64,000 nucleotides of DNA from Methylococcales symbiont of Hymedesmia sp. n. MRB-2018 (GTDB lineage Bacteria; Pseudomonadota; Gammaproteobacteria; Methylococcales; Methylomonadaceae). Location of the stretch: positions 1 through 64,000 of the forward strand of contig QPIN01000060.1 of assembly GCA_003666385.1 (NCBI GenBank), given 5' to 3'. The position numbers and the translations under genes are program-made. The notes below the pieces were generated by a model. That model was not told the DNA's origin, did no database searches, and saw nothing but the letters and a program-made list of their open reading frames with translations. Of this stretch, positions 1-64,000 are shown in pieces (the stretch's first letter is position 1; every line of letters begins with the position of its first letter).

Positions 1-124
1 TACTTGCCCAACCGTTTCAAATACCATTGAATGGTCAGAATATGCCACGGACAAGAACACGGTAAAGGTTCTCTATTTGCCGATACTTTGTAGGATGGTG
101 ACTAAGGAAAATTTAGAGTACTAA
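1..124 (-). repeat. Conserved cassette leader, copy 1 (truncated by window edge)
   Basis: Near-identical to 911-1041 and similar to 1359-1487; ends exactly at the cassette boundary. Confidence 0.9.
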
Positions 125-182
125 CGCTTTAACTCACTTGCTGCGTGGCTCTATCGCGCAGTCAGGTGCAGTTTTTTGTTAG
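125..182 (-). repeat. attC: attC recombination site a (integron cassette 4)
   Basis: Minus strand reads CCCCTAACAAAAAACTGCACCTGACTGCG...CGCAGCAAGTGAGTTAAAGCGTTAGTACTC: CTAACAA at 5', GCGTTAG at 3', imperfect palindrome, as in classical aadA-type attC. Confidence 0.8.
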
Positions 183-275
183 GGGTTTGTCTATGAATAT
201 AAACATTATTTGCCGAAATTGCAGGAAGCTGATTGGTGAAGCGGCATATAAAACTGATGGAGTTAATTATTACCA

Positions 276-578
276 TCATGACTGTCCTGAAGTTGGCTCT
301 GGGTATATAAATCCAATTGGCAGTGAACCATCACCAGACACAATAAACTCTACATATGTTAATGGCACCGATATGCGCATTTCATCTTCAATTGAACCAT
401 CACACATTTCTGGTTTAAATGTCATATCAAGAAAATAACCATTTTGTTGAGCTGTATTGCAATATATGTATTTACCAATACTGCCTTCTTTCACATATGG
501 CTCTAAAACTTTACCGAGAATCTTATATGCGTCCTCATTTAACAGAACACCACAAATACCGCCTTGGCTCATGTTCAT
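276..578 (-). CDS. Integron cassette-encoded hypothetical protein (100 aa)
   Basis: ORF starts 11 bp inside the cassette boundary (GTTAGGGGTATATGAAC) on the minus strand, in the array direction. Confidence 0.6.
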   Translation of the reverse strand: MNMSQGGICGVLLNEDAYKILGKVLEPYVKEGSIGKYIYCNTAQQNGYFLDMTFKPEMCDGSIEDEMRISVPLTYVEFIVSGDGSLPIGFIYPEPTSGQS

Positions 579-588
579 ATACCCCTAA

Positions 589-709
589 CGCCGAGGTAAC
601 CTGCCGCCGACTGATACGCTAAAAATAGCATAAAAACACCTAACACTCAAAATCATCAGGTTTTGTTAAATTAACTTGCGTTAGGCGGTCAGGTTGACCG
701 ACTTGTTAG
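589..709 (-). repeat. attC: attC recombination site b (integron cassette 3)
   Basis: Minus strand CACTAACAAGTCGGTCAACCTGACCGCC...GGCGGCAGGTTACCTCGGCGTTAGGGG; ~120 bp palindromic site. Confidence 0.75.
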
Positions 710-910
710 TGCGGCGATGTAACCTAATGTTTGTAAACACAACAAGTGCTACGCTCCGCTTCTTTATAAATGCTCTTTGCTGTAACAGGGCTTGGTTTCT
801 TAATGCCCGTTACTTTCAATATTTTTGACACTAAGTTTGTCTAACAAATCATGTTTTGTAAGTACTATTTTTCTAAAACACATTAGATAACAGCGTACAA
901 CATTTTAGCC

Positions 911-1041
911 CGGTTACTACTTGCCCAACCGTTTCAAATAGCATTGAATGGTCAGAATATGCCACGAACAAGAACACTGTGAAGGTTCTCTATTTGCCGA
1001 TACTTTGTAGGGTGGTAACTAAGGAAAATTTAGAGTACTAA
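911..1041 (-). repeat. Conserved cassette leader, copy 2
   Basis: Repeat ...CCCAACCGTTTCAAATA...GGTTCTCTATTTGCCGATACTTTGTAG..GTACTAAC. Confidence 0.9.
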
Positions 1042-1162
1042 CGCCAAATTCAGTGGCCGCTGGCAGATATACGGTGAACTCTGCAAACACACAGAACTTT
1101 GATAAAAAATGACCTTTGAAAAAAAACCGTGCTGCCAGCGGTCGACTGGAATTTTTTGTTAG
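1042..1162 (-). repeat. attC: attC recombination site c (integron cassette 2)
   Basis: Minus strand GCTAACAAAAAATTCCAGTCGACCGCTGGCAG...CTGCCAGCGGCCACTGAATTTGGCGTTAG; clean imperfect palindrome. Confidence 0.85.
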
Positions 1163-1358
1163 CACGACGATGGAACGTGGTGCTTGTATATATGATGAAC
1201 ATTCGATTTACCCGCTTTCAAATGCTCTTGCTGTAACAGGGCTTGGTTGCTTAAACTCTATTACTTTCCATGTTTTCCAGAATGTTACTTTAAAACGATA
1301 AGGTTTTAAAAAGCAAGGTGTTAAAAAATACACCTACAATGTAACAAAAAATACTGCC

Positions 1359-1487
1359 CTGTTACTACCAACCCAACCGTTTCAAATACCCTTAAAAAGT
1401 GGGAGTGCCACGAACAAGAACACGGTAAAGGTTCTCTATTTGCCGATACTTTGTAGGATGGTAACTAAGGAAAATTTAGAGTACTAA
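1359..1487 (-). repeat. Conserved cassette leader, copy 3
   Basis: Same repeat as 1-124 and 911-1041. Confidence 0.9.
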
Positions 1488-1567
1488 CGCCGCAAATCAC
1501 CGGCGGCAAAAAGCAGAGCGAGGAACGAGCGGCGCTTTTTGCCGTCCGAGTGCATTTGCCTTGTTAG
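1488..1567 (-). repeat. attC: attC recombination site d (integron cassette 1)
   Basis: Minus strand CCTAACAAGGCAAATGCACTCGGACGGCAAAAAGCG...GCTTTTTGCCGCCGGTGATTTGCGGCGTTAG. Confidence 0.85.
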
Positions 1568-2295
1568 GTATCTTGTTTTTCTATGCTATCTCTACATATT
1601 AGGGATGAATGATAAGTAAATAACTCTGTTGCCACAAACGGAAAAAACCTAAGCAAATATTCTTTTATATAGAAATTTATTAACCCCTTTCTTCCTTTTT
1701 GAAAAGTGTAAGTATCCTTTGATGGATTTGTTGTTAGTTGCTCTATAACTTCAAGGTTGCAAGTTTGAATCAGTCTTCGAATTGTTTTTGGTGAGTAGAA
1801 ATTAATATGCCCGACTTTATCAAAAATAAAATCCTGTGATAGCCTCAACGAATCTTCAAGCGGCATTTCTACAAAAACAAATTTGGCAATTCTCTTGGCT
1901 TCATAGAGGAGTTTTCTAGGATATTCAACATGCTCGATAACGTGACTCAATATCGCTAAGTCGAATTTTTCATTCTCATATGAAATATTGTATCCATCAA
2001 ATAGAGTGCATTCCTGTAGATTAGGAATATTTTTGTTTTTGATGGTGGCAACCCCTGTAGGTGATATTTCAAGGGCATAAAACTCTGCTGCAAATTTTAG
2101 TTCTGATAGCCTTTTCAAAATTGATCCTTCTCCAGCTCCAATTTCGATAACAGAGTTGATTGGTAGACCTTTACACAGAGTTGAAATATTTTGCGCTTTA
2201 TCTATTGCTCCAAGCCAACGCCACTCAGAATCACCCCCTTCATAGTAATCTTCATAATTACCCTTCAAATCTTCACTTATTTTAACTTCATTCAT
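1564..2295 (-). CDS. Class I SAM-dependent methyltransferase (first integron cassette)
   Basis: Motif VIEIGAGEGSILKRLSE and LAILSHVIEHVEYP; stop codon overlaps the attC start. Confidence 0.8.
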   Translation of the reverse strand: MNEVKISEDLKGNYEDYYEGGDSEWRWLGAIDKAQNISTLCKGLPINSVIEIGAGEGSILKRLSELKFAAEFYALEISPTGVATIKNKNIPNLQECTLFDGYNISYENEKFDLAILSHVIEHVEYPRKLLYEAKRIAKFVFVEMPLEDSLRLSQDFIFDKVGHINFYSPKTIRRLIQTCNLEVIEQLTTNPSKDTYTFQKGRKGLINFYIKEYLLRFFPFVATELFTYHSSLICRDSIEKQDT

Positions 2296-2324
2296 TGAAT
2301 ACCCTCTTTATCTTGGTTGTGACA

Positions 2325-2335
2325 CCTAACTATTT
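2325..2335 (-). other. attI: Putative attI-cassette 1 junction (GTTAGGTGTC)
   Basis: Minus strand AGTTAGGTGTCAC between intI and the first cassette ORF; matches the GTTRRRY core. Confidence 0.55.
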
Positions 2336-2471
2336 ATTAGCTTTCACATTATACACAAATCTTAATAAAAACTAACCAATAAATATTTTAGATATATTTT
2401 ATAAATAAATATCTATAGTAATTTACTAAAAAATTCTATAATACTGCTTATATTATTATAAATAACATACT

Positions 2472-3434
2472 ATGGCTAAAAAATTATTAGAAGTTGCTAG
2501 GGATAAAATTAGACTTAAACATTATAGTTATCAAACTGAAAAGACTTATCTTGGGTGGATGAAGCGTTATGTTTTATTTCATGGTAAAAAACATCCTAAA
2601 GACATGGGTAAACTTGAAATTGAGGAGTTTTTAACTGATTTAGCGGTTAATCGTAGTGTTTCACCTAGCACTCAAAATCAAGCTTTTAATGCCTTGTTAT
2701 TTTTGTATGAGAAGGTTTTAGAGATTAGCATTAAGAATGAAAATATATCAGCTTTACGTGCTAAGGAAAAGATACATATTCCAGCGGTGCTAACAATAGA
2801 TGAGGTTAAAAGTGTTATTTTTAATTCTAAAGGAGTTTATCAATTAATGCTTAAACTTATGTATGGCTGTGGTTTGAGGATGAACGAATTACTTAGATTA
2901 AGAATTAAGGATATTGATTTTGGCTTTGATAAGGTTTGTGTATGGGATAGCAAAAGTCAGCAGGATAGAGTGTTAACCTTGCCGCAAAAAATTAAAGAAG
3001 ATTTAGGTATTCATATTGAAAATGTTAGGAAAATTCATAAGAATGATATTCTTGCTGGGTTTGGATATGTTAACTTGCCATTTGCACTTGATAAAAAATA
3101 CCCTAATGCTAATACTGAATTTAAATGGCAATATTTATTTCCGATGAATAACATTACTCAAGACCCTAGAGGAGATAAGAAAATTCGCCATCATATTTTA
3201 TCACCTACTTTTGGTCGGAATATTAAAGTAGCTGCTAGATTATCTTATATTGACAAGAAAATATCCGCACATACTTTTAGGCATTCTTATGCGACGCATT
3301 TACTGCAAAATGGCATTGATATTCGCACAATTTCTGAATTGCTTGGGCATAGGAATTTACAAACTACGATGATTTATACCCATATTGTTAAAGAGTTAAA
3401 TAAAGATGGGGTAAAAAGTCCGTTAGATTTTTAG
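2472..3434 (+). CDS. intI: Integron integrase IntI
   Basis: Tyrosine recombinase with IntI-specific segment GFGYVNLPFALDKKYPNANTEFKWQYLFP, then HTFRHSYATHLLQNGIDIRTISELLGHRNLQTTMIYTH and C-terminal GVKSPLDF. Confidence 0.95.
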   Translation: MAKKLLEVARDKIRLKHYSYQTEKTYLGWMKRYVLFHGKKHPKDMGKLEIEEFLTDLAVNRSVSPSTQNQAFNALLFLYEKVLEISIKNENISALRAKEKIHIPAVLTIDEVKSVIFNSKGVYQLMLKLMYGCGLRMNELLRLRIKDIDFGFDKVCVWDSKSQQDRVLTLPQKIKEDLGIHIENVRKIHKNDILAGFGYVNLPFALDKKYPNANTEFKWQYLFPMNNITQDPRGDKKIRHHILSPTFGRNIKVAARLSYIDKKISAHTFRHSYATHLLQNGIDIRTISELLGHRNLQTTMIYTHIVKELNKDGVKSPLDF

Positions 3435-3719
3435 AGTTGTGGGGATTAAAGGGGTACTTTGTTTTTTAGTGGTCGGCTGGGATGATTCGTTATGCCTTAT
3501 TTTACAATTGGTGTGCATAATTCCAGCAAAATTCCTGAAGGGCAACGAATGTTATACTTATGGGTTGAATTCGCCACTTATTAAATTCCTTTCATAACCT
3601 GATGTCTCAACCTGTAGTAAAACTTGTTTTGAATACACACAACAATAAAAGAAAATCTAACGATCAAATCCACTTGGTGTTATACCTAAAATTTAAATTA
3701 TTTATTAGAGGAAATTAAA

Positions 3720-4193
3720 ATGGTTAAACTCAACAGAATTACTTTTCTAATATTATGTGCATCTCTAGTTAGCTGCACAGATAATGAAATTGGCGTAATG
3801 AAGTTCCCTGATGGTCAAGTGCAACATATAGTGCGTCACGGCGAGGTTAAGTGGTTACCATGCCCTCCTCATCTGCCTGCTGGTTGTGAAATCAGTATTC
3901 TTGAAGGTCATCCTAAAAAAGCCGATCTTTTTACAGTTCGCTTCAAAGTTGATGATACTTTTTTTATGCGGTCACATACACACCCTAAAGATGAGCGAGT
4001 CACAATCATTGCAGGTAATGTTTCAGTTGCATTTGGAAGGAATGCAAAACATGAAGATGCAAAGCACTTCAAAGCTGGAGATTATTATATTAATGCAAGA
4101 AATTCGATACATACAGTCTGGATAGATTCGCCTTCAATTATTCAAATAACAGGAATAGGACCCTGGGAGGCAAATTTTGTTAATAATAAATAA
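3720..4193 (+). CDS. Cupin-domain lipoprotein
   Basis: Lipobox-like LVSC at N-terminus; cupin motif SHTHPKDERVTIIAGNVSVAFG..FKAGDYYINARNSIHTVW. Confidence 0.65.
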   Translation: MVKLNRITFLILCASLVSCTDNEIGVMKFPDGQVQHIVRHGEVKWLPCPPHLPAGCEISILEGHPKKADLFTVRFKVDDTFFMRSHTHPKDERVTIIAGNVSVAFGRNAKHEDAKHFKAGDYYINARNSIHTVWIDSPSIIQITGIGPWEANFVNNK

Positions 4194-4196
4194 TAT

Positions 4197-4443
4197 GAAA
4201 ATTGGTGAAAAATGTTCATCTCTCCCTCTTTTAGATAGCCGAACACCAGATGAAATTCTAGCTATGAAAAAAATGGATTACCCACATAAATGGTTATAGA
4301 TTCTTAGTTTTAATAGCCATCCTTGAAGCGGAGTCTAAGGCAGAACAATTACCGAAGCTATTAAGCAAGATAAAATTCGCCTTATATCAGCAGCTTCAGT
4401 TGTAGAAACAACCATCATAATTGAAAACCGACGGAGGTAAAAA
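4197..4443 (+). pseudogene. Degraded VapBC-like toxin-antitoxin relic
   Basis: MKIGEKCSSLPLLDSRTPDEILAMKKMDYPHKWL resembles a VapB C-terminus; overlapping MVIDS*...AILEAESKAEQ..TEAIKQDKIRLISAASVVETTIIIENRR is PIN-like with internal stop and frameshift. Confidence 0.6.
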
Positions 4444-4659
4444 ACGTGTATTTCAAATTCAAGAGGATGGTCTATTTATTTAGTTGCTGTTATAGCAGTT
4501 ATATTTGAAAAAATAACAGAAATAAACGCACAACTTACTATGGCTCCTTCTCAAGAGGTGCATAGAGTAATTCCTCATACAGATAATTCAATCTGTTGTT
4601 AAATGCAGAAAGTCATTTTCTAACAAACAAGCATTAAATCAGATTTTATCCAGAAACTT

Positions 4660-6042
4660 CTAAATATCATAAAACTTACGTTTCCGCCAAAAAGTAGCGC
4701 GACTAAAGCCTAATAATTCTGCCGCTAAATTAACTTTTCCATGGCTTTGTTTAAATGCCTGGCGAATTAAATCAACCTCTTCATCCGCAGAGATTACTGG
4801 CTTTGCTTGTATCTGCTGTATTTGAGGTTTTGATTCTCTAAATTCTGGTGGTAAATCGGCTAAATTCATGGTATTACCCTGCCCCACAACAAAAGCATAT
4901 TCCACTACATTTTGTAATTCTCTGATATTTCCTGGCCAATGATAATCCATCAATACCCGCATTGCTTTCGGATCAATTTTATCAATATGTCTTATCGCAT
5001 TATCACTATGTAAACTGATAAAATGCCAAAGTAATAAATTGATATCTTCTCTCCGTTCCCTTAGTGGGGGTATAAAAATAGGAACAACCCGTAATCTATA
5101 CATAAGATCTTCACGAAAGCGTCCTTTCTTTACCTCCTCTCTTAAAGAGCGATGAGTTGCAGCAACGATTCTGACATCTACATTAAAAGCATGATCCCCA
5201 CCCACGGGAATAAAACTTTTTTCCTGTAAAACTCTGAGTAATTTTGCTTGCAGTTCCAGAGGCAGTTCAGCTACCTCATCTAAAAAAAGCGTACCACTAT
5301 CGGCTCGCTTAAATAAACCATTATGATCCTTAATTGCACCTGTAAATGCGCCTCGCACATGACCAAAAAGTTCGCTTTCAAGAAGGTTACTCGATAAAGC
5401 TGCACAATTTACCGCTAAGAAGGGTTTGTTGTTTCGAGTGCTAATGTCGTGAATAGCCTTTGCTACTAATTCTTTCCCTGAACCACTTTCTCCTCGCACT
5501 AAAACAGTCACCTCCGTTGTCGCTGCATTTTTAATCAACTGAAACACCGGTTCCATCTTTGGTGCTCGACTCAAAATACCATGAAAATTCAGATGTGCTT
5601 GAGCAAAAGGAGGCTCAACAGATGCTTGTTCTTGTTTTTCTTTGAGCAATCCTATGGCACCAACAAAATCACCTTTTTCATTATGTAAAACTTGAGTGTA
5701 TCGGATTAACTCCATTGATTTACCCTCTTTTCTGGGCAAAAAAATGGTTTTTTCCTTAGCCTCTGAAAACTCATCAATAAGCAATTCATCTAGGCAACGA
5801 TGACCTATTGCCTGTTGCGAGCTAATACCTGAAAACTCAGCCATTTGCCCTTCCCAAAGTAGAACATTTTGCTTAGTATCAACTTTGTATATTGTCATTG
5901 AATCAAAAAAAGCGATACATGTATTTAAAAGAGCAAGGCATTCTACTTTTTCTATTGAATCAAAATTAATCATCTGCTTCTGTTTTTTTACTATGTTTCT
6001 ATTGAAACACATAAACGTTTCAATAGAAACATTATGAAACAT
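4660..6042 (-). CDS. Sigma54-dependent transcriptional regulator with N-terminal PAS-like domain
   Basis: AAA+ motifs [21 protein letters not shown], and a Fis-type C-terminal HTH. Confidence 0.92.
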
Positions 6043-6102
6043 AACTTTACCTTAACTTAATCACAAAATATTATTACTCTATTACAAAACAATATAAATA
6101 AA

Positions 6103-6239
6103 GTAACTGCTTAGATTGCCCTCTGTTCTGTTCAAGATCAAGGCGTTCAAGAGTAAGGTGAAAGCACGGAGTTTACAAGTGTAAATGCACACTTTCAACG
6201 CGGCTATTGGACAAAATAGAGGGTAAGCTGAGTAGTTAC
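6103..6239. repeat. Interspersed repeat family A, copy 1
   Basis: GTAACTGCTTAGATTGCCCTCTGTTCTGTTC...GGACAAAATAGAGGGTAAGCTGAGTAGTTAC; also at 26618-26775 and 27629-27785. Confidence 0.9.
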
Positions 6240-6259
6240 TAAATAAAAAAACAATGTGT

Positions 6260-6275
6260 TGGCATGATCCTAGCT
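6260..6275 (+). promoter_or_regulatory. Putative sigma54 (-24/-12) promoter
   Basis: TGGCATGATCCTAGCT: GG and GC separated by 10 nt as in TGGCAC-N5-TTGC; next to the divergent sigma54 regulator. Confidence 0.5.
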
Positions 6276-6332
6276 ATCATTAACTCCGATAACTTGGATT
6301 TTTACTAAAAAAGATAAGTTGTTAACGCGTTT

Positions 6333-6364
6333 GATAGGGGGATTGATTGCTCAGTCCCCCTATC
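6333..6364 (+). other. 5' UTR hairpin upstream of the lipoprotein gene
   Basis: GATAGGGGGA-TTGATTGCTCAG-TCCCCCTATC, 10 bp perfect stem. Confidence 0.65.
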
Positions 6365-6390
6365 ACTTTATACTCTTATGGAGAAAACTA

Positions 6391-6963
6391 ATGAAATTTA
6401 AAACTCTTTTGCTTAGTACCTTATTACTTTTATTAATAGCTTGTGAAACAGCAGAAACAATGTCTTTTACTACAGAAGTAAAAACATATAACGAAACATT
6501 TAATCCACGCCAAAAAGAATATCCAAATCATTTAGGTTTTAATGATTTACATATTCAGGCTATCAGGCATCTTATTCCAGATACTGACGATGTGCATGAT
6601 CCAAAACTACAGGTCATCGTGCATCATCATTGTAAAGCTTACGAAGATTCGACTTTACTTTGCTTAATGTTCCATTCTGGCATGAAAGATCAGGATAAAC
6701 CCATTGGCTTTGAATACATTATTACCACGGCACAATTTAATGCATTACCTGAAAGTGATAAAAAATACTGGCATTATCATAAAGAAGAGGTGCCAAAAGC
6801 ACATGCCACTTTCCCAGATTTGACCGCAGAAGAAGGCGCTAAATTATTACCAGCCATTAATGAAACATACGGAAAAGTGATTTATTTCCAGCAACCAGAT
6901 GACAAAATGCCATTAGGCGAACCTTATGTAGTTATTGTTCAGGATATGCCAGAACAAGATTAG
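6391..6963 (+). CDS. OBAP/DUF1264 family lipoprotein
   Basis: Internal start MKFKTLLLSTLLLLLIAC (lipobox); HHHCKAYED..LCLMFHSG and FEYIITTAQFNALPESDKKYWHYHKEE typical of DUF1264/OBAP. Confidence 0.7.
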   Translation: MKFKTLLLSTLLLLLIACETAETMSFTTEVKTYNETFNPRQKEYPNHLGFNDLHIQAIRHLIPDTDDVHDPKLQVIVHHHCKAYEDSTLLCLMFHSGMKDQDKPIGFEYIITTAQFNALPESDKKYWHYHKEEVPKAHATFPDLTAEEGAKLLPAINETYGKVIYFQQPDDKMPLGEPYVVIVQDMPEQD

Positions 6964-7053
6964 TTGTATACCTCCGTCTCATTCTGTGTAGTAACACAGA
7001 GCTTGTCTCAGTGGAGTATGCCACCTTTACTCCACTGACTTTCAGGAATTTAG

Positions 7054-8118
7054 ATGCCTCTATATATTATCATTACTATCGTACTTTCTTTTCAGGTCAA
7101 TGCTAATGATAATTTAGGATTACCTGAATTAAATATTCCTCGCAATAATCTTCAGAGCAAGCAAAAAATTGCTTTAGGCAAAGCATTTTTTTTTGATACT
7201 CGTTTTAGCAAAGACCATTCAATTAGCTGTGCAAGCTGTCATCAACCTGATAAAGCTTATACAGATTCTGTACCACAGGCTATAGGCATCAATGGAAAAA
7301 AAGGCAGAAGAAACTCACCCACTTTAATTAATTCCGCTTTTTTTAAAACACTTTTTCTTGATGGTCGAGAAAATAGTCTGGAACAGCAAGCGTTACAGCC
7401 CATGCTCAATTCTATTGAGCACGGTCTTGAGAATGAACAACAAATTCTTCAAGTAGTATTAAATGATGGTTTTTACAAAAACCAATTAATAGAAATTTTT
7501 AATGTTTCTGAACAAGAAATAAAACCAGAACATATCGCCAAAGCTATCGCTAGCTTTGAAAGAACTTTAATTACAGGAAATTCAGCATTTGACCAATATT
7601 ATTTTGACCGCGATAGAAACAAACTAAACATTAGTGCCGCGAGGGGTTTACGCATATTTAGACGCAAAGGAAATTGTGCCAACTGCCATGAAATATCCTG
7701 GAACAATGCCTTGTTTACTGACAATCGGTTTTATAATATTGGCGTTGGTTTCAATAAAATACAAAATGAGTTAGACCGTATTATCGAATATTTACAACGC
7801 AGTAATAACAAAAATAAACCACTATTAACAACGATACAGAAGTCTGAATTGGGTCGTTTTAATGTTACAAAAATTATTAAAGATTTAGGTAAATTTAAAA
7901 CCCCTACTCTACGAAATATAGCTTTAACATCCCCCTATATGCACGATGGTAGTATGGAAACACTAGAACAAGTGGTTGACTACTATGATAAAGGCGGTAA
8001 TAAAAATCGTTTTCTTGACCCTGCAATTTTTCCTTTGCAGCTAACTGATCAAGAAAAAATTGATTTAGTCGCTTTTATGCAATCTTTAACCAGTTCACAA
8101 TTGCTAATAAAAAAGTGA
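7054..8118 (+). CDS. Di-heme cytochrome c peroxidase / MauG family protein
   Basis: Two CxxCH motifs (CASCH, CANCH) and FKTPTLRNIALTSPYMHDGSMETLEQVVDYY. Confidence 0.9.
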   Translation: MPLYIIITIVLSFQVNANDNLGLPELNIPRNNLQSKQKIALGKAFFFDTRFSKDHSISCASCHQPDKAYTDSVPQAIGINGKKGRRNSPTLINSAFFKTLFLDGRENSLEQQALQPMLNSIEHGLENEQQILQVVLNDGFYKNQLIEIFNVSEQEIKPEHIAKAIASFERTLITGNSAFDQYYFDRDRNKLNISAARGLRIFRRKGNCANCHEISWNNALFTDNRFYNIGVGFNKIQNELDRIIEYLQRSNNKNKPLLTTIQKSELGRFNVTKIIKDLGKFKTPTLRNIALTSPYMHDGSMETLEQVVDYYDKGGNKNRFLDPAIFPLQLTDQEKIDLVAFMQSLTSSQLLIKK

Positions 8119-8275
8119 CTGCCATAACCATTATCTGACAGCTAAAACTCCCTTATTTTTTGCAAGCTGGTTGAATACAGTAGGCAATTAAATTTATAAG
8201 ATCAGGTAAATTAAGGTAAAATACCTCCCTTTTTTAACTGCACAGGATTTACCTTTCGGTCTGCTGAAGCTAAAC

Positions 8276-9265
8276 ATGACAAATATCGTTGTATCTGCAT
8301 TATATAAATTCGTCATCCTCGATAATTATGAAACCATCAAAGCCCCGCTTCTGACCTTGATGATTAAACATCAAGTCAAAGGCACTTTATTACTGGCTAA
8401 AGAAGGCATTAACGGTACTATAGCTGGAGATAGAGTGGCAATAGATACGATTATTAAATGGTTACGTTCTGACCCACGTTTTTCAGATCTGCAAACCAAA
8501 GAATCCTATGAAGATGAAATGCCTTTTTACCGCAGTAAGGTCAAATTAAAAAAAGAAATTGTCACTATGGGTATCAATGGTATTGACCCAAATCAAATTG
8601 TTGGTAGCTACGTTAAAGCAGAAGACTGGAATGCGCTAATTTCTGATCCAGAAGTTTTACTGATTGATACCCGTAACCATTACGAAGTACAAATCGGTGC
8701 CTTTAAAGGTGCTGTTAATCCTGTTACCGACACTTTTAGTGAGTTTCCCCAATACGTTAAGGACAAGCTCGATTGCAACAAACATAAAAAAGTTGCCATG
8801 TATTGCACTGGTGGCATCCGCTGTGAAAAATCTACTGCCTTTTTGAAAGAGCAAGGCTTTGAAGAGGTTTATCACCTAGAGGGCGGCGTTTTAAAATACC
8901 TAGAACAAATCCCTGTTGAAGACTCTTTGTGGCAAGGTGAATGCTTTGTATTTGATAATCGGGTCGCGCTGAATCATGCCTTAGAAAAAGGCCAATATGA
9001 TCAATGCTATGCCTGTCGCTATCCGATTACCGAAGAGGAGAAAAAAAGTGAACATTATATACAAGGAGTTAGCTGTCCTCGTTGTTATGACAAGGTTTCA
9101 AACAAACAGCTAAACCGTTTTAAAGAACGGGAAAAACAAGTGGCAATGGCTAAAAGCCGTGGTGAAGAACATATTGGATCTTCAAGCAAGGATATTTCCT
9201 CACAACGTCGCGCCTTAAAATATCAATTTAAAGATCAGCAAAGACAGCGTAAACTGGCTTCTTAG
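8276..9265 (+). CDS. trhO: tRNA uridine(34) hydroxylase (rhodanese-related, TrhO/YceA)
   Basis: [22 protein letters not shown] and [16 protein letters not shown]; length and C-terminal Cys cluster. Confidence 0.92.
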
Positions 9266-9432
9266 AAGCTGTTCAAGATCGTCACCAACTGCTGCCAGTC
9301 GCATGAGGAGGAGCGCAGGAAGCGGAGTTTATATCATTTATTTTTGAATATGGTATTACACGAAGTAAATGAGGATTTTGAGTGCCAACTAGGCACAAAT
9401 GGCAGTGCTGGAGTAGATATTGAAAATTATTT

Positions 9433-9681
9433 TCAATCTTTTTTTCTAATGTAAAAAATTTGTTTTTCCTCATCTTTAAAAAATTCTATAATTTTATGTC
9501 CCACTTGATCTGTATAAACACCAATATCCAGATACGCAGCTGGGTCTGTAGCAATCACTTTAACCACCCCGCCGTCTTCAGTTTCCATTAAACCTTTTTT
9601 TAAGCGTAGCAACGGTAAAGGGCAAATTAGACCACTGGCATCAACTTCTATGTCAAACTCCACCATGTTTTGTTTTCTCAA
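9433..9681 (-). CDS. TusA/SirA-family sulfurtransferase
   Basis: DASGLICPLPLLRLKKGL motif. Confidence 0.88.
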   Translation of the reverse strand: MRKQNMVEFDIEVDASGLICPLPLLRLKKGLMETEDGGVVKVIATDPAAYLDIGVYTDQVGHKIIEFFKDEEKQIFYIRKKD

Positions 9682-9742
9682 TCTCTTTTAGAGTAGCTTA
9701 TAATATCACTCTCAACAGCATAGCGAGAATTAAACAATACAC

Positions 9743-11137
9743 ATGGATTATTTTCCTCTTTTCATCAAGCTAAAGAAACGTAACTGTCTGGTCGTTGGAG
9801 CGGGAGGGATAGCGGCACGCAAAATAGAATTATTGAGTCGGGCAGGAGCCATTGTTACTGTCATTGCTAAACAGGTAAGCCCAGCAGTCAAGGCAATGGA
9901 ACACACCCATCAACTGATTATAAAAGAAAAATCATTTGCTCAAACTGATGTCACTGGTTTCCAGCTGATTGTCTCTGCCACCAATGATAGTACCACCAAT
10001 AGTTTAGTATCAGCTTCAGCAACAAAGCTTAATATCCCCGTCAATGTTGTTGATAATCCCGACCTATGTAGTTTTATTTTTCCTGCTATTATTGATCGCT
10101 CCCCTATTATAGCTGCGGTTTCATCAGGCGGCTCCTCACCTGTTTTAGCTCGCCTGTTAAGAGCCAAAATTGAAAGCATTATCCCTCCTGCATTTGGTCA
10201 GCTTGCTAAACTGGCTGAAAAATTTCGACAAGCTGTTAAACAACATATTATTGAGCCTTCTCAACGCCGTATTTTCTGGGAACAAGTACTACAGGGAAGA
10301 ATTGCAGAACTTGTTTTCTCTGGAAAAATCTCAGAAGCCGAAAAACAACTTGAATTATTGTTGTCACAGACTGAACCTGTCGATAATAAAGGTGAAGTCT
10401 ACTTAGTTGGAGCAGGCCCTGGCGATCCTGATTTATTGACATTTCGAGCACTGCGACTTATGCAACAAGCCGATGTGGTTATCTATGATCGTTTAGTCTC
10501 ACCTGAAATACTGGATTTAACACGCAGGGATTCAGAAAAGATATATGTAGGAAAACAACGGAAAAATCATAGCTTACCTCAACATTCTATTAATCAATTA
10601 CTAGCCACTTTAGCAAAACAAGGAAAGCGCGTAGTCCGCTTAAAGGGCGGAGACCCTTTTATCTTTGGACGTGGTGGTGAAGAAATTGAAACCCTAGTAG
10701 AAGAAGGCGTTGCTTTTCAAATTGTCCCTGGTATTACCGCAGCTTCCGGCTGTGCTACCTACGCAGGTATTCCCCTAACCCACAGAGACCATGCCCAGTC
10801 TTGTACTTTTGTTACCGGACAGCGTAAAGATAATTCGATTAACCTCAATTGGTCACAGCTATCAGCAGCCAATCAAACGATTGTTTTTTATATGGGACTT
10901 TCTGTTCTGGACAAAATATGTCAATCCTTGATTCAACATGGCTGCCCTAAAAACCATCCTATTGCCATTATTCAACAGGGAACCACGCCTAATCAGCGTG
11001 TCATCACTGGCATACTCGAATCCTTTCCCAAGCAAGTCGCTGATGAGGGGATTAAAGCCCCTACTTTGATTATTGTTGGAACCGTTGTCTCATTACATAA
11101 TAAATTAGAATGGTTTAAAACAGAATCTTTTAATTAA
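9743..11137 (+). CDS. cysG: Siroheme synthase (uroporphyrinogen-III C-methyltransferase / precorrin-2 dehydrogenase)
   Basis: N-terminal NAD-binding CysG domain plus VYLVGAGPGDPDLLTFRALRLMQQADVVIYDRLVS. Confidence 0.96.
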   Translation: MDYFPLFIKLKKRNCLVVGAGGIAARKIELLSRAGAIVTVIAKQVSPAVKAMEHTHQLIIKEKSFAQTDVTGFQLIVSATNDSTTNSLVSASATKLNIPVNVVDNPDLCSFIFPAIIDRSPIIAAVSSGGSSPVLARLLRAKIESIIPPAFGQLAKLAEKFRQAVKQHIIEPSQRRIFWEQVLQGRIAELVFSGKISEAEKQLELLLSQTEPVDNKGEVYLVGAGPGDPDLLTFRALRLMQQADVVIYDRLVSPEILDLTRRDSEKIYVGKQRKNHSLPQHSINQLLATLAKQGKRVVRLKGGDPFIFGRGGEEIETLVEEGVAFQIVPGITAASGCATYAGIPLTHRDHAQSCTFVTGQRKDNSINLNWSQLSAANQTIVFYMGLSVLDKICQSLIQHGCPKNHPIAIIQQGTTPNQRVITGILESFPKQVADEGIKAPTLIIVGTVVSLHNKLEWFKTESFN

Positions 11138-11505
11138 TCACTCCCTCTATTCAACATGAACCCAAAAAAGCCTGTTGGCATATCCTCCTGCTACGACCCT
11201 TTTTATACTATTTTCAAGAACAAATGGTATTACATTGCCTTTTACCTCAAATAACAAAAAATTTTAGTACGCTGAGTAGTTGCAAATTTTATAGCTTTAC
11301 TTGCAATGGTTGTTTGCAAAAATGGGGCAATTAATTCAGTTAATATTCATATAAAACAAGGACTGTATACTAATTATTGTTTTAAATAAGCATTGAATTT
11401 ATGATCCAAATAGACTATTATTTTATGGCTTTATAAATTACTTATGCTGACTATTATTTTTAACAATGTGGTCAGTTATTTTTTAATCAAAATGAGAGAC
11501 ATAAA

Positions 11506-11838
11506 ATGAAAAAATCATTAGTTACAATCGCTGGCGTTGCTTTAATCGCATTAAGTAGTCAAGCTTTTGCTGACGACTTAGCAGTAGGTAAAAAAATATA
11601 TGACCGTGCATTTGGTCGTGGCTGTGGTGCTTGTCACGATATCGCCTCTAACCCTCAATTAGCCAGCTTAATCAAAGCTGGTGAATTAGACTTGGCTACT
11701 TTCTCAGCGACCATCAAAAATGGCAAAAATGGTATGCCTAAAGCTGTAGCTGCAATTATGGCTGTTGGTCCTGTAAAAAAAGCTGGCATGTCTGAAGATG
11801 AAGCTATTGCTGCTGTCTATAAATTCTTGAGCAAATAA
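11506..11838 (+). CDS. Small periplasmic c-type cytochrome
   Basis: Signal peptide and a single CGACH heme motif. Confidence 0.85.
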   Translation: MKKSLVTIAGVALIALSSQAFADDLAVGKKIYDRAFGRGCGACHDIASNPQLASLIKAGELDLATFSATIKNGKNGMPKAVAAIMAVGPVKKAGMSEDEAIAAVYKFLSK

Positions 11839-12013
11839 TATTACTTAATAAGCAAGCACCCAAAAATAATTAATTTAACATTTTTACCTGTCTTTTTGCC
11901 ATATTCTGCATTGCATAAATTGTTGCTTGGCTTGCTGTGCGCTAATTTATCCGCCTTGAATATGAAAAAAATCTCGGGTAAAAATGCGTTAATTAATTAT
12001 ACCTAGGCACTGA

Positions 12014-12050
12014 TACACAAAAAGCCGCTCTTGTAGCGGCTTTTTGTGTA
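12014..12050. terminator. Bidirectional intrinsic terminator
   Basis: TACACAAAAAGCCGCTCTTGTAGCGGCTTTTTGTGTA perfect hairpin between convergent genes. Confidence 0.85.
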
Positions 12051-12085
12051 TAAAGTAATTCAAAGTTCGGAAAATAAATCCTTGA

Positions 12086-12700
12086 TTATTTTCTTCTTTT
12101 CTCCAGCTTGACTTTCGATAGTTGCTGACTCAAACGAAAACTATTCTTAATCCATATCCCACCTATTGCGGCAATAATTAAACCACACGAAGTCAAAGTA
12201 AGATAGATCAGATCTTTTAACTGAGAAACTTCTTTAAGAACCCTGTCACTCAGTTGTTTTTTCCCTTCTCTGCGAACAGAAGCAGGAGAATAAGACTGCA
12301 ATACTTTTATATCATTCTTTAAATCTTGAATAGCACCCAACGAAGTATTTACATGCCCCATTTGAATACTTTCTTCCAGAATTCTCATTTTACTTTCAAT
12401 CGAACCACTAACCAGACCAACAAACTGCCCCTTTAAAAGGTTTAGCTCATCCGTTAATACAGGGTTATTGATAGTATAGACAGCTGACTTAGGGTTTTGG
12501 CTTGCTTTATAGTTTTCCAACATGTCATTTTTGGGCAAGATTAAAAACCCCAACAGCAAAATAACAAGCATCAGCGAACATACCACTAACAATAATATCT
12601 TATTAGCCTTCACCAGACCTTGATGTTGTGGCAGATTCTGCCGAATTACAATATTGTGTTTTGCCACAACATCAACCAATCCTGATTTCAGATCACGCAT
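12086..12700 (-). CDS. Hypothetical membrane protein with two predicted TM segments
   Basis: Intact ORF with hydrophobic stretches ILLLVVCSLMLVILLLGFLIL and LIYLTLTSCGLIIAAIGGIWI. Confidence 0.6.
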   Translation of the reverse strand: MRDLKSGLVDVVAKHNIVIRQNLPQHQGLVKANKILLLVVCSLMLVILLLGFLILPKNDMLENYKASQNPKSAVYTINNPVLTDELNLLKGQFVGLVSGSIESKMRILEESIQMGHVNTSLGAIQDLKNDIKVLQSYSPASVRREGKKQLSDRVLKEVSQLKDLIYLTLTSCGLIIAAIGGIWIKNSFRLSQQLSKVKLEKRRK

Positions 12701-12825
12701 ATTACACTCATTATTGTTATTATTTTTCCTCTATACAGGAGTTTGTAATAGACATACGACCCCACAGTATACAAGCTTAAGAAAAGTCTGCGCGACTAAT
12801 TTATTGTTTATTTTCTTAACACTAT

Positions 12826-12966
12826 GAGAACTCAGCATAACTCTGGACGGATAAAAAAAGTGATAGATTTTTTCAGGTTTTAGTCAAAATATAAGTGTAA
12901 TAGTGAGCTATTGCTCGTTATTTTGGCTGACCTTTTTTATCCGTTCATGAGTTATGCTGAGTTCTC
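12826..12966. repeat. Family B palindromic / MITE-like element
   Basis: ~35 bp near-perfect terminal inverted repeat GAGAACTCAGCATAACTC..ACGGATAAAAAA. Confidence 0.8.
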
Positions 12967-12973
12967 ACTACAG

Positions 12974-14188
12974 TTAAAACCTTTTATTCTTAGCTGCAAT
13001 TCTCAAACGTAAAGCATTCAGCTTTATAAATCCTGTCGCATCTTTTTGATTATATGCGCCATCATCATCTTCAAAAGTGGCAATACTCTCATCAAATAAG
13101 CTATCCGCTTCTGACGCTCTTCCAGTCACTATCACGTTACCTTTGTAGAGCTTAATTTTTACTTTGCCATTAACAGTCAATTGAGATTCATCAATCATAC
13201 CTTGCAAAAGTGTTCTTTCTGGACTCCACCAGTAACCGTTATAGATTAACGAGGCATAACGAGGCATCAGCTCATCTTTTAAATGTGCGACTTCTCTATC
13301 TAAGGTTAAAGATTCAATAGCTCGATGCGCTTTTAGCATAATAGTACCTGCTGGGGTTTCGTAACAACCTCTCGATTTCATACCGACATAACGGTTTTCA
13401 ACAATATCCAGTCGCCCCACGCCATTATTGCCACCGATCTTATTTAATTTTTCCATCACTTCAGCAGGACTATGAGCGTTACCGTCAATAGCGACAATAT
13501 CCCCTTTTTTATAACTCAATTCTATATATCTTGGCTGTTCAGGTGCATTTTCAGATGACACACTCCAGCGCCACATATCCTCCTCAGGCTCAGACCAGGG
13601 GTCTTCCAAAATTCCACCTTCGTATGAAATATGTAATAAATTAGCATCCATAGAATAAGGTGATACCTTTCCCTTTCTCATTTCAACTGGAATACCATGT
13701 TTTTCGGCATACGCCAGTAAAGATTGACGTGAATTAAGATCCCATTCTCTCCACGGTGCAATAATTTGAATATCAGGACGTAAGGCATAAGCACCCAATT
13801 CAAACCGCACCTGATCATTTCCTTTGCCAGTAGCGCCATGAGCAATAGCTTGTGCACCTGTTGCATTAGCTATTTCTATCAATCGCTTAGCAATCAAAGG
13901 TCTTGCTATAGATGTACCTAGTAAATATTCACCCTCATAAATAGTGTTAGCGCGAAACATGGGAAAAACATAATCTTTAGCAAATTCTTCCCGTAGGTCT
14001 TCAATATAAATTTCTTTTATACCTATTGCTGCCGCTTTTGCTCTAGCTGGCTCTACCTCTTCTCCCTGACCAATATCAGCGGTAAAAGTAACCACCTCAC
14101 AAGAATAAACATCTTGCAACCACTTTAAAATAACAGAAGTATCTAAACCGCCCGAATAGGCCAACACAACTTTATTAATATCCGACAT
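12974..14188 (-). CDS. argG: Argininosuccinate synthase
   Basis: [24 protein letters not shown]..; full-length. Confidence 0.97.
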
Positions 14189-14364
14189 AACGCCATCACT
14201 TAGATTCAAAAAAACCGTGCATTATAACTCAATTATGCGTAAATTTAATAAATTTGAACACTTTGCTTAATAGCAATCAGCTAGCTAGTTCCAGTGGAAT
14301 AAAAACGGACAAAGATTGTTTGAAAAAAATTATAAAAATGGTGAACTGCTCGACAAATAAATCA

Positions 14365-14430
14365 AGGGTCTATGCCATTTGATATGGGTACTCAAATTTC
14401 AGTCTTCCACTATTTGGCAGAGATCCATTA
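14365..14430. repeat. Interspersed repeat family D, copy 1
   Basis: GGGTCTATGCCATTTGATATGGGTACTCAAATTTCAGTCTTCCACTATTTGGCAGAGATCCAT, matches 33580-33643. Confidence 0.8.
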
Positions 14431-14535
14431 TTTTGTATGGAGGCGACAGATATTTACCACTTGTTATTGGCTACGCAGTAATGGGGACATAATGATTATC
14501 CATCACATTAAAATGGACAATATCAGAACCGTCTG

Positions 14536-14970
14536 CTAATAAACACCAGCACCCACAAAAACAACCTCTGAAACACGCTTAATATAACTTAATTTAGGCA
14601 TATCTTTACCCGTAGCAGGGTCGGTAAAGTGATATTCTATCCAACCTTGTCCGTATTGATTGATAATATCCAACATACGCTGAATATATTTTTCCTCTAA
14701 TACAGTATGCTGACCAATAATATCTTTTTGGTAGGAGTGTGCCAAAACAGTGCCATCTGTACTCAAAGCAAAAACATAGCTATTCGGGGTAACAAATTGG
14801 GCTTTATTGATGGTGTCAAAAAGTGATAATTGATCATGATGTTTGGCAAAAGAAGTCGCTTCTAGTACCAATTTTTTGGCAACTTGCCAATTATGTTTAT
14901 CGTTTTTACTCTCAGCATGAGCTGTCATACTACTCAATAAAAACAAACTTATTACCAATATTTTAATCAT
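14536..14970 (-). CDS. Secreted single Cache-domain protein
   Basis: Signal peptide; YVFALSTDGTVLAHSYQKDIIGQ...YHFTDPATGKDMPKLSYIKRV. Confidence 0.7.
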   Translation of the reverse strand: MIKILVISLFLLSSMTAHAESKNDKHNWQVAKKLVLEATSFAKHHDQLSLFDTINKAQFVTPNSYVFALSTDGTVLAHSYQKDIIGQHTVLEEKYIQRMLDIINQYGQGWIEYHFTDPATGKDMPKLSYIKRVSEVVFVGAGVY

Positions 14971-15036
14971 ATTTTTCTCCTGTTAAGATAAGATTTTTGC
15001 CCGTCATTTCTTGTGGAACTTCTAAATCCATTAAAG

Positions 15037-15354
15037 TTAAGGGACGTTTAACTTTAAGGCAAGGGTAAATATTTTGCCACCATTCATCTCATTCAATTGA
15101 TTTTTATTTGAAGCAATTAAACAAATTTTATCTGCACGACTTAGTTGCTTAATTTCATATTCTCGTTTACTGGCCGATGATCTGTCATGGTCTAACTCCA
15201 AGTAAACTAGCTTCTTGGGTTTTTTAGCTCTAAAGTATTTAGCTCCTTGTTGTGATCTATGTTGTTGAAAACGTTTTTCCATATCTGTTGTGATCCCAGT
15301 ATAGAGCGATTCATCAGTACATTGAATAATATAAAGCAACCAAATTTTTACCAT
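15037..15354 (-). CDS. GIY-YIG nuclease family protein
   Basis: WLLYIIQCTDESLYTGITTDMEKRFQQH. Confidence 0.9.
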   Translation of the reverse strand: MVKIWLLYIIQCTDESLYTGITTDMEKRFQQHRSQQGAKYFRAKKPKKLVYLELDHDRSSASKREYEIKQLSRADKICLIASNKNQLNEMNGGKIFTLALKLNVP

Positions 15355-15366
15355 TTTAGCAAAAAA

Positions 15367-18165
15367 TCAATCGATCTTATCGGGTTTACCAATATGATAG
15401 CCTTGGGCATAATCAATACCAAATTCTCTGAGCACTTGTAAAATGGTTTCATTCTCAACAAACTCTGCTACCGTTTTTTTACCGAGTGCTTGAGACACTT
15501 CCGTTAATGCTTTGACAAAGACTTTATCTTCAAAACTTTTAGCTATATTTTTTATAAAAGAACCATCTATTTTTACGTAATCAACAGGCAAATGTTTTAG
15601 GTAGTAAAAAGAAGAAAAACCCACACCAAAATCATCCAGAGCCAGTGCACAGCCTAAACCCTTTATTTGTTCGATTAAATCTTGTGCTGCTGAAAAATTG
15701 GATACCGCTGCTGTCTCTGTAATTTCAAAAATAATCTGTTCAGGTTCCACTTCTGGGACATTAAGTAACTTTGCTATATCGTCAAAGATACCCGTATCAT
15801 TGAATGATTGTCCAGATAAATTGACAGCCAGCTTAATATTTTTCCCTTGTTTTTTAAACTTAATATGTTGCTCAATGGCTTTTTTAAGTACCCTTCTATC
15901 AATCTGTCCTATCAACCCTAAGTCTTCGGCAACAGCAATAAAATCGCCAGGCATTAAAATGTTCCCCTCTTTACTTTTAATTCGAGTTAAACATTCATAA
16001 TGACTAATTTGTGCTGTTTTTAGATCTAAAATAGGTTGATAAAGCAACATAAATCGATCATTGGATAATGCCTCTTCTATAATATCTTTCCAATGCAATT
16101 TATTAGTTAATTCTGATTGATAATCGTTTTCCAAAGAAAATAAGTGGTATTGCCCTCGTCCTGTTTTCTTAGCCTGGTACATGGCTAAATCAGCATTAGA
16201 CAATAGCTCATGCATATCTTTCCCATGTTGAGGGTATAGCGCTATACCAATACTACAACTTGTTTTATATATTTTTTCATCAACCTTAAACTCTAGCGTC
16301 ATTAACTTTTTGTTAATTTTATCAGCAACTTGTATTATCCCTTTCTCATCAGTATTGGGCATAATAAGGGTAAATTCATCACCACCTATTCTACTTAATA
16401 TATCTGCTTCCCTAACCACACTATTGAGGTTTTTAGCCACTAGGCTTAATAATCTATCCCCAGCTTGGTGCCCACTATTGTCATTTACAATTTTAAATTG
16501 ATCTAGATCCAGATAAAATAAAGCGAGTGGCGTGTTATAACGCTTAGCAATTGACAACTCTCTATTAAACGCCTGCTGAAAGTTATGCCTGTTACCCAGC
16601 TTTGTCAATTGATCCTTTGTTGCCATTTTAAACATTTCTATTTCTGCTTGCTTTCGCTCACTAATATCGACACCCAAAGTCAAGATAATGGGTTCTTGCG
16701 AGCTGTTAGTAGATTTAATGCACGAATGTATCCAGGAAATATAGCGTTTTTTCTTAGGATTAAGCAATATAACGCCATCAATTTTCAAATATTCTTTTTT
16801 TTCTCCACAACGTATTTTTTTTAACTGTTTTATATGTTCCACTTCTATATCAGCAATAAAAGTGTCAAACATACTCCCCACGATTAAACTTTCATCGCGT
16901 GAAAACTCATCAATTCCCGCTGGATTAATGGATAAAATCCTGCCACTTGTATCTTGTGTGAGTACCAAAATGGGTGCCACATCAATTAACTGTTGAATGA
17001 AATCTCTTTCAGCGGTTAGTTCATCTCCTTGTTCAATTAGTTTTTGAATACTACTTTTAATTTCCCTTCCCAAACCTTCGAGTTGATCTGTTAATATCAT
17101 CGCTGTGTGATTTAATACATCCAGTTCATCATGTCCGCTTGTTAAACGAGGTTTGTCTTTAAATGCTTGCTGCCTAAACTCTTTATACCTTTGCTGAGCT
17201 AGTAATGGTAATGAATGAGATAATTGAGCCACTCTGCTTAGTGAAAAAACCACAATGACCAACAAAAATATTAGCGATAAAATTAAACCGAAAATACCAT
17301 AAATCCATATCATTTGTATCCGCTTATTTATGGCGTACAACTCATCACTAATCTCATCCATCACTAAGAAAAAAGACTGCCCAGTTTGTTCTTTACCTGC
17401 ATTGATTGGAAAAACACTCATTTCAAAAGTTTCCCCCTTGTCAGTAATGTTTATTAATTGATCAACAAGTTGTTCAAATGTATAGCGCTGCATTGCTTGA
17501 TTAATAATCTCATGATTACGTTTAGCATGAGTCAATACTGATATTTTATAAGGCCATCGATCAATAGAAGAGTCCTCAGACTTGACTAAAATACCTAAAT
17601 CCGAATCCGTTGCTCGTTGATATTCAATGATAGTATCTGCAAAAGAACGACTCACTCCAAGCGAACCAATTAACTCAGTATTTGCTATGAGAGGAATTAA
17701 TACAAATTGAAAACACGATCCTGGACAAAGAATTTGATGATTCGGTAATTCATCTCGTAGCACTTGTGTTACCTGAGCAGAGTCTGGTTTTAATAAACTG
17801 CCCCATTGGTTTAAAAGCACGCCTTTTTGATTATAAAATACAACACTTTCAAATCCCCAGATAAACTGCCATTGTTGCCAGTTTTTATTTAATGTGGCTA
17901 TGATTTGTGTAGGTGCTTCCTCTTTACTGCTTTCAATAACAGAAAATAGTTCAGCAAACTGCTCTAACATTAAAAAAGAGTCCTTTGTTAAAGCATGGGC
18001 AATATTCTTATAACGACTTTGAATGTTTTGTCTGTTTTGAACCAGATCATCTCTGGCATCAAGATAAACAAGATAAGAAAAAACACTGTGTAGCAGTAAA
18101 AAAATACCACCTACCAAAAGGGCTATCTTCCATTTTAAACTGAAAAAAAAACCATTTTTATCCAT
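15367..18165 (-). CDS. Membrane-anchored PAS-GGDEF-EAL protein (diguanylate cyclase/phosphodiesterase)
   Basis: GGDEF motif RIGGDEFTLIMP; EAL domain with YQPILDLKTAQISHYECLTR; PAS; sensory periplasmic loop. Confidence 0.93.
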   Translation of the reverse strand: MDKNGFFFSLKWKIALLVGGIFLLLHSVFSYLVYLDARDDLVQNRQNIQSRYKNIAHALTKDSFLMLEQFAELFSVIESSKEEAPTQIIATLNKNWQQWQFIWGFESVVFYNQKGVLLNQWGSLLKPDSAQVTQVLRDELPNHQILCPGSCFQFVLIPLIANTELIGSLGVSRSFADTIIEYQRATDSDLGILVKSEDSSIDRWPYKISVLTHAKRNHEIINQAMQRYTFEQLVDQLINITDKGETFEMSVFPINAGKEQTGQSFFLVMDEISDELYAINKRIQMIWIYGIFGLILSLIFLLVIVVFSLSRVAQLSHSLPLLAQQRYKEFRQQAFKDKPRLTSGHDELDVLNHTAMILTDQLEGLGREIKSSIQKLIEQGDELTAERDFIQQLIDVAPILVLTQDTSGRILSINPAGIDEFSRDESLIVGSMFDTFIADIEVEHIKQLKKIRCGEKKEYLKIDGVILLNPKKKRYISWIHSCIKSTNSSQEPIILTLGVDISERKQAEIEMFKMATKDQLTKLGNRHNFQQAFNRELSIAKRYNTPLALFYLDLDQFKIVNDNSGHQAGDRLLSLVAKNLNSVVREADILSRIGGDEFTLIMPNTDEKGIIQVADKINKKLMTLEFKVDEKIYKTSCSIGIALYPQHGKDMHELLSNADLAMYQAKKTGRGQYHLFSLENDYQSELTNKLHWKDIIEEALSNDRFMLLYQPILDLKTAQISHYECLTRIKSKEGNILMPGDFIAVAEDLGLIGQIDRRVLKKAIEQHIKFKKQGKNIKLAVNLSGQSFNDTGIFDDIAKLLNVPEVEPEQIIFEITETAAVSNFSAAQDLIEQIKGLGCALALDDFGVGFSSFYYLKHLPVDYVKIDGSFIKNIAKSFEDKVFVKALTEVSQALGKKTVAEFVENETILQVLREFGIDYAQGYHIGKPDKID

Positions 18166-18171
18166 TGTAAA

Positions 18172-19368
18172 TTAAAACCTGTAAGAAACCTGCAAGGCAT
18201 ACAAATTCCAATTTTCTCGAGTTTTTGAACGATCTTGATTATCCGCTTGAGCCAGCCATGCTGTACCATGAATACGATGATATTCCGTTCTCATCATCAA
18301 CGATGAAGTAATATCCCAGCGTAAGCCCAGCATCCAGTCTTTAGAATAAGCAATATGCTTAGGCAGGCCAAAAGCGACAGCATAATTTCCACTTCTATCA
18401 TCTATTGTCAATGATAGTGTTTCATAACGAACGATACCTTGTAATTGGGAAATAAAGCGATAGCTTCCCTGAATAAACCAGCTTTCAGTAATTGAACGAT
18501 TATCAGGAATAGCATCATAATTTTTAGAATGATTCCATCTATATAAATACTCAGCAGCCAACCCCAGTTTCTCACCATTGTATTGTGCAGAAAATAATAA
18601 AGGTCGAATGGTGGTATATCCAGAAGAAAATACTTCATTGTCAGCAGAATGATATTTAAGTTTCAAATCCAAATAACTCACAGCAAAAACGTATTCGCCT
18701 CCATTTAAATCATACATAATTTGTGTAGCAATGGCTGGATTAGCTTTAAATTCTCCTTTCGCATCAGGAGATAGAATAGTAGCCATTATTTCTTCATTAT
18801 TCCCTAGCGCTAATCCATAATTAAATTTAAAAGAAAAATCTCCCCAATCTGTACGATGTTGAACATACAGTGATCCACCGTCAGCAGATGTGAATAAAGA
18901 ACGTGACCTGTCAAAATAAACCCCCTGCGGTAATAGGATAGTAGGGTTTGTAAATGCCACATCTCTGGTTTCATTATACAAACCAAAAGGAATTTTTATT
19001 CTGCCACCTCGTATTCCAATATGACCATTCTGATAATTAAATAGATTCAAGTCTGCCAAACCATAATCCAGTCTGACACTTCCTTTATCTACATACCCTG
19101 CTCGCCTGTATAAACCTTGGGCTGAAAATGTTAATCGATCAAAAGCTTGGTAAGAAATATTTAAACCAATTTCTGTTCGCCCTGGGCTAATGCCGTCATC
19201 ACTCAATCCATTAACATTATTATCAGATGAGTGAAAAAAATCTTGTGTTAAAAAACCATGAATTTGTATTTCTTCAGGCAATAACTCCGCTTGCCCATTA
19301 ATAGAAATGAGCAAAGCACAAAACAACAGTCCCCATCTACTCATATTCAAATAACCGTATATTTTCAT
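18172..19368 (-). CDS. Outer-membrane porin-like beta-barrel protein
   Basis: Signal peptide, repeated aromatic strand-like segments, terminal F (LQVSYRF). Confidence 0.65.
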   Translation of the reverse strand: MKIYGYLNMSRWGLLFCALLISINGQAELLPEEIQIHGFLTQDFFHSSDNNVNGLSDDGISPGRTEIGLNISYQAFDRLTFSAQGLYRRAGYVDKGSVRLDYGLADLNLFNYQNGHIGIRGGRIKIPFGLYNETRDVAFTNPTILLPQGVYFDRSRSLFTSADGGSLYVQHRTDWGDFSFKFNYGLALGNNEEIMATILSPDAKGEFKANPAIATQIMYDLNGGEYVFAVSYLDLKLKYHSADNEVFSSGYTTIRPLLFSAQYNGEKLGLAAEYLYRWNHSKNYDAIPDNRSITESWFIQGSYRFISQLQGIVRYETLSLTIDDRSGNYAVAFGLPKHIAYSKDWMLGLRWDITSSLMMRTEYHRIHGTAWLAQADNQDRSKTRENWNLYALQVSYRF

Positions 19369-19795
19369 AGCCTGATCCCTTTGTTAGATAGCCAATTGCA
19401 TTCTTTGTATTTGCTATTTTTTCTAACATTTCTTCTTCTGTTTCTACCAGATCAGGTGCTTGACCTGTACCTGAAAAAACCATTCGATCCCACACACGCC
19501 TTAACTGATGAGGGAACATATTAAGTTTATTTTTAGTAAATTGTTTATGCAGTGGATGATCATCCTTGAAAATGAACACTCTTGTTTTTTCGCCATTAGA
19601 CCAATAATTTAGTTGCTGTGCGAAAATGGCGCGTGTTTTATTTAAGGAATTTCTTTGTATAGGAACAGAAGTATTAACAATTATATCGATTGAAAAAGCG
19701 ACAGGCACCAAGACAGCATAAAGCAAAAAACCAAGTAAAAGTTTTTTTGAAAAAGCAACGATAAAAAATTTAGGCAGTAAGGTCAATAAAGTCAA
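19337..19795 (-). CDS. Phosphate ABC transporter substrate-binding (PstS-like) family protein
   Basis: FSKKLLLGF..; QLNYWSNGEKTRVFIFKDDHPLHKQFTKNKLNMFPHQLRRVWDRMVFSGTGQAP..NAIGYL resembles short PstS-like proteins. Confidence 0.6.
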   Translation of the reverse strand: MTLLTLLPKFFIVAFSKKLLLGFLLYAVLVPVAFSIDIIVNTSVPIQRNSLNKTRAIFAQQLNYWSNGEKTRVFIFKDDHPLHKQFTKNKLNMFPHQLRRVWDRMVFSGTGQAPDLVETEEEMLEKIANTKNAIGYLTKGSGYENIRLFEYE

Positions 19796-19843
19796 TTTTC
19801 AGTTTCAAATACGTTGTTTCAAGATCAGTCTATATGCAGGTTA

Positions 19844-22090
19844 TTAGTGTAGCTTAATCCAGCGTAATCGGTTGGCATTTGTTACTACTGTCACTGATGA
19901 CATTGCCATAGCCGCTCCCGCAATCATTGGACTTAACAAGATTCCAAAAAACGGATAAAGCACACCCGCAGCAACAGGGATACCAATGCTGTTAAAAAAG
20001 AAAGCACCCAGTAAATTCTGTTTTATATTAGCTACTGTGGCTTTGGACAAAGCCATAGCTTCAGGCACCTTCATCAACGAGCCTTGTAAAATAACAATAT
20101 CAGCACTTTCAATAGCCACATCGGTTCCCGTACCAATGGCAAAACCAACATTGGCTTGAGCCAATGCAGGGGCATCATTAATACCATCTCCAACCATCCC
20201 GACAACTTCACCTTGCTGCTGTAGTTGCGCTGTAACTGCAGCTTTATCTTCCGCCAATACTTCTGCTCTCACTTCACAAACCCCTGCCTGTTTTGCAATA
20301 GCCAATGCTGTGACCTCATTATCGCCAGTCAGCATAATAATACGTACACCTTGATTCTGTAGTTTTTTTATAGCATCTGCAGAGTCTTTTTTAATAGGAT
20401 CAGAAGCACTAATAATGCCCGCAATTTTATTATCAATCGCTAGCAGCATAACCGTTTGACCTTGAGCCGAAAGTGTTTCTATTTTTTTCTTATGCTGGGC
20501 ATATTTTACCCCTTTCAAATCCATTAAAGCTTGATTACCAAAAAACACGTTTTGTTGAGCAATTTTGCCAATAATGCCATGTCCCGTAATCGCTTCAAAA
20601 GCAGTTACTTTCTCTAGTTTTAATTGTTGTTGTTCTGCGGCACTCAAAATAGCAGCCGCTAAAGGGTGTTCTGAACCCGATTCAATACTCGCTGCCCATT
20701 TTAAAATAGTTGCCTCTTGGTGATTAGTCAGTGCAATAATTTCAGACACTTCTGGTTTACCTTCGGTCACTGTGCCTGTTTTATCTAAAATCAAACAACT
20801 TAATTTTCCAGCACTTTGTAACGCATCACCATTTCTTATTAATATGCCTGATTGAGCAGATCGTCCTACCGCAACCATGACAGAGATAGGTGTAGCCAAT
20901 CCCAAGGCACAAGGGCAAGCAATAACCAGTACGGTCATTGAGGTAACAAAGGCATAGGCAATTGAAGGATCGGGCCCGAAGGTATACCAAAGAATAAAAG
21001 TCAGGATAGAAATAACGACCACAACGGGCACAAATATACTAGAGATTTTATCGGCTAATTTTGCAATTGCAGGTTTACTACTTTGTGCGCTACGCACACT
21101 ATTAATTATTTGGGCTAATGCAGTATCCCACCCTATTCGTGTCGCTTTGAATAAAAAACTGCCTTTTTGATTCATAGTGCCAGCAATAACTTCCGAACCT
21201 TCTGTTTTTTCAACAGCAATAGGTTCACCCGTGAGCATTGACTCATCTATGGTGGAATGTCCCTCTATCAGAATGCCATCAACTGCAATTTTTTCACCAG
21301 GTCTAACTCTTAAAATCTCATCTAAACCCACTTCTTCAATAGCAATATCCTTTTCTGCCCCATCCCTTACTACACGTGCTGTTCTAGGTTGCAAACCTAT
21401 TAGTTCCCTGATTGCAGAAGAGGTTTTTCCTCTGGCTTTAGTTTCTAATGCTGTGCCGAAATTAATAAATGCCAGTATAATCACCGAGGCTTCAAAATAG
21501 GCGTGCGGTGCCAAACTGGTTAAATTACTCGAATAATCAATAACAACACAGGAGTACAACCAAGCAGAACCAGTCCCTAGTGCTATCAAGGTATCCATAT
21601 TAGCCTGACCTAATTTTAATGATTTGATAGCAGCAGAAAAAAAATGACCGCCTGAGTAATATAATATGGCTAATGTACTTGCCGCAATAATAGGCCAAAA
21701 CCATTGTCCCGACACTGAGCCGATGGAGGGCAGCACGGCAAAATGCCCTAGCAACATCAAAGGCACACCAAATGAAGCGGCTACTTTTGCTTTATTCATC
21801 ACTCTTAAATAACGCTGCAACTCCATCGCTTCCTGCTCTTCTGGGTCTTCCATTTGTTCCATCGCCGCCGCATCATAACCAGCAGTCTGAACCGCTTTGA
21901 TTAACAATTCAGTGGTCACTTCACCTTTTACCACAGCCGAACGATCAGCAAAATTAACATTTACCTCGGCTACACCGTCAACGGCATTGAGAGCAGTTTC
22001 TACCGCACCCACACAGCCAGCACAACTCATCCCCAAAATGGATAATCGCAACACCTTATTTAATGAATCAGCTTGATTATTAGAATCCAT
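19844..22090 (-). CDS. copA: Copper-translocating P-type ATPase
   Basis: HMA motif GMSCAGC, CPC motif, DKTGTVTEG. Confidence 0.95.
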
Positions 22091-22108
22091 GACTTCCTCA
22101 AAATATTA

Positions 22109-22318
22109 TCAATCGACAACGTAGCCCGCATCGCTAATGGCTTGTGAAATTGCTGCTACATTAGTTTTTGAAGAATCAAAAGTTACTTCAACTTTGTTCT
22201 CTTTAGTTGAAGCATTTACTGTTATAACACCCTCTATTTTGTTTAATTGTGTGTTCACATTGGATTCACAGCCACCACATTTTAAACCTGTTACCACGAG
22301 TGAAATTGATTCTGCCAT
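22109..22318 (-). CDS. Heavy-metal-associated domain protein (CopZ-like)
   Basis: VTGLKCGGCESNV; directly upstream of copA in the same direction. Confidence 0.85.
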   Translation of the reverse strand: MAESISLVVTGLKCGGCESNVNTQLNKIEGVITVNASTKENKVEVTFDSSKTNVAAISQAISDAGYVVD

Positions 22319-22525
22319 GTTTATACTTCCTCTTTATAATTTTATACCTGTAAAACGACTCAGTCTCATTCATCTGTTAAGATAAGACATTATTTAATGC
22401 ATAATAGTCCAAAACCATCACAGCGTAAACAGGGCTTTTGTTCAACAAATAATATAGCTTGATGAAATCTGCTCATAAAATAGTAAAAACATGCTCCCGT
22501 CAATCTTCTTGTTAATAACACTCTT

Positions 22526-23149
22526 ATGTCCATAAAAAATACAACAAACCAAACCATTGCTCTCGCAGGTATTTCCCAGGTTTGTATGCTGGTTCAACAA
22601 CTGGCTACCAAGGGTACAGCCGATTCGACTGTGTTAGAAACCAGTATTGCCAGCACACTTAAAATTGACTCTGACAGTATAGTTGATATATATGGCGGAC
22701 TTCCATTTTTGAAACCGGGTTTGCAACGGTTACAACAACAGATGACGGGGAGACAAATAGCAGACCCAGAACAAGGACGCTATGCAGCACAATTAGTCTT
22801 CCTTGAAATGCAATTATCCAATCGCCCAGATATGCTAAAACAAATAAAAACGGGGATTGAAAAAGCACAAGCACAAGCACAAGGTTTTGGCATCATGCAT
22901 GAAAATGTTTTAGCTAACTTGGGGGATTTATACCTCATTACTATTAGTACTCTACAGCCTCGTATCATGGTCAATGGAAATGAGGAATTTCTTGCACAAA
23001 CTGATATTGTCAACAAGATAAGAGCATTATTATTAGCGGGAATCCGATCTACCTTATTATGGCGACAATGCGGTGGCAGTCGCTTAAAGTTTTTATTCTT
23101 TCGTAAAAAAATTCAGGATGAAATAAAGTTTCTTCTATCTCAGATTTAA
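22526..23149 (+). CDS. hflD: HflD homolog (DUF489)
   Basis: ALAGISQVCMLVQQLA...NKIRALLLAGIRSTLLWRQCGGSRLKFLF. Confidence 0.88.
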   Translation: MSIKNTTNQTIALAGISQVCMLVQQLATKGTADSTVLETSIASTLKIDSDSIVDIYGGLPFLKPGLQRLQQQMTGRQIADPEQGRYAAQLVFLEMQLSNRPDMLKQIKTGIEKAQAQAQGFGIMHENVLANLGDLYLITISTLQPRIMVNGNEEFLAQTDIVNKIRALLLAGIRSTLLWRQCGGSRLKFLFFRKKIQDEIKFLLSQI

Positions 23150-23202
23150 GCTATTAAAGTAAATATGGCTGTTTTGAAATATAAACCAACGATAAATTTT
23201 AC

Positions 23203-24021
23203 ATGCCCGAATTACCTGAAGTCGAAACCATCTGCCGAGGTATTAGCCCCCATATTACAGGAAAAACTTTTGCCAATATTATTGTGCGACAAGCACAATT
23301 ACGCTGGCCTATACCTGATAACCTTGATGTGCAATGCCAGGGCTATTCAATAAAAGGCGTTAGCAGACGCGCAAAATATTTATTACTTGAAATAAGCTCA
23401 GGGCAGACAATAATTATTCACTTAGGTATGTCTGGCAGTTTACGCATCACAGATAGCAAACACAAAGCAGGTAAACATGATCATGTAGACTTTGTTTTTA
23501 CAGATAACGCCCTGCTACGTTTTAATGATCCCCGAAAATTTGGCTCAATTTTATTGACAACACTCCCTGTTGACAAACATAAACTGATTAGTGCCTTAGG
23601 GCCAGAACCGCTGTCTGAGCAGTTTGACGGACAGCATCTTTACCATATTTCAAAGAACAAAACCACATCGGTTAAAAGCTTTATTATGAACGGGCATAAT
23701 GTCGTTGGCGTTGGCAATATATATGCTAGTGAATCATTATTTATGGCAGGTATTCATCCTACTAGACAAGCAGGAAGAATTTCTTTAAAACGCTACCAAA
23801 AACTGGCAGAGTGTATAAAAATTATCCTGCAAAAAGCGATAGATCAAGGTGGAACTACATTACGAGATTTTGTTAATGAACAAGGAAAACCTGGTTACTT
23901 TCAACAGTCATTATCTGTTTACGGCAGAAATAGTGAAGCCTGTGTAAATTGCTCAAGCACGATAAAGCAAATAAAAATAGCACAACGCGCTAGTTATTTT
24001 TGTCCAAAGTGCCAACATTAG
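23203..24021 (+). CDS. mutM: Formamidopyrimidine-DNA glycosylase
   Basis: MPELPEVETICRGI and C-terminal zinc finger. Confidence 0.97.
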   Translation: MPELPEVETICRGISPHITGKTFANIIVRQAQLRWPIPDNLDVQCQGYSIKGVSRRAKYLLLEISSGQTIIIHLGMSGSLRITDSKHKAGKHDHVDFVFTDNALLRFNDPRKFGSILLTTLPVDKHKLISALGPEPLSEQFDGQHLYHISKNKTTSVKSFIMNGHNVVGVGNIYASESLFMAGIHPTRQAGRISLKRYQKLAECIKIILQKAIDQGGTTLRDFVNEQGKPGYFQQSLSVYGRNSEACVNCSSTIKQIKIAQRASYFCPKCQH

Positions 24022-24033
24022 AAGCTAAAAAAA

Positions 24034-24612
24034 TCACAGCACATATTTATAAACAATACTGCCCGCAACCACTAAAACAATAACAATCCAGCCTAAAATA
24101 TCCATATACTTTCTTAATTTGGATTCTAATTTTTCTCCACCCACCGCTAATAAAAGTGAAACCAGAAAAAAACGTGCGCCACGACCAATAAATGATGCCA
24201 CAACAAAAGGTAAAAACATCATCTGCAATGCACCCGCCGCAAGGGTAAAAACTTTATAGGGTATGGGAGAAAACCCAGCTATAAATATCGCCCAAAAACC
24301 CCAGTCTTTAAACCCGTTTTCAGCCATCAGATATTTATCCCAGTAATGTGTTTCCTGTAGCCAGGGAGAAATTGAATCAAACATAAAAAAACCAATGGCA
24401 TACCCTAACATTCCACCTAATACAGAAAAAATGGTGGTAAAAAAAGCCAGCCTGAACGCTTTATCAGGCGTAGCTAAAGCCATAGGTGCCAACATCACGT
24501 CTGGCGGTATGGGAAAAAACGATGATTCGGCAAAACTTAATGCACACAAATACTTGCTGGCATGTTTATGTCTAGCCCAAGTCAGTGCTTTATCATATAA
24601 TTTTTTAAACAT
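24034..24612 (-). CDS. DedA-family-like membrane protein (YqaA)
   Basis: ESSFFPIPPDVMLAPMAL, AGFSPIPYKVFTLAAG. Confidence 0.85.
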   Translation of the reverse strand: MFKKLYDKALTWARHKHASKYLCALSFAESSFFPIPPDVMLAPMALATPDKAFRLAFFTTIFSVLGGMLGYAIGFFMFDSISPWLQETHYWDKYLMAENGFKDWGFWAIFIAGFSPIPYKVFTLAAGALQMMFLPFVVASFIGRGARFFLVSLLLAVGGEKLESKLRKYMDILGWIVIVLVVAGSIVYKYVL

Positions 24613-25268
24613 TACTCTCTCCCTGCTAAAAATGGCACAAAACTCACTGATTCTATAATTGCATCTTCATAGCCTGTCTGCGTTCTGATTATTTTATGTA
24701 ATTCTTGTTGACGAGTACCTACAGGTATTAACATTACACCCCCTACAGCCATTTGTTCTAATAATGTTTCAGGAATTTTAACAGGAGCAGCAGCGACCAG
24801 AATGCCATCATAAGGCGCCTGATCTGACCAACCCCAACCGCCATCATTGTGCTGAAAACTGATGTTTTTTAATTTTATATCCCACAGATGGTCTTTTGCT
24901 TTTTTTAACAAGGAACCAATCCTTTCTACTGAATACACTTTTTCAACTAATTGAGCCAATATTGCTGTTTGGTAACCACATCCAGTACCTATTTCTAATA
25001 CTTTGGATAAGTTGCCTTCTGCCAACAATAATTCTGTCATTCTTGCCACAATATAAGGTTGTGAAATAGTCTGGTTATAACCAATAGGTAATGCAGTATC
25101 TTCATAAGACCGACTGGCCAGTGCTTCATCGACAAAGATATGTCGCGGGATATTACCCATAACCTGAAGAATCTTATTATCTCTAATACCTTGCTGTTTT
25201 AACCGCTCAATCATTCTATCGCGTGTTCTACGCGATGTCATGCCAATACCTTGCAAATTATGATTCAC
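24612..25268 (-). CDS. pcm: Protein-L-isoaspartate O-methyltransferase
   Basis: [30 protein letters not shown]. Confidence 0.95.
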
Positions 25269-26020
25269 TGTTTAAGCCCCTGAATCATCCATTGTTTTAA
25301 ATCGTCCATTCTGTCATATCGTGTTAAATCCAATTGTAAAGGTGTGATTGATACATAACCTTGATTGATCGCATAAAAATCAGTACCTTGCCCTGCATCT
25401 TGTCCTTTACCTGGGGCCCCCACCCAATAAATTTCTCTACCACGGGGATCGGTTGATTTAATAACAGGTTCAGCTTTATGTCTTTGTCCTAGTCGTGTTA
25501 CTTGAAATCCTTTTAAATCAGAAAAAGGAAGGTCTGGCACATTTACATTTAAAACGGTATCTTTAGGTAATGGTAGCTGAACAATTTTTTCAAATAAAAA
25601 TGTAGCAATCTGTGCCGCACAATCAAAATGTCTTGCTTGATTTGATGCCAAAGAAATAGCCACAGCGGGCAAACCAAGAAAGCGACCTTCTGTTGCAGCG
25701 GCTACTGTGCCAGAATAAAACACATCATCCCCTAAATTTGCACCATGATTTATACCTGCAAAGACCATATCTGGTTCATTATCTAATAAGCCGGTAATAG
25801 CCAAATGCACACAATCTGTTGGTGTCCCGTCAACATAAATAAAACCATTGTCAGCCTTCTGTGCTCTTAATGGCATTTCCAATGTTAGTGAATTACTGAT
25901 TGCACTTCTATTTTTATCGGGGGCAACAACAGAAATATCTGCCACTTTGGATAACGCTTCAGCCAAAGCACTCAAGCCTGCAGCCAAATAGCCATCATCA
26001 TTACTTAATAGAATGTGCAT
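25265..26020 (-). CDS. surE: 5'/3'-nucleotidase SurE
   Basis: [16 protein letters not shown]...[11 protein letters not shown]. Confidence 0.96.
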
Positions 26021-26084
26021 AAATCATTAAAACGCTATAAAATCGGTTATTTTAGCAAATAACCGCTTATCCATCAGATATATC

Positions 26085-26621
26085 ATGGTAAAAAAAACAT
26101 TATGTTGCAAAGACTCTGATTTATTCCGAGCCACTATAGGCGAAGTTAAAGCCATAAAAAATGATAAGCTGTTGATAGAATCTGCAAACAAGCCAAAACC
26201 CTATCCACAAACTCAACTTCAAAATAACAACAACCATTTTTCAGGTGCTAATCATTCAAAAATAGAAAAACTTGAGCAGGAAGATAGCATCCGTTTTATC
26301 GCACCAGGATTACAAAAGAATGTCCTAAAAAAATTAAGAAGGGGGGGTTTTGGTTTACATGCATCAGTTGATTTACATGGATTAACAAGCCGAGAAGCCA
26401 ATATTCAATTATCTCGCTTTTTACAAAGCAGTATTGAAACAGGTTGTCGTTGCATTCACATTATTCATGGCAAAGGATATCGTTCAGCAAATAAGCAACC
26501 GGTATTAAAAAATGATATCAATGTTTGGTTACGACAACATAAAGAAGTATTGGCATTCTGCTCTGCCCCTCAAAAAGAAGGTGGCACAGGTGCGGTTTTT
26601 GTATTATTAAAATTATCGTAA
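26085..26621 (+). CDS. Smr-domain protein (SmrA-like)
   Basis: VDLHGLTSREANIQLSRFL...IIHGKGYRS. Confidence 0.9.
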   Translation: MVKKTLCCKDSDLFRATIGEVKAIKNDKLLIESANKPKPYPQTQLQNNNNHFSGANHSKIEKLEQEDSIRFIAPGLQKNVLKKLRRGGFGLHASVDLHGLTSREANIQLSRFLQSSIETGCRCIHIIHGKGYRSANKQPVLKNDINVWLRQHKEVLAFCSAPQKEGGTGAVFVLLKLS

Positions 26622-26775
26622 CTACTCAGCGTACTCCGTAACTGCTTAGATTGCCCTCTGTTCTGTTCAAGATCAAGGCGTTCAAGAGCAAGGCGAAAGC
26701 GCGGAGTTTACAGGTGTAAATGCGCACTTTCAACGCGGCTATTGGAACAAAATAGAGGGTAAGCTGAGTAGTTAC
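26618..26775. repeat. Interspersed repeat family A, copy 2
   Basis: 13 bp perfect terminal inverted repeats GTAACTACTCAGC/GCTGAGTAGTTAC; left end supplies the smrA stop codon. Confidence 0.92.
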
Positions 26776-26781
26776 AAATTA

Positions 26782-27579
26782 TCAGAGAAATATGGAGAAG
26801 AGGATAACACCCAGTATTAAGCGATAGATTACAAAAGGAAACATACCTACTTTATTTAATAACTGTAAAAACCAACCTATAGAAAAATAAGCCATAATCG
26901 CTGACACTAGGGCACCTATTAAAGCCATATCCCAGATTAAGGGTTCAGTGCTTGTATAAAGATCAAGTCCTTTAACCATCCCCGCTAAGGCAATAACTGG
27001 AATAGAAAGCAAAAAAGAAAACCTAGCCGCAGTTTCTCTGTTTAAACCTATGATTAAACCCGCTGTTATTGTTATTCCCGAACGTGATGTACCAGGAATT
27101 AAAGCAATCGCTTGAAACAAACCAATAATGACAGCATCAACCAGAGTAATCGTTAACCGTTGCTCTTTTGCCTGTTTTGCAGAAACCCAAAGCAATAAGC
27201 CGAAAACGATGGTGGAGGTGGCAATAACCAAGGGTGACCTTAATACCGTTTCAACAAAATCAGGCAGTGTTATACCAACCAAGCCAACAGGTATAGTCCC
27301 TAATATGACATACCAGCAAAGTCTAGCATCATCTGTCATGCCTTTGCCACAAATTGAAGCACTCCAGGCTGCAATAATTTGCATTAAATCTTGACGATAA
27401 AAAGCCACTACTGCGACTAATGTACCCACATGAACAGCCACATCAAATGCTAAACCCTGATCTTCCCAGCCAACTAAAATAGGTAATAAAATCAAATGAG
27501 CAGAACTGGAAACAGGTAAAAATTCTGTTAAACCTTGTAATAAGGCCAAAACAACGGCTTGAAAAAAATCCATAGTCAA
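26782..27579 (-). CDS. uppP: Undecaprenyl-diphosphatase
   Basis: LQGLTEFLPVSSSAHL, PGTSRSGITITAGL. Confidence 0.96.
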   Translation of the reverse strand: MTMDFFQAVVLALLQGLTEFLPVSSSAHLILLPILVGWEDQGLAFDVAVHVGTLVAVVAFYRQDLMQIIAAWSASICGKGMTDDARLCWYVILGTIPVGLVGITLPDFVETVLRSPLVIATSTIVFGLLLWVSAKQAKEQRLTITLVDAVIIGLFQAIALIPGTSRSGITITAGLIIGLNRETAARFSFLLSIPVIALAGMVKGLDLYTSTEPLIWDMALIGALVSAIMAYFSIGWFLQLLNKVGMFPFVIYRLILGVILFSIFL

Positions 27580-27628
27580 TCTGCTTAGAATTCAAAAAAA
27601 CAACATAGTACCTGAACCTTATATATTT

Positions 27629-27785
27629 GTAACTACTCAGCGTACTCCGTAACTGCTTAGATTGCCCTCTGTTCTGTTCAAGATAAAGGCGTTCAAGAGC
27701 AAGGCGAAAGCGCAGAGTTTACAGGTGTAAATGCGCACTTTCAACGCGGCTATTGGACAAAATAGAGGGTAAGCTGAGTAGTTAC
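27629..27785. repeat. Interspersed repeat family A, copy 3
   Basis: Near-identical to 26618-26775. Confidence 0.92.
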
Positions 27786-27837
27786 TAAAAAATAGCTATC
27801 GTTTTTACTAAGGTAATTGAGATAAAAGCCATGCTGT

Positions 27838-27875
27838 TAGCTAACGCGCAATAAATAAACTCTCGGCTTGCACTT
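27838..27875 (+). repeat. Interspersed repeat family E, copy 1
   Basis: TAGCTAACGCGCAATAAATAAACTCTCGGCTTGCAC shared with 39213-39267 and 56968-57028 (reverse). Confidence 0.7.
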
Positions 27876-27919
27876 GTGAAGCAAAGCGGAAACACTTGAT
27901 AAGTTTATGGCTCTGTAAT

Positions 27920-29167
27920 CTATTGAATTTCCTTATTGATCACAATAGCGACTGACTTATTCCCTATTAGTTCTTTTAGTTCAAGGGTACCAATATAATC
28001 ACCCTTCTGGCGTATAGCTGTACCAGATTTAGAAATTCTTGCCATGACTTTAACTGCTTTAAAATTAGATAATTTCATTGCTGGTATCATTGCCATGGCA
28101 TCATTCAAAGTTACAGAAAGTGGTAAATCAGATACTTGTTTACGGACGATAGCTAATGGCATTGGTGGGCCGGTTAAGGCTTTGGCATAAATAAATACTG
28201 TATCATTTTGACTAACTTTTTCTTTTAACGCTGAATTGACACTGACTTTAACTTCAATACTGACTTCAGCCAATTCCTGCCGCTCTTCGGTCACTAAAGG
28301 TTTAATAGGCGCAGAACCAAGAATTTGTGCCTGTACAGTTGCCATCTGTCTTTTCAATTCTTGCAAATCAGTAGAACCTGGTGGTAAAAGTGTTTCCAGT
28401 TTTTTCCAATACTGCATAGCGAGGATAAATTCTCCCACTTCAGCTTTCGCCATACCTGCTAACCATAAGCCAGAAATACTGTTGGGTATTTTCTCTAAGG
28501 ATTTAAAGACTAAGCCTGCTGCTTGGCCAGATATTCTCCCGCCCTTTTTCATAGCTAATGCATCGGCATAATCCAACATTATCTCTGGATCATCCTCTGC
28601 AAGTGCAAGTGCATTTGCCAAGGCATCAACAGCCAGATCATACTTTTTCATATATTTGTAAGATCGTCCCAACATGACCCAGCCTTTTACATTATCTGGC
28701 TCTTTCTTTAAATGATCGGCTAAACCTTGCACCATGACATTGATATCATCCTGCGTTGGTGTTTGTACTTGCCTAGTCTGCATCATTTCGGCTTTTTTTA
28801 AAGCATCAGGCTCACCTATTGCAAAATAAGTTAACATTGAAAACAGTGGAATAAGTACGACTAAAACGGGGATTATCCAACGTCCATCTGACTCACTCGT
28901 CTGTATCCGTTTATCGTCTTGCTGATCATCCAAATCGTCACCCAAAGATAATTCCAGCTCTTCATATTGATCATCAAACTGCTGTTGTGTTAATGCTCCT
29001 GCTTGATGCTGTCTTTTTAATTCTTTGACTTTTCCTTTGGCAATACGTACATTCCTTTGCTCAGAACTTTCATTTTTAACGGTTCTTTTTTTCCATAAAG
29101 GTGGAATGATAATCAAAAAGGTTAGAATAAGAAGCCCGCTCACAATAAACCAATAGCTTACATTCAC
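27920..29167 (-). CDS. ccmI: Cytochrome c maturation protein CcmI
   Basis: TPR-containing; position after ccmH; N-terminal TM segments. Confidence 0.88.
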   Translation of the reverse strand: MNVSYWFIVSGLLILTFLIIIPPLWKKRTVKNESSEQRNVRIAKGKVKELKRQHQAGALTQQQFDDQYEELELSLGDDLDDQQDDKRIQTSESDGRWIIPVLVVLIPLFSMLTYFAIGEPDALKKAEMMQTRQVQTPTQDDINVMVQGLADHLKKEPDNVKGWVMLGRSYKYMKKYDLAVDALANALALAEDDPEIMLDYADALAMKKGGRISGQAAGLVFKSLEKIPNSISGLWLAGMAKAEVGEFILAMQYWKKLETLLPPGSTDLQELKRQMATVQAQILGSAPIKPLVTEERQELAEVSIEVKVSVNSALKEKVSQNDTVFIYAKALTGPPMPLAIVRKQVSDLPLSVTLNDAMAMIPAMKLSNFKAVKVMARISKSGTAIRQKGDYIGTLELKELIGNKSVAIVINKEIQ

Positions 29168-29628
29168 GACTGATCTCCTTGATCTAATAAACTTTTAACC
29201 TTGATCTTTTTTTGTTTTTGCTGTTCATTAGCTTCCATATTGTTTTCTATTTTTTTTCTACTGATAATCCAGACTAAAATAAAGCCCGATAATAAAAATA
29301 CAAAAGGTGCTATCCATAACACGCCAGTTTTTGCTTTAAACTGTGGATTATACATAACAAAATCACCATAACGCTCTATCATAAAGTCAACAATTTCATC
29401 TCGGGATTGACCTTTTTCCAGCATTTCATAAACCTGTCTGCGCAAATCTTTGGCTAAATCAGCATTGGAATCCGCAATGGTTTGATTTTGACATACCAGA
29501 CAACGCAACTCCTCAATTAGCACTCCATACGCCTGTTCTTTTTCAGGGTCATCAAATTTTTTGTATTCCACACCAGCAACGCATTGGAATGAAAGTACTA
29601 ATAAAATAAGGATTGGTAATGATTTCAT
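29164..29628 (-). CDS. ccmH: Cytochrome c maturation protein CcmH
   Basis: LRCLVCQNQTIADSNADLAKDLRRQV. Confidence 0.95.
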   Translation of the reverse strand: MKSLPILILLVLSFQCVAGVEYKKFDDPEKEQAYGVLIEELRCLVCQNQTIADSNADLAKDLRRQVYEMLEKGQSRDEIVDFMIERYGDFVMYNPQFKAKTGVLWIAPFVFLLSGFILVWIISRKKIENNMEANEQQKQKKIKVKSLLDQGDQS

Positions 29629-30233
29629 TAGATTTCTGCGTTTAATTGTTTAATCATGGGTAATAAAGTTTGCTGTACATCATTCCATCTGACTACACCG
29701 ATATGTTTGTAGCGTATCAAGCCTTTTTTATCGATCACAAAAGTTTCAGGTACGCCATAAACACCATAGTCAATACCTGTGCGCCCTTCGCGGTCGATAA
29801 TACTCACTTGATAAGGGTTGCCTAATTGATTCAACCATTTTTGTGCCGCCCAAGGTTCATCCTTATAGTTCAAACCTATTATCGGAACAATGTTCATTTT
29901 TACCAATTCATTAAATACCGGATGTTCCGCACGACAGGAGCCACACCATGATGCCCATACATTGAGTAGCCAGACTTTTCCAGCCATATCAGCTTTGCTT
30001 AATACTTTTTCTGGTGTCGCTAAAATAGGCAAAGAAAACTCAGGTGCAGGTTTATCAATCAGTGGCGATGGAATATCCCTAGGATTTAAACTTAAACCCA
30101 TTGCTAAAAAAATCGCCATGACTATAAACAAGATCAATGGGATGATAAATTTAAAACTTAGCACTGGCTTCTTCTTTAGACTCGTTTTTCTTATTCCGAC
30201 TGGCTTTACGATACCGTTTATCAGTCGTCGCAA
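29628..30233 (-). CDS. ccmG: Thiol:disulfide interchange protein CcmG/DsbE
   Basis: NVWASWCGSCRAEHPVF; GVYGVPETFVIDKKG. Confidence 0.95.
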   Translation of the reverse strand: MRRLINGIVKPVGIRKTSLKKKPVLSFKFIIPLILFIVMAIFLAMGLSLNPRDIPSPLIDKPAPEFSLPILATPEKVLSKADMAGKVWLLNVWASWCGSCRAEHPVFNELVKMNIVPIIGLNYKDEPWAAQKWLNQLGNPYQVSIIDREGRTGIDYGVYGVPETFVIDKKGLIRYKHIGVVRWNDVQQTLLPMIKQLNAEI

Positions 30234-32127
30234 TTAAACCGCCAAGCCCCATAAATATGGCACCTAGCCAAATCCAGCGAATAAAGGATTTATAGTGAAT
30301 ACGCAGACTCCACGCACCTTCGTTGCCCAATGGTTCACCAATTGCCACAAACAAATCCCTTGTTAAACCTGCATCTATTGCTGCTTCTGTCATCGGCATT
30401 TTTTGTACCCGATATTCCCTTTTTTGCGGTTTGAGAATGGCCACTTGTTCACCATCAACAGTGACCGTAAATTTACCTTCAAGTGCAAGATAATTGGGCC
30501 CTTGGGTTTTTGTTACTCCATTAAATTCAAAAGTATATCCTGACATTTCTAGGGTATCACCAGGTTCCATACGAACATCTCTTGCTATGGTATAAATTGA
30601 AGTAAAAGTAATACCAATAACAAAAACAGAAATCCCTAAATGCGCTACTGTCATGCCATAAAAACCAGCAGGAATTGTTATTAATCGTTGCCAACTCAAG
30701 CCTTTACTACCCAGTCTGTCAACAAATGACAAAACAACCGTCGCCATTGTCCATAAGGCCAGAGTGACACCTAAACCAGCAGTCCAGGAATAAAAAGGCA
30801 TGGCTAATGGTGTTAAAAAGCCAATACCCACACAAGCGACAATCATTCCTTTTAATCGCCAAGCCAATGTTTTTATATCATCACTTTTCCAGCGAATTAA
30901 CATGCCTAGCCCCACTGTTACCGTAAGCGGTGCCATTAAAGGGATAAAAATAGCATTAAAATAAGGAGGGCCCACAGAAATTTTACCCATGCCTAATGCA
31001 TCAATCACTAAAGGGTACAGTGTGCCTAATAAAATACTGGCAGCGGTAGCGACTAACAAGACATTATTTAGTAATAAGGTGGATTCACGTGAGATCAGTT
31101 CAAAACTCACGCTATTTTTAACTTTTGGTGCTCTAAAGGCATAAAGTAATAATGAACCACTGACAACAATCGTCAGAAATATCAATATAAACAATCCACG
31201 TGCTGGATCACTGGCAAAAGCATGGACTGAGGTTAATACACCAGAACGCACTAGGAATGTTCCAAGCAAACTCAAAGAAAAAGTAAGAATAGCCAGTAAT
31301 ACTGTCCATGTTTTGAACATACCGCGTTTTTCACTGGCCGCTAAAGAATGAATAAGTGCGGTACCGACTAACCATGGCATAAACGAGGCATTTTCAACTG
31401 GATCCCAAAACCACCAGCCGCCCCAGCCTAGTTCGTAATAAGCCCACCAACTGCCTAGGGCTATACCTAAAGTTAAAAACATCCAGGCAATATTTGTCCA
31501 GGGTCTTGACCATCTTGCCCAGGCTGAATCTAACCGTCCTTCTAATAAGGCTGCGATGGAAAATGCAAAAGCTACAGAAAAACCAACATAACCCATATAA
31601 AGCATCGGCGGGTGAATGGCTAAGCCCGGATCTTGTAATAAGGGGTTTAAATCACCACCTTCAAGAGGCGCAGGAAATAGACGTTCAAAAGGATTTGAGG
31701 TTAATAATAAAAATAGAATAAAACCAATACTGATGAGTCCCATCACCCCTAAAACACGGGCGACAGTTGTTTCTGGAACGCCTTTACTAAAAGTGGCAAC
31801 CAAACCAGTCCAAACAGACAGAACCAATGCCCATAATAATAATGAGCCTTCGTGCGCGCCCCAAACACCAGAGACCAAATACAAAACAGGCAATGCGGTA
31901 TTGGAATGATTAGCCACATACAAAACTGAAAAATCATGCACTAAAAAAGAATAGCTTAAGCAACCATAAGAGACCAACATGAATAATAACTGGGCATAAG
32001 CAGAAGGCCGTGCAACTGCAACCCAACCACCCGTTAAACGATACGCTCCTGCTATAGGAACGATGCCTTGTATGATCGCCATAAACAAAGCGAGGATGAG
32101 AGCAAACTGCCCTATTTCAGGTATCAT
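30151..32127 (-). CDS. ccmF: Heme lyase CcmF
   Basis: WGGWWFWDPVENASFMPWL. Confidence 0.96.
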   Translation of the reverse strand: MIPEIGQFALILALFMAIIQGIVPIAGAYRLTGGWVAVARPSAYAQLLFMLVSYGCLSYSFLVHDFSVLYVANHSNTALPVLYLVSGVWGAHEGSLLLWALVLSVWTGLVATFSKGVPETTVARVLGVMGLISIGFILFLLLTSNPFERLFPAPLEGGDLNPLLQDPGLAIHPPMLYMGYVGFSVAFAFSIAALLEGRLDSAWARWSRPWTNIAWMFLTLGIALGSWWAYYELGWGGWWFWDPVENASFMPWLVGTALIHSLAASEKRGMFKTWTVLLAILTFSLSLLGTFLVRSGVLTSVHAFASDPARGLFILIFLTIVVSGSLLLYAFRAPKVKNSVSFELISRESTLLLNNVLLVATAASILLGTLYPLVIDALGMGKISVGPPYFNAIFIPLMAPLTVTVGLGMLIRWKSDDIKTLAWRLKGMIVACVGIGFLTPLAMPFYSWTAGLGVTLALWTMATVVLSFVDRLGSKGLSWQRLITIPAGFYGMTVAHLGISVFVIGITFTSIYTIARDVRMEPGDTLEMSGYTFEFNGVTKTQGPNYLALEGKFTVTVDGEQVAILKPQKREYRVQKMPMTEAAIDAGLTRDLFVAIGEPLGNEGAWSLRIHYKSFIRWIWLGAIFMGLGGLIATTDKRYRKASRNKKNESKEEASAKF

Positions 32128-32128
32128 T

Positions 32129-32587
32129 TTATTGCCCCGTGATTTGTGGTTCTCCTAGATCTTTCTCTTTATTCTTTAGGCTTTCAGCAACTTCAGGGGG
32201 CATATAATTCTCATCGTGTTTTGCCAATACTTCTTCAGCGATAAAAACATTCTGCTTATTTAGCCGTCCATTAGCGACGATGCCCTGCCCTTCTCTAAAC
32301 AAGTCAGGTAATATGCCTATGTACTCAACAGTGACTTGCTTACTGTAATCGGTTAACACAAAACGCACCATCAGACCGTTATCAGGTCTTTCAATACTCC
32401 CCTCAACAACCATTCCACCTAAACGGAATTTAGCCTGTTCTGGTGCTTTACCTGCTACCACTTCTGTGGTTGAGAAAAAATACATTAAATTTTCATTAAA
32501 TGCTTTTAGAGCAAAAGTCACTGCAGTAGCAACACCTGCCATCATCAGTAAAATAAGAATGAGTCGTTGTTTTTTTAGTGGTGTCAT
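32129..32587 (-). CDS. ccmE: Cytochrome c maturation protein CcmE
   Basis: FRLGGMVVEGSI...VLAKHDENYMPPEV. Confidence 0.95.
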   Translation of the reverse strand: MTPLKKQRLILILLMMAGVATAVTFALKAFNENLMYFFSTTEVVAGKAPEQAKFRLGGMVVEGSIERPDNGLMVRFVLTDYSKQVTVEYIGILPDLFREGQGIVANGRLNKQNVFIAEEVLAKHDENYMPPEVAESLKNKEKDLGEPQITGQ

Positions 32588-32751
32588 TGTTTGTTTCGTT
32601 TCTGTTTTAAGGCTAAATCACGTACTAATTGTTTTCTTTGCATAAATGGCAACACTATATTTAACAGTAATACCACAAAAGCAATGCCATAAGCAGACCA
32701 GACATACATGCCATACCCACCCATAGCTAAAAATTCATTAAAGCTATTCAT
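32584..32751 (-). CDS. ccmD: Heme exporter protein CcmD (not in supplied ORF track)
   Basis: Read from sequence: MNSFNEFLAMGGYGMYVWSAYGIAFVVLLLNIVLPFMQRKQLVRDLALKQKRNKQ*, between ccmE and ccmC. Confidence 0.9.
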   Translation of the reverse strand: MNSFNEFLAMGGYGMYVWSAYGIAFVVLLLNIVLPFMQRKQLVRDLALKQKRNKQ

Positions 32752-33508
32752 TAGTTTCCTCCACTAGCTTTTGCACCCATTGACTGTTTTCTTCACGTTT
32801 TAATATTTCTACTTTAGCCACTAGTAACATGGCAATACCATAATAGAATTTAAATGCAGTCGCCATCAGTAACAAGGGGATCAGCATGTCAATATGTATA
32901 GAGGGCTTATCCATTTTGGCAACCGTTGCCCCCTGGTGTAAGGTATTCCACCATTCCACAGAATAGTGAATAATTGGGATGTTAACCACACCCACCAAAG
33001 CTAAAATTGAGATAGCACGCGACGCCGTTCGTTTATCTTCAATCGCACCATATAGACTGATAACACCTAGGTATAAAAACAATAAAATGAGTTCTGACGT
33101 TAAGCGTGCATCCCATACCCACCAAGTTCCCCACATAGGCTTACCCCACAAAGAACCCGTCACCAAAGCAATAAAGGTAAAGCTTGCGCCAATAGGCGCA
33201 CTACTGATAGCAACCACATCAGCAATTTTCATCCGCCATATTAATCCAATAGCACCTGAAATAGCCATGACCACATAAACGAATAATGACATCCAGGCGG
33301 CAGGGACATGGATATAAATAATTCGATAACTATCACCTTGTTGATAATCAGTAGGAGCCAAATACAAGCCCATGTATAAACCAGAAACTGCCAATAAAAC
33401 AAAAATTACCACAAACCAAGGCAATAATTTATCAGCAAAACTGTAAAAATGTGGCGGTGAAGCCATGCGATGATAAAAGCGGAGTAATGGAGCTGGAACT
33501 ATAGACAT
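32744..33508 (-). CDS. ccmC: Heme exporter protein CcmC
   Basis: IYIHVPAAWMS...WGTWWVWDARLTSELIL. Confidence 0.96.
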   Translation of the reverse strand: MSIVPAPLLRFYHRMASPPHFYSFADKLLPWFVVIFVLLAVSGLYMGLYLAPTDYQQGDSYRIIYIHVPAAWMSLFVYVVMAISGAIGLIWRMKIADVVAISSAPIGASFTFIALVTGSLWGKPMWGTWWVWDARLTSELILLFLYLGVISLYGAIEDKRTASRAISILALVGVVNIPIIHYSVEWWNTLHQGATVAKMDKPSIHIDMLIPLLLMATAFKFYYGIAMLLVAKVEILKREENSQWVQKLVEETNE

Positions 33509-33579
33509 ATCATTGGTCTATGCTGAATAGAGTGGGTCATTAAATTTTAGTTTTCCACTAGGTAAGTAAATCATATTAA

Positions 33580-33643
33580 AGGGTCTGTGCCATTTTATGT
33601 GGGTACTCAAATTTTAGTTTTCTATTATTTGGCAGTGACCCAT
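33580..33643. repeat. Interspersed repeat family D, copy 2
   Basis: Matches 14365-14430; degenerate half copy at ~33533-33560. Confidence 0.8.
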
Positions 33644-33710
33644 AATTCGACATAAATCCCTCGTAGAGTATGTATTGCATACCCTTTATTAAAATATTTA
33701 TTTTTTTATT

Positions 33711-33745
33711 TCCCCTCACCCAACCCTCTCCCTCTGGAGAGGCCT
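33711..33745. repeat. CCCTCACCCAACCCTCTCCCTCTGGAGAGG-type intergenic repeat
   Basis: Motif recognisable as a dispersed repeat seen in many proteobacterial genomes. Confidence 0.5.
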
Positions 33746-34072
33746 TTTAAGCTCTCGCTTTGTTTAGCATTGTCCATAAGTTATTAAAACCTGTAATTAT
33801 AAGTTGCTTAAAATACTAGCCATAACAATAAAAAACAAGTATTACAACCGTTCCCGTATTTCAGAGAAGAAATTTAGAGAAGTTTTGAAGTGTTTTTGTC
33901 TTGATTTGAATGCTATTTGAAAAATAGGGTTACAATTTGCGAAGGTAGCGTCTAGTCAAATGCGGGGAATTCGTTGCGTCCCTAATTATTTTAAGCATTA
34001 TGCCAGTATTGCTATACTTCTGTAAAATGGTATGATTTTAAACCTACTTTTTCAACCAATCAAGCACACAAA

Positions 34073-35059
34073 ATGATAAATATAATCCTCAGTTTTATTC
34101 TGTTTCCGACCGTGGCATGGGTGCTAGGCGTTGCTTTTTCTATCCCTCTATTTTTGAGTTTAACCCTTAGTTTTTTGTTAGTGACAGTCGCTCCGTTGTT
34201 GCAAATTTATGCAAATAAAGATGCACTGATTATTTGGTTAAAATCGCTTACCATAGGGGTTCTGGTGGTATTAACGGTGTTGGGGATTTATGAACTATTG
34301 CTACTGTATGGTATTACCAGTCATTTTTTGCCAGAAATTAGAAACGATGCCAATAGCCAAACATTATTTTTGTCGGCGTTGTTGATTTTTGCTTTATTTA
34401 TTTATTATTTGCTACTCTCACAAGTCAAAACTGAGAAAAAACAAAGCTTAGACCAGCAGCTAAATCAGGTGTTATTACGTCCGTCAATAGCACTATGCCT
34501 GTTGGTGGCGTGTATTTTAACGGTGTTGGAATTGTTATTGGTGGATGAGGGGGCAGCGAATACGTTAAGCTGGATTGCACCGAAATTATTGGAGCGTGGC
34601 ATCATCCCGCCGCTGACCTTGCTGCTGTTTAATTGGGGGCTGTTATTACTCATCGGTAAGTGGCTGATTTTGCTCAAAGAGGGCAGTCAAAATCGCCACT
34701 CGCTGTTGCTGGTAATGCTGGATAAACCTGCGGATGATTTTTGGGATAAGGTGTGGCTAAAGAGCGAGGCCTTTTATATTCTACCGAATTATATTAACTA
34801 CGCTCTGCCGATTTTAGGCTTTATCGGCACCGTGCTTGGTATTTCGCTATCGGCGGAAAATATCGCTGATATTATCGCCTCGCCAGATGGTTTGACCGCC
34901 AATAATAAGAGTCTGGGCGATGCTATTATCCCACTTGGAATTGCCTTTGACACCACCTTAATTGCGCTGTCGTTGGGTTTGATACTAACTTTGATTTTTG
35001 TGTTACTCAAATCAATGGAAGTACGGATTCTCAACCAATTAAAGCAGTTAAGCAGTTAA
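34073..35059 (+). CDS. MotA/TolQ/ExbB-like proton-channel membrane protein (motor operon gene 1)
   Basis: Polytopic; C-terminal signature YALPILGFIGTVLGISLS...SLGDAIIPLGIAFDTTLIALSLGLIL resembles the TolQ/ExbB/MotA channel core. Confidence 0.75.
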   Translation: MINIILSFILFPTVAWVLGVAFSIPLFLSLTLSFLLVTVAPLLQIYANKDALIIWLKSLTIGVLVVLTVLGIYELLLLYGITSHFLPEIRNDANSQTLFLSALLIFALFIYYLLLSQVKTEKKQSLDQQLNQVLLRPSIALCLLVACILTVLELLLVDEGAANTLSWIAPKLLERGIIPPLTLLLFNWGLLLLIGKWLILLKEGSQNRHSLLLVMLDKPADDFWDKVWLKSEAFYILPNYINYALPILGFIGTVLGISLSAENIADIIASPDGLTANNKSLGDAIIPLGIAFDTTLIALSLGLILTLIFVLLKSMEVRILNQLKQLSS

Positions 35060-35062
35060 GCG

Positions 35063-35566
35063 GTGAAACCAAGAGTTAGAACCAAACACTTTTCCAACTT
35101 TTCCATCATTGAAGTTTTCGGCGGCACCTTCGCCCTACTGGTAGTTTTGTTCGTCATTCTCAACATTTTCTCAGAGGCGCAAATTCAGCAGCGATTAGCG
35201 CAAACAATTGAGGAAGGCGAGTATAAAATCTCGTGGGAAAAAGGTAACGAAGGCTATATTGTCATTGCTTTTCCGAGTTATATGCTGATTGTCCAGCAGC
35301 AAAAAAAGGTAGATTTGGCAAATATTTGTGCTTCCAATTCTGCGTTTGTCAATTATGCACGGCAAATTTATGCGGACAAAAAAAAGCAAATAGTGTTCGC
35401 CATTGTGGAAAATGCGACCTTAACCATGCGTGCTGGACGGGATTGTATGCGCCAAATTTTTCCTAAAAAGCCGCTGTCCATCGCTTGGATTATTGCTAAT
35501 AATGAGTTGCTAAAATCGGTTAGCATTGACAATTTTCCTGCCTATATCAAGCAAACAATTAAATAG
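35063..35566 (+). CDS. Single-pass MotB/ExbD-like protein (motor operon gene 2; GTG start)
   Basis: N-terminal helix SIIEVFGGTFALLVVLFVILNIF with Glu17; starts 3 bp after gene 1. Confidence 0.6.
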   Translation: MKPRVRTKHFSNFSIIEVFGGTFALLVVLFVILNIFSEAQIQQRLAQTIEEGEYKISWEKGNEGYIVIAFPSYMLIVQQQKKVDLANICASNSAFVNYARQIYADKKKQIVFAIVENATLTMRAGRDCMRQIFPKKPLSIAWIIANNELLKSVSIDNFPAYIKQTIK

Positions 35567-35568
35567 AT

Positions 35569-37143
35569 ATGACCTCTGAACTCCACACCAACCACATTGC
35601 CTTAGCGGATATTTTGGCGAACGGGGTGGTAGTTTTGCTGATTTTGATTACCCTGTCGCTGAGCGTTAAACAGCAAGATGCCGAGCATGAATTGCAACAA
35701 GTGAGCGAAATCGGGGCGGTGATGGCGCGCGAAATTGGCAGTTCGTTTATCACCAATGCCTTGCCGAGTAGCAGCCCAGCGATGTTGCACGATTATAATC
35801 ACCCCCAACATGCCAAAGTTCCCTATATTGTTATGGCTAAAAATCAGCTACTAATTAAGAGCGCTGGCGATGGTAAAAAGTTAGATTTTAGTTTGTCAAA
35901 AGAGGAGTTATTGCAGCAAGATAATCGCTTTGACGATTTTTTACGCGGCTTGGTTACTAACAAAAAAACCCGGATACGGATGGATATTCACCATATTAAA
36001 AATTATTATTTGGTGCTATCTATCCTCAAAAAACACAAAGTTTTAGTGAGTGATTGGCATTTTCTGGGGCTTGAAACGGCGGGTGCTGGTACTGATGATT
36101 TTTCATCTCCTGTAAGTCAAGATGAGGTTTTTCCAGATTTTATGGAGACGGAATTGGATGATGATTTAGATGAGTTTGAGGACGAACAAGGAGTTTTGAG
36201 CGAGGGCGTTGATTTTTTCTCAGGTGAGGCCGATGGGCAGTTTAGTAGTGAGAATGGACGTGGTTTTGGCAAGGGTGATGGTAGCGAATTTGGCACGCAA
36301 TCAGGGCTTGGTGACGAGGAAATGTATAGGGAAATGGAGCGGCTGATGGCGAAATATTCAGGACTTGAGGATGCTTATTTTGTTGAGTCTCTGAATATCA
36401 ATTTTTCTAGCAGTGGCTCAATATCGGGATTAGAAATACCTTTCAAATACGGCGATGAAGGTGGCGGAGAACCCGTCTCTAAACAGTTGCTGGCGATTTT
36501 GCTTAGTTATCTGGCGGACCGACAACGTGCCTATCAATCTGACGAATTTGTGGAGGTCAGTGCTGATGATTTTGTTCAAGCTAGATTCCCCTCAGTAAAG
36601 CGAGATTATGCGGCAGAAATTGAGGCAATTTATCAGAGCATATCAACTATTGACTTTGATTTTATTGATATTATTCATCAGCACGAAGCGAAAAGTGGTG
36701 CGGCGTTTTTGGTTAATAAAAACTTAGAAAATAGCAAAATTATCAGCCAAACAAAAGTTCAGCCAACGATTTGGGAGGAAAATACTTTAAGCATAAAACT
36801 CTACCCGCAACCCACGATTGACAACGGTTCGCAGGTGGAAATCAGTGCAACTGATGTAATTTTATTCGCCGCCAGACACAATGAAAATGAGCGATTTGAT
36901 TGGCAATTAGTGGCAGTTTTAAACGCCCAACTAAACGCGATAGAAATTGGTTTTGTGTATGCGAAGTATACTAAATACGGGTTATTATTGAGCGCCCAAG
37001 AAAACGATATTCGCCTTAATCAAAGGGAGATTGAGCGCTATTATCTGCTGAGTAATCAGGGAAATTATTGGAAATGGAGCTTGCTGATGTTGATATTTAC
37101 GCTATTTTTGTATCTACTTTTTAAGCGACACCATGCTAAATAA
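35569..37143 (+). CDS. MotB/TolR-like protein with acidic Gly-rich linker and C-terminal TM (motor operon gene 3)
   Basis: N-terminal helix ALADILANGVVVLLILITL with Asp14; C-terminal WKWSLLMLIFTLFLYLLFKRHH. Confidence 0.6.
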   Translation: MTSELHTNHIALADILANGVVVLLILITLSLSVKQQDAEHELQQVSEIGAVMAREIGSSFITNALPSSSPAMLHDYNHPQHAKVPYIVMAKNQLLIKSAGDGKKLDFSLSKEELLQQDNRFDDFLRGLVTNKKTRIRMDIHHIKNYYLVLSILKKHKVLVSDWHFLGLETAGAGTDDFSSPVSQDEVFPDFMETELDDDLDEFEDEQGVLSEGVDFFSGEADGQFSSENGRGFGKGDGSEFGTQSGLGDEEMYREMERLMAKYSGLEDAYFVESLNINFSSSGSISGLEIPFKYGDEGGGEPVSKQLLAILLSYLADRQRAYQSDEFVEVSADDFVQARFPSVKRDYAAEIEAIYQSISTIDFDFIDIIHQHEAKSGAAFLVNKNLENSKIISQTKVQPTIWEENTLSIKLYPQPTIDNGSQVEISATDVILFAARHNENERFDWQLVAVLNAQLNAIEIGFVYAKYTKYGLLLSAQENDIRLNQREIERYYLLSNQGNYWKWSLLMLIFTLFLYLLFKRHHAK

Positions 37144-38641
37144 AATTTTATTCTCGGTGATTGTATTAAGCGTTTTGACGGTAGTCTTGCTACTTAGTCC
37201 ATGGCACAAAAATATCCCCAGCCAAACTTTGAAAATCAAAGCCAGCGACCAACAAAAATCCGCATTAGACAAGATTTTATTGGAAAATTTAAACGTAATT
37301 AAAGCCCGCCACAGTTTAATAAAATCCTTAACTCAGCCGCCTAAAACAGTGGTAATTAAAAAATTATGGGTGGATAAAACCGAAGTCGCCCAAGCTGATT
37401 TTTATAAATTTGTTGGCTGGACTAGAGCGCATAATTCCTCCGCATTTTTTGCCCCTACCCAGCCGCAAGACTGGAAATTTTACAGCAGTAGCAAAACGCA
37501 TGGTCTGTCTGGCAAACTTGGTGTTTCTGCCAATGGCATTAGTTTTTACGATGCTTATGCTTACTGCCGTGCAAATGGTGCAAGATTGCCGAGCGCCGAT
37601 GAATTTCGTGCTATAGCTGAGTCCCGCCCTGCCCAACTCTACCCTTGGGGCAATAAATTCAATCCCAAACCTTGGCCATATTTTGATGCCCGCTTGAACG
37701 CCACCCTCAAGCCCGCCATCTTTCCCAGCAGCGATACCAAAGAAGGTGTGGCTGACCTCGGCGCATTATTATCCGAATGGACGCTTGGTAATTATCCGCA
37801 AGGCTACCCGTTTATTCAGGGTGGCAACGCCTATTCAAGCCCTCATGAAATCTATGCGCTAACTATGGTTTATCGCTCGGTGCCGGCAAAATCACGCTCG
37901 CCGTATGTTGGTTTTCGCTGTGTTTATGATACCAAACCTCGTGCCCTCTCCCCATGGAAAAGCAAAATTAACAGCGTGCTGATTACTAACAAAACCATTA
38001 AAACCAACCACTATCCGCATTCCACCATTCGCCCATTTTTGCATTATTTATCGCGCCTAAATGTTGATACTTTTAAATCATTATTGCCCATTCAGAGAAA
38101 ATCGGATTATCAATTATCGGTCGGCATAAACGAGGCGAGTGTCGCCCAATATGCTCAATTTATGGCGGATATTTTTGTCTCTTTTGGTTTGTATTCCCAC
38201 CCGCAAAAACCCCAAAATCACAGCCTTCAGCCGCTCAATTGGCAACAGCAAAAAGACCACCCCAATCGCCCAGTGGTAGGGGTAGATTGGTGGAGTGCTT
38301 ATCATTTTGCAAATTGGGCGGGCGGCAGATTGCCTACTTATAAGGAATCAATAAAAATGCAGGTGTTAGCAGCGGTGCAAAAATCGGTGTTTGCTGACCA
38401 CCGCCAAACCTACCCCGCCGAGCTAAAACCCAATACCAAAATCTCCCACCTACTTGGCAATGTCTCCGAATGGACTAGTAGCATTGACAGCTCAAAAGAA
38501 AATCTTAGCATGATTGTCCGCGGCGGCAGCTTTTTAATACATCAAAAACGTGCCAACAACATTGATTTCTATCGCTCAATCAGCCCCCACTACCGCGCTC
38601 AAGATATTGGCTTGCGGGTAGTGTTTGACAAGATAAAATAG
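37133..38641 (+). CDS. Membrane-anchored double SUMF1/FGE-fold protein (motor operon gene 4)
   Basis: N-terminal TM; two SUMF1 signatures (WVDKTEVAQADFYKF..ARLPSADEFRAIAE..YVGFRCVYD and GRLPTYKESIK..GNVSEWTSS..IVRGGSF..DIGLRVVFD). Confidence 0.85.
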   Translation: MLNKILFSVIVLSVLTVVLLLSPWHKNIPSQTLKIKASDQQKSALDKILLENLNVIKARHSLIKSLTQPPKTVVIKKLWVDKTEVAQADFYKFVGWTRAHNSSAFFAPTQPQDWKFYSSSKTHGLSGKLGVSANGISFYDAYAYCRANGARLPSADEFRAIAESRPAQLYPWGNKFNPKPWPYFDARLNATLKPAIFPSSDTKEGVADLGALLSEWTLGNYPQGYPFIQGGNAYSSPHEIYALTMVYRSVPAKSRSPYVGFRCVYDTKPRALSPWKSKINSVLITNKTIKTNHYPHSTIRPFLHYLSRLNVDTFKSLLPIQRKSDYQLSVGINEASVAQYAQFMADIFVSFGLYSHPQKPQNHSLQPLNWQQQKDHPNRPVVGVDWWSAYHFANWAGGRLPTYKESIKMQVLAAVQKSVFADHRQTYPAELKPNTKISHLLGNVSEWTSSIDSSKENLSMIVRGGSFLIHQKRANNIDFYRSISPHYRAQDIGLRVVFDKIK

Positions 38642-38838
38642 CGCACGCCATCAAACTGGTGTTCCTACCATTAACGGGGCAGATTTGAAGTGGATTAAAG
38701 TTACTTTGGCACACGAAGAGTTCGTGATAAGCGTGGTCGTGGTGCTAGAGGAAAGACTATTGTTTTTTGGCATAGATCCACCAAAAATATCAAAACAAAG
38801 GATTTAGACAGTAATATTATTAAAATAATTGGTATGTC

Positions 38839-39195
38839 TTGGACACTTTTGTAGGCACAAGTGAGGAGAAAAATTTAATTACTTTTATTGAAAATGTAAT
38901 TCAAAATCTACAAAATAAATACGAAGAGGTTTATAAAATATATGATTTTGAAACAGGCAGAGGATTTCAACCTGACTTTATTTTATTTTTGAAAAATAAA
39001 GAAACTAAACCGATGTACTATCAAGTCTTTATCGAACCAAAAGGCGAGAATTTACTTGAGCATGACCAATGGAAAGGTGAGTTTTTAGAAAAAATATCAG
39101 AAAAATACGGATTAGATAATATTTTAGGCGAGGATAAGAACTATTATTTAATTGGGCTACCGTTTTTTAATCAATGGTGTTTACACTCTATTTAG
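38839..39195 (+). pseudogene. C-terminal remnant resembling type III restriction / DEAD-box helicase protein
   Basis: KIYDFETGRGFQPDFILFLKNKE...YYQVFIEPKGENLLEHDQWKGEFLEKI...YYLIGLPFFN; no helicase part upstream. Confidence 0.65.
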
Positions 39196-39212
39196 CATAG
39201 ACCCCTATTAAA

Positions 39213-39267
39213 TAAGCTAACACGCAATAAATAAACACCTCGGGCTTACCCAGGATTTTTATTCATC
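39213..39267 (+). repeat. Interspersed repeat family E, copy 2
   Basis: TAAGCTAACACGCAATAAATAAACACCTCGGGCTTAC...GGATTTTTATTCATC. Confidence 0.75.
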
Positions 39268-39363
39268 TTTAAGGCGCAACGAAGGAAGCATAGCAGACTA
39301 TCTGACCTAAGTTGCAACGCCTAAAATGGATAAAAAAACAACAAGATGGGTAGGACCAATTGC

Positions 39364-40038
39364 CTAAGTAATACTCATTTTTATAGCCGCTGCCGCTGGC
39401 AAAGGAGCTAACACCATCGACATAAAAAAAATAGCAATCAAGATATTAATTTGTGGATCCACAGCTAATCCATTACCTGCCATTTCTACAGCATTACTGG
39501 CAAAAATTAGGACAGGAATGTAAAGAGGCAAAACCAGTAAGGATAAAATCATCCCTCCTCTACGCAAGCCAATGGTTAAAGAAACACCAATGGATCCAAT
39601 CAAACTTAAAACTGGCGTAGCTAAGACCAAAGTAATCAATAAAGTTCCTAATGCCTGTTCTGGTAAGCCTAAAAAAACAGCCAATAAGGGGGCAACAAGC
39701 AATAATGGCAACCCTGTTACCAGCCAGTGTGCCACAATTTTAGCAAACACTAAAACGGTCAAAGGATGCGAACTTAAAAGCATTTGTTCCAAAGAACCAT
39801 CGTCAAAATCGGAACGAAACAAACTATCCAAGGAAAGCATCACAGCTAATAATGCAGAGACCCAAATAATACCTGGCGCAATCGCTTGCAATAAATTGGG
39901 ATCAGCACCTACTCCCAATGGAAATAAAGTCACAACGAGAATAAAGAAAAACACCGGATTAGCAATTTCAGTTCGTCTGCGAAATGCCAGTATCAAATCA
40001 CGCTGGATAACAGCAAAAAAGGCAGTCGTTAATGACAT
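39364..40038 (-). CDS. ccmB: Heme exporter protein CcmB
   Basis: FFILVVTLFPLGVGADPNLLQAIAPGIIWVSALLA. Confidence 0.95.
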   Translation of the reverse strand: MSLTTAFFAVIQRDLILAFRRRTEIANPVFFFILVVTLFPLGVGADPNLLQAIAPGIIWVSALLAVMLSLDSLFRSDFDDGSLEQMLLSSHPLTVLVFAKIVAHWLVTGLPLLLVAPLLAVFLGLPEQALGTLLITLVLATPVLSLIGSIGVSLTIGLRRGGMILSLLVLPLYIPVLIFASNAVEMAGNGLAVDPQINILIAIFFMSMVLAPLPAAAAIKMSIT

Positions 40039-40661
40039 ATTGATAAGTTTATTTTTTGTACCTTTGTTTCCGTTAAATTTAAGTCATGGTGTGATGTTAA
40101 AATAATCATCCCACCTTGAGCAATGTGTTCGTGCATCAATGACTCAATCAGTTTAATGCCTTCTTTATCAATAGAAGTAAATGGCTCATCAAGCACCCAT
40201 AAACTCTTTTTAGTTATCAACAATCGTGCCAGTGACAATCGACGTTTCTGACCGGCAGATAGTGATTGAACCAAGGAATTGTCATAAGCAGCTAACTTAA
40301 CTTTTTTTAGTGCTTGCGTTATAGAGTATCGACCTGCCTGACTTAAAGCCAAAGACATTTTCAGGTTTTCTATGACAGTTAATTCTTTTTTTACTCCGTC
40401 TAAATGTCCAACATAAGCCATTTGAGCAAAATATTCGCTATCTTTTAGTGCTGTATTGCACCAACGCAATTCACCTTCATCCTGCACCCTAAAACCACAA
40501 ATAATGCGTAATAAAGAAGTCTTACCACTGCCATTTTTGCCTTCTAACAGCAAAACCTGACCATTTCTTATGCAAAAATTTAATCCTTTAAATAGAACAC
40601 GGTCATCGCGAATGCAGCTTAAATTTTTGACTTCCAACATTTTCTCTGTGATAAGTTCCAT
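40029..40661 (-). CDS. ccmA: Heme exporter ATP-binding protein CcmA
   Basis: Walker A LEGKNGSGKTSLLR; SAGQKRRLSLARLL; next to ccmB. Confidence 0.95.
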   Translation of the reverse strand: MELITEKMLEVKNLSCIRDDRVLFKGLNFCIRNGQVLLLEGKNGSGKTSLLRIICGFRVQDEGELRWCNTALKDSEYFAQMAYVGHLDGVKKELTVIENLKMSLALSQAGRYSITQALKKVKLAAYDNSLVQSLSAGQKRRLSLARLLITKKSLWVLDEPFTSIDKEGIKLIESLMHEHIAQGGMIILTSHHDLNLTETKVQKINLSICH

Positions 40662-40679
40662 TAAAGATGCTATTACCTC

Positions 40680-42227
40680 TCAATCCGTTTTTTCTGACCC
40701 TTGTTCCTGCAACTGAATATTAATCATCCTAAGTGCTGCCAGAACCGATGAAAACACCTGATTAGAATGAACACCTCGAGTTTTCCGTGTTCTATTGCCA
40801 CAATCCCAGGTAATCACACACTCAGTCAAAGCACTGGTATGACCTCCTTTCGGTATTCTTACTTCATAATCCAGCAAGGCTGGTAAAGTATAATTATGTA
40901 ATTTTAAGACTTTATTGATAGCATCAATAAAAGCATCAAAGCCACCGTTGCCAGAACCAGAAGCCAGATGAATCTCACCTTTTATGTCTACCCGAATACT
41001 CACGGTTGCTTCCAGATCCAGACCACTGGTAATAGAACAATTCAATAGTTTGATATGTTGATAACTTTTACTTTGCAGCACATCAGCAATAATAATTGGT
41101 AAATCATCCGTAGTAATACTGTGTTTTGAATCACCTAGTTTTACAATGCGTTCCAAAACTTTCTTCTGATTTTCCTCAGATAACTCCAGCTCTAATAATT
41201 CCAGATTTTTTTTCAAGGAGGCTTTGCCACTCATTTTTCCTAGCGCATAGCTATGAATACGTGAAAAGCGTTCAGGAAATAATACACTTTTATATAAATC
41301 GCCTTTCTGATCACCATCCGCATGAATACCCGCTGTCTGAGTAAACACATCGGCACCAACAATAGGTGCATTTGCTGCTACCCGTTTACCAGAAAAACTT
41401 TCTACTAAATTACTGGTGCGCACTAGTTGACTTTCATCAATGGATACATTCATTTTCATCTTATCACTCAGTACCACGGCGACTTGTGCTAGAGATGCGT
41501 TTCCTGCACGCTCGCCTAAACAGTTGATTGTACAGTGAACTGCATTAATACCAGCACGAACTGCCGCCATCACATTGGCGGTTGCCAAACCATAATCATT
41601 ATGCGGATGAAAATCGAATTGAATGTCTGGATAACGGCTACACATATCGCTGAGACTATCAAACACTTCTTCTGGCGATAGCACACCTAGAGTATCAGGT
41701 AACATGAAATGAGTAATACCTGATTTTTGCAGACTATCCATTACAGCGAATACATACTCACAATTATCGTGATAACCGTTGGACCAGTCTTCCAGATAGA
41801 CATTAACCGTTAAGCCTTTACTTAAAGCATAATTAACGGTCTTTAAAATATCGTCTGTATGTTGTTTCCGTGTTTTCCCTAACTGATCTCGGCAATGCTT
41901 TTCACTGCCTTTGGTTAACAGATTTATGACACTGCCACCCGCTTCCAGAATCCAGTCTACACTGCGAGTATGATCCACAAAACCCAGTACTTCAACACAA
42001 CCGTCAAAACCCTCTTCTCTAGCCCATTCATTAATCTGGGAAACCGCTTGTTTTTCACCCTCTGATACGCGTGCAGAAGCCACTTCAATACGATCCACAC
42101 CTAATAACTGTAGTAATGCCTTAGCGATACTGACCTTTTCATCGGGAGCAAAAGACACACCTTGGGTCTGTTCTCCATCGCGTAGCGTGGTGTCCATTAA
42201 CTGAATATGTCTAGCTTGTGAAGACAT
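40680..42227 (-). CDS. 2-isopropylmalate synthase / citramalate synthase family protein
   Basis: MDTTLRDGEQTQGVSFAPDEKVSIAKALL; HMGL-like plus LeuA dimer domain; next to leuD/leuC. Confidence 0.88.
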   Translation of the reverse strand: MSSQARHIQLMDTTLRDGEQTQGVSFAPDEKVSIAKALLQLLGVDRIEVASARVSEGEKQAVSQINEWAREEGFDGCVEVLGFVDHTRSVDWILEAGGSVINLLTKGSEKHCRDQLGKTRKQHTDDILKTVNYALSKGLTVNVYLEDWSNGYHDNCEYVFAVMDSLQKSGITHFMLPDTLGVLSPEEVFDSLSDMCSRYPDIQFDFHPHNDYGLATANVMAAVRAGINAVHCTINCLGERAGNASLAQVAVVLSDKMKMNVSIDESQLVRTSNLVESFSGKRVAANAPIVGADVFTQTAGIHADGDQKGDLYKSVLFPERFSRIHSYALGKMSGKASLKKNLELLELELSEENQKKVLERIVKLGDSKHSITTDDLPIIIADVLQSKSYQHIKLLNCSITSGLDLEATVSIRVDIKGEIHLASGSGNGGFDAFIDAINKVLKLHNYTLPALLDYEVRIPKGGHTSALTECVITWDCGNRTRKTRGVHSNQVFSSVLAALRMINIQLQEQGSEKTD

Positions 42228-42356
42228 GTTTATTATTTTTAACCTCTAGTTGTAGGTTGAATAAGCCTTATCCGACGGTTATACCATTTATTTTTGAAAA
42301 CGGTATTATAAATCAAGGTGGATTACACTATCGCTAATCCACCCCATAATCTGCTA

Positions 42357-42968
42357 TTAATTCCAAAGCCAAGGATAAGCTTGTTTGTGTTTTTCTTCGT
42401 ATTGATCAATTTTATCAATATGCTTTAGTGTTAAACCAATATCATCAAAACCTGCTAACAAATTTTCTTTACGAAAAGGGTCAATATCAAAAGTCAAGCC
42501 ATTACCCGCAGGTGTAATTAATTGCTGGTTTTCCAAATCAACCACAAAAGTCACGCCTTCATTTGCTGCAACCTCATCCATTAACTCAGCTAACTTTTGC
42601 TTATCCACTTTAATCGGCAATATGCTATTTTTAAAACAGTTATTGTAAAAAATATCAGCATAGCTACTAGAAATTATAGTGTTAAAGCCATAATCAGCAA
42701 TAGCCCACGGGGCATGTTCTCTGGATGAACCACAACCAAAGTTATCTCCTACCAGCAGAATTTTGGCACCAGTAAAAGTGGGTTTGTTTAATTCAAAATT
42801 AGCGTTATCACTGCCATCATCATTGAAACGCCAGTCATGAAATAAATGTTTTCCAAAACCTGTACGCTCAACTTTTTTCAGGAATTGCTTAGGAATAATC
42901 TGATCAGTATCTACATTACTACGCTTCATTAATGCAGCAATGCTTTGGTGTTTTTTATACGGCTCCAT
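42357..42968 (-). CDS. leuD: 3-isopropylmalate dehydratase small subunit
   Basis: NVDTDQIIPKQFLK; GDNFGCGSSREHAPWAI. Confidence 0.97.
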   Translation of the reverse strand: MEPYKKHQSIAALMKRSNVDTDQIIPKQFLKKVERTGFGKHLFHDWRFNDDGSDNANFELNKPTFTGAKILLVGDNFGCGSSREHAPWAIADYGFNTIISSSYADIFYNNCFKNSILPIKVDKQKLAELMDEVAANEGVTFVVDLENQQLITPAGNGLTFDIDPFRKENLLAGFDDIGLTLKHIDKIDQYEEKHKQAYPWLWN

Positions 42969-42983
42969 AATTTTCCAATGCTC

Positions 42984-44381
42984 CTAAAGATTACGAATAT
43001 CAACAAAATGACCAGCAACCGCCGCCGCAGCTGCCATTGCAGGGGAGACCAAATGAGTTCGCCCACCTTTACCTTGTCGACCTTCAAAATTTCGATTTGA
43101 AGTGGATGCGCTACGTTGACCTACAGTTAATTCATCTCCGTTCATAGCCAAACACATAGAGCAACCTGGTTCACGCCATTCCCAACCAGCATCGATAAAA
43201 ATCTTATCCAGCCCTTCCTGTTCCGCTTGCTCTTTTACATGGTAGGAGCCAGGAACGGCAATAGCCATGACATTATCTGCAACCTTAGTTCCTTTAGTTA
43301 CTTCAGCAGCAATCCGAAAATCTTCAATACGTCCATTGGTGCAAGAGCCAATAAAAATCAAATCAACAGGAATATCAGTGATATTTGTATGGGCTGTTAA
43401 CCCCATGTATTCCAGGGCGTTAGCACAAGCTTCACTTTTAATGTCGTCATCAAAATCATTAGGTGCTGGCACTAAACCTGTTACCCCTGTCACTTGTTCT
43501 GGAGAAGTCCCCCAGGTCACTTGTGGTTCAATTTCATCCGCATTTAATACAACAACAGTATCGTACTGCGCACCTTCGTCTGTCACTAAACTTTGCCAAT
43601 AAGCCAATGCTTTATTCCAATTATCGCCAACTGGAGTAAATTCACGCCCTTTCAGATAATCATAAGTTTTTTGATCAGGTGCAACTAACCCTGCTCTCGC
43701 TCCCGCTTCAATAGCCATATTACATAAGGTCATACGACCTTCCATTGAAAGCTTGCTAATCGCTTTACCTGCATATTCCATGACATGCCCTGTTCCACCA
43801 GCAGTACCAATCTTGCCAGTAATCGTCAATGCTATATCTTTTGCGGAAGTATATTTTGATAGTTCACCATCTATTTGAATCAACATGGTTTTAGATTTTT
43901 GCTGCGGTAAGGTTTGAGTCGCCATCACATGTTCTACTTCCGAGGTACCAATACCAAATGCCAGCGCACCAAAAGCACCATGTGTTGCCGTATGACTATC
44001 TCCGCAAACCACTACCATACCCGGGTGTACAAAGCCATGTTCAGGCACTACTACATGAATAACACCATTATTAGGGTTTTTCATATCGTAAAGATTTAAA
44101 CCATTGCTTTTGCAGTTATCTGCCATGGTTTCAATTTGTTTTTTAGCAATGGGGTCTGCAATAGGAAGGTCTCTGTTTTTAGTAGGCACGCAATGGTCCA
44201 TAGTCGCTAAAATACTATGAGGATTACGTACTTTACGATTTGCCACTCTTAAACCTTCAAACGCTTGAGGGCTAGTCACTTCATGCATTAAGTGGCGATC
44301 TACATAAATTAAAGGAGCTTGACCTGGTGCCTCTACCACAAGGTGGCTATCCCAGATCTTTTCGTACATGGTTTTTTTCAT
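42984..44381 (-). CDS. leuC: 3-isopropylmalate dehydratase large subunit
   Basis: [45 protein letters not shown]. Confidence 0.97.
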
Positions 44382-44405
44382 AGTTATTCCAAATCTGTGT
44401 CAACT

Positions 44406-44543
44406 ATTAATTATGACTGAGTAGATATACCTTTAAAATGTTTGAGAATAAGGCGAAAAATGCAGTTAATAGTGGGCTATTGACAAGATTTTCAACGAAA
44501 TTATCAAATATTTTAAGCATATAGATGCCAGTCATGAATTAAT
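44406..44543. repeat. Family C long imperfect inverted repeat
   Basis: ATTAATTATGACTGAGTAGATATACCTTTAAAATGTTTGA... vs reverse complement of the right end ATTAATTCATGACTGGCATCTATATGCTTAAAATATTTGA. Confidence 0.7.
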
Positions 44544-44780
44544 AGAGGTGTGCATAAGATCAAAATCGATCTCTATTAGCATTACTTTTTGTAAAATTAG
44601 CCGAGGATTATCGCTTAAAATTGTTACTTTTTGCAATCTCTATTTTTCAAGATAAATTAAGGATGCGCCTCACCTAATATATTAGGAAAAGGAGAGAATT
44701 ATGAAAATATTAGTATTTTTAAAAAAAACCAAGAATCAGTATTTAAGGTAGAATGCGAAAAAATAATAAAAACCTTATCT

Positions 44781-45881
44781 ATGAACACAGAAGCTGATTT
44801 TTCAAACTTTCGCTATTTCAAAGACAGAATCAGACGTATCCTGCCTAATTCTCAAGCAGTTGCTTTAGCACTGATTCTTATCATTGGTTTTATTCTGATT
44901 TATAGTTTATCAGACATATTAATGCCCGTTTTTGCTTCTATTGTGTTGACCTATCTTCTACTTGGAATTGTTGAAAAACTAGAGAAAAAGTTACCTCGTA
45001 TTGCCGCTGTTTATATAGTTTTCTCTGGCTTTCTAACCTGTCTAGGTCTTTTTCTTTTTGTATTAATGCCGATGATTTCTACTCAGACCGTGCAATTAGT
45101 ACAAAAAATCCCTGAAATGATCAAAAGAGCGCAAGCAGAAATCATGCGCCTACCCGAATTACATCCTCAATTTATTACTGAAAACAGCATCATTGAAATC
45201 ATGGCTTCAATTCAAAATGAACTGATTCATTATGGTCAAGATTTAATTTCAAACTCTGCATCATCCTTTGCTGGCTTAGTCGCTGCCATTGTTTATTTGT
45301 TTCTTGTGCCTATGATGGTCTTTTTCTTCCTAAAAGACAAAAACACACTGATTACCTGGTTTGTTAAGTTTTTACCACGAGATCGCAGTTTAACAATACA
45401 GGTCTGGAAAGAAGTGGATATTCAAATTGCAAATTATGTGCGTGGGAAGTTTGCAGAAGTCATCATTCTTACTTCTGCCAGCTATATAACCTACACATTT
45501 TTAGATTTAAATTACGCCATGTTATTGTCCGTACTCATGGGTTTGTCCGTTGTTATACCCTATATAGGTGCCACTTTAGTAACATTCCCTGTACTTGGCG
45601 TAGCCATTATGCAATGGGGATTTACCGCTGATGAATTTATGTATGTAGCCATTGCATATTCAATTATTCAGGCCATTGATGGTGTCATTTTAATACCCTT
45701 ACTGTTTTCTGAAGCGGTCAACCTACACCCTGTCGCTATCATCATCGCTATTTTATTTTTTGGTGGATTGTGGGGGTTTTGGGGTGTGTTTTTTGCAATC
45801 CCACTGGCAACAGCGGTTAAAGCCATACTCAATGCATGGCCGCCAACATTGGTAGAGACACCTTTAGACACTTCATTTTGA
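44781..45881 (+). CDS. AI-2E family transporter (PerM-like)
   Basis: Polytopic; LLSVLMGLSVVIPYIGATLVTFPV. Confidence 0.92.
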   Translation: MNTEADFSNFRYFKDRIRRILPNSQAVALALILIIGFILIYSLSDILMPVFASIVLTYLLLGIVEKLEKKLPRIAAVYIVFSGFLTCLGLFLFVLMPMISTQTVQLVQKIPEMIKRAQAEIMRLPELHPQFITENSIIEIMASIQNELIHYGQDLISNSASSFAGLVAAIVYLFLVPMMVFFFLKDKNTLITWFVKFLPRDRSLTIQVWKEVDIQIANYVRGKFAEVIILTSASYITYTFLDLNYAMLLSVLMGLSVVIPYIGATLVTFPVLGVAIMQWGFTADEFMYVAIAYSIIQAIDGVILIPLLFSEAVNLHPVAIIIAILFFGGLWGFWGVFFAIPLATAVKAILNAWPPTLVETPLDTSF

Positions 45882-46039
45882 ATTTAAAACAGACAACCAT
45901 TTAGCCAGTAACACTCTTTTAAAAATTCTCCGTGACATAATACCCAAGGTTATGAATCAACACATTGGTATCAAGAACATGACAGCGTTTTTTCTGTTTT
46001 ACCGCCTTAATCACTCAATAACGCCATCAATAAATCTCC

Positions 46040-46510
46040 TTACCCTATTTCTTTAAGTTTCTGTAAAACCTCATCTATATGGATTTTCACCTTCACCTTG
46101 CGCCATTCATAAATAAGAACACCTTCTTCATTAATCAGAAAAGTACTTCGCTCTATACCTCTTACCTGTTTGCCATACATGTTTTTCATTTTAATCACAT
46201 CAAATAACTGGCAGAGTTTTTCTTCTTTGTCTGACAGTAATTCAAAAGGGAAATTCTGTTTCTGCTTAAAGCCTTGATGAACTTTAACGCTATCTCTGGA
46301 AACACCAAAAACAACAGTATTCAAATCATTAAATTGTTCTATATTATCTCTGAAGTCCTTTCCTTCCTGGGTACAACCAGGGGTGTTATCTCTAGGGTAG
46401 AAATAAATGATAATTTTCTTTCCTAAATAAGTGGAAAGTTTAAAGTTAATGCTATCTGTGGCATCGGCTTCAAAATCAGGTATGGGGCTACCTATACTTA
46501 TGTCTGTCAT
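46040..46510 (-). CDS. Peroxiredoxin (BCP/PrxQ type)
   Basis: YFYPRDNTPGCTQEGKDFRD. Confidence 0.93.
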   Translation of the reverse strand: MTDISIGSPIPDFEADATDSINFKLSTYLGKKIIIYFYPRDNTPGCTQEGKDFRDNIEQFNDLNTVVFGVSRDSVKVHQGFKQKQNFPFELLSDKEEKLCQLFDVIKMKNMYGKQVRGIERSTFLINEEGVLIYEWRKVKVKIHIDEVLQKLKEIG

Positions 46511-46511
46511 A

Positions 46512-47036
46512 TTATCGTTTTATCGGTTCTATAATGGCATCAATATTCAACTGGTCACAAAAATCAAGAAACTCTTCGCGTAGAGCAAGTAATCTGACTT
46601 CTGGAGGAATTAACAAGATAAATTTAGTTGAAAAAATGGGGGTCTGTATATAAGGTGCCTGATAACAACTGGCATTAATCTCCTCAATATCAAGGTCTCG
46701 TTCTAATAAAAAGCAAGTAATGCTTTTTATTATGTCATTACGATCCACTGAAATAGTTTCCAGAACATAAGGAATACTTCCGCTAATGACTGAATTAGCT
46801 TCTGCTCTTAAGGTTTTAATAGTAATCTCAAGTTTCTTTTGCAGAGTATCCAATATGGATTCTAGTTTGGCAATATGATTCCATTCCCCTTCTATTAACA
46901 GATAAGAAGCCGTTGTTTGCGCTAAATGTGATGATCGAAGCTCCACAACATGGCAACGACAACTAGAAACAGCCGTTAAAATTTCAACGATAAAGTGAGT
47001 AGTCTTATTTCCTAACGCGACAACAGTTAATTGCAT
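46512..47036 (-). CDS. gcvR: ACT-domain protein, glycine cleavage repressor-like (GcvR)
   Basis: MQLTVVALGNKTTHFIVEILTAVSSCRCHVVELRSSHLAQTTASYLLIEGEW; upstream of bcp. Confidence 0.75.
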   Translation of the reverse strand: MQLTVVALGNKTTHFIVEILTAVSSCRCHVVELRSSHLAQTTASYLLIEGEWNHIAKLESILDTLQKKLEITIKTLRAEANSVISGSIPYVLETISVDRNDIIKSITCFLLERDLDIEEINASCYQAPYIQTPIFSTKFILLIPPEVRLLALREEFLDFCDQLNIDAIIEPIKR

Positions 47037-47605
47037 ACAGGTCATCCAGTTTTTTTTCAGTGTAGCATTAATTAACAAATAACAGATTGTATTTTTTTGA
47101 TCTTAACTCACACACTTTAATGAAAAATTTTAACGCATTCCATCAGTTTCATGGCACGACTCTCTGACAGTTCCTCTTCACTTATTCTGTTGCTTGCCCG
47201 ATATAAAGTCGATAAATTTTCAAGGATCGTTGCCACATCAAGATGATCATAGTCAACATTTTCTTTGTCAAGCTTATAGTGCCCAATGAAAATGTCTTAT
47301 TTGGCAAAAATGATATTAGCTTTATTGACCTCGTTAATTCTGGTCACAATATGCTATATATGCTGTGCCATTATTCAAGAATAAATGGTGTGATATAGTG
47401 CCTATTTTTTGTGTATTGTGTGTTTATAAAAAATCTAAGCTTACTTATTGATAAGCTTTATATTTTTTATGAATTCAGAATGTGCAAAAATGGGTGCTAG
47501 ATTATATCACTTATTTTTGAAAACAGTATTAGGCTTAGAGCTGAAAAAAAGCACTTTATAATTATATGTATGGCATGGGTTTTGACCTGCCCATAAGTTT
47601 TTAGT

Positions 47606-48625
47606 TTGGTAAAACTGTCAATGAACCGAACATTGCCTCTGACTTTATTGAACAAACACTTAATTAAAATTTACCTTTGCTTAATGAAAAACAAATTATT
47701 CCAGTTTGAACAAATACATATCGAAGTAGCGCGTAATGCTTCGGATGATTTCAATCTATTCCATGATAAACACAAATGGTTACAGATTAACCATAATCCT
47801 TTTAAAGGGCCTATTGTTCTTGGTTTTCAACTCAACACCTTTATTGAATACCAAATGCGTTTATATCGAGAAACACATCACGAAAACCAGATTATTTCTG
47901 AAAACGGTTTACGTTTTAGTAATTATCAAATTACCTTTATTAATCCACTAAAACCCACCACACCTTTTTATTTAGAGATAAAAAAGACTTTAATAAAAAC
48001 CATTCCTCAGTTAACTTTAGGCAATCGAATTGCCATAAAATCAGAGAAAGAAACACTACTATTAGGCTTTAAAAAAGAAACTCAAACCCCGCTGTTTTTA
48101 GCTGATACACAATTCAAACAACTACCTAATTTAAATGTTATCCCCGATAAAACATTTATTCTAGGTACTGAATACTTTCTTAAACGAAAATTCCTTAACA
48201 ATGGAAATGCAAAAAACTTCTTATCAGGTTCTTTAGCAGAACAAGCTGATTATTTTGATGAATTAGCCCATACTGCCAATTACTCGGAAGTATTTCCATG
48301 TAGCCTAGTTTCAGGCGCATTACTAGAAAAAGCACAATTGGAAAATCATGATTTTAAGCGCAACCCCATGGTTTATACCTCACATGAATTGTCCATTGAT
48401 CGCTCTCATTTAAACCGATTAAAAAACGATGACAAACTTTATATTTTAGTTAAACAACACCCAGAATCCAATGCTAACACATTAAACCAAACTGATATTC
48501 AAGTAAGAACTTATGACTGCTATGGTTTGCTTCATAATCATGACGTGCTGTTCAGAGTAAAAATGAATCTGGTACCACTGGAAGAGATTTTGAAAGGCTT
48601 CAGTACAAAAAATAAGTTAAATTAA
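47606..48625 (+). CDS. Hypothetical protein, possibly hotdog/DUF3581-like
   Basis: EQIHIEVARNASDDFNLFHDKHKWLQ..GPIVLGFQLNTFIEY resembles MaoC/DUF3581 N-termini. Confidence 0.5.
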   Translation: MVKLSMNRTLPLTLLNKHLIKIYLCLMKNKLFQFEQIHIEVARNASDDFNLFHDKHKWLQINHNPFKGPIVLGFQLNTFIEYQMRLYRETHHENQIISENGLRFSNYQITFINPLKPTTPFYLEIKKTLIKTIPQLTLGNRIAIKSEKETLLLGFKKETQTPLFLADTQFKQLPNLNVIPDKTFILGTEYFLKRKFLNNGNAKNFLSGSLAEQADYFDELAHTANYSEVFPCSLVSGALLEKAQLENHDFKRNPMVYTSHELSIDRSHLNRLKNDDKLYILVKQHPESNANTLNQTDIQVRTYDCYGLLHNHDVLFRVKMNLVPLEEILKGFSTKNKLN

Positions 48626-48863
48626 TTATACTTAGGACTAAAGATTTATTAAGCTTTCAATCACCTGCAAGGCTTCTTCAATATGTTCAAAATTATGAGA
48701 CCCTCCCAAGTAGGTATGTGTCAGGTATGCACATCCGCAAATGCTTTTTATTTCTGCACTGTTTTTACTGAATCACCTGAATTTAATTCATCTCCATATC
48801 AAGAAAAATAGTTCGGTGAATTTAATGCCATTTTCAAAAATAAATGATATAAGAGGATTTAGT

Positions 48864-49481
48864 ATGCAAACAGAGCATGAAAAAACCAAACACAGATACA
48901 ATCGTATTGCACCTTTTTTTGATAGCTTTGGAGGCTTATTAGAAGGTCTGTCTTTTAATCAGTGGCGAGAAATATTATGGAAGAAGATTGAAGGTCAACA
49001 TATTCTTGAGGTTGGTGTTGGTACTGGAAAAAACTTTCCTTTTTACCCTCCAAACACACGAATTACAGCCATTGATTTTAGTGAGAAGATGTTGGCACTG
49101 GCAGAGAAAAAGAAGCATCGTAAGCATATTAACGTTGATCTAAATCTGATAGATATACAGTCTTTATGTTATGCCGATAACAGTTTTGATACCGTTATTG
49201 CTAGCTTTGTATTTTGCTCTGTCCCTCAACCCATCAAAGGTTTACAGGAGCTTTATAGAGTGTGTAAACCAGGCGGTCAGGTTTTATTACTGGAACATGT
49301 ATTAAGTGACAATAACATCATGGCAAAAATGATGCAGTTTATGAACCCGTTAGTATCCACACTATTTGGTGCCAATATTAATCGGCAAACGGTAAAAAGT
49401 GTTCAATCCTGTGGCTTCGAAAAAGTATTACTAGACCCTGCCAGTGGTAGCATGATCAAATTAATCCAGGCCATCAAATAA
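48864..49481 (+). CDS. Class I SAM-dependent methyltransferase
   Basis: Internal start MQTEHEKTKHRYNRIAPFFD; ILEVGVGTGKNFPFYP. Confidence 0.88.
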   Translation: MQTEHEKTKHRYNRIAPFFDSFGGLLEGLSFNQWREILWKKIEGQHILEVGVGTGKNFPFYPPNTRITAIDFSEKMLALAEKKKHRKHINVDLNLIDIQSLCYADNSFDTVIASFVFCSVPQPIKGLQELYRVCKPGGQVLLLEHVLSDNNIMAKMMQFMNPLVSTLFGANINRQTVKSVQSCGFEKVLLDPASGSMIKLIQAIK

Positions 49482-49507
49482 AAAAGGGGATAAATCCCCT
49501 TTTTTCA
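49479..49507 (+). terminator. Intrinsic terminator
   Basis: AAAAAAGGGGATAAATCCCCTTTTTTC. Confidence 0.85.
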
Positions 49508-49532
49508 GTCTCTTTTCTTGTATCTGTTTTGT

Positions 49533-49961
49533 TTACTTATACTTATCCATTTGTAATAATTTTTCGAAAGCCAAATTAATTTCTATTTTCTTGGCTTCAT
49601 CTACTTCTGCTGGTTTATAAACCTTATCTAATAACCCTTCTGCAACCAATGCATCTTTAATCCAGCGCTTGCTCATGCGATAGCTATTAGCCATTTTAGC
49701 CTCTTCACCTGTTTCTGGGTTACGTAAATTACCACTCGGTATTTTTTTTCCATCACTCAATGGCATAACTTTATCAGCCACGGGTTTAATCTTTTTGGGA
49801 GCAGGCTGCTCCTTTTTAACGACCTCAATACTTTCCTTAGTTTCACTGACTTCTTCCTTTGAACCTAAAAAGCTCAGCCCTGTTTCTTTATTTTCGTTGC
49901 AACTTGTTTTAATCACATAAGCAATATATAGAATGATTAAAATAAAAATTATTTCCGACAT
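49533..49961 (-). CDS. Hypothetical membrane-anchored protein
   Basis: Intact ORF, N-terminal TM, charged linker. Confidence 0.6.
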   Translation of the reverse strand: MSEIIFILIILYIAYVIKTSCNENKETGLSFLGSKEEVSETKESIEVVKKEQPAPKKIKPVADKVMPLSDGKKIPSGNLRNPETGEEAKMANSYRMSKRWIKDALVAEGLLDKVYKPAEVDEAKKIEINLAFEKLLQMDKYK

Positions 49962-50112
49962 AACATCTCCTCATTTATCACTGATTAACAAAAGCACATC
50001 AGAATCCAGTGGGCATCTACCCCAATAACGCTGATCCAAAATGTATCAAAAGCAAGTATAGATCAAACACTTGCCAACAACCAGAAAAACAAGCCATTTA
50101 GATTAAATAATA

Positions 50113-51345
50113 TCACCAACACCGTTGTTTTTTTGCTAACAAAGGCAAGTCATCTCTCAAGCCCATCGCATGATTGTTGAATAAAGCCTTAACCGCTGAA
50201 GTTTTGTTAATCAGGTTCATTCCTGCTGAACGTAGAGAAATCAAAGGTAACGCATCAATCGCAAAAATTTTATTGATAAGTTCCATGCTACTCATCATTA
50301 ATAAATTATCCCCTTTGCGCCAGCGTTCATATTGGCGTAAATATTTTGCGCTTGTTAGAGGTCTATCGGCACGTTTTGTTTTTATCACCAACTCGGACAA
50401 TGCTGCCGCATCTAGTAAACCTGCATTAGCACCTTGCCCTGCCAGAGGGTGCATGGCATGTGCTGCATCCCCTACTAATGCAAAATGGTTTTCTGTATAT
50501 TGCTTAGCATATTGAAAACGCAAAGGAAATGCTGCTCTGGAACTGGTTTTTAACATACCCCCCAAAATACCGGCTGAGGCTTGCTCTAATTGCTTTAAAA
50601 AATCTTGCTCACTCAGTTGCAGATAAGCTTTTGCAGTATCGCTGGCCAAGGTCCAGACAATGGAACACTGCCCATTTCGCAAGGGTAAAAAAGCTAAAGG
50701 CCCTTCATCTAAAAACCGTTGCCATGCTGTCATTTGATGACTATTTTCTGTACTTATCGTTGCTACCAATCCATCCTGCTTATACGACCAGCCTGTGACA
50801 TCAATTCCCACCATAGAACGTAAGGATGAATCTCGACCATCTGCAGCAATCACCAACTCTGCATCAAATTGACGACCATCTTCCAGCAAGATTGTTCTAC
50901 CATTTTGCGTTAACTGCATCTGAGAAACCTTTACATCAGTAATGCAAGTTGCGCACGATAATGTTTCTAATTTATCCCATAGAGAAGCCACTGTGACTCG
51001 GTTTTCAACAATATGTCCCAGCGCATTAAATTCGGTATCAGCGCAATCGAAGTGTAATTCACCATTCGCTTTGGCATCCCATACTCTCATATCTTTATAG
51101 GGACTCACACCACGTTCGACCATACCCTTCCACACAGCCAGGGTTTCTAAAATATTCTGTGATGCCTTGGTTAAAGCAGAAACACGTAAATCGACTGAAT
51201 CATCTGTCCATTGTCTTTGTGGATTAAACATATCCATCAGTGCCACATCAATACCACTCTGTGCCAGAGCACATGCTGTAGTTGCACCGACTAGGCCACC
51301 ACCAACCACAATCACTTCAAAGCGTTTTTGCTTTTGCATATTCAT
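50113..51345 (-). CDS. UbiH/UbiF/VisC family FAD-dependent hydroxylase
   Basis: VIVVGGGLVGATTACALAQSG; ALVGDAAHAMHPLAGQGANAGL. Confidence 0.9.
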   Translation of the reverse strand: MNMQKQKRFEVIVVGGGLVGATTACALAQSGIDVALMDMFNPQRQWTDDSVDLRVSALTKASQNILETLAVWKGMVERGVSPYKDMRVWDAKANGELHFDCADTEFNALGHIVENRVTVASLWDKLETLSCATCITDVKVSQMQLTQNGRTILLEDGRQFDAELVIAADGRDSSLRSMVGIDVTGWSYKQDGLVATISTENSHQMTAWQRFLDEGPLAFLPLRNGQCSIVWTLASDTAKAYLQLSEQDFLKQLEQASAGILGGMLKTSSRAAFPLRFQYAKQYTENHFALVGDAAHAMHPLAGQGANAGLLDAAALSELVIKTKRADRPLTSAKYLRQYERWRKGDNLLMMSSMELINKIFAIDALPLISLRSAGMNLINKTSAVKALFNNHAMGLRDDLPLLAKKQRCW

Positions 51346-52553
51346 CGTCTATGTCCAATTCGTGGCAATCTTCCTGCTAAACCCATAGCATGTTTTGCCA
51401 ACATCGATTTAGCAAAGGGGATATGATCCAGCACCGCCAGACTAATACTTCTGGCTGCTGCCAATGGTAACCAGTCTGTTGAAAATATTTTGACCAGACC
51501 ATCAGTAAATTGAATAGTCTGTTTGTGATCTTTTTCTCTTAGCTCGACATATCGCTGTAAAAAACTTGCACCACCAATGTCTGCCTTCTTTTGCTGTTGT
51601 TCTACTAACATTTCTGCCAGTTGCACAACATCCCTCATCCCCAGATTAAAACCCTGCCCAGCAACAGGATGAAGCTGGTGTACTGCATTGCCAATAATAA
51701 CCGTCCTTCCTGATACCATATTTTCTGCTTGGATAAGACTTAAAGGAAATGCTCTACGAGGAGATGATAATGTTAATCCACCTAATACATAGCCAAAACA
51801 TTGTTGTAGTTGTTGTAAAAACTCAGCCTCAGTACTCGACATTAAATCTTCTGCATCTTCTTCTGTCCGTGTCCAGACTATAGAACATTCCTCATTGTTT
51901 ACTGGCAATACAGCCAAAGGCCCTGATTCAGTAAAGCGTTCAAATGCCGTATTATTATGAGGTATTGAGGATCTAACCGTGGTAATTAATGCAGTCTGTT
52001 GATACTGGGTAATGTGTCGTGGAATTTCTAGCAAACTGCGTACTGTCGATTGCCCTCCATCAGCCCCGACAAGCAATTTAACCGACAAACTCATTGGCTT
52101 ATCAGTTTCCTTTAAACTCACATGCACAGCATCCCTATCCGAAATTAAACCTAAAATACGCCCAGGACATATTTGCTTAATATTTGCCTTCTCAACTAAC
52201 TCGGCTAAATGCCCTTCTATATTTCTGCCACTAATCACATATCCTAATGCTTCTACTCCCTCTTTTTTAGCAGATAAACGTGCCTTACCAAAATGTCCAC
52301 GATCTGAAATATGAATATTTTTAATGGCTGTCGCATATTCTTTAACCCCATCCCAGGCATCCAGAGCCTGCAATAATTTAACAGTGCCAGCAGACAATGC
52401 CAAAGCTCTGTCACCTGTGGGTGATTGCTTTTGTTGCTCTCTACTACTCGCTTCAACCAAGGCAATTCGTAATCCTGATTCCTTTAAGGCAAGAGCCAAA
52501 CAGTTACCTGCCAGCCCACCACCTACAATTAAAATATCATAATCGTATTGCAT
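51342..52553 (-). CDS. ubiH: 2-octaprenyl-6-methoxyphenyl hydroxylase-like protein
   Basis: ILIVGGGLAGNCLALALKESGL; NAVHQLHPVAGQGFNLGMRD; pepP neighbourhood. Confidence 0.88.
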   Translation of the reverse strand: MQYDYDILIVGGGLAGNCLALALKESGLRIALVEASSREQQKQSPTGDRALALSAGTVKLLQALDAWDGVKEYATAIKNIHISDRGHFGKARLSAKKEGVEALGYVISGRNIEGHLAELVEKANIKQICPGRILGLISDRDAVHVSLKETDKPMSLSVKLLVGADGGQSTVRSLLEIPRHITQYQQTALITTVRSSIPHNNTAFERFTESGPLAVLPVNNEECSIVWTRTEEDAEDLMSSTEAEFLQQLQQCFGYVLGGLTLSSPRRAFPLSLIQAENMVSGRTVIIGNAVHQLHPVAGQGFNLGMRDVVQLAEMLVEQQQKKADIGGASFLQRYVELREKDHKQTIQFTDGLVKIFSTDWLPLAAARSISLAVLDHIPFAKSMLAKHAMGLAGRLPRIGHRR

Positions 52554-53863
52554 TAATTGATCTGCATTAAACTTTCAATTTCATCAATTTCCTTAATAAG
52601 ACTCTGTGTTAAAACCTCATGCCCTTGTTTTGTCACTAGGACATCATCTTCAATTCGAATACCAATACCCCGCCATTTAGCATCGACTGTCATACAATCT
52701 TTTGGAATATACAAACCCGGCTCGATAGTCAATACCATACCTGGCTCAAGTAAACGCCATTCATCATCTAATTTGTAATCGCCAACATCATGCACGTCCA
52801 TGCCTAACCAATGACCAATTCTATGCATATAAAACTGTTTATACTTTTCATCATTTATCAGTTTAGAAATACGTCCTTTCAACAAGCCTAACTCAACTAA
52901 TCCTTTGGTAATAACTTCAACAGAGACATCATGCGCTTTATTCCAGGGTAAGTCTGGTTTAATCTGTTCTAGCGCAGCATACTGAGTATCCAACACTAAT
53001 TGGTATAATTTTTTTTGTGCTGTATTAAACTTACCTGACACTGGAAATGTACGGGTAATATCTGAGGCATAGTGCTCACATTCAACGCCAGCATCAATCA
53101 ATAATAAATCCCCTTTTTTTAGCTTATCCTTATTCTCCACATAATGTAGTACACAAGCATTTTTACCGCCAGCCACAATGGATGGATAGGCAACAGCGCG
53201 AAGTCCTTGCTGCATAAATTCATAGACAATTTCTGACTCCACTTGGTATTCATACATTCCCGGTTTACAGGTCTGCATCGCTCTAAAATGTGCCTGACAA
53301 GAGACTTCAGCCGCTTTACGCATTAATTTCAATTCTGCTGAACTTTTAAAGAGTCGCATTTCATGCAAAATATGCTCCAGTGAAACCAATTCACCCGGTG
53401 CATTCACACCATTCCTTGATTGCCTTCTTAAATGATTGATCCATTCTAAAATTTGATGATCTAATTCGCCATCCCTACCCATGGGGTAATACACCTTACT
53501 TTTGTTCTCTAACAATCCAAGTAAAATATCTCCCATATCATCAATAGGAAAGGAATCATCCGCTTGGTAATGTGTTGTTGCTCCTTCTAGTCCAGCATGC
53601 GCCCCTTCCCATAATGCTTTTTTTTCATCATATTCCTGACAAAATAAAATATACTCGCCTTGTTCTCTGCCAGGAATAAACACAGCCAATGAATTGGCCT
53701 CACTAAACCCTGTTAAATAATAGAAATCACTGTCTTGTCTAAAAGGAAACTCAACATCTCTGTTTCTTACATGATTGGATGCACTAGCAATTAATGCAAT
53801 ATTACCTTCGCCTATTTGCTGCATTAATGTTTTACGACGTTTTTTAAATTCGTTTTGATTCAT
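52553..53863 (-). CDS. pepP: Xaa-Pro aminopeptidase P
   Basis: LLIDAGVECEHYASDITRTFPVSGKF; MHRIGHWLGMDVHDVG. Confidence 0.96.
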   Translation of the reverse strand: MNQNEFKKRRKTLMQQIGEGNIALIASASNHVRNRDVEFPFRQDSDFYYLTGFSEANSLAVFIPGREQGEYILFCQEYDEKKALWEGAHAGLEGATTHYQADDSFPIDDMGDILLGLLENKSKVYYPMGRDGELDHQILEWINHLRRQSRNGVNAPGELVSLEHILHEMRLFKSSAELKLMRKAAEVSCQAHFRAMQTCKPGMYEYQVESEIVYEFMQQGLRAVAYPSIVAGGKNACVLHYVENKDKLKKGDLLLIDAGVECEHYASDITRTFPVSGKFNTAQKKLYQLVLDTQYAALEQIKPDLPWNKAHDVSVEVITKGLVELGLLKGRISKLINDEKYKQFYMHRIGHWLGMDVHDVGDYKLDDEWRLLEPGMVLTIEPGLYIPKDCMTVDAKWRGIGIRIEDDVLVTKQGHEVLTQSLIKEIDEIESLMQIN

Positions 53864-54414
53864 TTCTTAAATATTACTTCACTCAATTCATCTTTCACTA
53901 TATTAACAGCTGCTCTTAAATATTCCTGAATTTCTATTAGTGCAGTTTCATGTTCATCCTTTTCTTCTTCATCCATTTCATCATCCACATCTGTATCCAG
54001 TTTTGTAAACTCAACAATATCATTCAAAATTCCTTTGATTTCTCTAGGCCACTCAACAGATGATTGACTGTGTCCAACACCAAATAAAAAACCCTCACAC
54101 CAAGAACTTATCGCTTCTAACTGATATTGCAAAGGTTCGTCATCGGCAGGTAGAAAAAGATCATATCGATACATATTTTCTTCTGCATTCAATAACTTCC
54201 TAGTCTGTTCAAAAAGTGCAATCAACACAGTTTTATCATCATCAAGAAGTGTTACATTCTGTTCAAATAATTCAGCTAGCCAAATAGCTTCCTCTATTTT
54301 ATTATTTATACAAAGCATTCCCGTTGCCAGCCCATGCGCTTCTGCTGCAGATAAACCCGAATCATTTTTCTGAAAAATCTTGGTAATCGTTAAATAAGCC
54401 ATTATTAATAACAA
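53860..54414 (-). CDS. UPF0149 / YgfB family protein
   Basis: SAAEAHGLATGMLC; ISSWCEGFLFGVG; adjacent to pepP. Confidence 0.9.
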   Translation of the reverse strand: MLLIMAYLTITKIFQKNDSGLSAAEAHGLATGMLCINNKIEEAIWLAELFEQNVTLLDDDKTVLIALFEQTRKLLNAEENMYRYDLFLPADDEPLQYQLEAISSWCEGFLFGVGHSQSSVEWPREIKGILNDIVEFTKLDTDVDDEMDEEEKDEHETALIEIQEYLRAAVNIVKDELSEVIFKK

Positions 54415-54525
54415 AACTAAAAAAAAAGTCTGCTTATGCTACCATTGTTAAACACAAACAGGAATGTTACAAAACTGTTTAATCCATTAATATTTTGAAT
54501 AAAAATCACCATTGAAGAATAACGC

Positions 54526-54753
54526 ATGTCCGATTTAGAAAATGGTTCTTCATCAGAATTAAAATATCTTGAAGAAAAGCTTGATCTATTGATCGAAAAA
54601 TATGAATCCACCGAAAAAGAAAATTCTAGTTTAAAAGTTAAACAGGATGAATTGGTTAGAGAAAGGGCTAAACTTTTAGAAAAAACCACACTAGCAAGAA
54701 CACGAGTGGAAGCAATGATTACCCGCTTAAAATCTATGGAACACGGTGCATGA
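54526..54753 (+). CDS. TIGR02449-like coiled-coil protein
   Basis: LEEKLDLLIEKYESTEKENSSLKVKQDELVRERAKLLEKTTLARTRVEAMITRLKSME; upstream of zapA. Confidence 0.8.
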   Translation: MSDLENGSSSELKYLEEKLDLLIEKYESTEKENSSLKVKQDELVRERAKLLEKTTLARTRVEAMITRLKSMEHGA

Positions 54754-55058
54754 ACACAAATACAAAACCCCACCCTGTCTCAATTAATATTCTAGGAAAA
54801 GATTACCGCGTAACCTGTGCCGTAGACGAAGAAGAAACATTAATACGTTCAGCGCAAAAACTTGACCAGCAAATGCGTGAAATTCGTGCTTCAGGCAAAG
54901 TCAATGGCACAGATAGAATTGCCGTGATGGCTGCTTTAAACTTAGCTAATGAGCTTCATCTTGCTCAAAGAAATAAAACTATCGCACCTATTAGCAGTAT
55001 CTCCTCTAAATTAGCTAATTTGCGTCGTAAGATAGAAAACGCTTTAGAAAATCATTAA
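54750..55058 (+). CDS. zapA: Cell division protein ZapA
   Basis: VSINILGKDYRVTCAVDEEETLIRSAQKLDQQM. Confidence 0.92.
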   Translation: MNTNTKPHPVSINILGKDYRVTCAVDEEETLIRSAQKLDQQMREIRASGKVNGTDRIAVMAALNLANELHLAQRNKTIAPISSISSKLANLRRKIENALENH

Positions 55059-55078
55059 ATCTAGTAGAATACAAGTTA

Positions 55079-55257
55079 TATCTCCTGTAGCGTTCGATTA
55101 GTACTGGGTGTTTCCTGAACCTGTTTTTACCTCGGAAGTTGATTCTAGTAATGGTGTGCATGCCTGTTTTACGGGAAGCCTGATTTACTAATAAAGCCTC
55201 CACTTGAACCCTCCGGTTCAAGGACGAAGGTACGAGACGGCGCAGATGGGAGATTCC
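55079..55257 (+). ncRNA. ssrS: 6S RNA
   Basis: ATCTCCTGTAGCG...CTTGAACCCTCCGGTTCAAGGACGAAGGTACGAGACGGCGCAGATGGGAGATTCC; closing stem and CTTGAACC hairpin as in 6S; immediately after zapA. Confidence 0.9.
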
Positions 55258-55417
55258 AATTTAACTTTAATTTATAGCCCATTAAATTAATCATATCTTC
55301 AAAATCAGTTCCAATTAAGCAATAAAAGAATTTAACCAAAGTCAATATCTCCACAAACAGAATAGGCTTCAATTAGAAGAGGTTTTTATTTAAAATAAAA
55401 TCCTCAGGATGATATAT

Positions 55418-55623
55418 GTCTTGCATAAAGAGGCCAGCCAAGCCCCCATTGAAGCGCAAGAAGGTGTTGCTTGTTGTTATTCACAGTCCGATAAACATTG
55501 GATCATGGGGACACAGGGTATTACTTGGGAGTCCTTCCATACCCCCTGAGTGAGCTACCCACCTTTAATCAACAACAAGCACCATCAGATGGCGAAAACC
55601 CTTTTGCTTGTGTTCCCTGTTAA
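55418..55623 (+). pseudogene. Remnant of ArsI/CadI-like glyoxalase-family protein
   Basis: VLHKEASQAPIEAQEGVACCYSQSDKHWIMGTQGITWESFHT[frameshift]LSELPTFNQQQAPSDGENPFACVPC*; upstream of arsC. Confidence 0.55.
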
Positions 55624-55677
55624 ATCCAGTAATAAATCGTCTTGTTGCTAAATATTAGATACTGTTAAGGAACTATC

Positions 55678-56172
55678 ATGTTAAATGTTTTTGTTATTTG
55701 TACTGGTAACTCCTGCCGTAGTGTTATGGCAGAAGCTTTATTTGATTATTTGGGTCAAGGTCGAATTCAAGCCTTTTCTGCGGGTAGTCACCCCATCGGC
55801 AAAATCAATACAGGTGCTTTGGCGACATTAAAGCGTCATCATTTTCCTACTGGCGATTATCAAAGTCAGTCATGGGAATACTATGAAGATCAAGTTATGG
55901 ATATTGTCATCACTGTATGTGATAACGCAGCAGGAGAATCCTGCCCTGTTTATCTGTCTAATGCAGCCAAGGCACATTGGGGCGTATCTGACCCTGGCCA
56001 TACCCAAGGCACAGAAGCAGAAATTATCAGCGCTTTTGAGCAGACTTTTGCAATCTTAAAACAACGTGTTGAAGCCATGCTGGCATTACCCTTAGAAACT
56101 TTATCCACTGAGCAGATGAATACTGAATTAAATCTAATTGGAAAATGCTTTGACCCGAAAACCAAGGATTAA
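55678..56172 (+). CDS. arsC: Arsenate reductase ArsC (low-MW phosphatase type)
   Basis: VFVICTGNSCRSVMAEALFDYLG. Confidence 0.92.
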   Translation: MLNVFVICTGNSCRSVMAEALFDYLGQGRIQAFSAGSHPIGKINTGALATLKRHHFPTGDYQSQSWEYYEDQVMDIVITVCDNAAGESCPVYLSNAAKAHWGVSDPGHTQGTEAEIISAFEQTFAILKQRVEAMLALPLETLSTEQMNTELNLIGKCFDPKTKD

Positions 56173-56175
56173 CAA

Positions 56176-56270
56176 ATGACAGAGAAGCAGCATAATATGC
56201 GCGGGTTTGAATAATGCCTAACACTTTGGATAACGCTGTGTATTGGTATAGCTATCCTACTTCAAGGTTT
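56176..56270 (+). pseudogene. N-terminal remnant of arsenite transporter ACR3
   Basis: MTEKQHNMRGFE*CLTLWITLCIGIAILLQ, similar to ACR3 N-termini (FERYLTLWVALCI), interrupted by a stop. Confidence 0.55.
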
Positions 56271-56417
56271 TTGTTTCACCAGATTCAACCTCAGTAACTG
56301 CTTTACCACCACCTGAGCCAGTTACCCCATGTAAATCTATGCCATGAGAATGACTACTGGTTTTATTATTGCAGGTTAATAGTTGTCATATCTGAGGTCT
56401 CATCTAATAACCCTCTA

Positions 56418-56939
56418 CTAAAAACAAGCTGCATAATCTAATAAAATATCCTGGCAAGCAAAGAATATTCGCGGATAATCTTTCCTGATTAATAACTTTA
56501 AAGCAAATTCAAAATAGACCAGTAAAACCATTAAACGAGCCAGTGCCCCAGTTAAAGGTAAGTGGGTATTGATTGAATTCCGCCAGACAATAATTGTCCA
56601 GAAAACAATGGGTGTGGCTAAAACAAAATGAACTTCATCCCAGCTAGACACAGTAAATTTTCCACCTGTCGCCAACCAATCTGTGATAAATAAACTGATA
56701 TTCAGCAATATAAAAAACGGCCAAAAAACCACCCAGAGTTTTAAATGACCTATCCATGCATAGAGTAAATAACGATATAAACTCAGACCAAATAGAGGCC
56801 CTCCTTCTCCTACATAAGAGGGATCAAAAACCGTCACTATATACAACACAGTCGTTAAAACTAAAACTATAGATAATAATTCTATCGGCGATCCAATCTG
56901 TATGTGACTAAACAAAATGGGTAGGGAATAAATAAACAT
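56418..56939 (-). CDS. Hypothetical integral membrane protein
   Basis: Intact ORF, several hydrophobic segments. Confidence 0.6.
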   Translation of the reverse strand: MFIYSLPILFSHIQIGSPIELLSIVLVLTTVLYIVTVFDPSYVGEGGPLFGLSLYRYLLYAWIGHLKLWVVFWPFFILLNISLFITDWLATGGKFTVSSWDEVHFVLATPIVFWTIIVWRNSINTHLPLTGALARLMVLLVYFEFALKLLIRKDYPRIFFACQDILLDYAACF

Positions 56940-56967
56940 AAGAATACAATAAAATGGGCTAAGTACG

Positions 56968-57028
56968 ATGAATAAAAATCTTGTGCAAGCTGGGGTGTTT
57001 ATTTATTGCACGTTAGCTTAATAGTAGC
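56968..57028 (-). repeat. Interspersed repeat family E, copy 3
   Basis: Reverse complement AAGCTAACGTGCAATAAATAAACACCCCAGCTTGCACAAGATTTTTATTCATC. Confidence 0.75.
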
Positions 57029-57085
57029 TTGCTACTAAAAGTACCTAGGAATGAACTCAATCATATACAGGAACTTATTGAAAAA

Positions 57086-57802
57086 TTACATCCTTACTGC
57101 TTCCAAATAAGCATCTTTCCTAGCCAGATAATTATCTACAAAGTCTTGCATAGAACCTTCTTCATACTCACGTATACCGCTGATAACAATTTTTTTATAG
57201 CCTTTCCCTACCACTTCATCATCTGATTTTATCTGAAAATGTAAATACGCATCGCCGCGTTTCCCATTAATACTTAATTCAGGTTCCAGCATTTCTACTT
57301 TTGGATGAGTAAAATTTAAATGATTAAATTCCAAACACATACTGTCGTACATGACTAAAGGCCTGGTCAGATTAATCATGCCATTTTGCTGTTTCATTAA
57401 AGGCACCAGAACGTAAGGAAAGTTATGTCCAGAAAACTCGACATAATCTCTTATCAAAGCATCTATCATTACATCATCTGTAATTTTATCCCCATCCCTT
57501 GCAACTTTCATAATGGTTTTATTATTACTGCCGTTGATATCAAAATGATCATCTTCAGTGACAGGAAAATCCAATGTGATATTGTGCCCTAACATGCCTG
57601 TAAACTTAAAATTCATGGTTTTACTTAAACCATATTTTTCTAAAGCAATAGCAAACAGCAAATCGCCCGGGACACAAAATCGCTTGGCATCAACATCATG
57701 TAGCGGATTAAAATCACCCGCGACTTCCTTTGCAAACAAACTCCCTTGTTCGGCAGTTATAGCTGTACAATTATCAGATCCTGAATAATATTCTTTTAAC
57801 AT
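57086..57802 (-). CDS. DUF3581-like protein
   Basis: EQGSLFAKEVAGDFNPLHDVDAKRFCVPGDLLFAIAL. Confidence 0.75.
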   Translation of the reverse strand: MLKEYYSGSDNCTAITAEQGSLFAKEVAGDFNPLHDVDAKRFCVPGDLLFAIALEKYGLSKTMNFKFTGMLGHNITLDFPVTEDDHFDINGSNNKTIMKVARDGDKITDDVMIDALIRDYVEFSGHNFPYVLVPLMKQQNGMINLTRPLVMYDSMCLEFNHLNFTHPKVEMLEPELSINGKRGDAYLHFQIKSDDEVVGKGYKKIVISGIREYEEGSMQDFVDNYLARKDAYLEAVRM

Positions 57803-57997
57803 AATTTTTATTATTAATATCGTAAAATAGAGTTATCGCACTCTATGGCTCCAGTCTCAATACCACCTGTCAAATTATAAACATCAGTACAAGCAGAATA
57901 CACTAGAAAAGATGCGACTTGCTACCTGCGAGTACCATGATGACATACCACAATACACTCCTAGTCTATTTTTATCAGCAAAATAATAACAAACTTC

Positions 57998-58492
57998 TTG
58001 CTATCCTTGTTCTATTCTGATAAAAATGCGCACTTCAAAATTTTGTTAGGAATAAGAAGGATGACTGAGTCTCAAACTGACAACACTATTTTCAGTTTTA
58101 CACCTTATGAGGAAAAAAAGGGCGAAAAATATATGGGAAAGCCTCAACTAAAACATTTTGATAATATTCTTCAGGACTGGAAATCGGAACTCATGGTAGA
58201 AGTAGATCGTACTGTTCACCATATGCAAGATGATGCGGCTAACTTTCCAGACCCTAATGATAGAGCTACACAGGAATCTGAATTTAGTATAGAACTCCGT
58301 ACCCGAGATAGAGAACGAAAACTCATTAAAAAAATTGACGAGTCGCTGCAAAACATTGAATCGGGTGATTATGGCTTTTGTGAATCTTGTGGTATTGACA
58401 TTGGTATCCGTCGCTTAGAAGCAAGACCTACAGCCGTTTTATGCATAGACTGCAAAACACTGGATGAAATCAGAGAAAAACAAATGGGATAA
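57998..58492 (+). CDS. dksA: RNA polymerase-binding transcription factor DksA
   Basis: [56 protein letters not shown]; upstream of gluQRS. Confidence 0.94.
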
Positions 58493-58510
58493 ATCCTCTC
58501 TACTCAGCCA

Positions 58511-59386
58511 ATGAGTTATATCGGTCGGTTTGCTCCATCACCTACCGGTCCGTTGCATCTGGGATCACTATATGCAGCACTTGCCAGTTTCCTTCATGCC
58601 AAAGCACAGCAGGGGAAATGGCTACTACGTATTGATGACTTAGATACCTTTCGCAATGTTGCAGGTGCGACTCAAAGTATCATAGATAGCTTACAAGTCT
58701 ATGGCTTGTACTGGGATGCCCCTATCTTTTATCAAAACCAGCATTTAACAAGCTATCACACAGTTATAAAGCAGTTTTTAGAACAAAATCTAGCATACCC
58801 TTGCAGTTGTTCACGAAAAAGCCTAGCTAAGCAGCCTATTTATCCAGGCTATTGTCTAAAAAAACAAATTGACGCAGATGCCGCTCATTCACTACGCATT
58901 AAAACATCAGATATCAAGATATGTTTTGAAGATGAAATTCAAGGTCAACATCAGCATTCATTAAGCGCACAACACGGCGACTTTATCGTCAAACGAAAAG
59001 ATAATATCATTGCTTATCAACTCGCTGTAGTTGTTGATGATTTTAGGCAAAATATTAGCCATGTTGTACGTGGTTTTGATCTTCTGGATTCAACACCCAA
59101 ACAACTTTTTTTACAGAAAATACTGGGCTACCCTTCCCCCGCTTATTGCCATATCCCAGTATTAATTGATCAACAAGGCATTAAACTTAGCAAACAAACA
59201 TTTGCTCAGGCAATATCTTTAGATAACCCTGAACAAACATTATACTTATTACTCACATTATTAAAACAAAACCCGCCCGCCAATCTTAAAACAACTTCTG
59301 TGGAAAATATGATTCAATGGGGTATCAAAAACTGGCACCCCAGTCCATTAAAAAAATTACGTGCAATTAATCAAGGAATTTATTAG
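58511..59386 (+). CDS. gluQRS: Glutamyl-Q tRNA(Asp) synthetase
   Basis: GRFAPSPTGPLHLGSLYAALASFLHAK. Confidence 0.95.
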   Translation: MSYIGRFAPSPTGPLHLGSLYAALASFLHAKAQQGKWLLRIDDLDTFRNVAGATQSIIDSLQVYGLYWDAPIFYQNQHLTSYHTVIKQFLEQNLAYPCSCSRKSLAKQPIYPGYCLKKQIDADAAHSLRIKTSDIKICFEDEIQGQHQHSLSAQHGDFIVKRKDNIIAYQLAVVVDDFRQNISHVVRGFDLLDSTPKQLFLQKILGYPSPAYCHIPVLIDQQGIKLSKQTFAQAISLDNPEQTLYLLLTLLKQNPPANLKTTSVENMIQWGIKNWHPSPLKKLRAINQGIY

Positions 59387-59415
59387 AGTGGTATCAAAAT
59401 TGATGGAATTTAACC

Positions 59416-61365
59416 ATGTCAGAACAAGAAAAAATATACCCTGTAAAAGCTAATATAGCCCAGTCGGCTCATTTTACTGCCGAAACTTATCAACTGCTTT
59501 ACCAGCAATCTATTAATGATCCAGAAACATTTTGGTCAGAACAAGCCGAATTATTTCTGCACTGGAACAAACCTTGGGATGAGACCGTAACATTTGACTA
59601 TCGCAAGGGCGAAATCAGTTGGTTTAAAGGCGGTAAACTTAATGTTAGTGTCAATTGCCTAGATCGACACTTACAATCTCATGGTGAGCAAACGGCCATT
59701 ATCTGGGAAGGTGATGATCCCAGTAAAGATAAAAAAATTAGTTATAAAGAACTACATCAACAAGTTTGTAAATTTGCTAACGTCTTAAAGTCTCAAGGTG
59801 TCAAAAAAGGCGATCGTATCTGTATTTATTTACCGATGATTGCTGAAGCAGCCACTGTTATTCTGGCTTGTACTCGTATTGGCGCTGTTCATTCTATTGT
59901 CTTTGGTGGCTTTTCAGCAGAAGCACTGAAAGACCGTATCCTTGACTCAGATTGCCAATATTTGATTTGTTCAGACGAAAGTTATCGTGGTGGTAAAACC
60001 ATTGCTATTAAAGAAAATGCCGACAAAGCTGCACAAGGCTGCCCCAATCTAAAAAAAATAATCGTCATCGAAAATACCGGTAATACCGTTGCCTGGAATG
60101 ATGAAATAGACGTCTGCTATCACCAGGCAATGGGAAAAGCCTCTGATCAATGCCCTGCTGAAGAAATGGATGCTGAAGATCCTTTGTTTATTCTTTATAC
60201 CTCAGGTTCAACTGGTAAACCCAAAGGCGTTTTACATACCACTGGCGGCTATTTATTGATGGCAGCAATGACCCATAAATACGTCTTTGATTATCAGCAA
60301 GGGGATATTTACTGGTGTACCGCTGATATTGGCTGGGTGACAGGTCACTCCTATATCATCTATGGACCTTTATGTAACAGAGCCACTACATTAATGTTTG
60401 AAGGCGTTCCCACTTATCCTGAAGCGGATCGTTTTTGGCAAGTTATCGACAAGCATCAGGTTAATATTTTTTATACTGCGCCCACTGCTATCAGAGCACT
60501 GATGGCACAAGGTGATGAATATGTAACTCGCACCAAACGGAGTAGTCTGCGTATTTTAGGCAGTGTTGGCGAGCCAATTAACCCTGAAGCTTGGGAATGG
60601 TTTTACCATGTTGTTGGCAATGCTCAATGTCCTATTGTTGATACCTGGTGGCAAACGGAAACAGGTGCTATTTTAATTACACCTTTACCCGGTGCAACCG
60701 ATTTAAAACCAGGTTCTGCCACACTGCCTTTCTTTGGTATCAATCCTAAAATTGTTGATAACAAAGGACTTGTTTTAAAAGGCGAGTGTGAAGGCATTCT
60801 GGTTTTTGATTACCCTTGGCCATCACAAGCCCGAACGCTTTATGGTGATCATCAGAGATATGTTGATACCTACTTTGCCAGCTACCCAGGCTATTACTTT
60901 ACTGGAGACGGGGCAAAACGCGATAAAGATGGCTATTACTGGATAACGGGGCGTGTTGATGATGTCATTAATGTTTCAGGTCATAGAATGGGAACCGCTG
61001 AAGTAGAAAGTGCACTGGTACTGCATGAACATGTTGCAGAAGCTGCCGTAGTTGGTTACCCCCATGATATTAAAGGTCAGGGGATTTATGCCTATGTTAC
61101 TTTAAATAGTGGTGTAAGTTCTAGCGATGCGCTAACAAAAGAATTAGTACAATTAGTCCGCACAGAAATCGGTCCTATTGCTAGCCCAGATGTCATTCAA
61201 TGGGCAACTGGGCTACCTAAAACCCGTTCTGGTAAAATTATGCGTCGCATATTGAGAAAAGTGGCCGCAAATGAAATTGATAACCTTGGAGATACATCAA
61301 CATTAGCAGACCCATCTGTAGTTGAAGATATTATTAATAATAGAGCCAAGCAAAAAAAGAAATGA
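59416..61365 (+). CDS. acs: Acetyl-CoA synthetase
   Basis: [36 protein letters not shown]. Confidence 0.97.
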
Positions 61366-61437
61366 TTGACCCACTTGAATTCAACGGCTTTAAACACTAT
61401 GATTCATACCAACCTTAGAGCAACCCCTAACACTTAA

Positions 61438-61899
61438 ATGACTACCGAAAAAGACCAAGATGCCACTGAATTTGCCTTAAATATAAGACGTCCTTATAAA
61501 AAAGTACTTGAAGAAGCTATAGCCAAAGATAAAAAATTAGGCAGCAAAAAATCAATTACATCTTTTGAAGATAATTATCAAGAAAATGAAAACACGTCTG
61601 ACTACCGATCTGATTACGATAATACTTACACTCGAAAATTAATTACCATCCATACTGGTGACCATAACAATGTAGAAGAAAAAGAAATTAAAGAATATCT
61701 CACTCTGCAAATAATGCCAGAAGAAGCATTATTCAAATTAGATGATAACTTTCTTTATATTGAGGATAATAGTGCCTTGGTAGACCATAGGGGACGAGGG
61801 GCTTCAAAAGAAATCTCCATGATTACTGGCACTTTTTCTATGGATTCCCTGAAAGAATTACGAGATTTTCTTAATTACGCTTTGCCATCTGATAAATAA
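61438..61899 (+). CDS. Hypothetical protein
   Basis: Intact 153 aa ORF downstream of acs. Confidence 0.55.
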   Translation: MTTEKDQDATEFALNIRRPYKKVLEEAIAKDKKLGSKKSITSFEDNYQENENTSDYRSDYDNTYTRKLITIHTGDHNNVEEKEIKEYLTLQIMPEEALFKLDDNFLYIEDNSALVDHRGRGASKEISMITGTFSMDSLKELRDFLNYALPSDK

Positions 61900-61929
61900 T
61901 TGAATGATGCTTTATTTGGTAAATATTGT

Positions 61930-62001
61930 AGAGTGGACTTCAGTCCGCACTTTTAAACAATAACTAATTTTGTCATACTTGGCGGACTATAATCCGCTCA
62001 C
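61930..62001. repeat. Paired short palindromes between convergent genes
   Basis: GTGGACTTCAGTCCGCAC and GGCGGACTATAATCCGCTC. Confidence 0.55.
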
Positions 62002-62005
62002 AATT

Positions 62006-62683
62006 TTAGTGTTTAGTTAAAATTTCCTGAACCACGCCATCGACAGCCATCAAAACATTATCTGCCAAATTTCGGAAAATGCCATGTTCAACCACACCTG
62101 GCATACTGTTCAGAATAAAATCCATTTCATCACAGCTCTTATTCGCTTGAAAAGCCACATCCAACACCAAGCTACCATAAGAAGAAACGGCCAAACCATT
62201 GCCCGCTTTACGCAGATCACCTTTCCCGCCTAATTTTTCTAACCCTTGTTGAACCATTTGCCAAGCAAAAGGCATCACTTCAACAGGAATTGGAAACCGT
62301 TCACCTATACGGTCAACCATTTTACTTTGGTCGACCAGCACTATAAATTGATCACTGGCTCTGGCTAATAATTTTTCTCTGACCAAATCAGAACCCTGGC
62401 CTTTTAATAGCGTATTATCAGGGCTTACTTCATCAGCACCATCGACATATAGATCAAGTCGCGTAAGCTGCTCAATGGATACTGTCGGTATTGCTAGCTG
62501 TTGTGCTTTACATAGACTGATAATAGAGCTGGAAACTGCGGTAATTTTTAGATTTTCTTCAACTATTCGTCTAGCCAGTTCTACAATAAAAAGGTCAGCA
62601 GTAGAACCTGTACCAAGCCCTACCAACATACCGTCTTTAACTTGCCTAGCAGCATGTATTGCTACCAATTCTTTATTACTCAT
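62006..62683 (-). CDS. rpiA: Ribose-5-phosphate isomerase A
   Basis: VGLGTGSTADLFI; LYVDGADEVSPDNTLLKGQGSDLVREKLLA. Confidence 0.96.
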   Translation of the reverse strand: MSNKELVAIHAARQVKDGMLVGLGTGSTADLFIVELARRIVEENLKITAVSSSIISLCKAQQLAIPTVSIEQLTRLDLYVDGADEVSPDNTLLKGQGSDLVREKLLARASDQFIVLVDQSKMVDRIGERFPIPVEVMPFAWQMVQQGLEKLGGKGDLRKAGNGLAVSSYGSLVLDVAFQANKSCDEMDFILNSMPGVVEHGIFRNLADNVLMAVDGVVQEILTKH

Positions 62684-62733
62684 ATTACATCTCTAAAATT
62701 GTTTCAATTCATGGATAACCAAGCAGTTACTTT

Positions 62734-63213
62734 TTACCTCCCTCTATAGACTAACTGCTGTACTCTTTCTAAAACAGCTTGTGCATGCCCCAGATGATTA
62801 ACACCATAACAAGCTTCAACGATGACACCTTCCCTATTAATAATAAAAGTTGATCTTAAAATAGCCATTTTTGTCACCCCATTCTTGACTTTTTCTTGCC
62901 AAACACCATAATTTTCACATATCTCACCACTTTCATCGGCTAGCAAATCTAATTTTAAATTAAATTTCTTGATAAAATTAGTATGGCTTTGAGATGAATC
63001 TTTACTGACTCCTATAACAGCGGTAGAAAGCGCTGCAAATTCATCTGCCAATGCCGTAAAATCGTTTGCTTCTATAGTACAACCTGGTGTGTCATCCTTT
63101 GGGTAAAAATATAAAACCACATTTTTACTGCCTTTACAGGAAGATAATGCAACTTCTTTTTCATCTTGATTTAATGCATTAAATTCCGGTGCAACTTGAT
63201 TATTTTCTAACAT
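62734..63213 (-). CDS. Peroxiredoxin (BCP/PrxQ type)
   Basis: YFYPKDDTPGCTIEANDF. Confidence 0.93.
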   Translation of the reverse strand: MLENNQVAPEFNALNQDEKEVALSSCKGSKNVVLYFYPKDDTPGCTIEANDFTALADEFAALSTAVIGVSKDSSQSHTNFIKKFNLKLDLLADESGEICENYGVWQEKVKNGVTKMAILRSTFIINREGVIVEACYGVNHLGHAQAVLERVQQLVYRGR

Positions 63214-63456
63214 AAAAAAACCCCTTTTATTATTTTATTTTGAATAAATTAAAATCTAGAAAATTACATAAATACAACATTCTGATTATTACTGAAATCT
63301 AACAATAAATAAACAATAATGTTTTCTTCAACAAAGAATCTGTTCAAAATCGTTATCTACGGACGGAGCGCAGAAACTGGAGTTTACTTGCAGTAAATAA
63401 GCATTTTGAACACTGCCCAAGCACAAATGGCAGGGGTGGAAAGTTATCAACAGTTT

Positions 63457-64000
63457 TTAAGAACTACAAGACAAACTAGAACATCCTGGTTTGTTTCGTG
63501 CCCACTCTGGTCGTTTTTTTGCAAATTCCTCCTTATCTGCTTGTTCATCATAAGGCCTTCTCATCACTTCCAACAGATCATTTACCAAGGAAAAATCACC
63601 TTGATCTGCCTTATCAATGGCTTGTTGAGACAAATAGTTGCGTAATACATATTTTGGGTTAACTCTATTCATTTGCCGTATTCTATCTGCTTGAGTTTTA
63701 TTATCCTTCAGAACACGAATACTATATTGTTTTATCCAATTAACCATGCCTGCTTTATAATCGTCATTGAGTGCTTCAATTCGATAATAGGCATTTTCCA
63801 TGATCTCTAGTAATTGATCGAACGAATAATGATCATCTACATTAGCAACATCTAATAAAGCTAGTTTTCGATAAAAAATACTCATATCTGTTTCGACTTC
63901 AGCTAATAACGATAATAAGTCCTGACATAATTGTTCGTCCGTTTCAGCTTCAAAGTGATCAAGCCCTAGTTTATCAGCCATCATCTTTTGCCAACCTTGA
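63457..64000 (-). CDS. selO: SelO/YdiU family protein adenylyltransferase, C-terminal part (5' end outside window)
   Basis: MNRVNPKYVLRNYLSQQAIDKADQGDFSLVNDLLEVMRRPYDEQ...CSSLSCSS; reading frame open to the window edge. Confidence 0.88.
   Translation of the reverse strand, partial: QGWQKMMADKLGLDHFEAETDEQLCQDLLSLLAEVETDMSIFYRKLALLDVANVDDHYSFDQLLEIMENAYYRIEALNDDYKAGMVNWIKQYSIRVLKDNKTQADRIRQMNRVNPKYVLRNYLSQQAIDKADQGDFSLVNDLLEVMRRPYDEQADKEEFAKKRPEWARNKPGCSSLSCSS

Follow-up and report, generated by a model that had tools for sequence, protein, structure and literature searches.

A family of four adjacent genes, encoding a wheel protein of the MotA/TolQ/ExbB superfamily, two different axle proteins and a double-SUMF1 protein, is real, conserved and mobile and, as far as could be found, undescribed. 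It was recognised in a 64,000-nucleotide stretch of DNA from a Methylococcales sponge symbiont (hereafter the window, meaning that whole stretch), and the same genes are present in the same order in at least a dozen other genomes, mostly gammaproteobacterial and several of them from sponges. The mobile cassette probably encodes a PMF-driven inner-membrane motor of the ExbB/TolQ/MotA type with a 5:1:1 composition and one obligatory proton carrier.

The four genes and their products

The cassette and its parts are located in the window as follows:
34073-38641, + strand: four-gene cassette g1-g2-g3-g4, co-directional ORFs
34073..35059, + strand: g1, polytopic wheel subunit of the MotA/TolQ/ExbB superfamily, ORF of 328 aa, PF01618 in 12/13 homologues
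35063..35566, + strand: g2, first axle, 167 aa, GTG start, one TM helix and an ExbD-like periplasmic domain
35111-35113, + strand: codon of g2 Glu17, the acid position, not conserved
35569..37143, + strand: g3, second axle, 524 aa, its Asp aligning with the second axles of 38 distant loci
35608-35610, + strand: codon of g3 Asp14, invariant, in the ALxDILAN TM helix
37133..38641, + strand: g4, 502 aa, N-terminal TM anchor and two SUMF1 (FGE-like) domains, PF03781

All four ORFs announced in an earlier note on this DNA are present on the same strand. The gaps of 3 bp between g1 and g2 and of 2 bp between g2 and g3 are as it gave them, and the overlap between g3 and g4 is 11 bp, not 10. The cassette is single copy in the window's genome, which also encodes ordinary ExbB/TolQ-type and separate ExbD/TolR proteins, and it is named by none of the Pfam, NCBIfam, PADLOC and PHROG models. 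Comparison of the cassette ORFs with those of the sister locus gave dN/dS values of 0.23-0.42; the counts are small, but the ORFs look to be under purifying selection, which suggests that the cassette has retained a function.

The TolQ/ExbB/MotA-like core read earlier in g1 (GFIGTVLGIS...FDTTLIALSLGL) was borne out by its homologues, 12 of 13 of which match PF01618 (best 3.1e-9), the window protein itself scoring 18.5 bits, under the cut-off of 22.9. Eight hydrophobic segments are predicted in g1, and the conserved core, approximately residues 170-328, is preceded by an N-terminal extension for which several additional TM segments are predicted. The motifs GFxGTVxGI and LGxAFDTTLxALSL are invariant among the homologues, as are the threonines T253 and T294/T295. 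No chain of the PDB was found with the g1 profile.

PF02472 (ExbD/TolR) is matched by none of the g2 and g3 proteins, nor is any other Pfam family, and the OmpA-type peptidoglycan-binding domain that had been reported as lacking is absent from the Pfam search of both. In the AF2 model of g2, which has a mean pLDDT of 67.6 and values of about 81-96 in the periplasmic core, a single TM helix and a beta-alpha domain are seen; among the fold matches listed, the top probability (0.51) belongs to the ExbD periplasmic domain 8vgd (TMt 0.67), at a non-significant E-value of 0.69, and the others include 8p9r (ExbD, TMt 0.59) and 5by4 (TolR), also with non-significant E-values. Direct hhalign alignment of g2 or g3 to canonical ExbD gave no significance. 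The link between g2/g3 and ExbD is provided by the axles of distant paired loci, and these axles themselves resemble ExbD modestly: g2 aligns with the first axles of these loci at an E-value of 1.6e-9 (hhalign, prob 96; profile score 51 vs a shuffle maximum of 11), and the N-terminal part of g3 with the second axles (profile score 23.7 vs 6.0 for the shuffle). In g3, which had been described as starting with a single helix, TM helices were found at residues 15-33 and 500-518, the second one C-terminal, and the periplasmic region consists of a long low-complexity linker followed by a beta-rich C-terminal part. Its AF2 model is weak (pLDDT 51), and its best fold matches, ribosomal uS11 chains obtained at this low model confidence, are not meaningful and were rejected.

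The reading of g4 as a membrane-anchored protein with two SUMF1 domains was upheld by a TM anchor and by a match of 122.5 bits, in 3 stretches, to the SUMF1/FGE-sulfatase family PF03781. Its best PDB match is SUMF2 (1y4j, 6e-22), with FGE and related proteins also matched. The catalytic Cys pair that follows the GGS motif is missing (GGSFLIHQKRANNI and GGNAYSSPHEIYAL), the only cysteines of the window protein being at positions 145 and 263; judging from these residues, an enzymatic FGE role for g4 is unlikely.

Insertion, exchange and distribution of the cassette

The surroundings of the cassette revealed three things beyond the earlier note: an insertion in the ccm operon, a recent horizontal exchange and a distribution among sponge symbionts. 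The relevant features are:
32744..33508, - strand: ccmC (Cytochrom_C_asm), left flank of the insertion, adjoining ccmB in cassette-free genomes
39364..40038, - strand: ccmB (PF03379, 254 bits), right flank of the insertion
33884..38744, no strand: island of high identity (97.5%) to the sister genome G001, with flanks at about 91%

The insertion point lies in the ccm operon, where the cassette separates ccmB from ccmC and runs in the opposite orientation. The empty site is seen in the congener G004, where 24 bp lie between ccmB and ccmC, and the two genes are also close in four other members of the genus; cassette carriers amount to 2 of the 9 members sampled. Between the two carriers, the second of which is titled in its record as the Methylococcales symbiont of the sponge Iophon, the step in identity falls at the ends of the cassette, and dS is 0.02-0.07 for g1-g4 vs 0.21-0.46 for ccmB, leuA and ccmC, that is, 3-20 times lower in the cassette. 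Since both identity and dS depart from the flanks in this way, the simplest reading of the alignments is that the cassette was exchanged between the two carriers after their lineages had diverged. In the sister genome, an IS30-like transposase adjoins the cassette, its integrase-core match lying just under the cut-off. In the window, a possible transposase remnant lies 3′ of g4 (SYFGTRRVRDKRGRGARGK...), with no Pfam match and in single copy in the genome. A fragment of a type III restriction enzyme also adjoins the cassette in the window and is missing at the sister locus.

Transfer between bacterial lineages involves the whole cassette and is most readily recognised among sponge symbionts. 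A scan of the genome collection yielded at least 11 loci at an E-value of 2e-26 or better, the next distant relatives appearing from 4e-12. Identities to the window at the complete loci are about 23-45%, with 97% for the sister locus, and an Alteromonadaceae genome has a more distant locus, L043, still with all four genes. The survey of conserved neighbourhoods proposed earlier found the order g1-g2-g3-g4 at every complete locus, far beyond chance, and no fifth gene common to the loci. Carriers are sporadic. A class-wide sample of 369 genomes contained g2 in 6, the window's genome among them, and g1-g4 are complete in two of these six and partly visible in the rest; in a phylum-wide sample of 399 genomes, the window's genome was the only carrier, and a search of the orders to which the carrier genomes G397 and G347 belong returned no carriers beyond themselves. 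No g1 match was found in plasmid and phage collections, and viral contigs gave one weak match.

The cassette is likely to be enriched in sponge-derived bacteria. The carrier isolates COS1 and STY4 bear what we take to be sponge MAG codes. These codes, as well as SB06xx and PNG, were not found in the paper texts searched, and record names are the basis of several host assignments. PNGst and PNGco fit Stylissa flabelliformis and Coelocarteria singaporensis from Papua New Guinea (PMC6742649), as judged from the names, and Thioalkalivibrio sp. HK1 has been treated in the context of sponge symbionts (PMC6081418).

Paired axles and the proposed motor

The occurrence of two axle genes behind one wheel gene is not peculiar to the cassette. 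Distant g1-like loci from planctomycetes, verrucomicrobia, cyanobacteria, spirochaetes, Parabeggiatoa and others very often consist of a wheel gene followed by two axle genes, an arrangement seen in dozens of loci, and the profile alignments assign g2 and g3 to this broad group of TolQ-like loci with two axles. The first axles share homology with the second (E 5.6e-23), and the two differ at the acid position of the TM helix. In an alignment of the window with 38 loci, chosen by gene position and TM helix only, the acid not being a criterion, the second axle carries Asp in 39/39 cases; of the 39 first axles, 27 have Ser and 7 have Asp, the window g2 having Glu. Within the close family, the Asp of g3 is present at every locus where g3 is readable, whereas of 17 loci 10 have Glu at the acid position of g2, 6 have Ala and 1 has Gln. 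The proposal that both axles start with an acid-preceded helix thus held for Asp14 of g3 but not for Glu17 of g2, and there is no support for a functional acid in each of the two axles. No description of this asymmetry was found in the available portion of the report that has described paired axles next to tolQ-like genes (PMC12204202). The Glu of g2 is always paired with LADILAN in g3 and the Ala with LVDILAN; the two combinations look like two clades, so that the pairing may reflect shared ancestry rather than contact.

The restriction of the invariant acid to g3 and the strict pairing of g2 and g3 suggest one copy of each per motor. Five g1 subunits, by homology with ExbB, TolQ and MotA, would form a pentameric wheel around a mixed axle to which g2 and g3 would each contribute one helix (5:1:1). 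The Asp14 of g3 would be the single obligatory proton carrier, meeting T253 and T294/T295 of g1 during wheel rotation. In the published rotary model, each ion accounts for a 36-degree step from one symmetrically equivalent state to the next (PMC9389320); for an axle with one acid, we infer from it 72-degree steps, so that a turn would require five obligatory proton transfers vs ten in steps of 36 degrees. The torque would reach the periplasm via the periplasmic parts of g2 and g3 and the anchored g4, the latter serving as a non-catalytic adaptor or as a ligand-binding part, and the result would be mechanical work on an envelope or surface partner, plausibly useful inside a sponge. More tentatively, and with the balance slightly against it, the cassette may be the mobile sponge-symbiont variant of a widespread class of ion motors with an obligate mixed axle, one acid and five ions per turn.

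The paired genes would also be accounted for by two symmetric motors that share one wheel, one made of g1 and a g2 homodimer and the other of g1 and a g3 homodimer (5:2 each). The Glu at the acid position of the window g2 is in line with this arrangement, and the choice between hetero- and homodimers was left unresolved for AglRQ/AglRS in Myxococcus (PMC9389320). However, the acid position of g2 is without an acid in 7/17 loci and most first axles have Ser, which would usually leave a g2 homodimer without a carrier, and the two genes invariably occur as an ordered pair. Two separate motors are an unlikely explanation. Still less probable is a PMF-gated sensor or signalling channel with SUMF1 domains that recognise a ligand in the periplasm. 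It would agree with SUMF1 domains devoid of the catalytic Cys and with the FHA- and kinase-like genes that, as read by eye, adjoin some distant TolQ-like loci, but no cytoplasmic signalling gene conserved with the cassette was found and the conserved parts other than g1 are predicted to be periplasmic.

Defence had been put forward as a possible role, and the sporadic, mobile distribution of the cassette and the adjoining restriction-enzyme fragment could be taken in favour of an anti-phage motor analogous to Zorya. The suggestion found no support: g1-g4 have no PADLOC match, the ZorC/D/E-like genes are lacking, as already noted, the module contains no nuclease or effector gene and the restriction fragment is missing at the sister locus, which makes a defence motor improbable. 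A relative of type IX secretion or gliding (GldKLMN), brought to mind by a motor gene with a SUMF1 partner and by a match of 37 bits between g4 and GldK, is very improbable given that the GldK cut-off is 350 bits, that FGE, EgtB and SUMF2 share the SUMF1 similarity and score higher vs g4, that no GldL or GldM model is matched and that the cassette is without other T9SS genes.

The solved 5:2 motors have, to our knowledge, two identical axle chains and two acids. If the 5:1:1 motor is true, it would take one step per wheel subunit, unlike the structurally characterised symmetric 5:2 motors, and a natural one-acid motor would provide a direct test of whether rotation needs both carriers and of how the number of ions sets the step size. 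A recently exchanged, self-contained motor would also be a concrete target for studying the mechanical work of sponge symbionts at the envelope.

Comparison with named motor systems

As the earlier note had anticipated, the set fits none of the known motors cleanly, with no match to the MotAB, Zorya or GldKLMN models. MotAB has on its axle an OmpA-type peptidoglycan-binding domain, unlike g2 and g3. The cassette shares with ZorAB motor genes of sporadic distribution, but neither a PADLOC match nor ZorC/D/E, and with GldKLMN the combination of a motor and a SUMF1-like partner, but no GldL/GldM match and a GldK match far under the cut-off. In common with ExbBD/TolQR is the PF01618 wheel family, and the g2 model resembles the ExbD domain at a non-significant E-value (TMt 0.67, E 0.69); the cassette differs in having two different axles, no PF02472 match and no TonB/TolA-like gene. 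The AglRQS system of Myxococcus gliding likewise combines one wheel gene with two TolR/MotB-like genes. In contrast to the cassette, both AglQ and AglS have a conserved Asp (PMC9389320), and the cassette has a SUMF1 partner and no Glt genes.

The closest likeness is to the tolQ-like genes with heterologous tolR-like pairs and vWA transducers described in the PVC group in 2025 and to tolQ with paired vWA axles, both from the same publication (PMC12204202). The loci L007, L009 and L078 of the present survey are probably of the latter type, TolQ with paired transpore-helix vWA proteins. They have paired axles as in the cassette, and a SUMF1 gene adjoins in L007 and L009; they differ from it by the Asp in each axle and by the VWA domains of the L007 and L078 axles, since Pfam found no VWA match in g2, g3 or elsewhere in g1-g4. 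The loci with heterologous TolR-like pairs share with the cassette a TolQ-type wheel gene followed by two different axle genes, with g2 homologous to the first axles and the acid borne by the second. The cassette is set apart from them by the absence of a vWA or TPR gene, by the extra N-terminal TM segments of g1, by its double-SUMF1 partner and by its occurrence mainly in Gammaproteobacteria. The suggestion of a new motor type was thus overstated, because paired axles are already present in this literature and in dozens of loci; what stands is that g1-g4 constitute a new family within the known paired-axle, TolQ-like kind.

Elements in the window and around the putative motor cassette

The following elements were annotated in the window and at the cassette locus of the sister genome, that of the Methylococcales symbiont of the sponge Iophon (L130):

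Window 38660-38840, just 3′ of the double-SUMF1 gene g4: candidate transposase remnant, SYFGTRRVRDKRGRGARGK...
Window 38839-39195, + strand: 118-aa ORF, type III restriction enzyme-like (PADLOC REase_III, 7e-15)
Window 55079-55256, + strand: 6S RNA (Rfam RF00013, 83.6 bits)
L130 12700-13960, between the cassette and ccmC: IS30-like transposase, apparently frameshifted

The stretch directly after g4 is possibly a transposase remnant; it is present in one copy in the genome of the window, and its search against Pfam returned no match. The similarity of the adjoining ORF lies in the C-terminal part of the type III restriction enzyme, of which it is probably a fragment, and comparison of the loci revealed no counterpart at the sister locus. 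On the other side, between ccmC and the cassette, two imperfect direct repeats (46 nt) occupy 33515-33627.

Residue pairing in the helices of the axle-like proteins

Across the close-family loci, Glu in the transmembrane helix of the first axle protein (g2) was accompanied without exception by LADILAN in that of the second (g3), and Ala by LVDILAN. This pairing may reflect either contact or shared ancestry.

Distant TolQ-like loci

FHA-, kinase- and phosphatase-like genes, annotated by eye, adjoin the TolQ-like genes of L003, L023, L067 and L073, which suggests that they encode motors under phospho-regulation. At L007, L008, L009 and L010, a SUMF1 gene lies upstream of the TolQ-like gene. In L007 and L009 a pair of Asp-bearing axle genes comes next, and VWA was confirmed in those of L007. 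The L007/L009 arrangement would represent a second SUMF1-linked type of paired-axle motor.
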